Part shown: positions 1-64,000 of the stretch, piece after piece
Numbering within the stretch: position 1 is the first letter of the stretch
How the letters are laid out: every line of letters begins with the position of its first letter
Assembly (NCBI GenBank): GCA_013360585.1
Contig: JABWBH010000007.1
Coordinates: forward strand, 1 to 64,000
From: Phycisphaerae bacterium
GTDB lineage: Bacteria; Planctomycetota; Phycisphaerae; UBA1845
DNA: 64,000 nt
Reading direction: 5' to 3'
Position numbers and translations under genes: made by a program
Notes under the pieces: generated by a model
Databases searched by the model: none
What the model was told of the DNA's origin: nothing
What the model saw: the letters and a program-made list of their open reading frames with translations, nothing else

Positions 1-630
1 CCCCGTCTCGGCGCGCACGCGCGCCACGATGATGTTGGGCGAGGTGCCGACCAGCGTGATGGTGCCGCCCAGCAGCGAGCCGAACGCCATCGGCATCAGG
101 AGCGCCGAGGCCGGTGTGCCGTGGCGCCGCGCCAGCTGGAACGCCACCGGCATCATCATCGCCAGCGCGCCGATGTTCTTGACGAAGGCCGACAGCGCCG
201 TCACGACCGCCGCCGCAACCGCGCCCGCCCCCAACGCCACCACCCGCCGCGCCAGCAAGTACGTCATCACAACGTTCACGACGTACAACACCGCGCATAC
301 GCCCTGCGCCGCACGCAACAGACCCTCGGGCGTTTTCGTCGCATGAGCGATCCCGGCGCAGATCAGCATCCACAAAAAGCTCGACGACCCCTCGACCACC
401 TCCCCGTAACGGCCGAACGAAACTCTCCCGGTCTGCGCCAGCGTCCGCGCATAACCCAGCGTGATCGCCGAGTCATCCCACGTCTGATTCCGCAGATACG
501 CCGCCGCAGCCAGCCCCGCCGCACAGGAAAGGAAAATCAAAAACCAGGACAGAAGGTGATTTCCTCCCGGCGCAGGACCGCCGGAACCGGAAGGTGTCAG
601 CAGGACCGGGCCTGGGCTTGCGTCGAGCAT
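1..630 (-). CDS. Membrane protein cut by the left edge: GT-C glycosyltransferase N-terminus joined to an SLC13 permease segment
   Basis: An open frame runs from an ATG at 630 to the left edge with no stop (210 codons visible). Residues about 26-125 look like the N-terminus of a GT-C, dolichyl-P-mannose-type glycosyltransferase: one membrane helix, then WDDSAITLGYARTLA and YGEVVEGSSSFLW, matching the DDAxITxRYARN and VEGYTNFLW pattern of that family. From about residue 127 the same frame becomes an SLC13 (DASS/TrkA-C type) permease: ALSAFVKNIGALAMMMPVAF, then LLMPMAFGSLLGGTITL and VGTSPNIIVAR. A normal SLC13 protein has about 100 residues of helices before this point, and these are absent. The join lies near ARRVV (plus 238-252), which would fit either family. 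I read it as a fusion or deletion product, or an assembly chimera. It starts 84 bp after the fusA stop. Confidence 0.7.
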   Translation of the reverse strand, partial: MLDASPGPVLLTPSGSGGPAPGGNHLLSWFLIFLSCAAGLAAAAYLRNQTWDDSAITLGYARTLAQTGRVSFGRYGEVVEGSSSFLWMLICAGIAHATKTPEGLLRAAQGVCAVLYVVNVVMTYLLARRVVALGAGAVAAAVVTALSAFVKNIGALAMMMPVAFQLARRHGTPASALLMPMAFGSLLGGTITLVGTSPNIIVARVRAETG

Positions 631-714
631 CCCGGGACATGTTACCCGGAGACCTTCAGCCAACGCGCAACACGCCCGCAACTGGCCTCCTCGCCGCAAG
701 GCACGCCCAGCAGC

Positions 715-2787
715 TCACACCCCGACCAGTTGCTTCGCCTCCGCCGCCGGAACCGGAGCGTAGTCCGCCGGGGTCATCGTCGACGTCGCCCGTCCGCTCG
801 ACAGGCTGCGCAGCTTTGTCACGTAGCCGAACATCTCCCGCAGCGGAACCTTCGCCTTGATGACCCGGTCGTGACCGCGCAACAGCGTGTCCTGAATCTC
901 CGCCCGCCGAGCATTGAGGTCCGCCACGATCGTTCCGAAGTACGTCTCCTCCGTCACCACTTCGACGTTCATGATCGGCTCCAGCAGCACCGGCTGCGCG
1001 TTCCGCATCGCCGACGAAAACGCGATCCGCGCCGCGTTCTCGAACGCCAGCGGGGTGCTCTCGCCGTCCCGATGCTCAACCGCCAGGATCGTCGCCTTCC
1101 AGTCAATCACCGGATACCCCGCCAGCTCTCCGGACAGCGCCGACGATCGGATCCCCTCCTCGATCGCCGCCAGGTGCTCCGCCGGAAAATCAGCATCCTG
1201 AATCTGATTGAGAATCAGCGTCGCCGGCTGACCCGGTTGCGGGCGCCAAGGTCCCAGCTTCAGCCGCACCCCCGCGAAGTGTACGTTCCCGCCCAGCTCT
1301 CGCTCGAACCGCCCCTCCCCCTCGCCCACGCCCTGAATCGTCTCGCGGTACGCCACGCGCGGCTGCCCCTTGTTCACCTCCAGCTTCAGATCGCGCCGCA
1401 ACCGCTCGACCTGCACCTCCAGGTGCAGCTCGCCCATCCCGCTGATCAGCGTTTGTCCCGTCTCAGGGTCCGGCTTGACCCGGATCGTCGGATCCTGACG
1501 CTCCAGCATCCGCAGCGCCTCGATCAGTTTGTCCCGATCCTTCGACGACTTCGGCTCGATGCTCAGGCTGATGACCGTCTCGGGGAAGTGAATCGACTCC
1601 AGCAGCACCGGCTTGTGCGAGTCGCACAGCGTGTCCCCCGTCACCGGGTGCTTCGGTCCCACCACCGCCACGATGTCCCCCGCGTGCGCCACGTCGATCT
1701 GCTCCCGACGCCGCGCGAACATCCGGTACAGTTTGCTGATGTTCTCCTTCTCCCCCGTCCGCGGATTCAGCAGACGCGAGTTCGACTTCAGCGTCCCCGA
1801 GTAAACCCGCAGGAAATACAGGTCCACCGGCTTTTCCGCGATGATCTTGAACACCAGCGTCGCCAGCGGACCCTCCGGGTCGCACGCCAGCTTGTGCGTC
1901 ACCTCCCGCTTGCGCACGTCATGCGCCTCCACCGGCGGAAGATCTGTCGGGCACGGCAGAAAATCCACCACCGCGTCCAGCATCCGCTGCACCCCCACGT
2001 AGCGCAGCGAGCTGCCCACCAGCAACGGCTGAATCTGGTTGGTGATCGTCCCCTTGCGCAGCGCCGCCTTCAGCGCCGTCGGCGGAACCGGAGTCTCCGA
2101 CAGCAGATACTCCATCACCTCGTCCGAGAAGTCCGCCGCAACCTCCTCCAGCTCATGCCGCCGGATGTCCGCCTCATCGCGCAGCTCCGGCGGAATCTCC
2201 CGCTCCTCGAACTTCGACCCCAGCTCGTGCGGCTCGTAGTACACCGCTTTCATCGCCAGCAGGTCCACCAGCCCCTCGAACGTCGGACCCGCACCGATCG
2301 GAAACTGAAGGATCGCGGGCCGCCCGTGCAGCCGCTCCACGATCGACTCCACCGACCGCGCGAAGTCCGCGCCGATCTTGTCCATCTTGTTCAGAAAGCA
2401 AAGCCGCGGAACGTGGTACCGGTCGCATTGCTTCCAGACCGTCTCCGACTGCGGCTCGACCCCCTCCTTCGCGTCGAACACCGCCACCGCTCCGTCCAGC
2501 ACGCGCAGCGACCGCTCCACCTCCGCCGTAAAATCCACGTGCCCCGGCGTGTCGATCAGGTTGATCGTGTGCCCCCTCCACGGACACGTCACCGCCGCCG
2601 AGTAGATCGTGATCCCCCGCTCCTGCTCCTGAGAGTCGAAATCGGTGGTCGTTGTCCCGTCGTCCACCTCCCCCATCCGGTGCAGCTTGCCGGTGTAATA
2701 CAGGATGCGCTCGGTCGTCGTCGTCTTCCCCGCGTCAATATGCGCGGCGATCCCGATGTTGCGGATTGTGGATAAGCCGTCGGACAT
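715..2787 (-). CDS. fusA: Translation elongation factor G
   Basis: 690 aa, close to the usual EF-G length. The GTPase domain shows the P-loop AHIDAGKTTTTE (about residues 15-26), the switch I end QERGITI, DTPGH and NKMD. Domains II-V follow, with domain IV visible around GETIQGVGEGEGRFERELGG. EF-G translocates tRNA and mRNA on the ribosome and works with RRF in recycling. The segment before RGITI reads GTTTTDFDSQEQ instead of the common GxAxMDWMEQEQ, so it may belong to one of the EF-G paralogue lineages of Planctomycetota (inference). It is the last clear translation gene of the block, separated from rpsG by an inserted methyltransferase gene. Confidence 0.93.
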   Translation of the reverse strand: MSDGLSTIRNIGIAAHIDAGKTTTTERILYYTGKLHRMGEVDDGTTTTDFDSQEQERGITIYSAAVTCPWRGHTINLIDTPGHVDFTAEVERSLRVLDGAVAVFDAKEGVEPQSETVWKQCDRYHVPRLCFLNKMDKIGADFARSVESIVERLHGRPAILQFPIGAGPTFEGLVDLLAMKAVYYEPHELGSKFEEREIPPELRDEADIRRHELEEVAADFSDEVMEYLLSETPVPPTALKAALRKGTITNQIQPLLVGSSLRYVGVQRMLDAVVDFLPCPTDLPPVEAHDVRKREVTHKLACDPEGPLATLVFKIIAEKPVDLYFLRVYSGTLKSNSRLLNPRTGEKENISKLYRMFARRREQIDVAHAGDIVAVVGPKHPVTGDTLCDSHKPVLLESIHFPETVISLSIEPKSSKDRDKLIEALRMLERQDPTIRVKPDPETGQTLISGMGELHLEVQVERLRRDLKLEVNKGQPRVAYRETIQGVGEGEGRFERELGGNVHFAGVRLKLGPWRPQPGQPATLILNQIQDADFPAEHLAAIEEGIRSSALSGELAGYPVIDWKATILAVEHRDGESTPLAFENAARIAFSSAMRNAQPVLLEPIMNVEVVTEETYFGTIVADLNARRAEIQDTLLRGHDRVIKAKVPLREMFGYVTKLRSLSSGRATSTMTPADYAPVPAAEAKQLVGV

Positions 2788-2892
2788 ACGAATCTATCGG
2801 AAGACTATGCGATTCGTCCGAATCCGTCCATGCACGCCGATGACCGGGAGGTCGGAGAAGGCGACGGTAGATGCTGCTTGGGGGATCCGCTA

Positions 2893-3534
2893 TCACAGGA
2901 AATGCCACAAGACCGGAACAACCTCCCGTGCGTGCAGCATTTCAATCAAGTCTTCAGCGATCGGCAGTAACAATACACAAACCGTTTCAAACATGATCCG
3001 GTGAATCGATCGCGTCGAAACTTTGACCCACTCCACGCTCCGGAATTGGCGAAAGTCCGGTACGAATCGCGGACGCTTTTCGGCATAGTTCGTGTAAACT
3101 TCGCCGAACTTGCCCGAGAGTCTGTGCTCTTCAATCCCCGCCGTTACAGCGTGAACCGGAATCACGATCAGGAGGGTCGCCATCACCATCGGCGGGTTCT
3201 CAAAACATAGCCCGGCTCCGATCGACAGCAGGAACGTTCCGGTATAGAGAGGATGACGACAGAGGGAATACGGACCCTCCATCACCAGCTCTCGCGACTT
3301 CCGCCCGCCTATGTAAAGGATGGACCAAAGTCGAAGCCACAACCCGGCAACGATCACAAGGAACCCGATCGCTTCGATTCCGAACGCCGTCCACGACTGG
3401 GGAGACCAGTTCGGTCGAGTGAACACGGCCAGAAAAATGATCGGAAGAATTGCGATGCGGAGGAGAGCAAGTCGATGCCTGCGCAGCCACCCTGCGGCGG
3501 TCGTCACAGAAACCGAACTCTGTCCCGTCAACAC
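2893..3534 (-). CDS. Isoprenylcysteine carboxyl methyltransferase (ICMT/PEMT-like) family protein
   Basis: About 213 aa from a GTG at 3534, four bases after the rpsG stop; a second GTG at 3507 is also possible. The reading frame extends further upstream inside rpsG, but that part is out of frame with real coding and is rejected. Several hydrophobic helices are followed by the family signature GPYSLCRHPLYTGTFLLSIG and a C-terminal HRLSGKFGEVYTNYAEKRPR, the SAM-binding core of ICMT/PEMT methyltransferases (HPxYxG, EExxLxxxFGxxYxxY). The substrate cannot be read from sequence. Base composition is visibly lower in GC than rpsG or fusA, and a membrane methyltransferase between rpsG and fusA is not part of the classical str operon, so recent acquisition is likely (inference). 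Confidence 0.75.
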   Translation of the reverse strand: MLTGQSSVSVTTAAGWLRRHRLALLRIAILPIIFLAVFTRPNWSPQSWTAFGIEAIGFLVIVAGLWLRLWSILYIGGRKSRELVMEGPYSLCRHPLYTGTFLLSIGAGLCFENPPMVMATLLIVIPVHAVTAGIEEHRLSGKFGEVYTNYAEKRPRFVPDFRQFRSVEWVKVSTRSIHRIMFETVCVLLLPIAEDLIEMLHAREVVPVLWHFL

Positions 3535-3538
3535 CGGT

Positions 3539-4015
3539 TCACCACGCGAAATGCGCAAATGCCTTGTTGGCGTCCGCCATGCGATGCACGTTCTCGCGCG
3601 TCGTGAACGCCGTGCCCTCGCGCTTGTACGCGTCGAGAATCTCTTCCGCCAGCGCCACCGACGCGGGCTTGCCCTTCTTGCCGCGGGCGGCTTCGCGGAT
3701 CCACCGGAACGCCAGCGACTGCGCCCGGCGCGGACGCACCTGCATCGGAACCTGGTAGTTGCTGCCGCCGACGCGCTTCGACCGCACCTCGACGTTCGGC
3801 TTGCAGTTCCCGATCGCCTCCTCAAACACCTGCAACGGAGGAACGTCCTTGACCCGCTTCCCGACGATGTCCAGCGCGTCGTACATCACCCGTGTCGCGG
3901 TGCTCTTCTTCCCGCTGTACATGATCCCGTTGATGAACTTCGACACCAGCACGCTGTTGTACCGGATGTCCGGTTTCAACTGCTCGCTCGAATGCGTGAA
4001 CTTCTTGAACGCCAT
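3539..4015 (-). CDS. rpsG: 30S ribosomal protein S7
   Basis: 158 aa. The start is the ATG at 4013-4015, preceded by a strong GGAGAAGG Shine-Dalgarno; the frame continues 23 codons upstream but without S7 similarity. The conserved N-terminal KPDIRYNSVLVSKFINGIM, GKKSTA, the NCKPNVEVRSKRVGGSNYQVP core, RRAQSLAFRWI, and AFAHFAW at the C-terminus are all present. S7 is the primary 16S rRNA-binding protein of the 3' major domain and lines the E site. In E. coli it is also the translational repressor of the str operon; whether that holds here cannot be seen. Confidence 0.96.
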   Translation of the reverse strand: MAFKKFTHSSEQLKPDIRYNSVLVSKFINGIMYSGKKSTATRVMYDALDIVGKRVKDVPPLQVFEEAIGNCKPNVEVRSKRVGGSNYQVPMQVRPRRAQSLAFRWIREAARGKKGKPASVALAEEILDAYKREGTAFTTRENVHRMADANKAFAHFAW

Positions 4016-4122
4016 GCCTGCTGACCTTCTCCAACCGAACCCTTGTTCCACGTCCTTCCGGACCGCAAACCCCCGTCGGACCACCGACCCCCGGTCCGCA
4101 CGCTCAGCCGCACACCCGTCGT

Positions 4123-4758
4123 CTAAACCGATCCGCCCTCAGCCGCACGTCCGGTTCGTCGCGCCGTCCGGGCACACTGCACCGCCGCGACCGCCGCCGC
4201 CAGCTTCAGCCCCGCTCCGGGCAGAAACGGCACAAGCCCCTGCGCCACAGCCGCCGACGCCGAATCCAGCAGCACGATCAGCCAGGCGACGCCACAACCA
4301 AAGATAATCGTGGTCCCCGCCAACCCTGCAACGATCGCGGTCGCAAGCCCATCTCGCCGCCGCGAAAGCACGCTCACCGCCGGCGCCGCAATCACGAACC
4401 CCGCCAGATACCCCGCCGTCGGACCGAACAAGCCGACCGACCCCGGCGTGAAAAGCCCCCACGCGCCCCCGGTCGCGCCCGCCACAACCGACCCCGCAAC
4501 CAGATACGCCGACATCGCGATGCACGCCCGCCACGGCGACAACGCATATCCGCACAACAACACCGCCAGCGACTGCAACGTCACCGGCACCAGCAACCCC
4601 GGAACCCGAATTTGCACCTGCGCCGCAAGCGCCGTCAAAACGACGAACGCCGCGATCTGCGTGCCCGCGCTGACACGGTTCGCACGCGCAACCCCGCGCA
4701 CCTGCGCTACCGCAGCGCCGTCCGCAAAACTCAACCGATCTGACGCCCCCCCCGACAT
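4123..4758 (-). CDS. bioY: Biotin transporter BioY (ECF S component)
   Basis: 211 aa, within the normal range. The BioY core is clear: VQIRVPGLLVPVTLQSLAVL (the PVTxQ motif), GLFTPGSVGLFGPTAGYL (GGxGxPVF/GPTGGY region), about six membrane helices, and a C-terminal PGAGLKLAAAVA segment. BioY is the substrate-binding membrane subunit for biotin uptake, acting alone or with EcfA/EcfT energizing subunits. No ATPase partners or biotin synthesis genes are nearby. It sits between rpsL and rpsG, normally an uninterrupted pair, 32 bp downstream of rpsL and on the same strand, so it is probably co-transcribed. Confidence 0.9.
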   Translation of the reverse strand: MSGGASDRLSFADGAAVAQVRGVARANRVSAGTQIAAFVVLTALAAQVQIRVPGLLVPVTLQSLAVLLCGYALSPWRACIAMSAYLVAGSVVAGATGGAWGLFTPGSVGLFGPTAGYLAGFVIAAPAVSVLSRRRDGLATAIVAGLAGTTIIFGCGVAWLIVLLDSASAAVAQGLVPFLPGAGLKLAAAVAAVQCARTARRTGRAAEGGSV

Positions 4759-4790
4759 CCCTTGCCCGGTTCCTGTTACCTGTTGCCTTC

Positions 4791-5183
4791 CTACTTCTTC
4801 CGCCGCTTCACGCCGTACTTGCTGCGGCTGCGGTTCCGCGGATTCCCTTCCTTGTCGTTCTGCACGCCCGCGCAGTCCAGCGTCCCGCGCACGATGTGAT
4901 AGCGCACACCGGGAAGATCCCGCACGCGTCCTCCGCGCACCAGCACGATCGAGTGCTCCTGGAGGTTATGATCGATCCCCGGAATATACGCGGTCACCTC
5001 CTTCCCGTTGGTCAGGCGGACGCGAGTCACCTTCCGCAACGCCGAGTTCGGCTTCTTCGGTGTCTGCGTCTTCACGATCAGGCAGACCCCCTGCTTCTGC
5101 GGACTGCGCCCCAGATCGCGCACCTTCGATTTCTTCACCACGCCCCGACGGGGTTTGCGGATCAACTGGTTGATAGTCGGCAT
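4791..5183 (-). CDS. rpsL: 30S ribosomal protein S12, with Arg at position 88
   Basis: 130 aa. The ATG at 5181-5183, with a GAGGA Shine-Dalgarno, gives the canonical [12 protein letters not shown] start; the frame extends further upstream without similarity. Motifs are [12 protein letters not shown] (Lys43 retained), [11 protein letters not shown] and [20 protein letters not shown]12 shapes the decoding centre. In the usual GGRVKDLPG motif the lysine is residue 88; here the codon is CGG (plus 4920-4922), giving Arg88. K88R in S12 is a classical streptomycin-resistance change in other bacteria. Asp89 and Pro91 are normal. Confidence 0.96.
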
Positions 5184-5348
5184 GTATCCTCGCTCGTTCG
5201 ATCGCCTCGCGGAACGACCCTCCGCCCCGCCGCCCGACCGCTCCCGCGCCCCCTCGGCGCCCGCGTCAGGCAAGCCCTCCCTTATACCCGAACTTTCCGC
5301 CCTGACAACCCGCCAACCGGAAGTCCGCCTTGTTCGCTCCTCTCGGCT

Positions 5349-9827
<4,479 letters not shown>

Positions 9828-9896
9828 GTCCGGTGATCCCTTTCAATCCCCCGGCGCCCTTCCGCGCCGCATCGCAACCCCGCCCGCCATGACCCG

Positions 9897-10394
9897 TCAC
9901 GAAGTCGCCGCCGCCAGCATCGCCGCGCTCTCCCGTCCCCCGTCCCCGAACGAAAGACCCAGCGCCACCACCCCCGACAGCTTCCGGAAACCCAGCTCCT
10001 CGCAGAAATCCACTTCCGTCCCGTAAGCCACCGCCTCGATCCGCTGCACGCCGTAGTTCCGCAGCGCCTCGATCACGCCCCGCGCCATCCGCGCCGCCAC
10101 GCCTCCCGCATCGTGCTCGATCCGCGCGTCCTTCCGCGTGATCGCCGCCGGACCCTGGTACGCCGGATCCAGCTTGCACTCCGCCAGCCGCCCCAGCAGC
10201 CCGTCCGTCACCCCCCGCGCAAAACCGATCAGCACCCCGTCACGGCGCGCCGTCGCAAAACAGTGCGACGACCCGATCATCCGCGAAACCTGCTCCCGCG
10301 TCGGACGGTTCGGGTGACCGTGACGTTCATAAAACGCCAGCAACTCGTCCGCCCCAGGCCGGTCGTTCATCGACAGCGTGATCGACGCTTCCAT
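9897..10394 (-). CDS. GNAT-like N-acetyltransferase
   Basis: 165 aa. The first ATG (10392-10394) follows GGGGATGGGG; a second in-frame Met lies nine codons on. The fold suggestion comes from RDGVLIGFARGVTDG (beta2-beta3 of GNAT), the central region before VAARMARGVIEALRNYGVQ (acetyl-CoA-binding helix), and EAVAYGTEVDFCEELGFRKL, the common C-terminal 'xFYxxLGF' motif. The acetyl-CoA P-loop Q/RxxGxG/A is poorly preserved (ARIEHDAGGVAAR), so activity is uncertain. It lies 52 bp after rpoB and 69 bp before rpoC, in the same direction and presumably in the same transcript. The substrate is unknown; a role in modifying polymerase or ribosomal proteins would be speculation. Confidence 0.6.
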   Translation of the reverse strand: MEASITLSMNDRPGADELLAFYERHGHPNRPTREQVSRMIGSSHCFATARRDGVLIGFARGVTDGLLGRLAECKLDPAYQGPAAITRKDARIEHDAGGVAARMARGVIEALRNYGVQRIEAVAYGTEVDFCEELGFRKLSGVVALGLSFGDGGRESAAMLAAATS

Positions 10395-10446
10395 CCCCCA
10401 TCCCCGTCACGACCCGCGGCGATGCCCTTCACGCCGCGATTACGAC

Positions 10447-13400
10447 TCAGATCAGCATCGGTTTCTCGAGGTGAATGTTCATGCACAACCCGCGGATCTC
10501 GTTGCACAACACGTCGAACGACACCGGCGTTCCTGCCTCCAGTGTGTTCGACCCCTTCACCATCGCCTCGTAAATCTTCGTCCGCCCTTCCACGTCGTCG
10601 CTCTTGACCGTTAGAAGCTCCTGAAGAATGTGCGACGCGCCGTACGCCTCCAGACCCCAGACCTCCATCTCGCCGAAACGCTGACCCCCCGTCCGCGCCT
10701 TGCCCCCCAGCGGCTGCTGCGTGATCAGGCTGTAAGGACCGGTCGAACGCACGTGAATCTTGTCATCCACCAGGTGGTGCAGCTTGAGCATGTAAAGGTA
10801 GCCCACCGTCACCCGCTGATCGAAGTACTCACCGGTCCGCCCGTCGCGAAGCCGCGTCTTGCCGCCCACCGGCATCTCGCACAGACGCAGATCCTCCGCA
10901 CCCGCCCGCGCCACGTGCGCCGCGTCCTGCGACATCTGCTGCACGTGCGCGTTCGCCTGACGGATCAGCTCGTGAATTTCCTCTTCCTTCGCCCCGTCGA
11001 ACACCGGCGTCACCGCCTGGAACCCCAGCACCTTCGCCGCCCAACCCAGGTACGTCTCCAGAATCTGCCCCACGTTCATACGCGAAGGCACGCCCAGCGG
11101 GTTAAGCACGATGTCCACCGGCGTCCCGTCTTCCAGGAACGGCATGTCCTCCTCGGGCATGATCCGCGCGATCACCCCCTTGTTCCCGTGACGCCCGGCC
11201 ATCTTGTCGCCGACCGACAACGCCCGCTTCGTCGCCACGTAAACCTTGACCATCTCCAGCACGCCCGTCGGCAGCTCGTCCCCGCGCTTCATCTGCGACG
11301 TCTTGCGCTCACGCTCTTCGATGATCTCCTCGATCCGCGACCAGAACCGGTCCACCACCTTGTTGAGCACCTGCTCCCGGATCGACGCGGGCTTCACCCA
11401 CTTCAGGTCGCGCGTCCGCACCTGGTCGCCGAAATCCTTCACCTGTTCGAGAATGACGTCCTTGAGGGGACTGTGACCGACCTTCTGCCGCGTGTTCGGG
11501 TCGATCATCGGACCGTCCATCATCTTCTCGATTTCCTCGCACATCTGGCGGAACAGCGTCACCACCCGCGCGTCCTGCGCCTCCCGGTACGCCGCCACCT
11601 CCGCCTCAAGCTGCTTCTTCTCCTCGTCGGACATGTTCATCCGACGCGAAAAGTGCTTCGCCCCGATGACCACGCCCTCCTCGCCCGCCGGAAGCTCCAG
11701 CGAGTCGTTCTTGACGTCCTCGCCCGCACGCCCGAAGATCGCGTGCAAGAGCTTCTCCTCCGGAGACAACTCGGTCTTCGATTTCGGACTGACCTTGCCG
11801 ACGAGAATGTCCCCCGGACTCACCACCGTCCCCGTCCGCACAATCCCGCGCTCGTCCAGGTTCCGCAGCGCCCGCTCCGACACGTTCGGAATGTCCGCCG
11901 TGAACTCCTCCTTGCCCAGCTTCGTCTCCCGCACCTCCACGTCGTACGCGTCGATGTGAATGCTCGTGAACACGTCCTCGCGCACCAGCTTCTCGCTGAT
12001 CAGGATCGCGTCCTCAAAGTTGTAGCCGTCGAACGTCATGAACGCGACCAGCACGTTCCGACCCAGCGCCAGCTCGCCGTTGTACGTCGCCGGACCGTCC
12101 GCGATGATCTCCCCCGCCTTCACCTTCTGCCCGGGCTTCACCAGCGGACGCTGGTTCAGACACGTCCGCTCATTCAGCCCGCGGTATTTCCGCAACACGT
12201 ACTCGTCCGTGTCGTTCAGCACGATCCGCGAAGCGTCCACGTACGTCACCGTCCCGGCGTACCGCGCCTGCACGACCATCCCGCTGTTGATCGGCACCAC
12301 CTTCTCCATCCCCGTCGCCACCACCGGAGGGTCCGTCCGAAGCAGCGGAACCGCCTGACGCTGCATGTTTGATCCCATCAGCGCCCGGTTCGCGTCGTCG
12401 TGCTCCAGGAACGGAATCAGCGCCGCCGACACCCCCACCGTCTGCTTCGGCGAAATGTCCAGATAGTCCACCTGCTTGCTGTCCACCTGCGCCAACTCGC
12501 CGTAGGCGCGGGCGATCACCGCCCCCTGCTGCAGCCGCCGCTTCTGAGGATCCAGCGCCTCCGGCGGCGCCAGCACCAGCCGCATCTCCTCGTCCGCCCG
12601 AAGGTAGCTCGCCTTCTCGTCCAGCTTCCCGCTCTTGTCCACCTTGATATAAGGCGTCCGCAGAAACCCGTACTCGTCCACGCTGCTGTAGATCGAAAGC
12701 GACGCGATCAGACCGATGTTCGTGCCTTCCGGCGTCTCGATCGGACAGATCCGACCGTAGTGCGAAATGTGGACGTCACGCACCTCAAAACCCGCCCGCT
12801 TCCGGTTCAACCCGCCCGGACCCAGCGCCGACAACCGCCGCTCGTGCGTCAACTGCGACAGCGGGTTGGTCTGGTCCACCACCTGCGACAGCTCGCTGCG
12901 ACCGAAGAAAAACTCCACCGCCGAACTGATCGACTTGCTGTTGATGAGCTGCGCAATGCGCCCGATCTCGTCCGGGTTCTTCAGGCTCATGCGCTCCTGA
13001 ACCGTCCGGCGCAGCTTCAGGAAACCCTTCCGAAGCTCGTCCGAGCACAACTCGTCCAGCGTCCGCAGACGCCGGTTCCCCAGGTGGTCGATGTCGTCCA
13101 CCGAATACTGCGGATCCCCCGCCCGAAGGTGCAGCATGTACCGCAGACACGCCACGTAATCCTCCACCCGCAGCACCATCACCGACTCGTCCGAGTTGAT
13201 GTCCAGCTTGCGGTTCATCCGGAACCGCCCCACCTTCCCCAGGCGGTAGCGGTTCTCGTCGTAGAACTTCTCGTGAAACAGCTTCTTCGCCTTGTCCAGC
13301 GCCGGCGGGTTGCCCGGACGAAGCCGCGCGTAAATCTTCAGCAGCGCCTCCTCATGCGAGTGCGTGCTGTCCTCCGCCAGCGTGTTCAGAATGATCGGAT

Positions 13401-14232
13401 CCTGAACCTGCGCGATCACCTCGATCTTCGTCCCCGATCCTCCCTGCTGGATCGCTCCGATCGCGTCCCCGATCTGGCATCCCGCCTGCACCAGCACCGT
13501 CCCCGTCCCGGCTTCCACGACCGGACTGACCACGTACATGTCCGAGGTCAGATCCTTCAGCTTCACCTGCTTCGTCTGGAAAAACTCCCGGATGATGCTC
13601 TCATCCGTCGAGTACTTCTCCGACATCGCCCGAAGAAACGCCGTCGCCGCGATCTTGCTGCTCTGGTCGATCCGGACCGCCATCAAGTCCTTCTTCGTGA
13701 CGTTGACCTCGATCCAGCTCCCACGCTCCGGAATGATCCGGCACCCGTGCAACGCACGATCCCCTTCCGCCTGCTCCTTCACGAAGTCCACGCCAGGACT
13801 GCGGTGCAGTTGCGACACGATCACGCGCTCGGCGCCGTTGATGATGAACTCCCCGCCGCCCATCATGATCGGCAGCTCTCCGACGTAGATCAGATCTTCC
13901 AGCACCTCGTCGGAGTCCTTCCGCGTCATCCGCAGCCGGATCCGCAGCGGCTTCCCGTAGGTCAGGCGCAGCTCGCGGCATTCGTCCGGCGTGAACCGCG
14001 GTTTCGCCAGCTCGTAGCACACGTAGTTGAGCGCCACGTTCCCGTCGTAGCTTTCGATCGGGAAAACCTCGTGCAGCAGTCCCTCCAGACCCACCCGCGC
14101 CCGCGAACGCGGTTCGACGTCCTCCTGGAGGAACGCCGCGTAAGACTTCACCTGGATCTGGTTAAGACTCGGAATCTCCAGCGCGTCCCCAACCTTGGAG
14201 AAACGGCGGACCGGTAGCGCCCGGGTAAGCAT
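10447..14232 (-). CDS. rpoB: RNA polymerase subunit beta
   Basis: 1261 aa from the ATG at 14230-14232, which has a GGGAAGGG Shine-Dalgarno; the longer upstream frame shows no similarity. Conserved blocks include [28 protein letters not shown] (in two pieces), the rifampicin region [33 protein letters not shown], the [20 protein letters not shown] segment, GRHGNKGV (active-site lysine region) and the C-terminal [20 protein letters not shown]. In E. coli numbering the rifampicin contacts Q513, D516, H526, R529 and S531 are conserved, but F514 and M515 are both Val and Q510 is Glu. A 250-bp leader with a hairpin separates it from rplL. Confidence 0.97.
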
Positions 14233-14389
14233 CGTGATGATCCCTTCCCTGCTCGAAATCGACTGACGATATCCTAAGGGACTCTCAATCCGCGCTCCGA
14301 CCTCTGTGACACCGGCGGTCCCTTTCTGCCGCGCCGGTCGTTCCCGTCGGTTGCGGATCGTGTGCTTCGGGGACTTTGCGCATAATACA

Positions 14390-14420
14390 GGGAGGAGTCG
14401 AGGTTCGCCTCGACCCTCCC
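14390..14420 (-). promoter_or_regulatory. Hairpin in the rplL-rpoB intergenic region
   Basis: An inverted repeat of about 13-14 bp with a TTCG loop and a one-base irregularity (arms GGGAGGAGTCGAGG and CCTCGACCCTCCC). No T-run follows it on the minus strand, so it is not a classical Rho-independent terminator. In E. coli this same interval carries an attenuator and an RNase III processing stem, so a similar function is plausible (inference). A TATTAT hexamer (complement of 14382-14387) lies just downstream in the direction of transcription. Confidence 0.5.
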
Positions 14421-14482
14421 GTCGTCTTTTCACTTCCCGGCGGCGGCTTGATCGACTCGCAACCGCCTCTGAGCCGCTGCGG

Positions 14483-14893
14483 CTACTCCAGCTTCACCGC
14501 ACCGCCCGCGGACTCGATCTCCTTCTTGATCTTCTCCGCGTCTTCCTTCGAAACGCCTTCCTTCAGCGGCTTCGGAACGCCTTCCACCAGGTCCTTCGCT
14601 TCCTTCAGACCCAGCCCCGTGATCGCGCGGACCGCCTTGATCACGTTGATCTTGTTGTCGCCGAATCCCGCCAGAATCACGTTGAACGAGTCCTTCTCCT
14701 CCGCCGCAGGCGCCGCGCCGCCGCCGCCCGCAGGCGCCGCCATCATCACCGCCCCGCCCCCCGCAGGCTCGATCCCGTGCACGATCTTCAGACAATCCAC
14801 CAGCTCCTGCGCCTGCTTCACCGTCAGACCCACGAGCTTGTCCGCAAGCGACTTGATGTCCGCTGAAAACTCCTTCGCCGGTGCCTCCGCCAT
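14483..14893 (-). CDS. rplL: 50S ribosomal protein L7/L12
   Basis: 136 aa. The N-terminal dimerization part ([19 protein letters not shown]), a Gly/Ala-rich hinge containing [19 protein letters not shown], and the C-terminal factor-binding domain ([47 protein letters not shown]) are all present. L7/L12 forms the flexible stalk that recruits EF-G, EF-Tu and IF2. It is slightly longer than the usual 120-128 aa because of the N-terminus and hinge. It follows rplJ by 120 bp and precedes rpoB, the standard order. Confidence 0.97.
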
Positions 14894-15013
14894 GATGTCC
14901 GATGCCCCCTTCTTATCTGCTCAACCACGGAGTCCGGACGGCGCCCGCAACACGCGAGTCGTTTCATCCCCCGAAGGGGACCAGCCGGAACACCCGATGT
15001 ATTCCCGATGTCG

Positions 15014-15556
15014 TCAGGCCGCAGCCGGTTCCGAAGCCCCCGCGCCTTCGGCCTTGTCTGCCAGAGTCTTCACGCAGCCCGCGATCCGACCGCCCGCGCC
15101 GCGCAGGCATCCACTGATGGCCCGACCCGGCGACGAAATCAACAGCGCCACTTCGCCCAGGATTTCACGCTTCCCACGAAGCTTTGATATCTCGTCGACC
15201 GTCAGCAGCGCCGGATCGCCGTCGCAGATGCCCTTCTTCAGCTCAAGCTTGACGTACGTCTTCTTCGCCTCGACCAGCGCCCGCGCCACGTCGATGATCG
15301 AGTCGCCCCCCGTCACCAGCGCGCAGGGACCGTCGAACCCCGCCGCCAGCGGCGCTAACCGCGTCCCCGCGAACGCACGACGCGCCAGGCTGTTCTTCAC
15401 CACCTGAACCTCGATCCGCTTCTTCCGAAGCGCTTGACGCAATTGCGTCACATCGATCACGTTCAACCGCGTGACATCGACAAGGCACGCATCCGCCAGC
15501 GATCCGTAACGCTTCCCGTATTCCTGCGTGACCGCGTCTTTGACGACTTTGCTCAT
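15014..15556 (-). CDS. rplJ: 50S ribosomal protein L10
   Basis: 180 aa. L10 features are VTRLNVIDVTQLRQALRKK, VVKNSLARRAF, GPCALVTGGDSIIDVARALV and the C-terminal helices that carry L7/L12 dimers (EILGEVALLISSPGRAISG, RIAGCVKTLADKAE). It anchors the stalk to 23S rRNA helices 42-44. Located between rplA and rplL on the same strand; in many bacteria L10 with L12 represses its own mRNA, but no L10 leader motif can be claimed in the 62-bp gap upstream. Confidence 0.95.
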   Translation of the reverse strand: MSKVVKDAVTQEYGKRYGSLADACLVDVTRLNVIDVTQLRQALRKKRIEVQVVKNSLARRAFAGTRLAPLAAGFDGPCALVTGGDSIIDVARALVEAKKTYVKLELKKGICDGDPALLTVDEISKLRGKREILGEVALLISSPGRAISGCLRGAGGRIAGCVKTLADKAEGAGASEPAAA

Positions 15557-15618
15557 CCCTTTCGCCCTTCATTCCGCCACGCGGCCGCACGCCGCGAGCC
15601 TGCGCCTCGCCACCGTCT

Positions 15619-16353
15619 CTACGACCCGACGTTCAGCATCACGGACGGCGTGTTCACCCCCGCCAGGCAGACCTTCTTGAAAAACTGGCCTTTCGCGGAC
15701 GCCGGCTTCGCGCGACCGATGTGCGCCACCACCGCCTCGATGTTCGCCCGCAGATCCGCCACGCTGAAGCTCGCTTTGCCCACCGGAACGTGGACGTTCC
15801 CGCCAGCGTCATTCCGGAACTCGATCCGCCCCGCCGCGAACTCCCGGACCGCCGTCACCACATCCGGCGTCACCGTCCCCGCTTTCGGCGTCGGCATCAG
15901 CCCGTGCGGCCCGAGCACCCGACCCAGCTTCCCGACTTTCCCCATCAGCGACGGATGCGCCACCGCCACGTCGAACTCAAACCAGTTCTCTTTCTGAATC
16001 TTCTCGATCAGCTCGTCGCCGCCCGCCTCGATCGCCCCGGCCGCCTTCGCCTGCACCGCCGCGTCGCCCTCGCAGAACGCGATCACTCGACGCGACTTCC
16101 CGATCCCCTTCGGCAGCGAAATCGCCCCGCGCAACATCTGATCCGCCTGCTTCGGGTCGATCCCGAGGTGCATCACCAACTGCAACGTCTGATCCGTGCC
16201 CTTCCGCTTCCGCCCGTTCTTGTACGTCCGGTCCGACCGCACCGCCGCCATCGACTTCACCGTCGAGATCCCCGCCTCGACGTCGACCGGCTTCAGCGCG
16301 TCGCCGCCCCGAATGTCCAGACGCTTCTTGTACGCCACCGATTGTCTTGCCAT
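15619..16353 (-). CDS. rplA: 50S ribosomal protein L1
   Basis: 244 aa, normal being about 230. Seen are the N-terminal YKKRLDIRGG, KGTDQTLQLVMHLGIDPKQA, RGAISLPKGIGKSRRVIAF, then GRVLGPHGLMPTPKAGTVTP (signature), IEFRNDAGGNVHVPVGKASF and GQFFKKVCLAGVNTPSVML near the end. L1 binds helix 76-78 of 23S rRNA at the E-site stalk and, in E. coli, represses the L11 operon. It sits 17 bp downstream of rplK. Confidence 0.96.
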   Translation of the reverse strand: MARQSVAYKKRLDIRGGDALKPVDVEAGISTVKSMAAVRSDRTYKNGRKRKGTDQTLQLVMHLGIDPKQADQMLRGAISLPKGIGKSRRVIAFCEGDAAVQAKAAGAIEAGGDELIEKIQKENWFEFDVAVAHPSLMGKVGKLGRVLGPHGLMPTPKAGTVTPDVVTAVREFAAGRIEFRNDAGGNVHVPVGKASFSVADLRANIEAVVAHIGRAKPASAKGQFFKKVCLAGVNTPSVMLNVGS

Positions 16354-16370
16354 GCTCGTCCGCCCGTCCG

Positions 16371-16802
16371 TCAGTCCGCGATCTCAACGCCCATCGACCG
16401 CGCCGTCCCCGCCACGATCCGTTCCGCCGACTCGATCTTCGTGCAGTTCAGGTCCGGAAGCTTCCGCTGCGCGATCTCCCGAAGCTGCGCCCGCGTGATC
16501 GTCCCGATCTTCTGCTTGTTCGGCGTCCCGCTGCCCTTCTCCGCCTTCAGCGCATCCTTCAGCAGAACCGATGCCGGCGGGCTCTTCACCTTGAACGTGA
16601 AGGACTTGTCTGAGTACACCGACAACTCGACCGTCACCCGCATCCCGTTCAGGTTCCCCGTCGCCGCGTTGAACTGCTGCACGAACTGCCCGATGTTCAC
16701 CCCGTGCTGACCCAGCGCAGGTCCGATCGGCGGCGCGGGAGTCGCCTGCCCCCCGGGCGCCTGAAGCTTGATGACCGCTACGACCTCTTTCTTCTTCGCC
16801 AC
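16371..16802 (-). CDS. rplK: 50S ribosomal protein L11
   Basis: 143 aa, typical length. The N-terminal [20 protein letters not shown] and [20 protein letters not shown] are the thiostrepton-site proline-rich helix region; the C-terminal RNA-binding domain has [14 protein letters not shown] and [20 protein letters not shown], then [16 protein letters not shown]. It sits in the GTPase-associated centre. The gap to nusG is 90 bp. Confidence 0.97.
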
Positions 16803-16892
16803 GCCAGCCTTCCCTTCACCCCGCCGTCAATCCCGATCGCCCGTCCCTGACCCCGAATCTGACCTCTCAAACCCGAAATCCCGAATCCCCGA

Positions 16893-17498
16893 TCACTCCT
16901 TCACCGGCTGCTCCGCCGTCGCCCGCTCCAACTGCCAGTATTCCACATCCAACTGCGTCGCACGCCCGAACACCATCACCACCACCGTCACCAGCCCGCG
17001 ACGCTCGTCCATCGAGTCCACTTCGCCCTCGTAGCCCTCGAACGGACCTTCGGTGATCTTGACTTGATCCCCCTTCTGGAACTGCACGGCCGCCAGCGCC
17101 GACTCGTCCGGCTTCTCGCACGCCGCCAGCATCGCCCCCACCTCGTGATCCGGCATCGGCTTCGGCTTGTTGTTCGCCCCGATGAAGTCCCCGACCCCCG
17201 TCGTCTCTTTCACCGTGAACCACACCTGCTCGTTCATCGAACCGTCCGGTTCGCACGCCATCTCGACGAACACATACCCCGGATAAAGCTTCCGCTCGAT
17301 GAACTTCAGCGCCCCGCCCTTGAACTTCTTCTCCTTCAGCGTCGGAACCAGCACCCGGCCCACGCGAGACTCAAGACCCTCGATCTTCACCTTCCGGGTC
17401 AGTGCCTCGCAAACCTGGTCCTCCTTGTTCGACGCCACCCGCAGCACGTACCACCGCATCCCGGGGCGCGTCGGTTCGCTCGACAGTTGCTCCGTCAT
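16893..17498 (-). CDS. nusG: Transcription termination/antitermination factor NusG
   Basis: 201 aa from the ATG at 17496-17498, which overlaps the secE stop as ATGA; an upstream in-frame start would lie within secE and lacks NusG similarity. The NGN domain starts at MRWYVLRVASNKEDQVCEAL and includes LYPGYVFVEM and VKETTGVGDFIG; the C-terminal KOW domain is FQKGDQVKITEGPFEGYEGE followed by VTVVVMVFGRATQLDVEYWQ. NusG binds RNA polymerase and links it to Rho or to ribosomal protein S10. Confidence 0.96.
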   Translation of the reverse strand: MTEQLSSEPTRPGMRWYVLRVASNKEDQVCEALTRKVKIEGLESRVGRVLVPTLKEKKFKGGALKFIERKLYPGYVFVEMACEPDGSMNEQVWFTVKETTGVGDFIGANNKPKPMPDHEVGAMLAACEKPDESALAAVQFQKGDQVKITEGPFEGYEGEVDSMDERRGLVTVVVMVFGRATQLDVEYWQLERATAEQPVKE

Positions 17499-18082
17499 CC
17501 CCCAGGATCTCCCAGTCCTGTGACCCCTTCCTTCAACACCCCGAACCACTGAAACAGTTGGAAGAAAACAAGGTCAGCAAAACCCATCAACACGCCGAAG
17601 ATGATCGTGAACGCGATCACCACCTTCGTCGAGCCGATCACCTCACGCCGGCTCGACCAGTTCACCTTCCGCATCTCGTTCTCGGTGGCGATCAGAAAGT
17701 CGCTGCTGCCCCGATTCCGAAACGTGAACCACCACCCCGTCGCCGCCACCCCCAGCGCCAGCACCATCGGAATCCCGTAGACGACCGCCATCGTCCACGG
17801 ACGACTCGAATCGCGCCACCCCACCAGTCGGTCGTACACGAACGCCGCCAACCCGTAAGCCATCAGCAGCGCCGCCCCCATCGACGCCCACCGGACCTTC
17901 GGACCCTGCTCAGGCTTGTATCGCTCGAAAAAATTCGCCGCGCCCGACTCTCGACGACTTCCGCCGCCCCCGGCGCCTCCGCTGACAAGATTCCCTCCGC
18001 CCGTCGGTGAACGCCCACCAGGTTCCCTTGATGAGGAACCCGTCACCGGGCCCACCCCCGACGTCGTTGTCGCGTTTGCCAT
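17495..18082 (-). CDS. secE: Protein translocase subunit SecE
   Basis: 195 aa. The conserved part is the C-terminal NEMRKVNWSSRREVIGSTKV amphipathic helix followed by a single transmembrane helix (VIAFTIIFGVLMGFADLVFF). Two further hydrophobic segments precede it (about residues 67-86 and 97-117), and the first 45 residues are a Gly/Ser-rich low-complexity tail, so it is a long three-helix form like that of E. coli rather than the short Gram-positive one. SecE clamps SecY in the translocon. It overlaps nusG by four bases, indicating coupled translation. Confidence 0.92.
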   Translation of the reverse strand: MANATTTSGVGPVTGSSSREPGGRSPTGGGNLVSGGAGGGGSRRESGAANFFERYKPEQGPKVRWASMGAALLMAYGLAAFVYDRLVGWRDSSRPWTMAVVYGIPMVLALGVAATGWWFTFRNRGSSDFLIATENEMRKVNWSSRREVIGSTKVVIAFTIIFGVLMGFADLVFFQLFQWFGVLKEGVTGLGDPGG

Positions 18083-18184
18083 ATTCCGCTCGTTTCAGCC
18101 CGCCCCGTCGTCTCGCGGCGCCTTTCCGACGCCGCCGACTCAGGCTCCGGGACAGTTCCGCCCCGCCCCTTGAAGCTGCCTCAT

Positions 18185-18257
18185 CAGGAGCAGAGGGACT
18201 CGAACCCCCAACCGCCGGTTTTGGAAACCGGTGCTCTACCAATTGAGCTATGCTCCT
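18185..18257 (-). tRNA. trnW: tRNA-Trp (anticodon CCA)
   Basis: On the minus strand the sequence begins AGGAGCATAGCTCAATTGGT and ends GGTTCGAGTCCCTCTGCTCCT plus a G discriminator (18185). The 7-bp acceptor stem AGGAGCA/TGCTCCT pairs perfectly; the anticodon arm is CCGGT-TTCCAAA-ACCGG, giving anticodon CCA; the T-arm carries GTTCGAG. The 3' CCA is not encoded. It lies between rpmG and secE, as in several bacterial tuf-secE clusters. Confidence 0.96.
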
Positions 18258-18427
18258 TCACATCCCGGAGCAGCACCGGAATCAAGGTCCGCAGAAACCG
18301 GTCTTCAATCCGTGACTCGATATACGCCTGATTCCCGCGCTTTCCACCCAGTCCCCCGAACCTCGCCGAGTCGCCCGCCGCGGTCACCATCGCGCGTTCG
18401 CCGTCCCCCGAACCTGAACCCCGAACC

Positions 18428-18601
18428 CTACTTCCGCTTGATCTTGTGAAGCGTCCGCTTCCGAAGCCGAGGACTGTACTTCATCAACGTGATCTTCGGC
18501 GTCCCGCCCATCACGTTCACCGTCGTCCGGTAGTTCAAGTCGCCCGTCTCGCTGCATTGCAGCCACACCCACTCGCGCTTCTGACCCTTTTTCTTCGCCA
18601 T
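18428..18601 (-). CDS. rpmG: 50S ribosomal protein L33 (zinc-free form)
   Basis: 57 aa, from ATG 18599-18601 to TAG 18428-18430. It begins MAKKKGQKREWVWLQCSETG, contains LNYRTTVNVMGGTPKITLMK and ends YSPRLRKRTLHKIKRK. Zinc-binding L33 proteins carry two CxxC pairs; here only one cysteine is present, and the second pair (normally CPxCxKHT) reads YSPRLRKRT, so this is a C-minus, zinc-independent L33. It lies between tuf and tRNA-Trp on the same strand. Confidence 0.93.
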   Translation of the reverse strand: MAKKKGQKREWVWLQCSETGDLNYRTTVNVMGGTPKITLMKYSPRLRKRTLHKIKRK

Positions 18602-18695
18602 CTCCGATACCGCTCCTTCGCCGAAAGCGAAGCGACGCGCTTCACGCCCGCCCTACCACGCTTTCAACCGGCCAGAAACGCCGACGCGACTCCGA

Positions 18696-19901
<1,206 letters not shown>

Positions 19902-20025
19902 ACTGAGACTGCTCCTCCACTCGTAAGGACTTCTTACGTCCGGACATTCGTTTATGACCCGCAGCGTCCGCGCGCCGCTCGGACGTTGCGACCGTTACGA
20001 CCTTCCCCGCCGCGCCGCCTCACCA

Positions 20026-20098
20026 AGCTGCTGACGGGGATCGAACCCGTGACCTCGTCCTTACCAAGGACGCACTCTACCAGCTGAGCTACAGCAGC
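20026..20098 (-). tRNA. trnT: tRNA-Thr (anticodon GGT)
   Basis: On the minus strand it begins GCTGCTGTAGCTCAGCTGGT and ends GGTTCGATCCCCGTCAGCAGC plus T (20026). The acceptor stem GCTGCTG/CAGCAGC is perfect; the anticodon arm CGTCC-TTGGTAA-GGACG gives GGT. CCA is not encoded. It lies about 150 bp downstream of the strong promoter at 20254-20281 and 124 bp upstream of tuf, the same arrangement as thrT-tufB in proteobacteria. Confidence 0.96.
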
Positions 20099-20445
20099 GC
20101 GCCAGCGCCGCAGACTCGGCGATTGTCCCTCCAACGGAACACGCCAACGCCGCGCGGTGCTCCCGCATCGACGACTCGGCCGCGCCGATCCGCGGCGGGA
20201 TTCCCCCGCACCCGCGACAGTCGCCGGGGTTCGACCAAGCCTAGAGCCGGGCGAGTATACGCGCGCTCCTAACCCTGTCAAATCGAAAAGACAGCGCCTT
20301 CTGCTTCCCCCACTAACCAAATCCCGACTCCCCTTCACCCCCCCCATCATCACTCATTGTCACTTTAATTATTGACGCCACCCCGCTCGCCATCCCCAGA
20401 TCCTTCCACCGCGCCCTCAACACCACGGCGCGGTACGCTTGAGTC
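20099..20445. other. Intergenic region between tRNA-Thr and the RluA-type gene
   Basis: Contains the block promoter (20254-20281) and otherwise no gene-like frame on either strand. A low-GC pyrimidine-rich stretch lies around 20290-20375. The plus-strand gene at 20446 has no obvious Shine-Dalgarno or promoter in this interval. Confidence 0.6.
20254..20281 (-). promoter_or_regulatory. Sigma70-type promoter of the tRNA-Thr/tuf/rpl/rpo block
   Basis: On the minus strand a perfect -35 TTGACA (complement of 20276-20281) is followed by a 16-base spacer and a -10 TATACT (complement of 20254-20259). The expected transcription start is near 20247, about 150 bases upstream of tRNA-Thr. This is the closest match to consensus I found in the first 21 kb, in the position expected for the main promoter of the block. 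Confidence 0.8.
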
Positions 20446-21189
20446 GTGACCCGAAACAAACGCGGTATTCCTGACGTTGCTATCCTCCATCAAGACGCCG
20501 AAATCCTCGTCATCAACAAACCCCCGGGACTGGTCTGTGTCCCCGGAACCGGCGCCGTCTCCGTATACGACACCCTGATCCGTCACGAGCATCTTGATGC
20601 CGATGAGGAGTTCAGACCCGTCCACCGGATCGACCGCTACGCCTCCGGCGTTGTCGTGTACGCTCGGACGCTCGACGCCCAGCGCGCTTTGTCCGCTCAA
20701 TTCGCTCGCCGCGAAGTCGAGAAGGTTTATCTCGCCCTCGTCGCCGGCCGCGTGGACAAACCCGGCGAGGTCGATCTGCCTCTCAAGCCTGATAAGACCC
20801 ACCGCCGCGTCGTCGTCGCCCACAAACACGGAAAACCTTCCCTGACACGCTTCCAGGTCGTCCGGCATGTTGCCGGACACACCCTCCTGGAATGCCGCCC
20901 CCTCACCGGACGGTTGCACCAGATCCGCGTTCACCTCGCCTCGATCGGTTTCCCGCTTGCGGTTGACTCCCTCTACGGCGGGGGGACGCAGATCCTGCTT
21001 TCCCAGTTCAAACCAGGTTACCGCCCCAGCACCCGGCATCCGCAGCGCCCGCTGATCCGTCGCCTGACGCTCCACGCCCTGCGACTGACGTTCCGCCACC
21101 CGCGCACGAACGACCCCGTCACGTACGAAGCGCCGCTCCCGAAGGACTTCCGCTCGACGTTGACTCAGCTTGGCCGCTGTCGCCTCTGA
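20446..21189 (+). CDS. RluA-family pseudouridine synthase
   Basis: 247 aa from a GTG. The catalytic motif is HRIDRYASGVVVYART (HRLDxxTSG in the family), with the nucleophilic aspartate at residue 63. Other family blocks are ILHQDAEILVINKPPGL (start of the catalytic domain), EKVYLALVAG, TRFQVV, LLECRPLTGRLHQIRVHLAS (GRTHQIRxH) and PLAVDSLYGG. There is no N-terminal S4 domain, unlike RluC/RluD. It converts uridine to pseudouridine in rRNA or tRNA; the site cannot be told from sequence. Confidence 0.9.
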   Translation: MTRNKRGIPDVAILHQDAEILVINKPPGLVCVPGTGAVSVYDTLIRHEHLDADEEFRPVHRIDRYASGVVVYARTLDAQRALSAQFARREVEKVYLALVAGRVDKPGEVDLPLKPDKTHRRVVVAHKHGKPSLTRFQVVRHVAGHTLLECRPLTGRLHQIRVHLASIGFPLAVDSLYGGGTQILLSQFKPGYRPSTRHPQRPLIRRLTLHALRLTFRHPRTNDPVTYEAPLPKDFRSTLTQLGRCRL

Positions 21190-21346
21190 ACCTTCCGCCA
21201 CGTTCATGATGACACGCTCGCCGGACCGGCGTCGCCGTGTTTCCTGCGCCGACGACTCGGATTATGTTGCCCTGCGGTCCGGCGACACTGGCGCGAGATG
21301 GCTGGCCCGCGCCTGGGCATGCCGCCGCTGCAACGGATCCGCGACG

Positions 21347-22141
21347 ATGACGCCGCAAAGCAACAACGAACCGATCATTCTTCTGGAGAGCTTGCGCAAG
21401 CGGTTCGGACCGCTCGTCGTCCTCGACGGCGTGGACCTTGCGCTGCGCCGCGGCGAGACCACCGTCATCATTGGCGAAAGCGGCACGGGAAAGAGCGTCC
21501 TCCTCAAGCATATCGTCGGCCTGCTCAAACCCGACGAAGGATCCGTCTACTTTCACGGCCGGCGGATGAACGATCTGCGCGAGCGGGAGTGGGTCGAACC
21601 GCGAAAATCCTTCGGATTCCTGTTTCAGCTTTCCGCCCTGTTTGACTCGCTCACCGTGGGAGAAAACGTCGCGTTTCCGCTCGTCACCCACACCACGATG
21701 CGCCGCGCCGAGGTGCGGCAGGCCGTCGCCCGGAAGCTCGAGATGGTCGGGTTATCCGGTCTGGAGCCGAAACGCGTCGCAGAGCTGTCCGGCGGCCAGA
21801 AAAAGCGCGTCGCCCTCGCCCGGGCGATCGCCCTCGATCCCGAGGTCATCCTGTATGATGAACCCACCACGGGACTCGACCCGCCCCGTGCAGACGTCAT
21901 CAACGAGTTGATTCTCCGCATGAGGCGGGTGATGGGGGCAACGGGCATCGTCGTCACTCACGACATGTCCAGCGCCTTCAAGGTCGCCGACCGGATCGTC
22001 ATGCTGCACAAGGGAAAGTTCATTTTCGACGGAACGCCCGACGCCGTCCGGGCCTGCACGGACGCACGCGTCCGTCGGTTCATCGAGGGGCGGGCCAACG
22101 CGGAAGATCTCGAAGCTTTGGAAAGTCGAGCGCCATCATGA
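21347..22141 (+). CDS. mlaF: MlaF-type ABC transporter ATP-binding protein
   Basis: 264 aa from the ATG at 21347; the frame opens earlier, but MTPQSNNEPIILLESLRKRF is the natural start. Walker A GESGTGKS (residues 43-50), the Q-loop (FGFLFQLSALFDSLTV), signature LSGGQKKRVALARAIA, Walker B VILYDEPTTGLDP and the VTHDM H-loop are all present. FQxxALFDSLTVxENV is characteristic of the MlaF/Ttg2A group, which powers phospholipid traffic between the two membranes. It overlaps mlaD by four bases (ATGA). No MlaE permease gene is adjacent. Confidence 0.9.
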   Translation: MTPQSNNEPIILLESLRKRFGPLVVLDGVDLALRRGETTVIIGESGTGKSVLLKHIVGLLKPDEGSVYFHGRRMNDLREREWVEPRKSFGFLFQLSALFDSLTVGENVAFPLVTHTTMRRAEVRQAVARKLEMVGLSGLEPKRVAELSGGQKKRVALARAIALDPEVILYDEPTTGLDPPRADVINELILRMRRVMGATGIVVTHDMSSAFKVADRIVMLHKGKFIFDGTPDAVRACTDARVRRFIEGRANAEDLEALESRAPS

Positions 22142-23268
22142 AGGAAACCACCCGAAACGTACTGGTCGGCGTATTCGTCATCGCCTCACTGGGCGCCCTG
22201 GGCGCTTTGATGGTCATGTTCGGCGAGCGACCGGAGTGGCTGGGCGGCGCCGAGTGGTCGCTGCGCATCCGCGGCGTCAGCCAGCTCCGCGACATCCGCG
22301 AAGGCAACGAGGTCACCCTCAACGGCGTGGCGATCGGGCGCGTCGGACGCCTCGAATTCAAGGACGACCGCCGCCCCGGACTCGGCGTGGACATCATCAT
22401 CCTCATCAAGAACGCCTACGCCGTCCCCGCCACCGCCCGCGCCCTGGTCTACTCCCCTACCCTCGGCATCGGACGCGGCGTCATCGAACTCGTCGTCGAC
22501 GACCCCCTCAGCGGAGAAGTCCTTCCGACCGACGGAACCGCGTCCATCCGCGGTCAGATGGCCAACCGCCTCAATGAAATCGTCTCCGAGGAGGCGATGG
22601 ATTCCTTCGAGCAGACCGTCGTCCGGATCGGACAGTTCGCCGAGAAGCTCACCCCCGTCGCCGAAGATCTTCACCTGCTCCTCAGAAAAGCCCCGGTCGC
22701 CCAGGTCGATCAGCCGCTGACCGAGGCCGAGCGCATCACCGCCAACCTCTCGACCGTCATCGAGCGCTTCGACGCCACCCTCCGCAACGTCAACGACGTC
22801 CTCGGCGACGAGCAGTTGAAAACCGACTTCAAGACCGTCGCCGCGCGCCTCCGCGAAGCCTCGGACAAGCTCAACGTCGTGCTGGAGACCTGGCGCACCG
22901 AGACGCAGAAACTCGCCGACAACGTCAACACCGGCGTTGACAACACCGAGCAGCACATCGGCGAGTTCTTCGCCGCCGCCAACGCCGTCCTGGAAAACCT
23001 TGACACCGCTTCTGACCAGCTCGCCCTCGCCGCCCGCGCCCTCAACGAGGGCGACGGGACGGCCGCCCTCCTCCTCCGCGACCCGCGGCTTTATGAATCG
23101 ATGGTGTACTCGTTCGATCGCCTCGGCCAACTCGTCGCCACGCTTCAGCCTCTCGCCGAAAAAATTGCCGAGGAGGAGCGCATCCCCATCAAGGTCAAGA
23201 CCGCCGTCGGCAGCGTCCCCACTTCGATCGACCTGAAGAAGAAGGACGCCGAGAAACCTGCCCCGTAA
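22138..23268 (+). CDS. mlaD: MlaD/MCE-domain lipid transport protein
   Basis: 376 aa. One N-terminal membrane helix (residues about 8-28) is followed by an MCE domain at about 38-125 (LRIRGVSQLRDIREGNEVTL, GVAIGRVGRLEF, YSPTLGIGRGVIELV). The C-terminal 200 residues are a long helical region with repeated TxxxLxxxxxxFDA-type heptads, typical of MCE proteins that build periplasmic tubes. The extreme C-terminus is charged (LKKKDAEK). Together with mlaF it indicates a lipid-trafficking ABC system. Confidence 0.88.
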   Translation: MKETTRNVLVGVFVIASLGALGALMVMFGERPEWLGGAEWSLRIRGVSQLRDIREGNEVTLNGVAIGRVGRLEFKDDRRPGLGVDIIILIKNAYAVPATARALVYSPTLGIGRGVIELVVDDPLSGEVLPTDGTASIRGQMANRLNEIVSEEAMDSFEQTVVRIGQFAEKLTPVAEDLHLLLRKAPVAQVDQPLTEAERITANLSTVIERFDATLRNVNDVLGDEQLKTDFKTVAARLREASDKLNVVLETWRTETQKLADNVNTGVDNTEQHIGEFFAAANAVLENLDTASDQLALAARALNEGDGTAALLLRDPRLYESMVYSFDRLGQLVATLQPLAEKIAEEERIPIKVKTAVGSVPTSIDLKKKDAEKPAP

Positions 23269-23311
23269 CCGACACGCGCCGGCATCCTTCTCGGCTTCGC
23301 GACGTCGCGTG

Positions 23312-23322
23312 CCCCCCCCCCC
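23312..23322. repeat. Poly-C tract of 11 bases
   Basis: Eleven consecutive C bases lie between mlaD and the methyltransferase remnant. Tracts of this length are prone to slippage or sequencing error. It lies in no intact gene. Confidence 0.85.
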
Positions 23323-23351
23323 GCGCTTACCGGCGCTTCATCGGCGGGGGA

Positions 23352-23462
23352 TCAGCGGGGCAGGCTCCGTCGGTACGCCAGGTACCGCTCACCGTGTTCG
23401 GCGATGAGCGTTCGCTCCTCGATCCACGTCTCGAAGAGAATGTACCTCGTAAAGGCCGATTC
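23352..23462 (-). pseudogene. Remnant of an NnrU/MddA-type membrane methyltransferase (C-terminal 36 residues)
   Basis: Only the end of the frame is recognisable: FTRYILFETWIEERTLIAEH followed by GERYLAYRRSLPR and a stop. This matches the conserved C-terminal helix and tail of NnrU/methanethiol S-methyltransferase-like proteins (YxLxxxxFEERDLIxxFGxxYxxYRRxVP). The membrane helices and HP-Y-G motif that should precede it are missing; upstream the frame is low-complexity. I read it as the surviving 3' end of a decayed or truncated gene. Confidence 0.55.
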
Positions 23463-23764
23463 TGAGTTCTTCGACGGACCGCCGGGGGATCGAGGCGCGG
23501 ACCGCGCCGTTCCGTGGAGGTTCTGCGCGTCGTGCCTCTTTGCCTTCCTGAGCGAACCCTGACGGGCCGGACCGGTGTTGCAGGTAGGTCTGAATCCGCC
23601 GAACCGTCCGATATTGCGTACCTGCGCCCTCGGAGGCCGTGTGAACCGTCGCCGGGCGTCGGACCAACGACGGATGTGAAACGCCCGGCGGACAGATAAG
23701 CCGCGGCGGCTCCAGACGAGGGGCGGTGTCACCGATGCATTCCTGAATTGCGTCCTAAACCGGG

Positions 23765-24952
23765 GTGCAGGGTTTGCGCGTACTGGTGGTTCATCCGGGT
23801 CGAGGTCTGCCGGCGGCGACGGCGTCCGCGCTGCGCGCGCGGGGCTGGGACGTCTGCGAGGCGACGGACTTTCATGCGGCGGCGGAGATCGTGGGGGCGG
23901 GCCACGTCGACGCCGTGCTGGTCAGCGATCCCGACGGCGGCGGAAACCGGGAGGCGGTCGAGGACCTGTACCGCACGCTCGACGCGGGGCGCGTGGCGTC
24001 GGTCGTCGTGGCGGACGATCCGGGCGGACGCCGCGTGCGCGATGACTCGCTGCTGGATTTCGCCCCGCGCAGCGCCGGAGAGGAAGACCTCGCCCTTCGT
24101 CTCGCCACGGTCAGCCGTCATCAGCGCTACGTCCGCCAGATCGAAGGCGAACTGGAGCACATGCAGCGCCTCGGCAAGCGCCTCAACGAGCATTTCAGCG
24201 AGGTGGACCAGGAGATGCGCCTCGCCTCGCGCCTTCAGCGCGACTTCCTCCCGAAGATCACCGAGCCGATCAACAACGTTACGTTCCGCACGATCTACCG
24301 CCCGGCGTCCTGGGTCTCCGGCGACATCTACGACGTCTTCCGCGTCGATGAGGATCACGTGGCGTGCTACGTCGCGGACGCGGTGGGGCACGGGATGGCG
24401 GCGAGCCTGCTGACCATCTTCATCAAGCAGGCGGTCGTTCCGAAGCGGATCACCGGAGAGCGTTACGAGGTGCTGGACCCCTCGGAGACATTGGCGATCC
24501 TCAACGAGGCGCTGGTCGCGCAAACGCTGCCCAACGCGCAGTTCGTGACGGCGTGCTACGCGCTGCTGAACACGCGCACGCGGAAGCTCCGCTTCGCCCG
24601 CGGCGGGCATCCGTATCCGCTGTTGTTCAGCGCCGGCGGCGGCTGGACCGAGCTGAAATCCTCCGGCGGTCTGCTCGGGTTGTTCGGAGGCGAGACCTTT
24701 CCTTCAGCGGAGGTGCAGCTCGAACCGGGCGACAAGATCGTGTTGTACACGGACGGCTTCGAACTCGTCTTTCAGGAGCCGTCGCGCGCCGCCAAGCTCG
24801 ACACGCGCGCCTACCTGAAGCGCTTTGAGGAGCTGTGCCGCCTGCCGCTTTCGGAGATGATCCCGCGCATCGAGGCGCTGCTCGACGCGGACCACGGCTC
24901 ACTGAATCCGCGCGACGACGTCTCCGTCGTGGCGTTCGAGATCGGCGGTTGA
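23765..24952 (+). CDS. SpoIIE/RsbU-type PP2C serine phosphatase with an N-terminal receiver-like domain
   Basis: 395 aa from a GTG. Residues 1-115 resemble a response-regulator receiver fold (RVLVVHPG start, DAVLVSDPDG at the phospho-acceptor strand) but the acidic pocket is incomplete. A coiled-coil linker (about 118-155) leads to a PPM phosphatase domain with metal-binding motifs RLQRDFLP, SGDIYDVF, ADAVGHGMAASL, RGGHPYPLLF, YTDGFELV and the final NPRDDVSVVAFEIG. Such proteins dephosphorylate anti-anti-sigma factors in partner-switching pathways; no STAS or HPK partner is adjacent. Its last 54 bases overlap the tail of the convergent glycosyltransferase gene. Confidence 0.88.
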   Translation: MQGLRVLVVHPGRGLPAATASALRARGWDVCEATDFHAAAEIVGAGHVDAVLVSDPDGGGNREAVEDLYRTLDAGRVASVVVADDPGGRRVRDDSLLDFAPRSAGEEDLALRLATVSRHQRYVRQIEGELEHMQRLGKRLNEHFSEVDQEMRLASRLQRDFLPKITEPINNVTFRTIYRPASWVSGDIYDVFRVDEDHVACYVADAVGHGMAASLLTIFIKQAVVPKRITGERYEVLDPSETLAILNEALVAQTLPNAQFVTACYALLNTRTRKLRFARGGHPYPLLFSAGGGWTELKSSGGLLGLFGGETFPSAEVQLEPGDKIVLYTDGFELVFQEPSRAAKLDTRAYLKRFEELCRLPLSEMIPRIEALLDADHGSLNPRDDVSVVAFEIGG

Positions 24953-26359
24953 CCCGGACGAAGACGTCGTCCGGAGCGCGACGACCGCTTCCGTCGCCGG
25001 TGCAGACGCGGCGCCGAACATGCGCGAGAGCATCCGCTCCAGCCGCCGCGCCCACGTGTGATCGCGACGGAAACGCATCAACCCGCGCTGCGCCACGTCC
25101 GCACGTCGAGCCTCGTCGCCGAGCAGCGCCGCCGCCTGCTCCCGGGCGTCAACCGGATCGGTGAACGCCGCGATCTCGCACCCCGGCTCGAAATGCTCAG
25201 CAACCCCCGGGCGATCCAGGTGCAGGCAGGGGACGCCGCTGGCGGTGATCTGAAAGGCTTTGTGACTTAATCCTTCCTCATCATTGCACTGGTTGACATT
25301 CAGCGCGACGCGCCCGCGGGCGTAGACAGCGGACTGCTGATCGTAGTTCACCCACGCGGCGCTCCCCGGAAGCCCGACGCTGGACCAGTCCTGTCCGAAG
25401 ACGCCGACGCGAAAATACCGGCTCAGGTAGAGCGGCACGAACGCCCGCTGCCACCGCCCGAACTCCCACATCGCGTGGAGGGCGTCAAAGTAGATTTCGT
25501 AGTGCTCGTTGAGATACGCGGCGGCGTCGGGGTGATCGGCGGCGACGTGCTGATAATGATAAAACGCCGCGCGACGCGGGTCGCGCCGTTTCGCCTCCAC
25601 CCAGTCCCGCCCGAGACCTGCGAGCTTGTCCTGCATGAGAGAATCCGCCCGGGTGCGCCACACTTCATCGAGCATGCGCGCGGTCTTCCCCGCCACGACG
25701 CCGAAGATCTGCCCCGTGTCGGGCGAAGGCTGATCCAGAAACGGCGCAACCTCCTCGGGCAGGTACGGCGGTGAACCCACCACCGCGACGAGGTCGAACT
25801 CCGGCGCAACGCCCTCGATCGGATGCACCAGCGACGGATCCTCGCCGACAGACAGTCCGTAAACGTTCTCCCAGCCGAGGAAGCGGCGCACTTCCTGCGC
25901 GGCGTAGTCAGCCTTGAGGAAATGATGCTGATGAGCCTGACGGAGCACCGCCTGTGCGGGGCGCTGCAGCGCGGCGCGCTCGTGCGCCCACTGCGGGTGG
26001 TCGGTCCAGAGCATCAGGTGCGGGACGCCGGCGTGGCCGAAGATGCTGGTGGCGCGGCCGGTCGCGTCCTTCATCACGGCCAGATCGAAGACGCCGTTGA
26101 AGGTGTAACTGATGACGAAATCAATCTTCTCGCGTTCGAGGACGTTCAGAAGCTCCCGCGCGATCCGGTCGCGCGGCGCGTCCGGACGGGACCAGATGGC
26201 GCCCAGTTCCAGCACGCGAACGTCGATTCCGAGCTGCCCGGCGCCCGCCGCCAGACCCGCGAGGTAGAACCGGCTGACCCGTCCGGGATTGAGCAAAACC
26301 AGAGCGCGTCGGACGGTGCGTCGCAGGTCCGGGTAAGATGCGTGTGAGTCGGCGTTCAT
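24899..26359 (-). CDS. CgeB-like glycosyltransferase family protein
   Basis: 486 aa from ATG 26357-26359, with GGAGGT ten bases upstream; the frame extends 15 codons further. The N-terminal half (RRALVLLNPGRVSRFYLAGL, DFVISYTFNGVFDL, GHAGVPHLMLWTDHP) resembles the DUF3880/CgeB N-domain. The C-terminal part has ALNVNQCNDEEGLSHKAFQI, then ASGVPCLHLDRPGVAEHFEPGC, the glycosyltransferase-B 'GLSHKxFEIxASG' donor-site motif of CgeB-like proteins. It may glycosylate a surface or spore-like structure; the substrate is unknown. It is convergent with, and overlaps by 54 bp, the phosphatase gene. Confidence 0.8.
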   Translation of the reverse strand: MNADSHASYPDLRRTVRRALVLLNPGRVSRFYLAGLAAGAGQLGIDVRVLELGAIWSRPDAPRDRIARELLNVLEREKIDFVISYTFNGVFDLAVMKDATGRATSIFGHAGVPHLMLWTDHPQWAHERAALQRPAQAVLRQAHQHHFLKADYAAQEVRRFLGWENVYGLSVGEDPSLVHPIEGVAPEFDLVAVVGSPPYLPEEVAPFLDQPSPDTGQIFGVVAGKTARMLDEVWRTRADSLMQDKLAGLGRDWVEAKRRDPRRAAFYHYQHVAADHPDAAAYLNEHYEIYFDALHAMWEFGRWQRAFVPLYLSRYFRVGVFGQDWSSVGLPGSAAWVNYDQQSAVYARGRVALNVNQCNDEEGLSHKAFQITASGVPCLHLDRPGVAEHFEPGCEIAAFTDPVDAREQAAALLGDEARRADVAQRGLMRFRRDHTWARRLERMLSRMFGAASAPATEAVVALRTTSSSGSTADLERHDGDVVARIQ

Positions 26360-26731
26360 CGTCACAGAAACCTCCGTGCGTGCGGCGCATCCCTGCTTCA
26401 TCATCCCGCGCTGCGGGTGTTATCGGCCTGATGAAGGGAACCGGCTGACCGCACGACAAAGAAGATGGTTCGGACGACGACAACGCGCGGAAACGGCGCA
26501 ACCGGCGGGTCGTCTCCGTCAGGTCCGGGGGATGGTCGTCTCACGGGCGGCATGACGGGGGTGGGAAGGACCGCAACTTGCGGTTTGCAAGGAGTGTAGA
26601 ACCGGGTACAAGAGGCGTTGTCGCTGTTGAACATCCTCGATGTTCGTCGGCGGTCCCGCGCTTGTTGGGCTGGTCGGGCGGCGGACAGGTCGTCCCCGGC
26701 GGTGCGGCGTCTGTAACTACAGGGAAGTGCA
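26360..26731. other. Divergent intergenic region before the cyclophilin gene
   Basis: No supported gene. It must contain the divergent promoters of the CgeB-like gene and the cyclophilin gene, but no convincing -35/-10 pair was found. A 13-base palindrome CCGCAACTTGCGG lies at 26571-26583. AGGGAAG (26722-26728) can serve as Shine-Dalgarno for the ATG at 26732. Confidence 0.5.
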
Positions 26732-27859
26732 ATGCTTACACGTTGTTTCAGAACCTTCTTGGATGGCTCGAAACACCCTCTCCCTCACGGGCGCGGCTCG
26801 GTTTTGCAACGTGTTGTTCCTTCATGCCTCCTGCCGATGGCGGCCTGCGTTATGTTTTGCGGATCGGTGAAGGCCCAGGATGCGAACGATCTTTCCGGCG
26901 TCGAGGCGCGGATTCGCGCGGTGTCCCGTTTCGTGGACGTCGGTCGCGCGGTCTGGGTCGAGTTCTCGCTGGTGAATACGACGGACCGGACCATCACGCT
27001 CAGCGTCCCCGGCGGTGCGGGGGGAACGTTGGACAAGGAGATGGGGTTGCCGTTTCCGCACATCTTCAGCGGCGAGGGCGCCGGCGCCGGAATTTCGATC
27101 GTGAACCTGAATGATAATTCGTCGCGTGCGAACCTGATGGACTACGCCCGGCCGGCGAACCCCGCGCGGATCATCCTCGCGCCGCGGGCGAGCGTCGGGC
27201 AGGTCGTCGATCTGCTGAAGTTCTACCCGACGGTGCTTCGCGTGCCCGGTCGCTACCGCGTGACGTGGAGCCCTTACGGCGGGCGACTGACCAGCAACCC
27301 GATCACGCTCGACATCGCGCCGCTACAGCAGGCGGAAATCCACACCGACTACGGCATCCTGACGTTGCGGTTTTATTACGATGACGCGCCACAGTCGGTG
27401 GCGAACTTCCTGGAGCTGGCGCGGGAAGGGTTCTACAACGGGACGCCGATTCATGTCACCCCAGGACATTTCATCCTTTGCGGAGATCCGGTCGGCGACG
27501 GGACAGGCATCCGCCGTGACGGACGGAAGATCCCGCCGGAGTTCAATCAACGTCCGCATCAGAAGGGCAGCGTCTCGATGGCGCTGCTCGAGGACGATCC
27601 GAACTCGGCGAGCTGTCAGTTTTTCATCTGCAACACGCGGCATGCGGACTGGGACGGGCGCTACACCGTCTTCGCGCAGCTCGTCGGTGACGCCTCGTTC
27701 GTCACGCTGGACCAGATTATGAATGTTCCGCTCGACGCCGCCGGAGCGCCGGTCGAGACGTTGCGGATCCGATCGGTGCGACTGACGAACCTGCGCCCGG
27801 AGTGGGCGGACCTGGCATCCGTGCCCGGCGCGGAGTCGATTCAGACCACCTCGAAGTAG
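26732..27859 (+). CDS. Secreted peptidyl-prolyl isomerase (cyclophilin type) with an N-terminal beta domain
   Basis: 375 aa from ATG 26732 (AGGGAAG upstream). A signal-peptide-like stretch (CLLPMAACVMFCGSVKAQDA) ends near residue 50; a TTG at 26804 or ATG at 26837 could be the real start, because the first 27 codons coincide with a repeat-like sequence (see findings). Residues 55-195 form a beta-rich unknown domain (RFVDVGRAVWVEFSLVNTTD). The cyclophilin domain occupies about 200-355: TDYGILTLRFYYDDAPQSVA, NFLELAREGFYNGTPIHV, CGDPVGDGTG, GSVSMALLEDDPNSASCQFF. The catalytic Arg of the usual FHRVIP is replaced (IHVTPGHFILCGD), so isomerase activity may be weak. Confidence 0.82.
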   Translation: MLTRCFRTFLDGSKHPLPHGRGSVLQRVVPSCLLPMAACVMFCGSVKAQDANDLSGVEARIRAVSRFVDVGRAVWVEFSLVNTTDRTITLSVPGGAGGTLDKEMGLPFPHIFSGEGAGAGISIVNLNDNSSRANLMDYARPANPARIILAPRASVGQVVDLLKFYPTVLRVPGRYRVTWSPYGGRLTSNPITLDIAPLQQAEIHTDYGILTLRFYYDDAPQSVANFLELAREGFYNGTPIHVTPGHFILCGDPVGDGTGIRRDGRKIPPEFNQRPHQKGSVSMALLEDDPNSASCQFFICNTRHADWDGRYTVFAQLVGDASFVTLDQIMNVPLDAAGAPVETLRIRSVRLTNLRPEWADLASVPGAESIQTTSK

Positions 27860-27955
27860 ACAGTCGCGCCGGTTTCGCCCAGCGGCGGGCGGGCGTTACG
27901 GCCGTCGAAGCCCCTTGAAATCCGACCGACGTTGCGGCACGATGATCCCGCTTTC

Positions 27956-28642
27956 ATGAACGTCACCCGTCACCAGATCGCCGCAACGATCGATCACACG
28001 CTGCTGGCGGCGCAGGCGACGCTGGAGGAGATCGACCGCCTCTGCGACGAGGCCCGCGAACACGGGTTCTTCGCCGTCTGCCTCAATCCCATCCACGTCG
28101 CACGGGCGAAGCGGCGCTTGATCGGGTCGCAGGTCAAAGTCGCCACCGTCGCCGGGTTCCCGCTCGGAGCGACGCGGTCCGACGTCAAGGCCGACGAGGC
28201 CCGCCGCGCGATCGACGACGGCGCGGACGAGATCGACATGGTCGTCGCCCTCGGGCACTTAGTCGCCGGCGATGCGGTGCACGTCCGCCAAGACATCGAA
28301 GCCGTCGCCCACGCCGTCCACGGCGGCGGACGCGGGCGTATCCTCAAGGTCATCCTCGAAACTGCCGCCCTCACCCCGGACCAGATCATCCTCGGCTGTC
28401 GCTGCGCCGCGGAGGGCGAAGCCGATTTCGTCAAGACTTCGACCGGGTTTCATCCGTCCGGCGGGGCGACGGTCGAGGCGGTGCGGCTGCTGCACCGTCA
28501 CGCCAGCCCGCTGAAGGTCAAAGCCTCCGGCGGCATCCGCGACCTGGCGGCGCTGACGACGATGCTCGAAGCCGGAGCCTCGCGCATCGGCACATCCTCC
28601 GGCGTGAAAATCATGCGCGAGGCGGCGAATGCGGCGTCGTGA
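27956..28642 (+). CDS. deoC: Deoxyribose-phosphate aldolase
   Basis: 228 aa from ATG 27956; an earlier in-frame start lacks similarity. The class I aldolase residues are visible: DEIDMVVALG (Asp94), the Schiff-base lysine in FVKTSTGFHPSGGATVEAVR (Lys160) and the second lysine in KASGGIRD (Lys189). DeoC interconverts 2-deoxyribose 5-phosphate with glyceraldehyde 3-phosphate and acetaldehyde in nucleoside catabolism. No other deo genes are adjacent. Confidence 0.95.
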   Translation: MNVTRHQIAATIDHTLLAAQATLEEIDRLCDEAREHGFFAVCLNPIHVARAKRRLIGSQVKVATVAGFPLGATRSDVKADEARRAIDDGADEIDMVVALGHLVAGDAVHVRQDIEAVAHAVHGGGRGRILKVILETAALTPDQIILGCRCAAEGEADFVKTSTGFHPSGGATVEAVRLLHRHASPLKVKASGGIRDLAALTTMLEAGASRIGTSSGVKIMREAANAAS

Positions 28643-28713
28643 ACCCTCCTACGTCCGCGAGATTCAGACGACGGCAACCGTGACCCGCGTCCGTCAGGAT
28701 TGACCGCACGAAG

Positions 28714-30237
28714 ATGGCGAGGTCGCGCACATTCAAGGCCGCGATGCTGGCGTCGGGGACGCTGCTGACCAGTCTGGTCGGACTGGGCAGCGCGATGGTG
28801 CTGTCGCGGCTGCTGAGCAAGGCCGACTTCGGCACGTACCAGCAGACGCTGCTTTCATACAATCTGGCCGCACCGCTGCTGGCGATGGGGCTGCCGCTGG
28901 CGCTGTATTACTTCCTTCCGCGCAACCGAGACCGGATGCGGGGGACGCTGGTCGAGAACCTTCTGCTGCTGGGCGTGTGCGGACTGGCATTCATGCTTTT
29001 CATGTTTCTCGGAGGGAACCGGCTGCTCGCCTCTCGCGCCGGCGAGCCGAACCCGACGCTGGAGCGCACGCTGCTGATCTTCGCGCCGTATGCGCTGTTC
29101 ATGCTGCCCGCGATGGCGGTTAGCGCCGTGCTCGTCTCGACCGATCACTACCGGCGGCTGGCGATGTACAACTGGATGAGCCGGCTGGCGATGCTGGCGC
29201 TGGCGATCGGAGCCTGTCTGATCTGGCGCTCGCCCTCGGGCGCGGTGGCGGGGCAGGTGGTCGGAGCGGCGGCGGTCTTCCTCCCGGCGATGCTGCTGAT
29301 GTGGCGGTCGTGTCCGGAGGGTCCGTCCGCGCCGACGTGGCGCGGCATGCGCGAGCAGATCGTTTACAGCTTTCCGCTCGGTCTGATGCGCGGCTTCGGC
29401 GCGCTGCGCTCGCAGCTCGACAAGCTCATTGTCGCGGCGATGTTCGGCGCGGAGGCGTACGCGGTGTACGCCGTCGGGGCGGTGGAGCTTCCGCTGGTCG
29501 GCGTGCTCAGCACCTCGATCACCGGCGTGCTCCTGCCCGAGGCGACACGACTGACTCAGGAGGATCGCCAAGCCGAGGCGCTGGCGCTGTGGCGGCGCGC
29601 GGCGGTGAAGAGCGCTCTGCTGGTGTTCCCGATGACGGTCTTCTTCGTGGCGATGGCCCCGGAGACGATGCGCGTGCTGTTCACGAAGGAATACGAGGGA
29701 AGCGCCGCGCCCTTCCGTGTGTACACGCTGCAACTGCCGCTGAGAATCGTCAACGTCGGCAATCTTTTTCTGAGCGCGGGCAAGGGAAAACTCCTGTTGT
29801 GGGTCAATGTTGCATCGTTGCTGGTCAATGCCGTGCTGAGTTTTACGTTGGTTTCGTCGTTAGGACCGGTAGGCGCCGCGTGGGGCGGACTCCTGTCGCT
29901 TGTGTTGTGTCTGTTTCCGCTGAGCCTGGGCTGGATCGGAAAACACTACGGTGGTCGCGTCGGGACGGTTCTGCCTTTTGCGACGCTGAGCAGGACGGCG
30001 GGCGTCGCCGTTTTCGCCGGCGCCGTGTTCCTGGCGAAGCCCTACGTCGGCGGGATACACGACATTCCGCTTCTGTGCCTTAGTGCGACCGCTTACGCCG
30101 TCGTTGTGGCATTGCTTTATGACCGGTTTGGCATTCTGTCAGCGCGCGACCTCCTGACCGGACTTCGAAATCACTGGTACGTGCGGCAAGATGGATCGCC
30201 TGCCCGCTCAGCGTCACCGGAGGGGCGATCCGAATGA
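28714..30237 (+). CDS. Polysaccharide flippase (Wzx/MOP superfamily)
   Basis: 507 aa with about 12-14 hydrophobic helices. It starts FKAAMLASGTLLTSLVGLGS and VLSRLLSKADFGTYQQ, the N-terminal signature of polysaccharide exporters (xxRLLxPxxFGxY), and has a C-terminal polysaccharide-synthesis-type bundle (GAAWGGLLSLVLCLFPLSLG). It would flip lipid-linked glycan across the inner membrane. It overlaps the next glycosyltransferase gene by four bases, and AsnB-type amidotransferase follows, so it belongs to a surface-glycan operon. Confidence 0.88.
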   Translation: MARSRTFKAAMLASGTLLTSLVGLGSAMVLSRLLSKADFGTYQQTLLSYNLAAPLLAMGLPLALYYFLPRNRDRMRGTLVENLLLLGVCGLAFMLFMFLGGNRLLASRAGEPNPTLERTLLIFAPYALFMLPAMAVSAVLVSTDHYRRLAMYNWMSRLAMLALAIGACLIWRSPSGAVAGQVVGAAAVFLPAMLLMWRSCPEGPSAPTWRGMREQIVYSFPLGLMRGFGALRSQLDKLIVAAMFGAEAYAVYAVGAVELPLVGVLSTSITGVLLPEATRLTQEDRQAEALALWRRAAVKSALLVFPMTVFFVAMAPETMRVLFTKEYEGSAAPFRVYTLQLPLRIVNVGNLFLSAGKGKLLLWVNVASLLVNAVLSFTLVSSLGPVGAAWGGLLSLVLCLFPLSLGWIGKHYGGRVGTVLPFATLSRTAGVAVFAGAVFLAKPYVGGIHDIPLLCLSATAYAVVVALLYDRFGILSARDLLTGLRNHWYVRQDGSPARSASPEGRSE

Positions 30238-31625
30238 GCGAGGATCTTCATAAACCGGGCGAGCGCGTCCTGATGATCACGGTCGGCGCCTACCCGCCTT
30301 CGCGCGGGCCGGGACCGCTGCGCGCCCTGGGGTTTTCGCGGCATCTCCCGGAATTCGGCTGGCAGCCGGTGGTGATGACGCTGAGGGGAAGCGATCTCGG
30401 TTCTCTGGCGGACGCCAGCCTGCGCGACCGCATTCCGCCGCACGTCGAGCTGCACGAGATGCGGAACTGGGAATACATCTGGCGATCGCGTCTCCGCAAA
30501 GTGCTGGGCCGCGGATCGGAGCACGCGAGCGCGACCGCGGAATCGCCGCAGCCTGAGGCGAAGCCTGCCGGCGCGGCGGAGTCTGAGGCGGCGGCCGCGG
30601 AAACAGGGGCCAGAAGTTTCCTGATGAGTCTTTTCGGGCCCGAGGTCTACCCGCTGTCGTTCCTGCCGGTGCTCAAGGCCGCGAAGCGTCTCGCCGCCGG
30701 TTGCCACGCCATCTTCAGCACCAGCCCGCCGTTCCAGAATCACCTCCTCGCCCGCCGCGTGCAGCGGGTGACCGGTTTGTCGTGGGTCGCGGATTTTCGC
30801 GATCCTTATGCCGTCGGGGTCTGGCATCTGCGTGGCAAGCCCTCTGGACGCAAGACCGCAATGCGCCGCGAACGCGCCGTGCTCCAAGCCGCGGACGCCG
30901 TTGTCGTCGTGACGGAGGCGATGAAGGACATGTACCTGACCGCAGACCCGTCGCTTCTGCCGGACCGCCTCCACGTCATCTCCAACGGGTACGATGAAGA
31001 CCTGGCATTTCTGGGGGAGAGCCTTCAACGAACGCTGACGCCGGATCCGAAGGCGCCGCTCACGCTGCTGCACGCCGGGCGGTTCTACGCGGACGACGCG
31101 CTCGACGCCCTGTGCCGGGCGGTGCGCGGATTGCTCGCTTCCGGGCGATGCACCCCCTCCGACATCCGGCTTGAATTCCTCGGCGCTTTGACGCCTTCCC
31201 AGTCGGCCCTGCTGAAGCAGTATGACCTTCTCGAGCTGGCGCCGCCGCCGCGCCGCGTTACGCAGCGGGAGGCCTTCGAACGGATGGGCCGCGCGGACGT
31301 GCTCCTCGTCGAGGCCGGGGCGAATATCGCCCACTACGCCGTGCGCGCGAAGCTCTTCGAATACATGGCCGCACGCCGACCGGTGCTGGCGCTGGCGGAG
31401 AAAGGGGAGACGGCGCGGATCGTCAAAACCTCGGGCGTTGGGGGTTGCGTACGACCCTCCCATCCGAGCGAAATCGAAGCGTTCATCGCCGAACGTCTGA
31501 CGGAGAAGCGAACCGGTCGTCCTTCGGTCTTCGCAAATCGCCTTCCGACGGAGTTTGATCGCCGGCTTCTCACGCGGCGCCTGGCGGAGTTGCTGGATGC
31601 GAACGACCGGAGTTCCTCAACCTGA
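30234..31625 (+). CDS. Glycosyltransferase (GT-B fold, GT4-like)
   Basis: 463 aa. It opens MITVGAYPPSRGPGPLRALG, the N-terminal motif of GT4-like enzymes, followed by an Ala/Glu-rich insert (about 100-130), a WVADFRDPYAVGVWH motif, DAVVVVTEAMKDMYL, VISNGYDED and the C-terminal domain with LLHAGRFYADDALDALC and KLFEYMAARRPVLALAEKGE. The donor-binding E-x7-E pattern is partly present. It is translationally coupled to the flippase and most likely adds a sugar to an exported glycan. Confidence 0.85.
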   Translation: MSEDLHKPGERVLMITVGAYPPSRGPGPLRALGFSRHLPEFGWQPVVMTLRGSDLGSLADASLRDRIPPHVELHEMRNWEYIWRSRLRKVLGRGSEHASATAESPQPEAKPAGAAESEAAAAETGARSFLMSLFGPEVYPLSFLPVLKAAKRLAAGCHAIFSTSPPFQNHLLARRVQRVTGLSWVADFRDPYAVGVWHLRGKPSGRKTAMRRERAVLQAADAVVVVTEAMKDMYLTADPSLLPDRLHVISNGYDEDLAFLGESLQRTLTPDPKAPLTLLHAGRFYADDALDALCRAVRGLLASGRCTPSDIRLEFLGALTPSQSALLKQYDLLELAPPPRRVTQREAFERMGRADVLLVEAGANIAHYAVRAKLFEYMAARRPVLALAEKGETARIVKTSGVGGCVRPSHPSEIEAFIAERLTEKRTGRPSVFANRLPTEFDRRLLTRRLAELLDANDRSSST

Positions 31626-31682
31626 ACGGGCGCCGAAACGGACGAGAAACGTCAGGCATCAACTCGCAGTTTTGAGAAATAC

Positions 31683-33596
31683 ATGTGCGGAATCTGCGGA
31701 TCTTTCGAGTACTCCAGCGCACGCCCCGGCGACGCCGACCGCCTCGATCGAATGCAGGATTTGCTTTCACGTCGCGGTCCGGACGGTCGAGGCCGGTTCC
31801 TCTCCGAGCATGAAGGAATCGCCCTCGGTCACACGCGGCTGGCGATCATCGACCTTTGCACGGGCGCGCAGCCGATCTCCAATGAGGACGGAACGATTCA
31901 CGTCGTCTTCAACGGCGAAATCTACAATTTCAAGGCGCTGCGTGCGGACCTTCAGTCTCACGGGCATGTGTTTCGTACGCAGTCCGACACGGAAACCCTT
32001 GTTCACCTCTACGAAGAGAAAGGCGAGCAGCTCGTCCAAGATCTGCTCGGCGATTTTGCGTTCGCCCTCTGGGACGGGAAGCGCCGATCCCTCCTGCTCG
32101 CGCGCGACCGGCTCGGGGTCAAGCCGCTGTATTACAGCGATTTCGGCGGGCGGGTGACGTTCGCCAGCACGTTGCCCGCGCTGCTGGCCGGCGCCGCCAT
32201 CCCCACGGAAATCGACCCGCAGGGACTGTTCTGTTACCTCACGTTCCAGTCCATCCACGCGCCGCTGACCATGTACAAGCACGTGCGCAAGCTCCCTCCC
32301 GGGCACCTTCTGAAAGCGACACTCGGCGGTCGCGTTGAAGTCCTTTCCTACTGGGATTTTGACATGAATCCGATCGAGGGCCGGTCTGACGCCGAGTGGG
32401 AGGCGGAGTTGGACGTCCTCCTGCGCGACGCCGTGAGGCGCCAGATGATCGCGGACGTACCGATCGGAGCGTTCCTCAGCGGCGGGGTGGATTCCAGCAC
32501 CGTCGTGAAGCTGATGCATGACGCGGCCGGCGAGCGCGTCAAGACCTTCAGCATCGGGTTCCGGGAGCGGGCGTACGACGAGTCGGCGTATTTCAACCTG
32601 ATGCGCGACGCGCTGGGCATCGAGCATCACGCGACGACGTTCGAGCCGGATCTGCTCAAGGACGCGGGCGACGTGGTGCGCGCGTTCGGCGAGCCGTGCT
32701 CAATCGGGTCGGCGTTTCCGCTGTATCACCTATCGCGGCTGGCGGCCGGGCATGTGAAGGTCGTTCTTTCGGGCGACGGGCCGGACGAGGTCTTCGCGGG
32801 GTATGACCTGCGTTACCGGCACTTGCAGCGGCTGGTCTCGCTTCAGCGGGTCAGTCCGTCGGCGGTGCTGGGCGCGCTGGAGGGAGCGCTTTCCGTAACG
32901 GAGCGCCTTCCCGCGACGTCCCGGCTTGGGAATCATCTGCGCCGCCTGCGCAAGGCCGCCGCGACGGCGCGGCTGCCGCGGCGAAGCTGGATGACGTTCC
33001 TGGCGATGAACCGGTCGGCGTTCGCCGCGCCCGCGAGATTGCTGTCGCCGGACGTGCTGCGGCAGGTCGATCAGCCTCTGCCGTATGAACTCGCCTTCGA
33101 CCGTTACGCGGACTCTCCCGACTGGATGACGCCTTTCATTTACGCCGACGTCCGCACGCTCCTGCCCGGCGAAATGTTCACCAAGCTCGACAGCATGACG
33201 ATGGCGCACTCCGTCGAGGGGCGCGTTCCGCTGTCGGATCACCGCATCGTCGAGCTGGCGGCGCGGATGCCGTCGCGGCTGAAGTTTCACGGCGGGCGCG
33301 GGAAGCGCGTCTTCCGCGCGGTCGCCGCGCGCCGCCTGCCTTCTGAAATCCTCAGTCGCTCCAAGGTCGGCTTCCGAGTTCCGCTCAATGAGTGGTTTCG
33401 CGGGGAACTGCGGGATCTGGCGAGCGAGCTGCCCACCGCTTCGGGCGTCGTTTCGTCCGGTTTGTTCGACGCGGCCGCGGTCCGCAGGGTGGTGGGCGAT
33501 CATCTGAGCGGGCGCGATCACCTGGGCGGCGTCCTCTGGTCGCTGGTTGCCTTCGACCTCTGGTGGCGTACCCTGCACGTTGGCGGCGGAACTTAA
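31683..33596 (+). CDS. asnB: Asparagine synthetase B-type glutamine-dependent amidotransferase
   Basis: 637 aa. The N-terminal nucleophile cysteine is in MCGICG (Cys2); the glutaminase domain has SRRGPDGRG, GHTRLAIIDL and VFNGEIYNF. The synthetase domain carries the pyrophosphate loop FLSGGVDSSTVVKLM, VVLSGDGPDEVFAGYD and DSMTMAHSVEGRVPLSDHRI. It makes asparagine from aspartate and glutamine, but homologues in glycan clusters can amidate sugar acids; this placement directly after a flippase and glycosyltransferase makes that alternative plausible. Confidence 0.9.
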   Translation: MCGICGSFEYSSARPGDADRLDRMQDLLSRRGPDGRGRFLSEHEGIALGHTRLAIIDLCTGAQPISNEDGTIHVVFNGEIYNFKALRADLQSHGHVFRTQSDTETLVHLYEEKGEQLVQDLLGDFAFALWDGKRRSLLLARDRLGVKPLYYSDFGGRVTFASTLPALLAGAAIPTEIDPQGLFCYLTFQSIHAPLTMYKHVRKLPPGHLLKATLGGRVEVLSYWDFDMNPIEGRSDAEWEAELDVLLRDAVRRQMIADVPIGAFLSGGVDSSTVVKLMHDAAGERVKTFSIGFRERAYDESAYFNLMRDALGIEHHATTFEPDLLKDAGDVVRAFGEPCSIGSAFPLYHLSRLAAGHVKVVLSGDGPDEVFAGYDLRYRHLQRLVSLQRVSPSAVLGALEGALSVTERLPATSRLGNHLRRLRKAAATARLPRRSWMTFLAMNRSAFAAPARLLSPDVLRQVDQPLPYELAFDRYADSPDWMTPFIYADVRTLLPGEMFTKLDSMTMAHSVEGRVPLSDHRIVELAARMPSRLKFHGGRGKRVFRAVAARRLPSEILSRSKVGFRVPLNEWFRGELRDLASELPTASGVVSSGLFDAAAVRRVVGDHLSGRDHLGGVLWSLVAFDLWWRTLHVGGGT

Positions 33597-33681
33597 CCGG
33601 GCGGGAGATGATCTGCTCACTCGCCGCTTCGTCCCCCTTCGGGCTTCGATGACCTGACCGACATGGAGGGAGGATCGTCAC

Positions 33682-35154
33682 GTGGCTGAAACGTCGAGAC
33701 CATCCAAGCGTGCGCACGTCAGCATCCTCGTGGGCCTCATCATCGGGATGTTACTGGGGCTTGCGGCGAACCGTTTTCTTGCCGCAGGCAAGGCGGAGGA
33801 GGCCAGGCGGACGGGCGGCGTCGAAGCGGCGTCGGGAGGTTCTGATGCGCCGGGGGCCGGAGACGGAGCAGAGACCGGCTCGGGGGGCGAAGCGACGAGT
33901 GCGGGGGAGGCCGGGTCTGCGCGGGCGTGGGCGGGACGTGTCGAGTGGGTGACGGCGAACGTGGCCGAGCCGGTGGGCAAGGCGTTCCTGCGCCTGATGT
34001 TCATGATGGTCGTGCCGCTGGTGTTCTCGGCGCTGTGCCTGGGGGTGGTCGAGCTGGGGGATCTGCGCAGGCTCGGTCGGGTAGGCGTGCGGTCGCTGCT
34101 GCTGACGGTGCTGCTGTCGGCGATGGCGGTGGGGATCGGGCTGGGGCTGGTCAACACGATCCGGCCGGGCGGGGGTCTGTCGGCGGAGCAGCGGGGCGAG
34201 CTGCTGGCGCGCTATCAGGGCGATGCCGAAGCGCGGATCAACAAGGCCCAGCAGGCGAAGTCGCTGAAAGACACGCTTCTGGACATCATCCCCGAGAACC
34301 CGTTGCAGGAGGCGGTCGGGGCGCTGGACGGCAGCTCGAAGGGCAACGGCATGTTGTCGGTGATGTTCTTCGCGCTGGTGTTCGGGGCGGCGCTGACGAT
34401 GCTGGCGGCGGACCGGGCGGAGGCGCTGATCCGGGTGCTTCAGGCGGTGTTCGACGCGAGCATGATCGTCATCGGGTGGGCGATGAAGCTGGCGCCGGTG
34501 GCGGTGGCGTGCCTGGTGTTCGCGGTGACGGCCCGGCTCGGGACGGATATCCTGCGGACGCTGGGGTGGTTCATCGTCACGGTCTTGGCGGGGCTGGCGA
34601 TCCAGATGTTCGTGGTGTATTCGGCGCTGGTGCGGACGGCGGGCGGGATGTCGCCGGCGCGGTTCTTCGCTTTGACGGCGGAGGCGGCGATGACGGCGTT
34701 CGGGACGTCGTCGTCGAATGCGACGCTGCCGACATCGTTGCGGGTGGCGAAGCAGAGGCTGGGCATCCGGGACGACGTGGCGCACTTCGTCCTGACGGTG
34801 GGGGCGACGGGCAATCAGAACGGGACGGCGCTTTATGAGGGCGTCGTGGTGTTGTTCCTGGCGCAGGTGTTCGGAGTGGACCTGACGGCGACGCAGCAGT
34901 TGACCGTGGTGCTGATGAGCGTGCTGGCGGGCGTGGGGACGGCGGGCGTTCCGGGGGGGTCGATCCCGCTGATCGTGATCGTGATGCAGACGGTGGGCGT
35001 GCCGGGCGAGGGGATCGGCATCATCCTCGGGGTGGACCGGCTGCTGGACATGTGCCGCACGACGGTGAACGTGGTCGGGGATCTGGCGATCGCGGCGTGT
35101 GTGAGCGAGGGGACAGGCGACAAGCAGCAGGCAACCGGCAAGAGAGCTACGTAA
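33682..35154 (+). CDS. Dicarboxylate/amino acid:cation symporter (SLC1/DAACS family)
   Basis: 490 aa. After the first helix (ILVGLIIGMLLGLAANRFLA) there is a Gly/Ala/Glu-rich insert (about residues 33-85) that most family members lack. The HP1 serine-rich loop FGTSSSNATLPTSL and the helix-8 LDMCRTTVNVVGD are conserved, the latter with the aspartate and arginine that bind acidic substrates. The family Na-site motif NMDGT is replaced by NQNGT (residues 378-382). It likely imports dicarboxylates or acidic amino acids. It is read in the same direction as asnB, with an 85-bp gap. Confidence 0.88.
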   Translation: MAETSRPSKRAHVSILVGLIIGMLLGLAANRFLAAGKAEEARRTGGVEAASGGSDAPGAGDGAETGSGGEATSAGEAGSARAWAGRVEWVTANVAEPVGKAFLRLMFMMVVPLVFSALCLGVVELGDLRRLGRVGVRSLLLTVLLSAMAVGIGLGLVNTIRPGGGLSAEQRGELLARYQGDAEARINKAQQAKSLKDTLLDIIPENPLQEAVGALDGSSKGNGMLSVMFFALVFGAALTMLAADRAEALIRVLQAVFDASMIVIGWAMKLAPVAVACLVFAVTARLGTDILRTLGWFIVTVLAGLAIQMFVVYSALVRTAGGMSPARFFALTAEAAMTAFGTSSSNATLPTSLRVAKQRLGIRDDVAHFVLTVGATGNQNGTALYEGVVVLFLAQVFGVDLTATQQLTVVLMSVLAGVGTAGVPGGSIPLIVIVMQTVGVPGEGIGIILGVDRLLDMCRTTVNVVGDLAIAACVSEGTGDKQQATGKRAT

Positions 35155-35215
35155 CTCGTGCGGCGTGGGGCTTGCAGCTTGAGTCTTGCACGCGCATGAG
35201 GGGGACGAACTTGGC

Positions 35216-36037
35216 ATGAGCATTCATCCGACGGCGATTGTGGACAAGCGGGCGGAACTGCACGAGACCGTGATCGTGGGGCCTTTCTGCATCATCGAGG
35301 GTGACGTGCGGATCGGTGCGGGGTGTCGGTTGTATCAGAATGTATATGTGACGGGACACACGGTGATCGGCGAGGGGTGCGAGCTGCATCCGGGCGTGGT
35401 GGTCGGGCATCTGCCGCAGGATGTGAAGTTCAAGGGGGAGGTCAGTTACTGTCGGATCGGGGCGCGGACGGTGATCCGCGAATACACGACGATCCACCGG
35501 GCGACGGGTAAGGGGGAGAGCACGGTGGTCGGCGACGACTGCTTTCTGCTCACCGGCGTTCACATTGGGCACAACTGCGAGGTAGGCAACCGGGTGACGA
35601 TGGTGAACGGGGCGAAGCTCGGGGGACATTGCCAGGTGGCGGACCGGGTGACGTTCGGGGCGGACGGAATCGTTCATCAATTCGTGCGGATCGGGGAGTT
35701 AGCGATGATCGGAGCCGGGGGACCGGTGGCGATGGATGTTCCGCCTTTCGTGCTGACGGATCACGATGGCTTTGTCGCGGGTCTGAACGTGGTGGGTCTG
35801 AGGCGGGCGAACGTGCCGCGTGAAGAGGTGCTCGAGCTGCGCGGTATCTTCCGCACATTGTACCGGGAAGGTCTTTCGTTCCGGGAAGCGGTTCTGCGCG
35901 TGGCGGAGGCTGTGCGAGGGGAAGCGGGGAGGAGGCTCGTCGCGTTTCTTCAGGCGCCGTCGCGCCGGGGCATTCTTGGTCCGCCGCGGAAAGCGGGACC
36001 GTGGATCGACTCGGAACGGGATCGCGAGGGGGATTGA
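35216..36037 (+). CDS. lpxA: Acyl-[ACP]-UDP-N-acetylglucosamine O-acyltransferase
   Basis: 273 aa from ATG 35216 (GGGGGA upstream). A left-handed beta-helix of hexapeptide repeats begins SIHPTAIVDKRAEL and includes GHLPQDVKFKGE and GVHIGHNCEVGN; His119 corresponds to the catalytic His125 of E. coli. The C-terminal part reads AMIGAGGPVAMDVPPFVL, GLNVVGLRRANVP and a helical domain. LpxA starts lipid A synthesis, so the organism is expected to have an LPS-type outer membrane. No lpxB, lpxC or lpxD genes are adjacent. Confidence 0.93.
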   Translation: MSIHPTAIVDKRAELHETVIVGPFCIIEGDVRIGAGCRLYQNVYVTGHTVIGEGCELHPGVVVGHLPQDVKFKGEVSYCRIGARTVIREYTTIHRATGKGESTVVGDDCFLLTGVHIGHNCEVGNRVTMVNGAKLGGHCQVADRVTFGADGIVHQFVRIGELAMIGAGGPVAMDVPPFVLTDHDGFVAGLNVVGLRRANVPREEVLELRGIFRTLYREGLSFREAVLRVAEAVRGEAGRRLVAFLQAPSRRGILGPPRKAGPWIDSERDREGD

Positions 36038-36064
36038 CGCCGCGGGCAGGGAGGCTGGGCGGAG

Positions 36065-38044
36065 GTGATCCAGTCCGAGACGAAATCTTCGCAGACGCCG
36101 AACCCGCCGAAAGAACATGCGGTGTTCGTCCGGAACCTCAGCGCGCTGTGGCGCGTGGACGCGGAGTTGGCGCATCAGATCGACGCGGTCGAGGATGAGG
36201 AGCGGCTGGCGCTGGAGCCGACACGGACCGGTCCGCCGACCGCGCGGGCGTCCGGACCGGACGGCGCAAGCGTTTATCTTCACAGCCGCCACGACCCTCT
36301 GACGGAGGCGGCGCGGCTGGTCGATCAGTCGTGGGCGGACAAGTTCTGCTTTTTCGTGAGCGGTCTGGGGCTGGGTTATCACGTGCGGGAGCTTTGCGCG
36401 CGGCTGAAGGGCGACGCGGTCGTGATCTGCTTCGAGCCGTCGCTGCGGACGCTGGCGACGGCGCTGGCGTGCACGGACGTGTCGGAGGCGCTTTCGGCGC
36501 GAAAGCTGATCCTGTTGCACACGGCGGACAAGGCGAGCGTGCATGAGCGGTTTGCGCCGGTCGGGACGCTGATGATGCTCGGGCTTCAGATGGTGGCGCA
36601 CGGTCCGTCGCTGCGTGTCGCTCCCGAGGCGCACGCACGGATGACGCGGCTGGTGACGGAGTACGCGACGTACCAGCGGATGTCGCTGCTGACGCTGGTG
36701 GCGAATTCGAAGATCACGTGCCGGAACATTGCGATGAACATTCCGGCGTACGTCACGACGCCGCCGATCGACGGGCTGCGTGACCGCTTTCGCGGGCATC
36801 CGGCGATCGTGGTGTCGGCGGGTCCGTCCTTGCGCCGCAACGTGGACCGCCTCGCGGAGGCGAAGGGGCGGGCGGTGATCATCGCGGTGCAGACGACGCT
36901 GCGGCTGCTGCTGGAGCGGGGCATCCGCCCGGATTTCGTCACGAGCCTGGATTTTCACGCGATGTCGGCGGCGTTCTTTGAGGGCGTCGGAGACGTCAGC
37001 GACGTTCACCTGGTGGCTGAGCCGAAAGCGACGTGGCACGTGATCGACGGTTACCCGGGTCCCGTGTCGCTGCTGGACAACCGGTGGATGCGGCTGGTGC
37101 TGGGTGACGACCTGGCGGGGCGCGACGGACTGAAGGCCGGAGCGACGGTCGCGCACCTGGCGTTCTACCTCGCGTGCTACCTGGGATGCGATCCGGTGGT
37201 GTTCGTCGGGCAGGATCTGGCATTTACGGGACATGCGTTCTACGTGCCGGGCGTCGAGGTTCACCGGACGTGGCGGGGCGAATTGAACCGGTTCAGCACA
37301 ATCGAGGACAAGGAGTGGGAGCGGATCGCCCGCAACGGCGACATTCTCCGCCGCGTGCCCGGTCAGGACGGCGTCGAGTTGTACACGGACGAACTGCTTT
37401 TCACCTATCTGGAGCAGTTCGAGAAGGATATTTCGCAGACGCGGACGACGGTGATCAATGCGACGGAAGGCGGAGCGGCGATCCGGGGAACGTCGGCGAT
37501 GGCGCTGAGCGAGGTGATCGAGCGGCATTGCCGCGAGGTGATCCCGCCCGAGCGGTTCGCGTACCGGACGCAGTGGCGCTGGCGCGATCCGTCGCGTCTT
37601 TCCGCCGCGCAACGCGAGCTGGAGCGCCGGCTGGCGGAGTTCAACGACGTGGAGGCCGTCTGTGACGAGTTGCTGTCACTTCTGAAGGAGCTGGAAGGGC
37701 TGGTCGGCGAGCCGGGGAAGTTCAACCGGCGGCTGGCGCGGGTGGATGAACTGCGCCTTCGGATTCACCGGGCGACGCGGCCTTACGAGATCGTCAACAG
37801 CGCGACGCAGTTCGCGGAGTTCCGGCGGTACAGCGCGGACCGGCGGTTGAACGCGGATGAGGCTGAGGGCGCGGAGCGGGCGCGGCGGCAGATCGCGCGG
37901 GACGTCGAGTTCATCCGGGGCGTGCGCGAGGGCGTGGACGAGGTCCGGGAGATGCTCGAGGCGGCGCGGCGGAGGGTCGTGTCCGAAATCGAGGCGGGAG
38001 CCGACGCGGAGCGAGGCGGCGCAGGAGCAAAGCCCGACGCATGA
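36065..38044 (+). CDS. DUF115 / MAF_flag10-type motility-associated glycosyltransferase-like protein
   Basis: 659 aa from a GTG preceded by GGGAGG. The middle third contains the DUF115 fold: AIVVSAGPSLRRNVDRLAEA, VQTTLRLLLERGIRPDFVTS, LDFH, GATVAHLAFYLACYLGCDPV and FVGQDLAFTGHAFY. The C-terminal 180 residues are helical. DUF115 proteins (Maf) act in flagellin glycosylation with pseudaminic or legionaminic acid in other bacteria; here there is no flagellar gene in view. It overlaps the next gene by ATGA, so the two are translationally coupled. Confidence 0.85.
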   Translation: MIQSETKSSQTPNPPKEHAVFVRNLSALWRVDAELAHQIDAVEDEERLALEPTRTGPPTARASGPDGASVYLHSRHDPLTEAARLVDQSWADKFCFFVSGLGLGYHVRELCARLKGDAVVICFEPSLRTLATALACTDVSEALSARKLILLHTADKASVHERFAPVGTLMMLGLQMVAHGPSLRVAPEAHARMTRLVTEYATYQRMSLLTLVANSKITCRNIAMNIPAYVTTPPIDGLRDRFRGHPAIVVSAGPSLRRNVDRLAEAKGRAVIIAVQTTLRLLLERGIRPDFVTSLDFHAMSAAFFEGVGDVSDVHLVAEPKATWHVIDGYPGPVSLLDNRWMRLVLGDDLAGRDGLKAGATVAHLAFYLACYLGCDPVVFVGQDLAFTGHAFYVPGVEVHRTWRGELNRFSTIEDKEWERIARNGDILRRVPGQDGVELYTDELLFTYLEQFEKDISQTRTTVINATEGGAAIRGTSAMALSEVIERHCREVIPPERFAYRTQWRWRDPSRLSAAQRELERRLAEFNDVEAVCDELLSLLKELEGLVGEPGKFNRRLARVDELRLRIHRATRPYEIVNSATQFAEFRRYSADRRLNADEAEGAERARRQIARDVEFIRGVREGVDEVREMLEAARRRVVSEIEAGADAERGGAGAKPDA

Positions 38045-39690
38045 AACGAACGATCGCCGTCATCCACGCCGACCTCGAGCGGACCCCGCTGGGGACGCGG
38101 AGCCGTCTTGGCGACGAGCTGGGCGGACAGCCGATCCTGCGCAGAACGGTCGAGCGGGTGCGCGCGGCGCGAGGACTTGCCGAATGCGTGGTGCTTTCGC
38201 CGGCGGGGCAGGAGGGTCGGTGTGAAGCGGTGCTTGCGGGTCTCGGGGTGGTGGTCCAGCGGGTCGAGGCGCCGGATCCGGCGTGGCGGGCGCTGGTGCG
38301 AGTGTCGCGGAAGTGGTCGCTGGCGGGCTGGCGGGGCGGGGTAGGTGGGACGACCTCGCTGGATGAGTACCTTCATCCGCAGGTAGTCGCCGCCCTGCTG
38401 GAGCTTCGACCGGCGGACCGGGTGATGATCGTTCCGCCGGCGGCGGTGCTGGTTTGCCCGGACGTGGTGGACGCGATGATCGAGCGGCACGACCGGTCGG
38501 AGGAGGACAACCGGCTGGCGTTTGCGCAGGCGCCGCCGGGCGTGGCGGGAACGATCTACAACGCCGACCTGATCAGGGAATTGGCGGACAAGAATATCCC
38601 TCCAGGCTGGATCCTCAGTTACAAGCCGGACGCGCCGCGCAAGGATCTGGCGTTCTTCTCGTGCTGTTTCGAGGTCCGGGCGCCGCTGCGCTACGGCGGG
38701 CTGAGGTTGATCGCGGATACGGACCGCTGGGCGGAGGTCACGAGGGCGGCGTGGCGCGTCGACCCCGCGCCGAACGCGGAGCAGTTGGGGCGTGTTGTCG
38801 CGGATCTTGAGGCAGGTCACGTTCCGCGTCTTCCGAACGAAGTCGAGATCGAACTGACGACGGACGATCCTTATCCGTCAGCCGTCCTGCACCCGCGCGG
38901 CGATCGGGTGGGGCGTCGCGGGCCTTTGTCGATCGAGACGGTTCGGAAGATCGCGTCGGAGCTGGGGGCGCTCGACGACTCGCTGGTGGTGCTCGGCGGT
39001 TTCGGCGATCCGCTGCGGCATCCGCGGTTTCCAGAGGTCTTGCGCGTGCTGCGCGAGGCGGGCGTGTTCGGGGTCGCGGTGCGCACGGCGGGGGTCGATC
39101 TTACGGAGGACCTGATCGAGACGCTGCTCGACTACCAGGTCGACGTATTGAACGTTCTGATGGACGGGTGGACAGCCGAGACGTATGCGGCGATGCATGC
39201 GCCGGATGTCCCGCATCGGGCTTCGCTGGAGCACGTGCGGTCCCGCGTAGATCGCCTCGAGGCGCGGAAGCGAGAGCGAGGCTGCGTCGCGCCGATCGTC
39301 GTCCCGGAGATGATCAAGGCGAAGCCGACGCTTGCGGAGCTGCCGGCGTTCTTCGACGGCTGGGTCCGCCGGCTGGGAACCGTCAACGTCGCGGGCTTCA
39401 GTCACCGGTCGCGGCAGGCGCCGGACCTCGCCGTGATGAGCACAGCGCCGCCGTCGCGCACGGCGTGCCGTCGGCTACAGTCGCGGGTGGTGGTGCTGGC
39501 GGACGGGTCAGTTGTGCTCTGCGATCAGGATTTCCGGGGCCTGACGCCCGTGGGTGACGCCGGGAGGGATGAACTGGAGGCGGTCTGGCGTGGTGAAGCG
39601 ATGGCGCGCGTGCGCGAGGCGCACGTTCGCGGGGACGCCGCCGCCGCCGGTCCGCTGTGCGGGGCGTGCGAGGAGTGGCACCGCCCGTGA
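38041..39690 (+). CDS. Nucleotidyltransferase fused to a degenerate radical-SAM and SPASM domain ('spiro-SPASM'-like)
   Basis: 549 aa. Residues 1-250 resemble a sugar-nucleotide cytidylyltransferase (IAVIHADLERTPLGTRSRLG, RTVERVRAARGLAECVVLSP). Residues about 265-470 have a radical-SAM-like barrel: VEIELTTDDPYPS, LVVLGGFGDPLRHPRFPEVL, VDVLNVLMDGWTAETY. The CxxxCxxC that binds the iron-sulfur cluster, expected right after VEIELTT, is absent. The C-terminus keeps a SPASM-like cysteine set (ACRRLQ, VVLCDQDFRG, GPLCGACEEW). It resembles, from memory, the spirochaete-named 'spiro-SPASM' family found beside DUF115 genes, which is its setting here. Confidence 0.72.
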   Translation: MKRTIAVIHADLERTPLGTRSRLGDELGGQPILRRTVERVRAARGLAECVVLSPAGQEGRCEAVLAGLGVVVQRVEAPDPAWRALVRVSRKWSLAGWRGGVGGTTSLDEYLHPQVVAALLELRPADRVMIVPPAAVLVCPDVVDAMIERHDRSEEDNRLAFAQAPPGVAGTIYNADLIRELADKNIPPGWILSYKPDAPRKDLAFFSCCFEVRAPLRYGGLRLIADTDRWAEVTRAAWRVDPAPNAEQLGRVVADLEAGHVPRLPNEVEIELTTDDPYPSAVLHPRGDRVGRRGPLSIETVRKIASELGALDDSLVVLGGFGDPLRHPRFPEVLRVLREAGVFGVAVRTAGVDLTEDLIETLLDYQVDVLNVLMDGWTAETYAAMHAPDVPHRASLEHVRSRVDRLEARKRERGCVAPIVVPEMIKAKPTLAELPAFFDGWVRRLGTVNVAGFSHRSRQAPDLAVMSTAPPSRTACRRLQSRVVVLADGSVVLCDQDFRGLTPVGDAGRDELEAVWRGEAMARVREAHVRGDAAAAGPLCGACEEWHRP

Positions 39691-40277
39691 AGTTCTCCGG
39701 GGGGCGCCGTCCCGGGCGGTTTCAGCCCCGGAGCGTCGCACAGAGGTTGGACCCGAGTCTCGGCCTGACTGCGGTTGCGGGGGTTGAAAGCACAGAAACT
39801 TATGATTCTCCGGAGATGATTCTCCGGAGACCTCCCCGCGAGAGGCTCCGCCTTCGCCGGAGCAGCCGACCCTCATGGATCCCGGAGGGTCATCCGACAG
39901 GTTGAGCCCCGGAAGGGGCACTGGAAAACAGCCTGGCACGCTAGCGGGGAAGCCGTGGCGGAGAATCTGAAAGTCCCGGAGGGACGGCGGAAGTTCGAGA
40001 GGAAGGTGAAACGTCGCGCCGCCGATCGCCGTCCGTTCCGGGCATCATCGCACGTCGCGTCGCAACGACGAGACATCCAGAGCGCTCCACTACGGAGCTC
40101 GCTTGAGACTGAGGAGTATTGAATTGCGGTGCGCCGATCCGATAAGGTAGATGCGACGCGCGCATTCGTGTGCGACGCGGCAAGACGAAGGCGCGGCGGG
40201 CATGCCCCGGGTTCCGACCGCGGGACGCCGCGCGGGAGAAACGCAGGCGCAGCCGGGAAGGTTGTCGGGGGGACGGC
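39691..40277. other. Repeat-rich intergenic region
   Basis: No supported gene. It contains a 14-bp tandem repeat (39802-39829) and several short palindromic boxes of the type GCCCCGGAAGGGGC (39903-39920 region) and TCCCGGAGGGAC (39975-39990 region), which look like interspersed REP-type elements. No complete insertion sequence or transposase is present. Confidence 0.55.
39802..39829. repeat. Tandem 14-bp repeat, two copies
   Basis: ATGATTCTCCGGAG occurs twice in immediate succession (39802-39815 and 39816-39829). Each unit contains the palindrome CTCCGGAG. It lies about 110 bp downstream of the spiro-SPASM-like gene and could form a hairpin between copies. Confidence 0.85.
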
Positions 40278-40973
40278 ATGATGCTTCGCCACATGAGATA
40301 CGTACTGGGTGCGGCGGTGCTTACGATCGTCGGGTGCGGGGATTCGGCCTCAGACCGGTTCGCGCACCTTCCGGATGTCGTCTTTCCCTCGGACGCTCCT
40401 CGCCCGTCCACGCTGGCGCCTGACGCGCCACCCCCGTCCGTCGCCCGGCGTCTGCCGACGTCCGCCTATCCAGCGGGCTGGATCCCTCCCGGAGGGAAGA
40501 TCAGCGGGCGGTGGAGTTCGATCGTCATTCATCACAGTGCGACCGACGTCGGCGGGGCGGCGCGGTTCGACCGGGATCACCGCATCAGCCGGGGCTGGGA
40601 CGAACTCGGGTATCACTTCGTCATCGGCAACGGCACGGACACGGGCGATGGCGTGATCGAAGTCGGACCTCGCTGGACGAAGCAGAAGCACGGGGCGCAC
40701 TGCAAGACGCCGAACAATTACTACAACGATCACGGGGTGGGCATCTGCCTGGTCGGGAATTTCGAGAAGACCCGTCCCTCCGCCGCGCAGCTTGCGGCGC
40801 TGCGGCGGTTGATTGCGTTTCTTTGCGCCGAGGGCCGCATTTCCTCCGACCGGATTTATACTCACGGCGGCGTGACGCGGCAGACGGCGTGTCCCGGGCG
40901 CAATTTCCCGTCGGTGGCGACGCTTCGGCCTCGGGGCGCCGTGGCGGCGTCGGACCTTGGCGGACACAAGTGA
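40278..40973 (+). CDS. N-acetylmuramoyl-L-alanine amidase lipoprotein (amidase_2/PGRP fold)
   Basis: 231 aa from ATG 40278 (GGGGGGA upstream); the frame opens earlier without a signal sequence. The lipoprotein signal is MRYVLGAAVLTIVGC with the lipidated Cys near residue 20. A Pro-rich linker precedes the T7-lysozyme-like amidase domain: IVIHHSATDVGGAARFDRDH, DELGYHFVIGNGTDTGDG, GVGICLVGNFEKTRPSAAQL, YTHGGVTRQTACPGRNFP. The zinc ligands are expected to be the His of HHS, the His of YTHGG and the Cys of ACPGR. It would cleave the lactyl-peptide amide bond of peptidoglycan in the periplasm. Confidence 0.88.
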   Translation: MMLRHMRYVLGAAVLTIVGCGDSASDRFAHLPDVVFPSDAPRPSTLAPDAPPPSVARRLPTSAYPAGWIPPGGKISGRWSSIVIHHSATDVGGAARFDRDHRISRGWDELGYHFVIGNGTDTGDGVIEVGPRWTKQKHGAHCKTPNNYYNDHGVGICLVGNFEKTRPSAAQLAALRRLIAFLCAEGRISSDRIYTHGGVTRQTACPGRNFPSVATLRPRGAVAASDLGGHK

Positions 40974-41735
40974 GGTCGGGGGGATTGTCGGCCCGACGCC
41001 GGAACCTGGCGAATCGGTCAGGGACAAGGCGTCGTCAGTCCACCGGTAGAGGCTCGCCGTAACATCACCGCTTCATGTCGTATTGTTGATGCGATCGCAC
41101 AAAATCTGCGGGAGGTCGCGGAAGGGGTGGGGTCGCGGGGAAACCAGCCTCACCGGAGTCACAAGGGGACCGGGCTTTCCCAGGACCGAGCCTGTGAAAT
41201 CCGGCGGTTCTGCCTCTTGACTGTTCTCATCGGGTCAAGTTTTTCGCATCAGCCGGACGATGCGCCCCGGTGGTGTGCGTATTATTTCCTGATGGGTTCT
41301 TGCAAATTCCGACCGTGGGGTTCATACTGGATCCTTAATGCGGGCTGAACAATCCGCAAGGCGGTGCCGGGGCAGGTGGTTCTCCCCCGGGGTTGGCGCG
41401 CGGATTGGCCTTGAAAAAGCCTTGAGAAACGGTTCCGCGAAGGACGGGAACCGACCGGTGCTCCGGTTGCTGGACTTGGTCCGGCGCTGACGGATCGCCG
41501 TCGGCGGCGGGGTCGGGGTGTCTTGGTTAACAGGACGGCGAACGCGCGGCGGGGGCCGGGATCCGGCGCAAAAGACAAGAAAAGGGAATTCCGGGCGTCG
41601 GAAAACGTATTGAACGCGGTGAGGATCCGGTTGCCGGTGAGAGAGCGGGATCGCCAGACTGGATCATGGCGCTTCGGGCGAGCATGAACGGGGTCTTCGG
41701 GCGGTCCCGCCGGTTTGAAGAAAGGGTCGGAGCAT
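40974..41735. other. Long intergenic region upstream of the first pseudopilin gene
   Basis: About 760 bp without a supported gene. A 73-codon frame (41127-41348) has no similarity I recognise and an irregular composition. Hairpin-capable sequences occur, for example CGGTTCC-GCGAAGGAC-GGGAACCG near 41430. TATTAT occurs at 41280-41285 but without a good -35. A long 5' leader for the pseudopilin gene is possible. Confidence 0.45.
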
Positions 41736-42722
41736 ATGCACGTCAAATCATCACGTCGAACGGGCTTCACGCTGATCGAGCTGCTCGTGGTCATCGCTAT
41801 CATCGCCCTCCTGATCAGCATCCTTCTGCCCTCGCTCCAGGCGGCGAGGGAGCAGGCGAAATCAGTGAAGTGTGCGACGCAGTTGCGGGCGATGGGCACG
41901 GGGTTGGCTCTGTACGGAGCGGATAACGACCACTTCCCGGGCGGGCACGCTCAACACCCTCATGCGTCCGACTGGATTTACGTCTGGCACACGCGCACGC
42001 GGGCGTACATGGATCAGCAGGTGGAGACGTTCAATTGCCCGTCGGCGCCGGAAGAGTTCGACTGGGTGCCGAAGATCACGCCGGGGTTCAATGAGAATTT
42101 CAACATGCAGGGTTATTCCGACCACGGATGGCCCAATTACGGGTATCAGGACAACGAGGAGCCGCAGATCGGTACGACGCGGTCGGGTGTGTTCCACTTC
42201 TTCGGATACGGCTACAACGAATCCGGCAATCGAGAGAGCTTCCAGTTCTGTCGGGGACTGGGCATGCATCCGGATACCCCGGCCTATCTTTATGAAGAGT
42301 TCATGAACGATGGGGAGATCTCTGAACAAGAGCGTAATCAGCTCGACGTCAACCGTCGCCTCGCCGAATTCCCGGTGGACCGGGTGGTGACTCCGGCGAA
42401 CATGATCGCCATCACGGACTCGCGTGCCGACGGCGTGGACGATTTCGCCAGTTACGGTCGCCCCCGTTTCTGGCCGGGAGGCGGAGAACGACCCCAGGAA
42501 CGCTGGCCGGGCGAGCGGCACCGCAAGGGCGCCAACGTCTTGTTTGTTGACAATCACACGGAGTGGGACCGTCGCACGAACTGGGTGACGGCGAAGTCGC
42601 TTGTGGACACCGGGCAGGAAGTCGGCAACGGGTATTTGCCGTCCGCCCAGCGCCGTTGGAACAACGATCACCAGCCGCACCTCATGGCCGACGGCAGCGA
42701 TTCAACGACGACCCAGGAGTAA
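41736..42722 (+). CDS. Pseudopilin with H-x9-DG-like C-terminal region (copy 1)
   Basis: 328 aa from ATG 41736. The type IV prepilin leader is [20 protein letters not shown]: cleavage after the Gly, methylated Phe, and Glu at +5, followed by the hydrophobic helix to SLQAAREQA. The C-terminal half has [20 protein letters not shown], the H-x9-DG-type motif of planctomycete/verrucomicrobial pseudopilins with Asn in place of Gly, and a conserved tail [20 protein letters not shown]. It would be exported and processed by a PilD-type peptidase. It pairs with the paralogue at 43400. Confidence 0.9.
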
Positions 42723-42839
42723 CGGGGGTTGTACTCAATCGCGGGTTCAGACTGGATGGTTGGACCCTCGGTTGTCGAACGGGGTTGGGCGTCCCCGCGC
42801 GAAGTGAAATCAAAAGGTCTGCTGTATCCGGGGGCATAG

Positions 42840-43244
42840 ATGTCCAATCAAGTCAAGACACTCATTCTCGTCGTCGCGCTGGCGGGCGCCGGTTTCTTTT
42901 TCTATCGCAATCTCACGTCTCCGTCGGACTCCGGCGTGAACATGCAGGAGACGACCTACTGGGTCTGCCACAACGAGTCCTGCAAGAAGGATTTCGAGGT
43001 TCCGCTGGCGAAGGTGGCGGCGGCGGCGAAGGAGGGGGGATACGTCGCCTGCACGCATTGCGGTCAGCGGAAGACGTCGCGGGCGCAGAAGTGCCCGTCG
43101 TGCAACCGCAACCTTGAGATGGTCGGGCACGGAGCGCTGCCCAGCGTGTGCCCGCATTGCAAAGAGAACATCGGCGAGGCGTCGGTTCACGGGTATGAGC
43201 CGGCTGCGGGGAAGAAGACCCCGACGCGCAAGACCGGGGGGTAA
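42840..43244 (+). CDS. Membrane-anchored double zinc-ribbon protein
   Basis: 134 aa. A single N-terminal helix (residues about 7-23, TLILVVALAGAGFFFYRNLT) is followed by a cytoplasmic or periplasmic part with four CxxC-type motifs: CHNESC, CTHCG, CPSC and CPHC, spaced as one irregular and two regular zinc ribbons. The C-terminus is basic (GKKTPTRKTGG). Function is unknown. It lies between two paralogous pseudopilin genes, 117 bp and 155 bp away, on the same strand, which suggests a shared function in assembly of that system. Confidence 0.75.
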   Translation: MSNQVKTLILVVALAGAGFFFYRNLTSPSDSGVNMQETTYWVCHNESCKKDFEVPLAKVAAAAKEGGYVACTHCGQRKTSRAQKCPSCNRNLEMVGHGALPSVCPHCKENIGEASVHGYEPAAGKKTPTRKTGG

Positions 43245-43399
43245 GTGCGGGATCTTGCAGCAGCCTCAGGCGCGGCAGCGGCGTGCTGAGGAGCGATTTC
43301 TTACGAGCGCCGCTCGGGTGCTGGGGGGCATCGGGAATGCTTCGGTGATTCAGGCCGAGCGGGCCGGCGGGTCGCCCGTGATCGGAGGTCGTGTCGTTC

Positions 43400-44332
<933 letters not shown>

Positions 44333-45002
44333 TCGCCGTCGATTCCACGGCTTCCAGTGTCCTTGTGGCGTACCTGATCTGTGCTCGGGTCGCGCCGAAA
44401 GCGCCGGGCAGGTTCACGGCATGCCTCGCGCGGTCCTGATCCCGCACGCGCTCACATCGTCATGGGGTCGAAACCGGTCGCGAGTGGGGATGCGCCTCCG
44501 TCAAGCCTGACGCCCGATCGTTCGCGACAGCGCCGTTGCGAGGTCACATCTACCGCCGAGATGACCGCGCACCTTCATGGACGGCTGCACGGCTCGGCCT
44601 GACCCGAACTTGAGAGGATGTGCGGGATATCATCGCCGACCCCCTCGATCATTCCCGGCAGGACGAGTTCTCGCTGATCCCTTAAATGGTGATACGAACG
44701 GCGTTGGGGCGTTGCGTCCGTGGGCGCGGCAGGGTTGAGCGTTCGGGGCGAATGTCGGACCCTGACGCTGCTTCAAACCTTCCGGAGAACCGCCGGAAAA
44801 GAACGCTTCCTTCCGGGTGCGGCTCGATTCTGCAGCGGCGTCCAACCTCGGCTTTTTCCGATGTTGCGGGTCTCATGGGTTGGCTTGCACCCCAACTTGC
44901 CAACACGCCCCTTCAAACCGTCCGTGTGCGAAAGTCCGAAGCGAACCACGCGGCAACGGCGTCATGGCGGATCTCGCGGCAGAGGCGCCGAAAGGGGCTC
45001 TT
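44333..45002. other. Intergenic region with a copy of an interspersed repeat
   Basis: No supported gene: the open frames here are short, mutually overlapping and unlike any family. Positions 44777-44845 resemble the repeat near 26756-26815 (shared core CGGGYGCGGCTCGRTT). It lies between the pseudopilin gene and the 3' end of the regulator gene, which converge. Confidence 0.5.
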
Positions 45003-45938
45003 CTACCGCTGGCGCGTCGCGTGACGTTCCCTCGGTTTTCCGGATGCCGCGCCGTCTTCCGGCTGCGGGCAGGATGCAAGCCGAAGTTCGTTCGCGAGGG
45101 TGAGCAAGTCAGCGAGGGATTCCCCGCGTTGCGAGTACGTGTGCTTCATTATCGAAAGCGAGCCGGCCGCCCGGCCGCCCAGGATCAGCGCCGTTCCTCG
45201 CTCTGACAAACGTGCCGAAAGTTCCGCAACGCCTTCCTCCACTTCTTTCTGGTTCCGGATGGAACTGATGCTCAGCCAGACCAGGCGCGGCGCGTGGCGT
45301 TCGACGGCGGCAAGCATCGCGGAGAACGGGGTGTCCGGACCGAGATTAACCGCATGCCAACCGTCAGCGGCGAGGGTGGTCGCCACCAACATCGACGGGA
45401 GCAGGTAAGGATCTCCCGGCGGGGCGCCGCCGAGGGCAACCGGGTCTTCCGTCGGTGGTTCGACCAGCAGGCGCAACTGCTCCACGGCCTGAATGCAGAT
45501 GTCGGTGGCGCGATGTTCGAGAAAAACGCCATCCGGCTCATGCGACCAGAGTTCCCCGAGGCGGTTCATCGCGGAACGGATCGGACCGTCGGCGATCTCG
45601 GCCAGGCTCCCGCCGCTGAGGTAAAGGGAGAGGATCAGCCCCCGCGCCTCGCGCGCTTTTCCTTCCACGAGGTGGGCGAACAGACGTTCGGCGGGCGAAT
45701 CAGTTGAAAGGACGGGATCGCCGCAGGCGGGCATGTCGCTGAGGCCAAGGGCTTCCGGTCTGACCAGCGGGGCGCGGATAGCGCGGATGAACCGGATGGC
45801 TTCGCCGATGGGGATTCTGCGGTGCCCGCCCGCGGTCCTGGAGACGTTGATCTGCCCGTCGTCGGCCCACCTTTTGAGGGAAGATTCGCTTACACCGATG
45901 GCATCTGCGAGCTTTTTTGGAGATATTATAGGACTCAC
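45003..45938 (-). CDS. MerR-type regulator with B12-binding-fold domain (CarH/LitR-like)
   Basis: 311 aa from a GTG. The N-terminal winged helix (ISPKKLADAIGVSESSLKRW, then RTAGGHRRIP) is a MerR/BldC-type DNA reader. Residues 85-160 are the B12-binding helical cap with W131-x9-E141-H142 (WSHEPDGVFLEH), the Wx9EH motif of the cobalamin photoreceptor CarH at the same numbering. Residues 165-290 are the Rossmann domain (LGPDTPFSAMLAAV, LVWLSISSI, GTALILGGRAAG). The DxHxxG motif providing the lower axial histidine reads DPYLLP (Tyr178), and Ser132 follows the Trp where CarH has His132. It is divergent from folE and likely controls it. Confidence 0.82.
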   Translation of the reverse strand: MSPIISPKKLADAIGVSESSLKRWADDGQINVSRTAGGHRRIPIGEAIRFIRAIRAPLVRPEALGLSDMPACGDPVLSTDSPAERLFAHLVEGKAREARGLILSLYLSGGSLAEIADGPIRSAMNRLGELWSHEPDGVFLEHRATDICIQAVEQLRLLVEPPTEDPVALGGAPPGDPYLLPSMLVATTLAADGWHAVNLGPDTPFSAMLAAVERHAPRLVWLSISSIRNQKEVEEGVAELSARLSERGTALILGGRAAGSLSIMKHTYSQRGESLADLLTLANELRLASCPQPEDGAASGKPRERHATRQR

Positions 45939-45960
45939 TGGTGACTTTACCTGTTTTGAT

Positions 45961-45989
45961 AATTTATGACGTTTTTTCGTTCACGTCAA
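45961..45989 (-). promoter_or_regulatory. Promoter of the MerR/B12-type regulator gene
   Basis: On the minus strand -35 TTGACG (complement of 45984-45989), a 17-base spacer and -10 TAAATT (complement of 45961-45966), leading to the GTG start at 45938. Its -35 box abuts that of the folE promoter. Confidence 0.6.
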
Positions 45990-45996
45990 CCTTGAC
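45985..45996. promoter_or_regulatory. Inverted repeat joining the two -35 boxes (candidate operator)
   Basis: GTCAACCTTGAC has 5-bp arms GTCAA/TTGAC and a 2-bp centre. The arms are the -35 elements of the two divergent promoters, so a dimeric regulator bound here would control both. MerR/CarH-type repressors normally cover promoter elements; assignment to this regulator is inference. Confidence 0.45.
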
Positions 45997-46019
45997 AGGC
46001 CATCTCGAGTCGGCATAAT
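45992..46019 (+). promoter_or_regulatory. Promoter of folE
   Basis: Perfect -35 TTGACA (45992-45997), a 16-base spacer, and -10 CATAAT (46014-46019). The predicted transcription start, near 46026-46027, coincides with an in-frame ATG. The first in-frame ATG at 46018 lies inside the -10 element and cannot be used from this promoter. Confidence 0.7.
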
Positions 46020-46026
46020 GAACGAT

Positions 46027-46767
46027 ATGAACATTTTAAATGATATATCGTCCGGAACAAGAAATTCAAGACCGCTGGGCCTGGCGGATCACAAAGCTGA
46101 AAATCAGGAGTTCTCGAACGGGGGTCCGGGCCGGTGCGGGACGAGGACGCTTCCAGGTGAGGCGGAGGCGGCAAGGCCCTCGCGGGCACCGGGCGTCGAC
46201 GTTCCGCGGATCGAGCGGGCGGTCCGCGAAATCCTTCTGGCCATCGGAGAAGACCCGGATCGTGACGGCTTGCAGGAGACGCCTCGACGGGTTGCGCGAG
46301 CCTACCGGGATATCTTTTCGGGACTGACCGACAGTGCTGCGCGGCATCTTCAGACGCAGTTCGAGCACGAGTCGCATCAGGCGGTGGTGGTCAGCGGGAT
46401 CGCCTTCAACAGCACGTGCGAGCACCACCTGCTTCCGTTCCGGGGCCAGGCACACGTGGCGTACCTGCCTCATAAGCGTCGCGTGGCGGGGCTTTCCAAG
46501 CTGGCGCGAACCGTCGATGTCTTCGCGCGCCGCCCGCAACTTCAGGAGCGACTGACGGAGCAGATCGCCGACGCTCTGGACGAGCACCTGTCCGCACGAG
46601 GCGTGGTGGTTGTGCTGGAGGCTGAGCATTTCTGCATGACGCTCCGCGGCGCGTGCAAGCCCGGCGCGGTCACGACGACGCTGGCCGCCCGGGGACTTTA
46701 CCGGTCTGACGCGGCGGCGCGGGGCGAGATTCTCTCATTGATGAAACGATCGCCCCAGGGGTCATGA
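46027..46767 (+). CDS. folE: GTP cyclohydrolase I
   Basis: 246 aa from ATG 46027, chosen because the earlier ATG (46018) overlaps the -10 box; no Shine-Dalgarno precedes either, so a leaderless mRNA is likely. About 55 N-terminal residues are not conserved. The enzyme core starts at [20 protein letters not shown] and has [20 protein letters not shown], the zinc site [11 protein letters not shown] with its partner in [16 protein letters not shown], and [20 protein letters not shown]. It converts GTP to dihydroneopterin triphosphate for folate, including the methenyl-THF antenna used by many photolyases; a photolyase closes this gene block. Confidence 0.93.
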
Positions 46768-46798
46768 GGTGTGACGTTGTGAGCCAAGGAGATCAAAG

Positions 46799-47473
46799 AT
46801 GAATCGGGTCTTGTGGATCGGAGTGGTGGGAATCGGCTGGTGTGGCGGGTGTGTACCGATGACGGATGCGCCGCCGAACACCGCGTCGGCGCGTCTGCGC
46901 GTGGTCCACGCCAGTCCGGACGCGCCTGCGGTGGATGTATGCGTCGAGGGTCAGGTCGCCTTCGCGGACGCGGCGTTTCCCGGGACGACGGATTACGCGG
47001 AGCTGGAGGCGGGTACCTACGCGATCCGGGTCACGCAATCCGGCGCCGGGTGCGGGAGCGCGGCGGTGATCTCGGCGGACCTGCCGTTGGAGGCTGACGA
47101 AGATGTGACGGTGGTCGCGCTGAATGAATTGTCCGAGATCGAGCCGCTGGTGCTGATCGACGACAACACCGCGCCGACGTCCGGCAACGCCAAGGTTCGC
47201 TTCGTCCACGCCGGTCCGGACGCTCCGACCGTGGACATCACGCTCACCGACGGCACGACGTTGTTCGACGACGTGTCATTCAAGGAGGCGTCGGATTACC
47301 TCGAGGTTCCGGCGGGAACGTATGACCTTCAGGTCCGTGATGAAACCGGCGCGAACGTCGTGCTTGCGCTGGACGACGTTGGGTTGGGCGCCGGGCGGAT
47401 TTACACGGTCTTCGCAGTGGGATTCCTCACGGGCGAACCTGCGCTCGACGCGCTCGTGGCGGAAGACAATTGA
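46799..47473 (+). CDS. DUF4397 lipoprotein
   Basis: 224 aa with AAGGAGAT upstream. Lipobox GIGWCGGC near residues 11-18 marks it as a lipoprotein. Two DUF4397 beta units repeat: ARLRVVHASPDAPAVDVCVE (about 31-110) and AKVRFVHAGPDAPTVDITLT (about 130-210), each followed by a TDYAELEAGTY / SDYLEVPAGTYDLQVRD strand. The family is common in secreted and surface proteins and often sits beside FAS1 domain proteins, as here (gene 54 bp downstream). Molecular function is unknown. Confidence 0.85.
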   Translation: MNRVLWIGVVGIGWCGGCVPMTDAPPNTASARLRVVHASPDAPAVDVCVEGQVAFADAAFPGTTDYAELEAGTYAIRVTQSGAGCGSAAVISADLPLEADEDVTVVALNELSEIEPLVLIDDNTAPTSGNAKVRFVHAGPDAPTVDITLTDGTTLFDDVSFKEASDYLEVPAGTYDLQVRDETGANVVLALDDVGLGAGRIYTVFAVGFLTGEPALDALVAEDN

Positions 47474-47526
47474 ATCGGGATGCAACGGGGAATCTTTAAG
47501 AATTCTTCGGGAGGGAGTTCAAACTC

Positions 47527-48717
47527 ATGAGGAAGCATAAGATCGGACTGAACGTGATGACGGTGATGGCGGTGATGGGGGCGATCGCGCGTCCTGCGAC
47601 CGTGCAGGCGCAGGACAAGTCTCTCGTCGAGACGGCGGTCGCGGCGGGGAGTTTCAAGACGCTGGTTCAGGCGGTTGAGGCGGCGGGGCTGACCGAGACG
47701 CTGAGCGGCCCCGGTCCTTACACGGTTTTCGCTCCGACGGATGACGCGTTCTCGAAGTTGCCGCCGGGCGCCCTCGAGTCGCTGATGAAGAACTCGGAGT
47801 CGCTCAAGAGCGTCCTCCTCTTCCACGTTGTTCCGGGGCGGGTCATGGCCGCCGACATGGTCAAACTGAAGGCGGCGAAGACGGCGCTGGGGCAGACGGT
47901 TCAGATTGATGCCTCGAAGGGGGTGCGCGTCGAGAGCGCCAACGTGGTGAAGACCGACGTCGCGGCTGGTAATGGCGTCATCCACATGATTGACGCCGTG
48001 ATGCTGCCGAGAAACGACGTCATCGAGGCGGCCCGCTCCGCCGGGTCGTTCAGGACGCTGCTTGCGGCGATCGAGGCGGCGGGGCTGACGGATACGCTCC
48101 GGGGCGACGGACCGTTCACCGTTTTCGCGCCCACCGACGAAGCCTTCGCCAAGCTGCCGAAGGATGCGCTGGATGCGTTGCTCAAGGACAAGGGCAAGCT
48201 GGCTTCGGTCCTGACCTACCACGTGGTGTCAGGCCAAGTGATGGCGGCAGAGGTGGTGAAGCTGAAGGACGCCAGGACCGTTCAAGGTCAGAGCGTGAAG
48301 ATCGACGCGTCGGCCGGAGTCAAAGTGAACGGTTCAAAAGTTCTGAAGGCCGACGTGCCGGCGACGAACGGCGTCATTCACGTCATCGACACGGTGCTTC
48401 TGCCTCCGGACGTGAAGCTGGGTGACGCCCACGGCGAGGTCGGGCGCAGCCTTCGGCTGGCGATCGAACGCGGTGTGCCGCTGTTCAACTCCGGAAACGT
48501 GGAAGCCTGCGCGGCCGTGTATGAAGTCGCGGCGTTGACCGTGCTGGAGCTGGCCGGCGATGAGCTGGATGCAGGGTTGCGGGCGCGTCTCGCCCAGGGG
48601 CTGCGTGCCGCCGGACAGTCGCATGGTGCGGCCGACCGGGCGTGGGCCCTGCGGCACGCCTTTGATGATGTTCTTGCCGCGGAGCACGAAATGACGCGAA
48701 TGACAAGCGCGCGGTAG
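47527..48717 (+). CDS. Secreted protein with two FAS1 (fasciclin) domains
   Basis: 396 aa; GGGAGG upstream. An N-terminal signal peptide ends near AQAQ (residue about 28). FAS1 domain 1 (about 32-160) contains [58 protein letters not shown] and [13 protein letters not shown]; domain 2 (about 165-295) repeats it with [39 protein letters not shown] and [13 protein letters not shown]. The last 95 residues are helical ([14 protein letters not shown]) with no family I recognise. FAS1 proteins mediate adhesion or extracellular binding and recur in light- and oxidative-stress gene sets. Confidence 0.9.
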
Positions 48718-48848
48718 GAGCTGACGTGTTGCGGTTCCCGGGCGGGCCGGTGCGTCCGCTGCGGCGAAGCGCGAGATCGTTGGCTGCTGACGGTCGATCC
48801 GGCGGTAACAGAGGAAGATCGGAATCTCAAAGATAAAGGGGAAGTGTC

Positions 48849-49070
48849 ATGCGTAGTTTTGATATGTTGGCTGCGGTGCTGCTCGTCGTTGGGGGGCTGA
48901 ACTGGGGGTTGGTCGGGGTTATCGACTTCGATCTGGTCGCCGCCTTGTTCGGCGCGGATTCGATCCTGGCCAATGCGGTTTACACGGTCGTCGGCGCGGC
49001 GGCCGTCTACCAGGCGATCGCGCTGAAGCGTATCCAGAGACGGTGGAACGTCCGGACCGCGGCTGCTTGA
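48849..49070 (+). CDS. DUF378 membrane protein
   Basis: 73 aa. Two hydrophobic helices flank GGLNWGLVGVIDFDLVAALF, the DUF378 signature (LNWGLVGxxxxDLVAxxxG); the second is YTVVGAAAVYQAI. The C-terminus is basic. DUF378 proteins are small inner-membrane proteins of unknown function. AAAGGGGAA lies before the ATG. It sits between the FAS1 and SOUL genes with gaps of 131 and 121 bp. Confidence 0.88.
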   Translation: MRSFDMLAAVLLVVGGLNWGLVGVIDFDLVAALFGADSILANAVYTVVGAAAVYQAIALKRIQRRWNVRTAAA

Positions 49071-49191
49071 TTACCGGTCAGGGGGTGCCGGGAAGGTGGG
49101 GGCGTTCGGGCGTCATGTCCTTACGCTCCCACCGGACCCCCCTGGTTCCCACGCCTCGCGACAGTGACGTCGTCAGACCGGACAAAAGAAC

Positions 49192-49962
49192 ATGAAGATG
49201 CTCGGAATGTCGGTGATCCTTCTTTTTAGCCTGGCGCTTCTCGGGAGCCTGGGGCTTCTGGTTGCGGGTTGCAGCTTGCGCCGGCCCGCGCCGCAATCGG
49301 AGGCTTTTGCGTCCGGTACAGCAGCCGCAGAGTTCGACGCAAGCCAGCCGAAGACGATGCGCGTAGGAGGGGATCTTCACCGGACCACGGAGTTTGTGGA
49401 TGGGGAGTATCGAAGCGGGGTGTGTCGCATCACGACGCCCCTGCCGGAGGGCTACCCCGCCCCGACTCCGCCGGACGCGATCGACATCAAGCGCTACCCG
49501 CGGGTCCGCCGCGCGGAGATCGGCGGAACGATGCCGCCCGATTGGGGGATGAACTTCGCGTTCTTTCCGCTGTTCAACCACATCAAGCGCCGCCAGATCG
49601 CGATGACCTCGCCGGTCGAGATGAACTACGACGGTCTTAGCGCCGAAGGCTCGAGAAAGCCGAGTTCGTGGACCATGTCGTTCGTCTACCGATCCCCGGA
49701 ACTCGGTCCTGCGGGCGGTGACCCCAGGGACGATCGCATCCTTATCGAGGACATTCCTCCGGTGACGGTTGCGGCCATCGGGATGCGCGGAGCGTACAGA
49801 ATGAAGCTGGTCAACGAAGGCGTCTCGCGTCTGCGCGACTGGTTGTCGCAGCAAACCGAGTGGGAAGAGGCTGGTCAGCCGCGGGCGTTGTTTTACAACG
49901 GTCCCGAGGCTCCCGCACGCAATAAATGGGCGGAAATTCAGATCCCGGTCCGCCGCCGCTGA
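49192..49962 (+). CDS. SOUL heme-binding family lipoprotein
   Basis: 256 aa. A lipoprotein signal (LGSLGLLVAGC, Cys near residue 27) precedes a SOUL-family domain: IDIKRYPRVRRAEIGG, FFPLFNHIKRRQIAMTSPVE, WTMSFVYRSPE, RILIEDIPPVTVAAIGMRG. The IAMTSPVEM motif is the family hallmark. SOUL/HBP proteins bind heme and other tetrapyrroles. A cell-envelope location is indicated by the lipobox. Association with photolyase and lipocalin genes fits protection against photosensitising porphyrins (inference). Confidence 0.9.
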   Translation: MKMLGMSVILLFSLALLGSLGLLVAGCSLRRPAPQSEAFASGTAAAEFDASQPKTMRVGGDLHRTTEFVDGEYRSGVCRITTPLPEGYPAPTPPDAIDIKRYPRVRRAEIGGTMPPDWGMNFAFFPLFNHIKRRQIAMTSPVEMNYDGLSAEGSRKPSSWTMSFVYRSPELGPAGGDPRDDRILIEDIPPVTVAAIGMRGAYRMKLVNEGVSRLRDWLSQQTEWEEAGQPRALFYNGPEAPARNKWAEIQIPVRRR

Positions 49963-50049
49963 TGGGATGATGGAGGGAGGGCGCGGGCTTCTGTGGAACG
50001 ATGATCGGCGGATTCGCATGGCGCGGTGCGCCCGGAGGTGACCGACTTT

Positions 50050-50619
50050 ATGGCAATGGGTGGGGCATGGGGGCGACGGATTATGAAGGTCTTCCCGGCG
50101 CTGGCGGGAATCCTCGGCGGCTGCGGCGCGTGGTTCCTGAACACGTCGGGAACCCTCGAAACGGCGGATTACGTCGACGTCGAGCGATACATGGGGACAT
50201 GGTATGAGATCGCCAAGTATCCGAACACCTTCCAGCAGGGGTGCTCAGGCGTGACCGCCGAGTACACGTTGCTGACGGACGGTCGGGTTCGGGTGGTGAA
50301 CGTTTGTCGGGGGGACGACCTTACGACGGTGAAGCGGACCATCGAAGGGTTCGCGACGGTGGCGGACCGGTCGACCAACGCCAAGCTGACCGTCTACTTC
50401 TTCTTCCCGTTCGGCGCCCCCTACTGGATCATCGATCTTGACGAAGACTACCGGTACGCGGTCGTGGGCGAGCCGAGTCGTCGGTTTCTGTGGATTCTGA
50501 GTCGAACCCCGGTCCTCGACGATACGACTTACCATGAGATTCTCCAGCGTCTTCCGGAGAAGGGTTATGATCCGGCGCGGCTGGTGCTGACGCCGCAGGT
50601 TGCGGAGGAACGGCCATGA
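50050..50619 (+). CDS. blc: Lipocalin (Blc-like), probable lipoprotein
   Basis: 189 aa from ATG 50050 with GGAGGTGA eleven bases upstream; alternatives are 50056 and 50083. The signal is GRRIMKVFPALAGILGGC, a lipobox. The lipocalin GxW motif is YMGTWYEIAKYPNTFQQGCS, followed by TAEYTLLTDGRVRVVNVC, AKLTVYFFFPFGAPYWIIDL and YAVVGEPSRRFLWILSRTPV, all Blc features. Bacterial lipocalins bind lysophospholipids or fatty acids and respond to membrane stress. It overlaps the next gene by ATGA. Confidence 0.9.
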   Translation: MAMGGAWGRRIMKVFPALAGILGGCGAWFLNTSGTLETADYVDVERYMGTWYEIAKYPNTFQQGCSGVTAEYTLLTDGRVRVVNVCRGDDLTTVKRTIEGFATVADRSTNAKLTVYFFFPFGAPYWIIDLDEDYRYAVVGEPSRRFLWILSRTPVLDDTTYHEILQRLPEKGYDPARLVLTPQVAEERP

Positions 50620-51878
50620 ATCATCGGGTACGATTGCGCGGCGAAGCCCTGCTGCCGGTTCTCGCCGTTGCTGCGCTGATCTTTTCGGGGGAGGCGTGGG
50701 GTGAGGAGGCGAGGGTCCAGGCGTGGCCGCAGTGGCGCGGGCCTTCGCGCGACGCTCAGGTGAAGGAGTCGCCGCCGTGGCCGAAAGACCTTGCGACACT
50801 GACCCGCGAATGGCGCGTCGAGCTGGGGCCGGGTTACAGCGGTCCCATCGTGTGGGGAGATCGGGTCTTTGTAACGGAGACCGAAGCCAAGACGGATGAG
50901 AGCGTGCGGGCGCTGGACCGCGCGACCGGCCTCGAGCTGTGGCGGACCCGATGGAGCGGCGCGATGAGCGTACCCTTCTTCGCCAGGAAGAACGGCGACT
51001 GGATCCGGGCGACTCCGGCGTGCGACGGCGAGTCGCTGTTTGTGGCGGGGATGCGCGATGTTCTGGTCTGTCTGAACATCGAGACGGGTGCGGAGCGTTG
51101 GCGAGTCGATTTTTCGGATAAACTCGGGACGCCGCTGCCGTCGTTCGGCTTCGTATGCTCGCCGCTGGTGATGGGTGAACACGTCTACGTTCAGGCCGGC
51201 GGCGGATTCGTCAAGCTGAATAAGCGATCCGGCGAGATTCTCTGGCGAACGCTGATCGACGGTGGGGGAATGAACAGCGCGTTTTCCTCTCCGATCGCCG
51301 CGACCCTTCACGGCATACCGCAACTTATTGTGCAGACGCGCGAGACGCTCGCCGGCGTCGCCCCTGACACAGGAGAGATCCTATGGTCTCAGAAGGTGCC
51401 GGCGTTTCGGGGGATGAACATCCTCACGCCCACCCTCTTTCAGGATGGAATCCTCACCAGCAGCTACCAGAACAAGACGTTCTTCTACCGCATCGAGAAA
51501 GAGGATTCGGGGTTGAAAGTCCGCGAGGCCTGGACGGTTCCGGTCCAAGGCTACATGTCTTCTCCGGTGATCATCGGCCGGTACGCTTATCTGCATCTCG
51601 GAAACGGGCGGGCCTGTTGTCTCGACTTGCAGGAGGGGAAGGAAACCTGGCGGACAAACCCGTTTGGTGAGTACTGGAGCATGGTGGCAAATGGTGATCG
51701 CATCCTCGCGCTGGATGAACAAGGAGAACTGCTGCTGATCGAGGCCGATCCGCGTGAATTCCGGTTATTGGATCGAAAGGAAGTCGCCAGCGCCGAAGCC
51801 TGGGCCCATCTGGCGGTCAGCGGCGACAGAGTGTTCGTCCGCGATCTGCGCGGGGTCTCGGCCTTCGTCTGGAAGTAG
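50616..51878 (+). CDS. PQQ-binding-like beta-propeller protein, secreted
   Basis: 420 aa. A signal peptide (LLPVLAVAALIFSGEAWG) is followed by WPQWRGPSRDAQ, a common planctomycete start for these propellers, and WD-like blades: VRALDRATGLELWRTRWSG, LVCLNIETGAERWRVDF, VKLNKRSGEILWRTLIDGGG, LAGVAPDTGEILWSQKVPAF, CCLDLQEGKETWRTNPFG. No catalytic quinoprotein dehydrogenase cysteine pair or Asp motif is evident, so it is more likely a structural or binding propeller (BamB-like) than an alcohol dehydrogenase. It is translationally coupled to the lipocalin. Confidence 0.85.
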   Translation: MNHRVRLRGEALLPVLAVAALIFSGEAWGEEARVQAWPQWRGPSRDAQVKESPPWPKDLATLTREWRVELGPGYSGPIVWGDRVFVTETEAKTDESVRALDRATGLELWRTRWSGAMSVPFFARKNGDWIRATPACDGESLFVAGMRDVLVCLNIETGAERWRVDFSDKLGTPLPSFGFVCSPLVMGEHVYVQAGGGFVKLNKRSGEILWRTLIDGGGMNSAFSSPIAATLHGIPQLIVQTRETLAGVAPDTGEILWSQKVPAFRGMNILTPTLFQDGILTSSYQNKTFFYRIEKEDSGLKVREAWTVPVQGYMSSPVIIGRYAYLHLGNGRACCLDLQEGKETWRTNPFGEYWSMVANGDRILALDEQGELLLIEADPREFRLLDRKEVASAEAWAHLAVSGDRVFVRDLRGVSAFVWK

Positions 51879-52006
51879 GCGAACTGGTGTTCCTTGAGGA
51901 CGATCCGCCCCGTGACCCTCCGGGTTATCCGCGAGCCGATCGTTAACCGGTCCGTCCCCTCTCTTGAAGATGCGGATGAAAAACGCCGGGAAGGCAGGAG
52001 CGACAT

Positions 52007-52903
52007 ATGAGAACTCGAGTCTGGAATGAACGAACGCGGGGCGGCCATCAACGACTCTTGACGTTATGGTCTCCTCTTGTGACCGCCGCCCCCGCAGGTT
52101 GTCTTCTTCTGTGCGCCTGTTCGCGCGCGCTGCCCTGGCCGGAAAGCCCGCTGTATGAAGCGCCCACGAACGATCCGAACTGGGTCCAGCCCGCCAGCAG
52201 GGAAGAGGCCATGACCGCCATGGCAGGTCACTACGCTCACTATGACATTGTCGCCTATGAGGGAGAGACGGCCAACGGACCGCTGTCCTCTTTTGTTGTC
52301 TCGTATGGCTACACGGACCTGATCATCGAAGACGGGGAGCTTGTTGCATACGACCGCTTCTGTCGTGCCAATTACATCGCCAATCAGAATTTCGACACGA
52401 TTTTTTCGGATGCCGCCACCCAGGCGATTCAGCCGCCCGGCGTGATCGTCGACGTGTATGAAGAGGATGGCGTGTGGAAGCTATGGCGTCCGGCGACCCC
52501 GACGCTGAACGGAATCGACGGGGACCCCAACGTCCCCCTTTCGATGGACCGCAACGATCCGCTGATCCGCGACGACGACAACGACGGGAAACCGGGCGTG
52601 ACGGTTTCCGTAATCCTGTTCGGCTTCATTCGCGGAGAGATCTACATTGCTCGCCGCGAGATATTCGCCAATGAAATGACGCTCTATTCCGACGGCAGTT
52701 TGCGGGGCAGCGTGATCGACGACTCTGAACAGTTGGTGATCGGGGCCTCTCTCCCGATATTGGACACCCCCAGCAACCCGCCCCAGCGCCGCGATCCCGG
52801 ACTGAATCCGATCCTCCTGATACCGGTCTCAGAGAATGTTGATACCTGCGAAGAACTCCTGGCGATCCGAGATTCGCTGTTCCCGCCCGAACCTGAATTT
52901 TAA
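52007..52903 (+). CDS. Unknown lipoprotein with an acidic calcium-site-like loop
   Basis: 298 aa. The N-terminal region GCLLLCACSR carries a lipobox about 39 residues in, after a long basic leader; the start may therefore be later. I recognise no family. A beta-rich body (GHYAHYDIVAYEGETANGPL, SFVVSYGYTDLIIEDGELVA) is followed by an acidic stretch IRDDDNDGKPGVT (about 189-201), a DxDxDG-type loop like calcium-binding dockerin or thrombospondin repeats. It sits between the propeller and photolyase genes, with gaps of 128 and 126 bp, so co-expression is possible. Confidence 0.65.
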   Translation: MRTRVWNERTRGGHQRLLTLWSPLVTAAPAGCLLLCACSRALPWPESPLYEAPTNDPNWVQPASREEAMTAMAGHYAHYDIVAYEGETANGPLSSFVVSYGYTDLIIEDGELVAYDRFCRANYIANQNFDTIFSDAATQAIQPPGVIVDVYEEDGVWKLWRPATPTLNGIDGDPNVPLSMDRNDPLIRDDDNDGKPGVTVSVILFGFIRGEIYIARREIFANEMTLYSDGSLRGSVIDDSEQLVIGASLPILDTPSNPPQRRDPGLNPILLIPVSENVDTCEELLAIRDSLFPPEPEF

Positions 52904-53029
52904 AGCCGCGTCACCCGAAGGTTTCATGGTCGGACTCAACCGCACCAACCCTTCTGAAATCCCGGCCGGCGGGAGATCGACCTGCGCGGCGGGTTAATCG
53001 CCCCCGGATGGACGGCGGGATCGAACCCG

Positions 53030-54493
53030 ATGACACGAATGCCAACAACCCTTGTCTGGTTTCGCAGCGATTTGCGGATCGAAGACCATCCCGCGCTGGC
53101 GACGGCGGTTCGAGGCGGAGGGGCGGTCGTCCCGGTGTTCATCTGGTCGCCCCAGGAGGAAGGCGACTGGCCGGCGGGCGCGGCGTCGCGCTGGTGGCTG
53201 CATCGGTCCCTTGCCGCGCTGGCCGATTCGCTGGAGCGACGGGGTTCGAGACTGGTGATCCGGCGCGGGCCAGGCCTGGCGGCGCTTCGCGCGCTCATCC
53301 GCGAAACGGGCGCGGTCGCCGTGCATTGGAGCCGTCAGTATGAGCCGGCTGTGCGGGAGCGCGATCGCGCGATCGAGTCTGCGCTGCGGGCGGACGGCGT
53401 GCGGGTTGAAACCCATCCGGGATCTCTGTGCTACGAACCGGAAAGGGTCTTGAATGAGCAAGGGCGTCCGTTCCAGGTTTTTACGGCGTACTGGCGCGCG
53501 TGCCTGAGGCTTGACGAACCGGCTGAACCCGTTCCGGCGCCGCGGCGGATACGGGCGCCGGCGTGCCGGCTTGAATCGCTGCCGATCGAATCGCTCGGTC
53601 TTGAGCCGCGCGTCGATTGGGCGGTCGGACTGCGGGCGACGTGGCAGCCGGGCGAGCACGGCGCCAGGCGACGACTGCGCGACTTCCTGACGTCATCGCT
53701 GGAGGGCTACGCCGAAGAGCGCGATCGCCCGGACCACGCGGGAACGTCGCGGTTGTCGCCTCATTTGCATTTCGGGGAGCTTAGCGCGCGGCGGATCTGG
53801 CACGAGGTTCGTGCGCGCCAGGCGGGCGGTCTCCGTCCGGAGGCGTCGGCAGCCGCGGACGCTTATCTGCGCGAACTCGGTTGGCGCGAGTTTGCTCACC
53901 ATCTGCTGCACCATTTTCCGCAAACGACCCACGAGCCGCTCAAGGCGCAGTATTGGGATTTCCCCTGGGACGAGAACCCCGAAGTGCTTGAGGCGTGGCG
54001 ACGAGGCCGGACGGGCTACCCCATCGTCGATGCGGGCATGCGGGAACTGTGGAGCACGGGATGGATGCACAACCGCGTCCGGATGATCGTGGCGTCCTTT
54101 CTGGTGAAGCACCTGCTCATCGACTGGCGCTGCGGCGCGGCGTGGTTCTGGGATACGCTGGTGGACGCCGACCTGGCGAACAACACGCTCGGGTGGCAGT
54201 GGGTGGCTGGATGCGGGGCGGACGCCGCGCCGTACTTCCGCATCTTCAATCCGGTGCTCCAGGGGCGCAAGTTCGATCCGCAGGGCGATTACGTCCGGCG
54301 CTGGGTTCCCGAGCTGGGGAGCCTTTCTGACACGCACCTTCATGCTCCGTGGGAGGCGCCGCCGACGGAGCTACGCGCGGCGGGAATCCGCCTGGGCCGC
54401 GACTATCCGAATCCGATCGTCAACCACGCGGAAGCCCGCCAACGCGCTCTCGCCGCGCTGCACGGCCTTCGCGGAGGACGGCGCGGCGCTTGA
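53030..54493 (+). CDS. phr: Deoxyribodipyrimidine photolyase (class I CPD photolyase type)
   Basis: 487 aa from ATG 53030. The N-terminal antenna domain begins TTLVWFRSDLRIEDHPALAT; the FAD-binding domain has GTSRLSPHLHFGELSARRIW, YLRELGWREFAHHLLHHFPQ, GRTGYPIVDAGMRELWSTGW, MHNRVRMIVASFLVKHLL, then WFWDTLVDADLANNTLGWQW, all hallmark motifs. It repairs cyclobutane pyrimidine dimers using blue light. The electron-transfer tryptophans are expected in WFWDTL and NNTLGWQW. FolE, encoded at the start of the same block, could support a methenyl-THF antenna. Confidence 0.93.
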   Translation: MTRMPTTLVWFRSDLRIEDHPALATAVRGGGAVVPVFIWSPQEEGDWPAGAASRWWLHRSLAALADSLERRGSRLVIRRGPGLAALRALIRETGAVAVHWSRQYEPAVRERDRAIESALRADGVRVETHPGSLCYEPERVLNEQGRPFQVFTAYWRACLRLDEPAEPVPAPRRIRAPACRLESLPIESLGLEPRVDWAVGLRATWQPGEHGARRRLRDFLTSSLEGYAEERDRPDHAGTSRLSPHLHFGELSARRIWHEVRARQAGGLRPEASAAADAYLRELGWREFAHHLLHHFPQTTHEPLKAQYWDFPWDENPEVLEAWRRGRTGYPIVDAGMRELWSTGWMHNRVRMIVASFLVKHLLIDWRCGAAWFWDTLVDADLANNTLGWQWVAGCGADAAPYFRIFNPVLQGRKFDPQGDYVRRWVPELGSLSDTHLHAPWEAPPTELRAAGIRLGRDYPNPIVNHAEARQRALAALHGLRGGRRGA

Positions 54494-55172
54494 ACGATCG
54501 AGCATCGCTCCGGGTCGGCGCGGGGCGACCGACGCCAAGTTGATCGCCGGCGAGGAACTGATCCACGATTGCGCGTGGACAGGCATCCCGACGGGTTCGC
54601 ACGTTTCACCGCCGACGGCAATCACATAATCTCTTCCTGGGGGTCGCCGTTGACCCGAACCGGTGACAAGACGTTGACGCTCAGGTGCAGGATCGCCCGT
54701 GCAGCCCGCGCATGCAGGGGGTCATAAGCAGGGTCCGTCGGGCGCTACCGTGACGTTTACGCTTGATGCGGAAGACGTCGTTCCCGTCGAAGTCGACTCC
54801 GCCGGCCGCGCGAAGCACACGTGGTTCACGACCGGTCCCAGGGAGCATTTCGTGATCGTCATCGAGGATCCCCTGATCGTGGGGGATGCGTGCCCGTAGC
54901 GCCTGCCTCGAAACCGAGCCTCGACTCGGACGGAGCACGACTCGGGAAGGGTTCTCGCGGGCCGGGACTTCCGGATGATCTTCCGGGGCAGAGGAAAACC
55001 CGTCGTTTCCCCGACATGATCGTACGCTTATGCGAATCCCAGGCCCACCCATCGGAGTCAATTGGAGACTCAGACGCCGCGAAATGCACTAAGCCGGCGC
55101 TCAACGGCGCCGGCTTGGCGTGAGTCAACGGTCAGGGAGTCTTTGCGGAAGCCCGATCCGCAGCAGGATCGA
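54494..55172. other. Interval downstream of the photolyase gene
   Basis: A 66-codon plus-strand frame at 54699-54899 translates in part to GATVTFTLDAEDVVPVEVDS, which has plausible beta-strand periodicity but no family match; it could be a gene remnant. Nothing else is supported. The interval ends with the hairpin at 55091-55116. Confidence 0.4.
55091..55116 (-). terminator. Terminator hairpin of the gene at 55173-56093
   Basis: Perfect 10-bp stem AAGCCGGCGC/GCGCCGGCTT with a 6-base loop, starting 56 bp after the stop of the minus-strand gene. A strict T-run is absent (TTAGTGCATTT follows), so efficiency is uncertain; it may act bidirectionally on both convergent genes. Confidence 0.55.
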
Positions 55173-56093
55173 TCAATCACAGGTGACCTGCACCGGCGAA
55201 CCTTCGCAACCCGCGGGAGAGATCAGTGACAAGTCGTAGGTTCCCGGCGAGAAGCAGCAGACCGATGTCTTCGCTCGATTCCCGCTGACTTGCATTTCCA
55301 CCACGTTCCCGGCGAGATCGATCGTGACGATGCGTCCGTCGAAGTCCTCCGAAGTCAGCACGACTTTGGCGTTGATCTTGCCGCTCCCTTTGCACCGGCC
55401 CTTAAACTTCTTGACGTCCTCGCATTGCGGATCGGCGTGATCAAACTCGACCTCATCGAAGTAGGCGTCCAGCGACACGGGCGGAGGAAGGTCCGTCGGG
55501 CGCTCGATGTACAAGGAGACGCCCCCCTCGTTGCTGACCGCCCCGGTTGCGTGGAAGACCTGCGGGACTTCCGGCTTCTCACCGCCGACCGGCCACGCCT
55601 TGGCGGAAACCGCGGTATCGATCACGGTGAGTTCGAGAAACCAGTCCTGGTCGTTGGCGAAGCCGGCGTTGGCCCCGTTGAGAAGCGTAACGTTCCCGAA
55701 CCGGACGCTTCCGATGGCCAGCAGTCCGTCGGTGGGCCTCATCACCACCCAGTTGCAGTTTTGCCCGTCCTCGGTCAACCGGGCCAGCAGCAGCACGGCC
55801 GTATCCGTGGACCGGACGCGAGCGCGAAGCGTTCCGTTGTGAAACGCGGGCTTGTCGTCAAAACTGCCCAGCCACGACATCGAGGCGCAGCCACGACCCT
55901 CCACCGGCGCTGTGGAGAAGAGGCGAAGCTCGCCGTCGACGACCTCCGCCGCCCCTGATTCAAGGTCGTCAAAGTACCAGCCCTCGACGTCTCCGTCGTC
56001 GAAGTTGTCGATCAAGTCCGCCCGCAACGCGCTCGTGCAGCCCAGCATCAGCACCACGACTGCCACCCGATTCCAACTCTGCATTCCGAACAT
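55173..56093 (-). CDS. Secreted protein of unknown function with a LamG/concanavalin-like domain
   Basis: 306 aa from ATG 56091-56093, with GGAGGAT upstream; the longer frame has no signal peptide. The signal is NRVAVVVLMLGCTSALRADL. Residues 30-230 have a beta-sandwich pattern (IDNFDDGDVEGWYFDDLESG, DGELRLFSTAPVEGRG, FHNGTLRARVRSTDTAVLLL, WFLELTVIDTAVSAKAWPVG, GVSLYIERP, ASLDAYFDEVEF-like end) typical of LamG/DUF1080-like domains. The last 80 residues contain six cysteines. I recognise no enzyme family. Confidence 0.65.
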   Translation of the reverse strand: MFGMQSWNRVAVVVLMLGCTSALRADLIDNFDDGDVEGWYFDDLESGAAEVVDGELRLFSTAPVEGRGCASMSWLGSFDDKPAFHNGTLRARVRSTDTAVLLLARLTEDGQNCNWVVMRPTDGLLAIGSVRFGNVTLLNGANAGFANDQDWFLELTVIDTAVSAKAWPVGGEKPEVPQVFHATGAVSNEGGVSLYIERPTDLPPPVSLDAYFDEVEFDHADPQCEDVKKFKGRCKGSGKINAKVVLTSEDFDGRIVTIDLAGNVVEMQVSGNRAKTSVCCFSPGTYDLSLISPAGCEGSPVQVTCD

Positions 56094-56432
56094 CTGAACA
56101 TCCTCCGTTTGTATTTCGCGGCCGGCGCCGGCGTCCGCGGCTGGATCACTCTCGATCCGTTCATGGCTCCACACCCGGCGGCGCGCCGGGCGACATTTTT
56201 CGGAAAGCGGCGCCGCACCCTTGGGGGGGCTGGTGTGCGGCGGACACCCTCTCGCTCAACCTCCAAGCCGAAATCCACGGGCTTCGCCCCTCACGCCTTC
56301 CAACAATTTTTTCTCTTTTTTTTGCGGACGTGGTATTCTGAAACGCAATCCAACCGGGCTGGACGTTCGCGCGCCGAGATTCGCCGGCGCCCCGTGTCCC
56401 CCGGCTTCGCGGGTCTTGAGGCATCGACGCTC
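56094..56432. other. Divergent region before the ECF sigma gene
   Basis: No gene supported. A T-rich tract lies at 56306-56323, and TATTCT (56334-56339) could be a -10 box for the sigma gene without a good -35. GGGCTTCGCCC (56278-56290 region) forms a short hairpin ahead of the T-rich tract. Confidence 0.45.
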
Positions 56433-57008
56433 ATGAGTGCGGACATCACAGCGCTTCTCAGCGCCGCGGCGAAGGGGGATGGCGTAGCGGCGGCGCGAAT
56501 TCTCCCCGCGGTGTACAAGGAATTGCGGTCGCTGGCGGCGGCGCGAATGAAGCGGACGCCGCCCGGGCAGACGCTTCAGCCCACCGCCCTGGTTCATGAG
56601 GCCTATCTGCGGCTCGTGGGTAGCGGATCGCCAGACTGGGAAAGCCGGGCGCATTTCTTCTTCGCGGCGGCGCGGGCGATGCGCGACATCCTCGTCGAGC
56701 AGGCGCGGCGGCGCGCGAGCCTGAAGCGAGGCGGAGACCGTCAGCGCGTGAAGCTCGGTGACGAGTTCTGGGGGTTGGAATCTCCCGTCGAAGATGTGCT
56801 CGCGCTCCACGAGGCGCTCGGGCGCCTGGAGGCGGAATCGCCGGAGGCGGCGCAGATCACCTTGCTTCGTTATTTCAGCGGTCTGACCACGCCCGAGGCG
56901 GCGGAATTGATGGGGATCTCCGTGGCGACGGCGGAACGGCGATGGCGTCTGGCGCTGGCGTTCCTCCGGTCCGACATGGAGGGAACCAGCGCGAGGGAGG
57001 ATGTATGA
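56433..57008 (+). CDS. ECF-type RNA polymerase sigma factor (planctomycete group)
   Basis: 191 aa from ATG 56433. Region 2 is LSAAAKGDGVAAARILPAVY, KELRSLAAARMKRTPPGQTL and QPTALVHEAYLRLV; region 4 is AAQITLLRYFSGLTTPEAAE and LMGISVATAERRWRLALAFL. The LxPTALVHEAYLRL motif is diagnostic of the large ECF family paired with Ser/Thr kinases in Planctomycetota. The stop overlaps the kinase ATG (ATGA), giving translational coupling. It would direct polymerase to an unknown promoter set, probably under control of the kinase. Confidence 0.9.
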   Translation: MSADITALLSAAAKGDGVAAARILPAVYKELRSLAAARMKRTPPGQTLQPTALVHEAYLRLVGSGSPDWESRAHFFFAAARAMRDILVEQARRRASLKRGGDRQRVKLGDEFWGLESPVEDVLALHEALGRLEAESPEAAQITLLRYFSGLTTPEAAELMGISVATAERRWRLALAFLRSDMEGTSAREDV

Positions 57009-59860
57009 ACGCTCCTCCTCCGTCCCTGGAACAGCTTTTCGACGAAGCGCTGGAGATTCCGGCGGCGGATCGTTCCGCGTGGCTGGCTGAGCGGTTGGCG
57101 GATCACCCTGACCTTCGTGCGAAGCTCGAGAGGCTGCTCGACTTCGACGCGCCGGACCTGGACGTTCCCGTCGGCGATCTGCTGGTGTCCGCGCGACGGG
57201 CGCTGGAGAACGGCGACGAGACGGGCGAACCCAGCGGGCGGATCGGCGCGTACGAGATCGTCGGTAACCTCGGCGCCGGCGGGATGGGCATCGTATTGGA
57301 AGCCCGTCAGGACCGGCCGCAGCGCAGCGTCGCCCTGAAGCTCATCCGCCCGGAACTGGCGACGCGGGAAGCCCGGCGCCGCTTCGAGCGGGAGGCACAG
57401 ATCCTCGCCAAACTTCAGCATCCGGGCATCGCCCAGGTGTACGAGGTCGGCGAGGCGGAGACCCTCGGACCCTCAGGTCGTCCCTACCGTCAGTCTTATC
57501 TGGCGATGGAGCTGATCCGCGGCGAGCCGATCGACCAGTACGCACGTCGGCATGCGCTTACGATCGAGGACCGCGTGAGCGTCATGGCGCAGGTGTGTGA
57601 CGCCGTCCATCACGCCCACTTACACGGCGTCGTGCATCGGGATCTGAAACCCGGGAACATTTTCGTCAACAACGCCGGTTATGTGAAAATCCTGGACTTC
57701 GGCGTAGCGCGGCTGATGCAGCCGAACGCGGAAGCCTCGTTGTATACGTGCGCCGGGCAGATCATCGGCACGCCGGCTTACATGAGCCCCGAGCAGGTTT
57801 GCGGCTCGTCCCCGCTCGACGCGCGATCCGACGTCTACGCGCTGGGGGTGGTCCTCTACGAATTGCTGGCCGGAAGGCTTCCCTACGACGTGCGCGAGGC
57901 GCCCTTTTCCGAGGCGGCGCGGCGCATCCGCGAGGAGGAGCCGACGCGCCTCAGCCGCGTGGACGCGCGGCTGCGCGGCGACCTGGACACGATCGTCGCC
58001 AAGGCGCTGGAGAAGGAGCCTCATCGCCGTTACACCACGGCCGCGGCGCTGGCGGACGATCTGCGGCGGTACCTGACCTTCGAACCGATCGCCGCGCGCC
58101 CCGTCAGCACCTGGTATCAGATCGTCAAGTTCTCGAAGCGCAACCGGCGGTTCGTGGCGGCGCTGCTCTCGGCGTTCGTCCTGTTGGTTGCCGCCGTCGT
58201 CGTCACGGTCTTACTTGCGGTCCAATCCGCCCGTATCGCGCGCGACGCCCGGCGGGCGTGGGACACGGAGGCGTTCCAGCGCCGCCTCGCCGAGGAGAAT
58301 CTCGCCCGCGCCGACGCCATGCAGCAGATCCTGCTCTGGGGGCTGGGGTTCGCCAGCGGGGGGGATGAAACGAAAGAGTTCACTACGGCGCAAATGCTCG
58401 ACCTCGCTGAAGCGCGCATCGCCGCGCATTTCGCCGGACGACCGCGCGACGAGGCGATGGCCTGGTACACGCTCGGCAAGATCCACGCCCATCATTTGCG
58501 CGACACCATCCGCGCCGTCCCTTACTTCGAACGCGCCCTGGAGCTGTGGACCGCGCACGGAATGCCCGACGACGCGACGTTGGTCTGGACGTACTCCGGA
58601 CTGATGTTCGGACGCGGCCAGATGGGCTACGACCAGATCGAACTGCACCCGCTGCGGCTCGAACTGATCAAAGTCCTTCAGCGCCAGATCCGCGCCGAGT
58701 CCGCGGTCCTGGCGGACGCGGTCGATGAAATGCTCGCAGCGATGCTGCCGCTGGAGCCGGCGCCGGACGACGAAATCCGTCGGCTGACGGCGCAAATGCT
58801 CGCGACGCTTGAGGCGTCGCAGCTCCCGTGTGATTCGGCGGCGCGGTACGCCGCGTACAACGCCCTGATGACCGCGAGCACCTGGATCGGCAACCGGGGA
58901 ATCATCCGCCCGTCGTCCTTTAATGCCTACGCCACGGAACTCGACACGATCGAAGTCCGTTGTCCGGAAGACTCTGAATTCAGGATGCTTTGGCGCTGGC
59001 TGGTGGCGCGCAACCTGGCGATCAAGAGACGCGATCCGCAGAAAGTCGTCGAAATCTGTGACCGGATGATCGACGGCTGCCGAAGACTCATGCGCCCGGA
59101 CGACTTTTTCATCAGCGACGCGCTCGGGATCAAGGGTTCGGCGTTCGCCCAACTGGGCCGCCTCGACGAGGCGGAGCGCCTGCTGATCGAATCCAACGAG
59201 CGACTGAAGCAACGCGAACCCACGCGCGTGCTGGACAGCGTGTCTCGATTGATCACGTTCGCCGATCACACGGAACGCTGGGACGCTGCCGCCGCTGCCT
59301 TGCGCGAACTCGCGGAACAACCGCCGTCCGAGACGCTTCTTGGCAGGGAGGAGCGCCTTGCCCGATGGTTGAAATTGAGAAATGACCTCGCCTGGCCCGT
59401 GGTGCGGGCGGCGGGAAGACCGTCCGCCGCTTATGAAGCGGCGGCGGTGATGGCGGACCAGGTGGTGAGGCACGCGCCTGATAATGCGGATTATGTGAAC
59501 ACTCAGGGCGTCGCCCGCTACCGGACGGGGGATAATGATGGCGCGCTCGAAGCCCTGAAACAGTCCGCAATGCTCGCCGCGGAAAAGGGGGACGACCGGA
59601 TCGCGGACTGGGCGTTCATCGTTCTGGCGTATGCCCGCCTCGGACAGGAAACCTCTGCCCGCGATGCCCTGGCACACGTGGACTCCCTCGCCGCCTCCTC
59701 AGCCCCCCTCAGCGAGGAGGACTGCGTCTTCCTGAACGAGGCCCGCACCATCCGGTTCCCCCTTGACCAGAGTCGGGAACCGATCCCGGAACTTAGCGAG
59801 CCGCGAAATCCAGACCGCGCGGACCTTGCGACGAATCAGCCCCGTCATGACAAGCAATGA
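57005..59860 (+). CDS. Membrane Ser/Thr protein kinase with a TPR-like C-terminal region
   Basis: 951 aa from ATG 57005, GGGAGGATGT upstream. An N-terminal region of about 75 residues precedes the PknB-type kinase domain (about 78-365): glycine loop GNLGAGGMGIVLEARQ, VALKLIRPE (Lys), HRDLKPGNIFV, DFGVAR, GTPAYMSPEQ, DARSDVYALGVVLYELL. One membrane helix lies about 385-410 (FVAALLSAFVLLVAAVVVTV). The C-terminal half (about 430-920) is helical and may be divergent TPR. Catalytic Asp and Lys are intact, so it is likely active. Confidence 0.9.
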   Translation: MNAPPPSLEQLFDEALEIPAADRSAWLAERLADHPDLRAKLERLLDFDAPDLDVPVGDLLVSARRALENGDETGEPSGRIGAYEIVGNLGAGGMGIVLEARQDRPQRSVALKLIRPELATREARRRFEREAQILAKLQHPGIAQVYEVGEAETLGPSGRPYRQSYLAMELIRGEPIDQYARRHALTIEDRVSVMAQVCDAVHHAHLHGVVHRDLKPGNIFVNNAGYVKILDFGVARLMQPNAEASLYTCAGQIIGTPAYMSPEQVCGSSPLDARSDVYALGVVLYELLAGRLPYDVREAPFSEAARRIREEEPTRLSRVDARLRGDLDTIVAKALEKEPHRRYTTAAALADDLRRYLTFEPIAARPVSTWYQIVKFSKRNRRFVAALLSAFVLLVAAVVVTVLLAVQSARIARDARRAWDTEAFQRRLAEENLARADAMQQILLWGLGFASGGDETKEFTTAQMLDLAEARIAAHFAGRPRDEAMAWYTLGKIHAHHLRDTIRAVPYFERALELWTAHGMPDDATLVWTYSGLMFGRGQMGYDQIELHPLRLELIKVLQRQIRAESAVLADAVDEMLAAMLPLEPAPDDEIRRLTAQMLATLEASQLPCDSAARYAAYNALMTASTWIGNRGIIRPSSFNAYATELDTIEVRCPEDSEFRMLWRWLVARNLAIKRRDPQKVVEICDRMIDGCRRLMRPDDFFISDALGIKGSAFAQLGRLDEAERLLIESNERLKQREPTRVLDSVSRLITFADHTERWDAAAAALRELAEQPPSETLLGREERLARWLKLRNDLAWPVVRAAGRPSAAYEAAAVMADQVVRHAPDNADYVNTQGVARYRTGDNDGALEALKQSAMLAAEKGDDRIADWAFIVLAYARLGQETSARDALAHVDSLAASSAPLSEEDCVFLNEARTIRFPLDQSREPIPELSEPRNPDRADLATNQPRHDKQ

Positions 59861-60244
59861 CGCTGCGGTTGATCGTGAAGGGATCGAAACCCTGAACGAT
59901 ACCCGCTCCCCGATCCCCGTAGGGCGGGGACTTGGGTGCTCGGGGATCGGGGGGCGGCGGTGGAATCGTTTAAGGCTCCGCGACGCGGCGCCTCCCGTGT
60001 GTCTTCAACGCGCTTTCGATCCCGGCGAGAGGACGGGGGCGGTGCGCCCCGGTTTCGGACCGGCATGAGTTTCATGGATCACAGGCGTTTCGCGGGGCAT
60101 GATAAGGGGATCCTTCCGTGAAAAACCTGCGCACGGAGTCCGCTCTACGATTCTCCGTGAGAAAACCGGCGAGCGGAGCCCGTCCTACGGCACGTGTTCG
60201 ATGTCAGAGGCAGACGGGCGTGGTTCGGTTTTGCGTTGCTTGTT
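59861..60244. other. Intergenic region after the kinase gene with repeat-like sequence
   Basis: No supported gene. It holds the inverted repeat at 59905-59955 and, at 60128-60232, two near-copies of a CGGAGYCCGYYCTACG unit (60135-60150 and 60174-60190) and a further version of the CGGGCG-GGTTCGGTTTTGC core (60208-60230). Confidence 0.5.
59905..59955 (+). terminator. Inverted repeat downstream of the kinase gene
   Basis: Arms GCTCCCCGATCCCC (59905-59918) and GGGGATCGGGGGGC (59942-59955) pair over 14 bp with one G-T; the loop is 23 bases. It starts 45 bp after the kinase stop and may terminate the sigma-kinase operon, but no T-run follows. Confidence 0.4.
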
Positions 60245-61081
60245 CTACGCCTTCCAGAACGTCACGGCGCTCTTGAAGAAGCGCAGGCCGTCGGGGAGGT
60301 CCACCGGGGGGCGACGGGTCCAGAGGGGGTGGTTCGTCGGGTCGAGGTGGCGGTCGGGGTGGGGCATGAGGCCGAGGATTCGGCCGGTCGGGTCGCACAG
60401 TCCGGCGATGGCGGCGTCGCTTCCGTTGGGGTTGGCCGGGTACGCGACGGTCCGAAGGTCGCGTTCGGCGGCGGGCCTCTCGATGTCGGCGTTGCGCCCC
60501 TTGTCGTCGGCGGAGCGGTCCTCGGCATCGACGTAGCGCAGGGCGACGTGTCCCCCGGTTTCGAGCGCGGCAAGCGTCGTTTCGTCTCGGGCGACAACGC
60601 GTCCCTCGCCGTGCTCGACGGGCATTTCCGTGAACGTCGTGTCCAGGAGAAAGGGGCAGTCGGTCCGGCAGACCTTCATGCGCACCCACCGCGCTTCAAA
60701 CCGCCCGGAGGCGTTGTAGGTGACGGTCACGCGGTCCGGCGCGATCGTCCCGCCCGGAAGCAGGCCGGCTTTGACCAGCACCTGAAGCCCGTTGCAGATG
60801 CCCAGCACGCCGCCGCCTCGTTCGACGAGAGCGCGGATTTCGTCAAGAATCGCCCCGGTCAGCCCCGCGGCGAAGACCTTCCCCGCCGCGATGTCGTCGC
60901 CGTAGCTGAACCCTCCCGGAAGCGTAAGCACATCGAACTCGCGGAGCAGCGTGGGGCGTTCGATCCAGCGCTCGATGTGAAGCAACTGCGGCGATGCCCC
61001 CGCAAGGCGCCAGCCGTGCATCGTCTCCTCGTCGCAGTTCGTCCCCGGCGCTCGCACCACGAGGACTCGTACCGTCGCCAT
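60245..61081 (-). CDS. purQ: Phosphoribosylformylglycinamidine synthase glutaminase subunit
   Basis: 278 aa from ATG 61079-61081; the frame opens further upstream without similarity. Class I glutaminase motifs are FDVLTLPGGFSYGDDIAAGK, GGGVLGICNGLQVLVKAGLL (nucleophile Cys) and the catalytic His in LGLMPHPDRHLD. APGTNCDEET at the start is a PurQ feature. It supplies ammonia to PurL in purine synthesis. No purS or purL genes are adjacent. It has about 50 residues more than the smallest PurQ proteins, largely in the C-terminal third. Confidence 0.92.
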   Translation of the reverse strand: MATVRVLVVRAPGTNCDEETMHGWRLAGASPQLLHIERWIERPTLLREFDVLTLPGGFSYGDDIAAGKVFAAGLTGAILDEIRALVERGGGVLGICNGLQVLVKAGLLPGGTIAPDRVTVTYNASGRFEARWVRMKVCRTDCPFLLDTTFTEMPVEHGEGRVVARDETTLAALETGGHVALRYVDAEDRSADDKGRNADIERPAAERDLRTVAYPANPNGSDAAIAGLCDPTGRILGLMPHPDRHLDPTNHPLWTRRPPVDLPDGLRFFKSAVTFWKA

Positions 61082-61260
61082 CGTCGTATTCCGATCCGTA
61101 CCCGGTCCGCCGAGCGGCTCGCCCGCATTCCGGCTTTCGACGGGCTGCATTGTACGGGTGGGAACGAATGACGCGAAGCCCGCGAGGCGGTGCGGATCAA
61201 GCGCGCATCCTGACCCTTGACGTGGCGTGGCAACGTCACGGACAGGCGGGCGCAATTCGG

Positions 61261-62340
61261 TTAGGGATTGTCCGTCGCGGGGCGTGCGTAGAAGGCGTCG
61301 AGGATCGCGTCCGCCGCAAGCGCGTGTGCCTCGGCGTTCGGATGCGCGTCCCGGGGGCTGACGATCAGCTCTCCTGCGGGCCGCGTGCCCAAGGCCGGGC
61401 GAAGATCGACGACGGGTACGCCGATCGACTCGAAGAACGCCGCGTGCATTCTTGCGATCCGCTCTCCGTCGAAGCGCGTCCCGCCGGTGCGCAGAAAGGG
61501 GAACAGCGCGACGCGGAAGGGAATCTGCTTCGCCCGGGAGGCGTCGACGAGCACCCGCAGACGTTCCTGCTGCGCGGTCCAGGTCTGCGGATCGGCGTAC
61601 CCGTCGGCCAGCCAGTCATGAAAGCCGCTGACCGTCGGCACGCGCGGCAGGTAGACGTGGTAGTAGAGGTGTTCGAAGAGCGCCGACGCGTCCGAGTTGA
61701 ACCACGCGCAGCGCGGAGGGCGCTTCGGGTCGAAGTCGCGGCGGACCGGCAGGAGGCGCTCGATATCGTTCGGAACGTGGATCAGGATCACCTCGTCCAC
61801 GCGGAAGGCGTCCAGCGCGGCGCGAAGCGGATCGAGCTGATCACCGGTGTCCCAGCCGGGCTGGGCGAGCGTCATGCACTCGACGGGCGCGCGCCAGACT
61901 TGCCGCAGCCCGACGGCGAGGCGCTCGCCGACGCGGTCTTCGAGACGCTCGACGCCCCAGCCCCACGCGAAGGAGTCGCCGAGGACGAGGATGCGGCGCA
62001 CGTTGACCGGCGGGGTCGCAAGCCACTCCCGGTCGCGGCAACCCCAGGAATTGAGGAGGACGTAGCGCTGGAACCAGCGCTGCGCCGGAAGCGTGACGCC
62101 GAAGGAGTCCGTCGAGATGCGCATGAAGCGGAAGTAAGTCTCGCCGATCCACGCGACCGCGCTGAGCAGGGTCGCCAGCACCAGCAGGTTGCCCACGATC
62201 AGCCTCCGCCGGGACTGCGGATTCCGCCGCGCGAACCGGAAGAACAAGACGGCGTTCGCAGCGACGGACAGCAGAAGGGTCGTCCAGACGAGGTAGTCCG
62301 CGAGGTATCCGTACCGGCCGCTGGTCAGCACGCTCCACAT
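61261..62340 (-). CDS. Membrane SGNH/GDSL-type hydrolase
   Basis: 359 aa from ATG 62338-62340, four bases after the nadC stop. Two N-terminal helices (YLVWTTLLLSVAANAVLFFR, LIVGNLLVLATLLSAVAWIG) precede an SGNH domain: RRILVLGDSFAWGWGVERLE (GDSx block I serine), QPGWDTGDQLDPLRAALDAF, LIHVPNDIERLLPVRRDF (block III N) and the C-terminal SPRDAHPNAEAHALAADAIL, where the Asp and His of block V (DxxHP) complete the triad. It probably hydrolyses an ester, such as an O-acetyl group on a glycan. Confidence 0.85.
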   Translation of the reverse strand: MWSVLTSGRYGYLADYLVWTTLLLSVAANAVLFFRFARRNPQSRRRLIVGNLLVLATLLSAVAWIGETYFRFMRISTDSFGVTLPAQRWFQRYVLLNSWGCRDREWLATPPVNVRRILVLGDSFAWGWGVERLEDRVGERLAVGLRQVWRAPVECMTLAQPGWDTGDQLDPLRAALDAFRVDEVILIHVPNDIERLLPVRRDFDPKRPPRCAWFNSDASALFEHLYYHVYLPRVPTVSGFHDWLADGYADPQTWTAQQERLRVLVDASRAKQIPFRVALFPFLRTGGTRFDGERIARMHAAFFESIGVPVVDLRPALGTRPAGELIVSPRDAHPNAEAHALAADAILDAFYARPATDNP

Positions 62341-62344
62341 GATT

Positions 62345-63232
62345 CTACGCAACGCGCTCCAGCGACAAGTCCAACGCCGGCGCCGAGTGCGTCAGCGCGC
62401 CCACCGAAATGCGCTCGACTCCGGTTTCGGCCACCGCGCGGACGTTCTGGAGCGTGACGCCGCCGGAGGCCTCCAGCTCGACGCGGCCTTTAAGGCCCAG
62501 ACCGTCACGCAGTTCGACCGCTTCCGCCAGGTCATGCACGGAAAAATTGTCGAGCAGGACAATGTGAATCCCAACGACGCGAAAGAGGGCGCGGGCTTCT
62601 TCGACGGATTTCGCCTCGACCTCCACGAAGATGGGTTCGTGCGGGAGGGTTCCGATCCGGTTGAGCATGTTGAACACCTCGCCGGCGAGGCGCTGCGGCG
62701 CGATCCCCGCGAGGTGATTGTCCTTCAGCAGCACGGCGTCGTACAACCCGCTGCGGTGGCTGCGGCCTCCACCGCAGCGCACGGCGTGCTTCTCGATCAG
62801 GCGCCAGCCGGGCGTGGTCTTCCGGGTGTCGAAGATTCTCGCCGAAGTTCCGGCGACGGCGTCGACGAACCGGCGGGTGAGCGTGGCCACGCCGGAAAGG
62901 CGCTGCACGAAATTCAGAAGCACCCGCTCCGCCGCCAGCACCGCCGCCAGCGGACCGTCGATGACGCCCAGCACCGCGGGAACCGACGCAATCAACGCCC
63001 CGTCCGTGCCCAGGTCGGACCACGTCATGCGCAACGCCGGGGAGTACTCCGCCAGCACCGCCTCGGTCACAACCCGCCCCGCAAACACACCCGGCTGCTT
63101 CATCGTCAGCTCGAAGCGCGCCGGCGCCTCCCGCTGCGCCAGCAGCAGGGTCGTCAGGTCCGCGTCGGCCAGGTCTTCCACCTTTGCGGCGCGGATCAAG
63201 GCGAGGGTCGCGCTGTCGAGTACCAGTTCCAC
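62345..63232 (-). CDS. nadC: Quinolinate phosphoribosyltransferase
   Basis: 295 aa from a GTG at 63232, preceded by GGAG. Family motifs: RVLLNFVQRLSGVATLTRRF, IFDTRKTTPGWRLIEKHAVR, CGGGRSHRSGLYDAVLLKDN, FVEVEAKSVEEA, ELEASGGVTLQNVRAVAETG and VERISVGALTHSAPALDLSL. It makes nicotinate mononucleotide from quinolinate and PRPP in NAD synthesis. nadA and nadB are not in this window. The stop is 4 bp before the hydrolase start. Confidence 0.95.
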   Translation of the reverse strand: MELVLDSATLALIRAAKVEDLADADLTTLLLAQREAPARFELTMKQPGVFAGRVVTEAVLAEYSPALRMTWSDLGTDGALIASVPAVLGVIDGPLAAVLAAERVLLNFVQRLSGVATLTRRFVDAVAGTSARIFDTRKTTPGWRLIEKHAVRCGGGRSHRSGLYDAVLLKDNHLAGIAPQRLAGEVFNMLNRIGTLPHEPIFVEVEAKSVEEARALFRVVGIHIVLLDNFSVHDLAEAVELRDGLGLKGRVELEASGGVTLQNVRAVAETGVERISVGALTHSAPALDLSLERVA

Positions 63233-63770
63233 CGTCTTCTCCGGACGCCCCGGCGGCGCGGCGGGACTTCCGCACCGCTCGCCCGGTCGGGGACGGGATC
63301 AGTCGGTAGCCTAGGCGTTTCAACGCCGGTTTCCACCGTCAGCGGGAGCATTGTTTCCAGGCCGACCGCGACGGTTTGTCCGGGGTGCGGCCGGGCGGTG
63401 GAGTTCCAGGCGGAGTCGATCCAGCGGCATCCGTGGAGGCTGGGAATCCCGTTTCCAGCCGGCTGGCCCGGCTGACAAGCCTGACCCTCCCGGAAGTACC
63501 TGACGTCGGCCGATCCCCCTGCACCGCCGCGATAGCTCACGTCGTCGGCGGATTTCGCCGACTAACCTGATATGCGCTGGGGTGACCACCGGAGGGGTTT
63601 CGGTGGGCAGGGGTTGGTTCAGCTTGACGGTGGTGGAAGTTAGCGTTGGAATTACCGTCATGCGGCCGGATCGGCTGCCCTTTATGCAAACAAAATGACA
63701 GCGAACCGGACGCCCACGGACACGGGTCGTTCGCTGGAAGCATTTCTTTTAAGGTTAAGGAGCCTTTCGC
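63233..63770. other. Intergenic region between nadC and the last lipoprotein gene
   Basis: No supported gene. A 12-base palindrome CCAGCCGGCTGG lies at 63455-63466. GGAGGGG around 63592 is unconnected to a gene; AGGAG at 63758-63762 serves the following ATG. No confident promoter was found. Confidence 0.5.
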
Positions 63771-64000
63771 ATGAGACGGATGACGAATTGCGGTTTTGCT
63801 TTACTTGGCTTAGCGCTGGTGACGATCGGATCGGGCTGCAGCAGCGAGTTGGCCCGCGTCGAGTTCAGCTACGTGGTGGATCCGGTGAAGGGTCTTCCGC
63901 CGGGGCTGGACACGATCTACATCGCGCCGGCGAACGTCGGTCCGAACACGGATCCGCAGTGGTCGGACCTGACGGCGACCGTGCTGAAGAACCTGATCCA
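63771..64000 (+). CDS. Lipoprotein of unknown function, cut by the right edge
   Basis: The first 76 codons are visible. AAGGTTAAGGAG lies eight bases upstream of the ATG. The lipoprotein signal is FALLGLALVTIGSGC (lipobox GSGC, Cys 23). The mature part begins SSELARVEFSYVVDPVKGLP and continues with DTIYIAPANVGPNTDPQWSD, whose 'IYIAPxxVGPxxDPxW' rhythm recalls CsgG- or LpoB-like secreted proteins, but too little is visible for a family claim. Confidence 0.75.
   Translation, partial: MRRMTNCGFALLGLALVTIGSGCSSELARVEFSYVVDPVKGLPPGLDTIYIAPANVGPNTDPQWSDLTATVLKNLI

Follow-up and report, generated by a model that had tools for sequence, protein, structure and literature searches.

This locus raises the question of whether light sensing by cobalamin can do without an axial histidine. 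The window, the whole stretch of 64,000 nucleotides analysed here (contig JABWBH010000007.1 of a Phycisphaerae bacterium), carries on its minus strand a gene for a 311 aa regulator (45003-45938, with GTG at 45938 as the start codon of the ORF). In this protein a MerR/BldC-like winged helix-turn-helix (wHTH) is joined to a CarH-type two-part B12 domain, and the axial His of that domain is replaced by Tyr. A preliminary description of the sequence left three options for it: cobalamin held by another ligand, a different signal, or light sensing without cobalamin. Our results favour the first. The host genome has a single copy of such a regulator; among named relatives the nearest is the MAG BroJett003, with a copy of 94% identity.

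The wHTH DNA-binding domain occupies approximately residues 5-56 (45771-45926, minus strand) and is, in the model, closest to the BldC/CtMerR type. It matched NCBIfam HTH_BldC (E 2e-7, 31 bits against a cut-off of 77) and Pfam MerR (E 8e-6, below the curated cut-off). A four-helix bundle (residues 82-158; 45465-45695, minus strand) corresponds to B12-binding_2 (PF02607, E 3.2e-6) and to helices of the AF2 model, and a Rossmann-like B12-binding subdomain (residues 164-290; 45069-45449, minus strand) matched PF02310 (E 8.6e-6, under the curated cut-off) and the folds of CtMerR and TtCarH. The AF2 model was built on a 63-row alignment and has a mean pLDDT of 93. Its closest solved folds are CtMerR (Z 23.8, 2.6 Å over 216 residues), the photocobilins (Z 22) and TtCarH (Z 19.7), followed by AppA SCHIC (4heh, Z 18.7) and MetH. 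Note that a fold match by itself does not establish ligand binding. The NCBIfam CarH equivalog NF052513 aligned with residues 12-259 and scored 42 bits, its cut-off being 400. Judged from its sequence, the protein is CarH-like by anatomy and departs from CarH in this cut-off, in the axial His and in the 11-bp operator.

When the regulator was aligned with Thermus thermophilus CarH (L245, plasmid pTT27), W131 paired with W131, S132 with H132, E141-H142 with E141-H142 and D176-P-Y178 with E175-R-H177. The Wx9EH motif is kept, as had been claimed, with the adenosyl cap W131 (45546-45548, minus strand) and the pair E141-H142 (45513-45518, minus strand) aligning one to one. The same alignment confirmed that Asp176-Pro-Tyr178 (45405-45413, minus strand) takes the place of the axial-His motif D/ExHxxG: the window protein reads DPYLLP in place of E/DxHx2G, and in phmmer its GDPY stretch pairs with GDLH of Chloracidobacterium CtMerR (8jbs). 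The preliminary description had also pointed to the change of a photochemically important His132 to Ser. The residue was read correctly, but the weight placed on it does not hold. Position 132 is variable, ranking 173 of 209 columns by conservation in the family, and the photoactive CtMerR has Arg at the equivalent position (PMC11796333); thus the loss of His132 says little, and we rejected it as an argument against photochemistry.

The Tyr is not confined to one protein. A search of 100 related genomes gave a match in 41 of them, and many full-length members were recovered when 391 Planctomycetota genomes were searched with a profile. The family set was defined as 113 loci with a member scoring >200 bits, and 110 members could be aligned. 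At position 178 these have Tyr (99 members), Ser (4), His (3), Gly (2), Phe (1) or Thr (1), the axial His being absent from 107 of the 110. Five other B12-domain proteins of the same phylum (L072 and L177-L180) retain the His in D/ExHxxG. Going by these counts, Tyr178 is not a case of one-off decay, and its recurrence is well beyond chance: what had been described as a feature of a single protein defines a phylum-wide family.

The phylogeny against CarH/LitR and planctomycete relatives, which had been proposed as a check, was run as a quick ML tree, whose deep branches are weakly supported. In this tree the Tyr family clusters together with strong support, with the exception of one divergent row (L176), and its nearest His-bearing relatives are CtMerR and the long-branched L072. 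Since the three His members of the family sit at scattered tips, Tyr looks ancestral to it. The divergent L176 (6931-7965, plus strand) lacks nearly all pocket residues and has Asp at position 178; it is possibly a truly ligand-free copy. Some members occur in pairs: one genome has two regulators end to end on opposite strands (L125; 7447-8412, plus, and 8433-9317, minus), and another locus (L130) has a tandem pair in which the pocket of the second is degenerate. Among plasmids, the sole match to the family was a Rhizobium protein with a normal His. Among the open-access papers searched, we found none that links CarH/LitR with planctomycetes.

The pocket of the family is better preserved than the rest of its sensor domain. 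The top entropy-ranked of the 209 columns (n=110) include E141, G200 and G255 (110 each), G128, P204 and G254 (109 each), D176 and G170 (107 each) and W131 (105). Except for G170, the top-ranked columns are those of the CarH ligand motifs GxxW, E of EH, GxxxP and GG, all elements of CtMerR/TtCarH (PMC11796333, PMC8156234). In CtMerR, GxxW, EH, GxxH and GxxxP surround AdoCbl, with contacts to its corrin ring and adenosyl group and to the adjacent subunit (PMC11796333). The mean entropy of the 12 motif columns was 0.51, compared to 2.33 for random column sets, none of which was as low in 100,000 draws, and Y178 itself ranks 15 of the 209. The nucleotide-tail motifs SxT/V and GG are present at B12 spacing (S223 in 93/110, S/T225 in 101/110, GG in 109-110/110), and the overall arrangement D176-x-Y178-x2-x-x41-S223-x-S225...GG agrees with the B12 motif. 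The exception among these otherwise strongly conserved AdoCbl-contact motifs is the H142 column, with H in 51 and R in 58 of the 110 members.

The host genome has a PduO adenosyltransferase, and an enzyme of this type was present in 25/25 genomes tested. As the CobA-type enzyme was absent in nearly all genomes checked, PduO is the relevant enzyme, and its presence in all 25 indicates that AdoCbl can be made in family genomes. An adenosyltransferase gene lies near the regulator in just 1/113 neighbourhoods; we took this as chance and rejected a linkage between the two.

What DNA would such a protein bind? Upstream of family genes, TCGTTCA-like words are strongly over-represented, and the motif obtained by EM (AAATCGTTCAAATCGTTCA) consists of two tandem 9-bp direct repeats in fixed orientation. 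The predicted operator of the family is this repeat pair (AAATCGTTCA-AATCGTTCA). Scores above the 99th percentile of shuffled sequence were reached by 93 of the 113 family upstream regions, and the motif withstood cross-validation between clades: with training on the ER clade, 44/53 of the EH clade had a site, and in the reverse direction the count was 45/59. In the window, the predicted operator (TAAAATGTTCATATCGTTCAT; 46018-46038, minus strand) scores far higher than anything else in the 64 kb (23.3, compared to 9.3 for the second-best independent site). Held out of training, it still scored 18.1, above the best of 1060 shuffles, and it alone in the host genome fits the pattern without a mismatch. 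Operator-like sites elsewhere in the host carry 2 mismatches, one of them lying inside a coding frame, and are candidates only. A third operator repeat was considered and rejected, since there is no family-wide enrichment past two units; the window itself has a degenerate third unit that extends the array to 46047. The repeats are 9 bp long, and the 11-bp direct-repeat operator of CarH was not found here.

The operator brings the family close to BldC, with which it probably shares the type of wHTH, the HTH_BldC match lying below its cut-off, and whose head-to-tail 9-bp direct repeats resemble those predicted to be bound here. The BldC consensus is AATTNNNNC (PMC5859096), and it fits the family operator AATTCGTTC/AAATCGTTC. 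BldC, however, has no effector domain, whereas the family combines a B12-type sensor domain with a fixed repeat pair.

The operator lies next to the divergent folE gene. The predicted sigma-70 promoter of folE (TTGACA-N16-CATAAT; 45992-46019, plus strand) has 11/12 consensus bases, and it abuts and overlaps the operator. A weaker predicted promoter of the regulator (TTGACG-N17-TAAATT; 45961-45989, minus strand) has 9/12. A protein on the predicted operator would lie across the folE promoter at its start region; such a position suggests repression, as occurs with CarH and LitR. The segment 45961-46019 had been put forward for EMSA; the predicted operator falls almost wholly outside it.

folE encodes GTP cyclohydrolase I (46018-46767, plus strand; PF01227, E 3.9e-70) and would be the divergent target gene. 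At 46018-46030 the listed start codon runs into the predicted -10 box, and FolE probably begins further downstream. As stated in the preliminary description, the regulator sits beside folE at the head of a photolyase-containing block. This co-directional block (46018-54493, plus strand) continues with genes for a DUF4397 protein (46799-47473; PF14344, E 9.5e-50), a fasciclin (FAS1) domain protein (47527-48717; PF02469, E 6e-79), a SOUL family protein (49192-49962; PF04832, E 2e-9), a Lipocalin_2 protein (50026-50619; PF08212, E 2.5e-45), a PQQ-like beta-propeller protein (50616-51878; PF13360, E 6.5e-40) and an uncharacterised protein, and it ends with a DNA photolyase (53030-54493; PF03441, E 1.8e-92; PF00875, E 7.8e-52). 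Elsewhere in the window, two neighbouring plus-strand genes (41715-42722 and 43391-44332) have translated N-termini typical of planctomycete pseudopilin-like (DUF1559-type) proteins. At 56109-59860 (plus strand), going by translation, a sigma-like factor gene precedes one for a large serine/threonine kinase that has TPR-like repeats.

The genes that recur beside the regulator across the family loci are FAS1, sigma-70 factors, photolyase, FAD amine-oxidase-like (UfaD type) and CMAS (UfaM type) genes, together with DUF1365 (UfaO type), DUF1295, SDR-DUF2867, FolE, SOUL, lipocalin, DPRP and DCC1; the UfaD/UfaO identities are taken from PMC7380195. At least one of eight light-core genes lies within 8 kb in 46/113 loci compared to 0/20 random regions; since family loci had been used to define the gene clusters, this control is biased. 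The photolyase test with Pfam models is cleaner than this neighbourhood count: 6 of 12 genomes have a photolyase no more than 9 kb from the regulator, where 0.06 were expected (P 1e-11). In other genomes operator sites also occur in trans, at folE-lipocalin (G081), FAS1 (G378, G121) and photolyase (G053) genes, and in G081, G053 and G121 they adjoin sigma-70 genes. At L107, L108, L109, L112 and other loci of family f39, the divergent neighbour of the regulator is a sigma-70 gene, and the operator region is common to both. This shared region suggests a relay from regulator to sigma factor, as in LitR-LitS or RpoE-RpoHII.

The neighbours and operator targets match a known singlet-oxygen/light regulon, and they likewise correspond to the regulon of class II LitR in Pseudomonas, with phrB, ufaM, folE and cryB (PMC9758184). 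In Rhodobacter sphaeroides the RpoE singlet-oxygen regulon includes phrA, cfaS, ufa genes, the fasciclin RSP_1409, folE2 and the sigma factor gene rpoHII (PMC7074977), and the same kinds of genes flank the regulator or carry the operator here. There, however, an ECF sigma/anti-sigma pair (RpoE-ChrR) is in control, whereas here control is predicted to lie with a DNA-binding protein of B12 fold. Note that three His-bearing MerR-B12 regulators from proteobacterial plasmids (L246, L248 and L250) adjoin fasciclin or FAD-oxidoreductase genes, so the link between regulator and FAS1 may extend past planctomycetes.

Taken against known systems, the regulator is filed as a CarH/LitR variant with a BldC-like operator. 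With CarH and class I LitR (TtCarH and CtMerR, 8jbs/8jbt) it shares the MerR-type HTH, the four-helix bundle and the Rossmann B12 domain, the Wx9E, GxxW, GxxxP, SxS/T and GG motifs, the links to photolyase and the predicted action as a repressor overlapping a promoter. It differs from them in the lower axial His, which is Tyr in 99/110 members, in position 132, which is not His, and in H142, which is Arg in half of the family. Two 9-bp direct repeats stand here in place of the three or four repeats of CarH, where the unit is 11 bp (PMC8156234), and the regulon is led by folE, FAS1 and photolyase, in contrast to the carotenoid genes of CarH and class I LitR.

The family, pocket, operator and regulon on which our reading is built are computed features, and from them we infer AdoCbl binding, a light response, the direction of regulation and a role for the Tyr. 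We hold tentatively, with somewhat less than even confidence, that the regulator is a CarH-like, AdoCbl-loaded dark repressor of a photo-oxidative regulon, with Tyr178 at the lower axial position. In the dark, the AdoCbl-stabilised protein would sit on the two 9-bp repeats at 46018-46038, where the folE promoter has its start region, and the folE-led block would be shut off as far as the photolyase. In the light, the Co-C bond would break, the assembly would change and the protein would leave the DNA, so that folate/pterin, photolyase and membrane-protection genes could be expressed. Tyr178 may bind the cobalt as a phenolate, with help from Asp176, or it may simply pack below a five-coordinate, base-off cobalt; either arrangement would make the chromophore absorb bluer than His-on CarH. 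AdoCbl with another lower ligand is favoured because the contact motifs, H142 excepted, are strongly conserved and because all 25 genomes tested have PduO. The conserved photo-oxidative regulon supports light as the signal, at the level of gene content.

Several observations count against this reading. The lower ligand known from CarH is missing, Arg replaces the H142 of Wx9EH in about half of the family, and the pocket residues may have been kept for domain packing or oligomer contacts. Since position 178 is S, G, T, F or H in 11 of the 110 members, the pocket being otherwise mostly kept, Tyr is not strictly required; Ser, Gly, Thr and Phe at this site speak, at least where they occur, for a lower face that provides no ligand. 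The broader claim, a phylum-wide class of blue-shifted cobalamin photoreceptors in which a Tyr phenolate held by Asp176 is the lower ligand of AdoCbl, or in which the cobalt is five-coordinate, with a photo-oxidative regulon, we consider unlikely as a whole.

The main rival is a repressor independent of B12, in which the B12 fold is a scaffold and a partner protein or stress governs the same light regulon; we find this doubtful, though to be taken seriously. The axial His is, after all, gone in 107/110 members. Control by partners has precedents in class II LitR, run by a short LOV protein, and in CarA, run by the anti-repressor CarS. Myxococcus xanthus CarA retains the B12 motif and yet represses without B12 (PMC8156234), and Pseudomonas class II LitR controls phrB, ufaM, folE and cryB without B12, via the LOV protein (PMC9758184). 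The family resembles class II LitR in its regulon content (photolyase, folE, ufaM, a cryB-like DPRP) and in having no canonical axial His. However, class II LitR (PplR/PmlR2) has lost the Rossmann B12 domain, retains B12-binding_2 alone and works with a short LOV partner, whereas in the window protein the Rossmann domain is intact; moreover, an abandoned pocket should not remain the most conserved part of its domain. A query with a P. putida SB1-LOV sequence gave no short-LOV match in the host at E 1e-10, and its LOV-like matches in 5/25 family genomes were to large proteins only. Degenerate B12 domains behind a MerR HTH are also found in E. coli MlrA and BluR, the latter with a BLUF partner; in the host genome no BLUF protein was found. 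A short-LOV or BLUF partner was thus rejected for this host, and no partner photoreceptor recurs in the family neighbourhoods.

AppA SCHIC also has a B12 fold without the canonical axial His, and it binds heme. That heme takes the place of AdoCbl here would agree with the presence of this structure (4heh) among the fold matches, with the SOUL heme protein genes that often neighbour the regulator, and with Tyr, a known heme ligand. The top fold match, however, is of the AdoCbl-bound CarH type, and W131, E141, GxxxP and GG are all kept. AppA no longer has the residue that caps the adenosyl group (W94 in AerR), and its corrin site is occupied by a loop (PMC9144470); since the family keeps the cap, along with the GG motif, heme is less likely, and we regard it as quite improbable. 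Least probable of all, to our mind, is that AdoCbl is bound but its own state (level, redox or oxidative destruction) is sensed, and not light directly. The singlet-oxygen/photo-oxidative character of the regulon (PMC7074977) would suit such a sensor, and photochemistry could differ without the axial His; against it, all the nearest solved relatives are photoreceptors, and photolyase, a specific light-repair gene, is recurrently linked to the family.

Throughout Planctomycetota, this family is a candidate for the master regulator of light protection, with photolyase, folE and related genes under its control. The 9-bp repeat operator lends itself to a direct reporter assay, and more than 100 natural variants with a defined predicted operator provide a test set for the need of the axial His in cobalamin light sensing.
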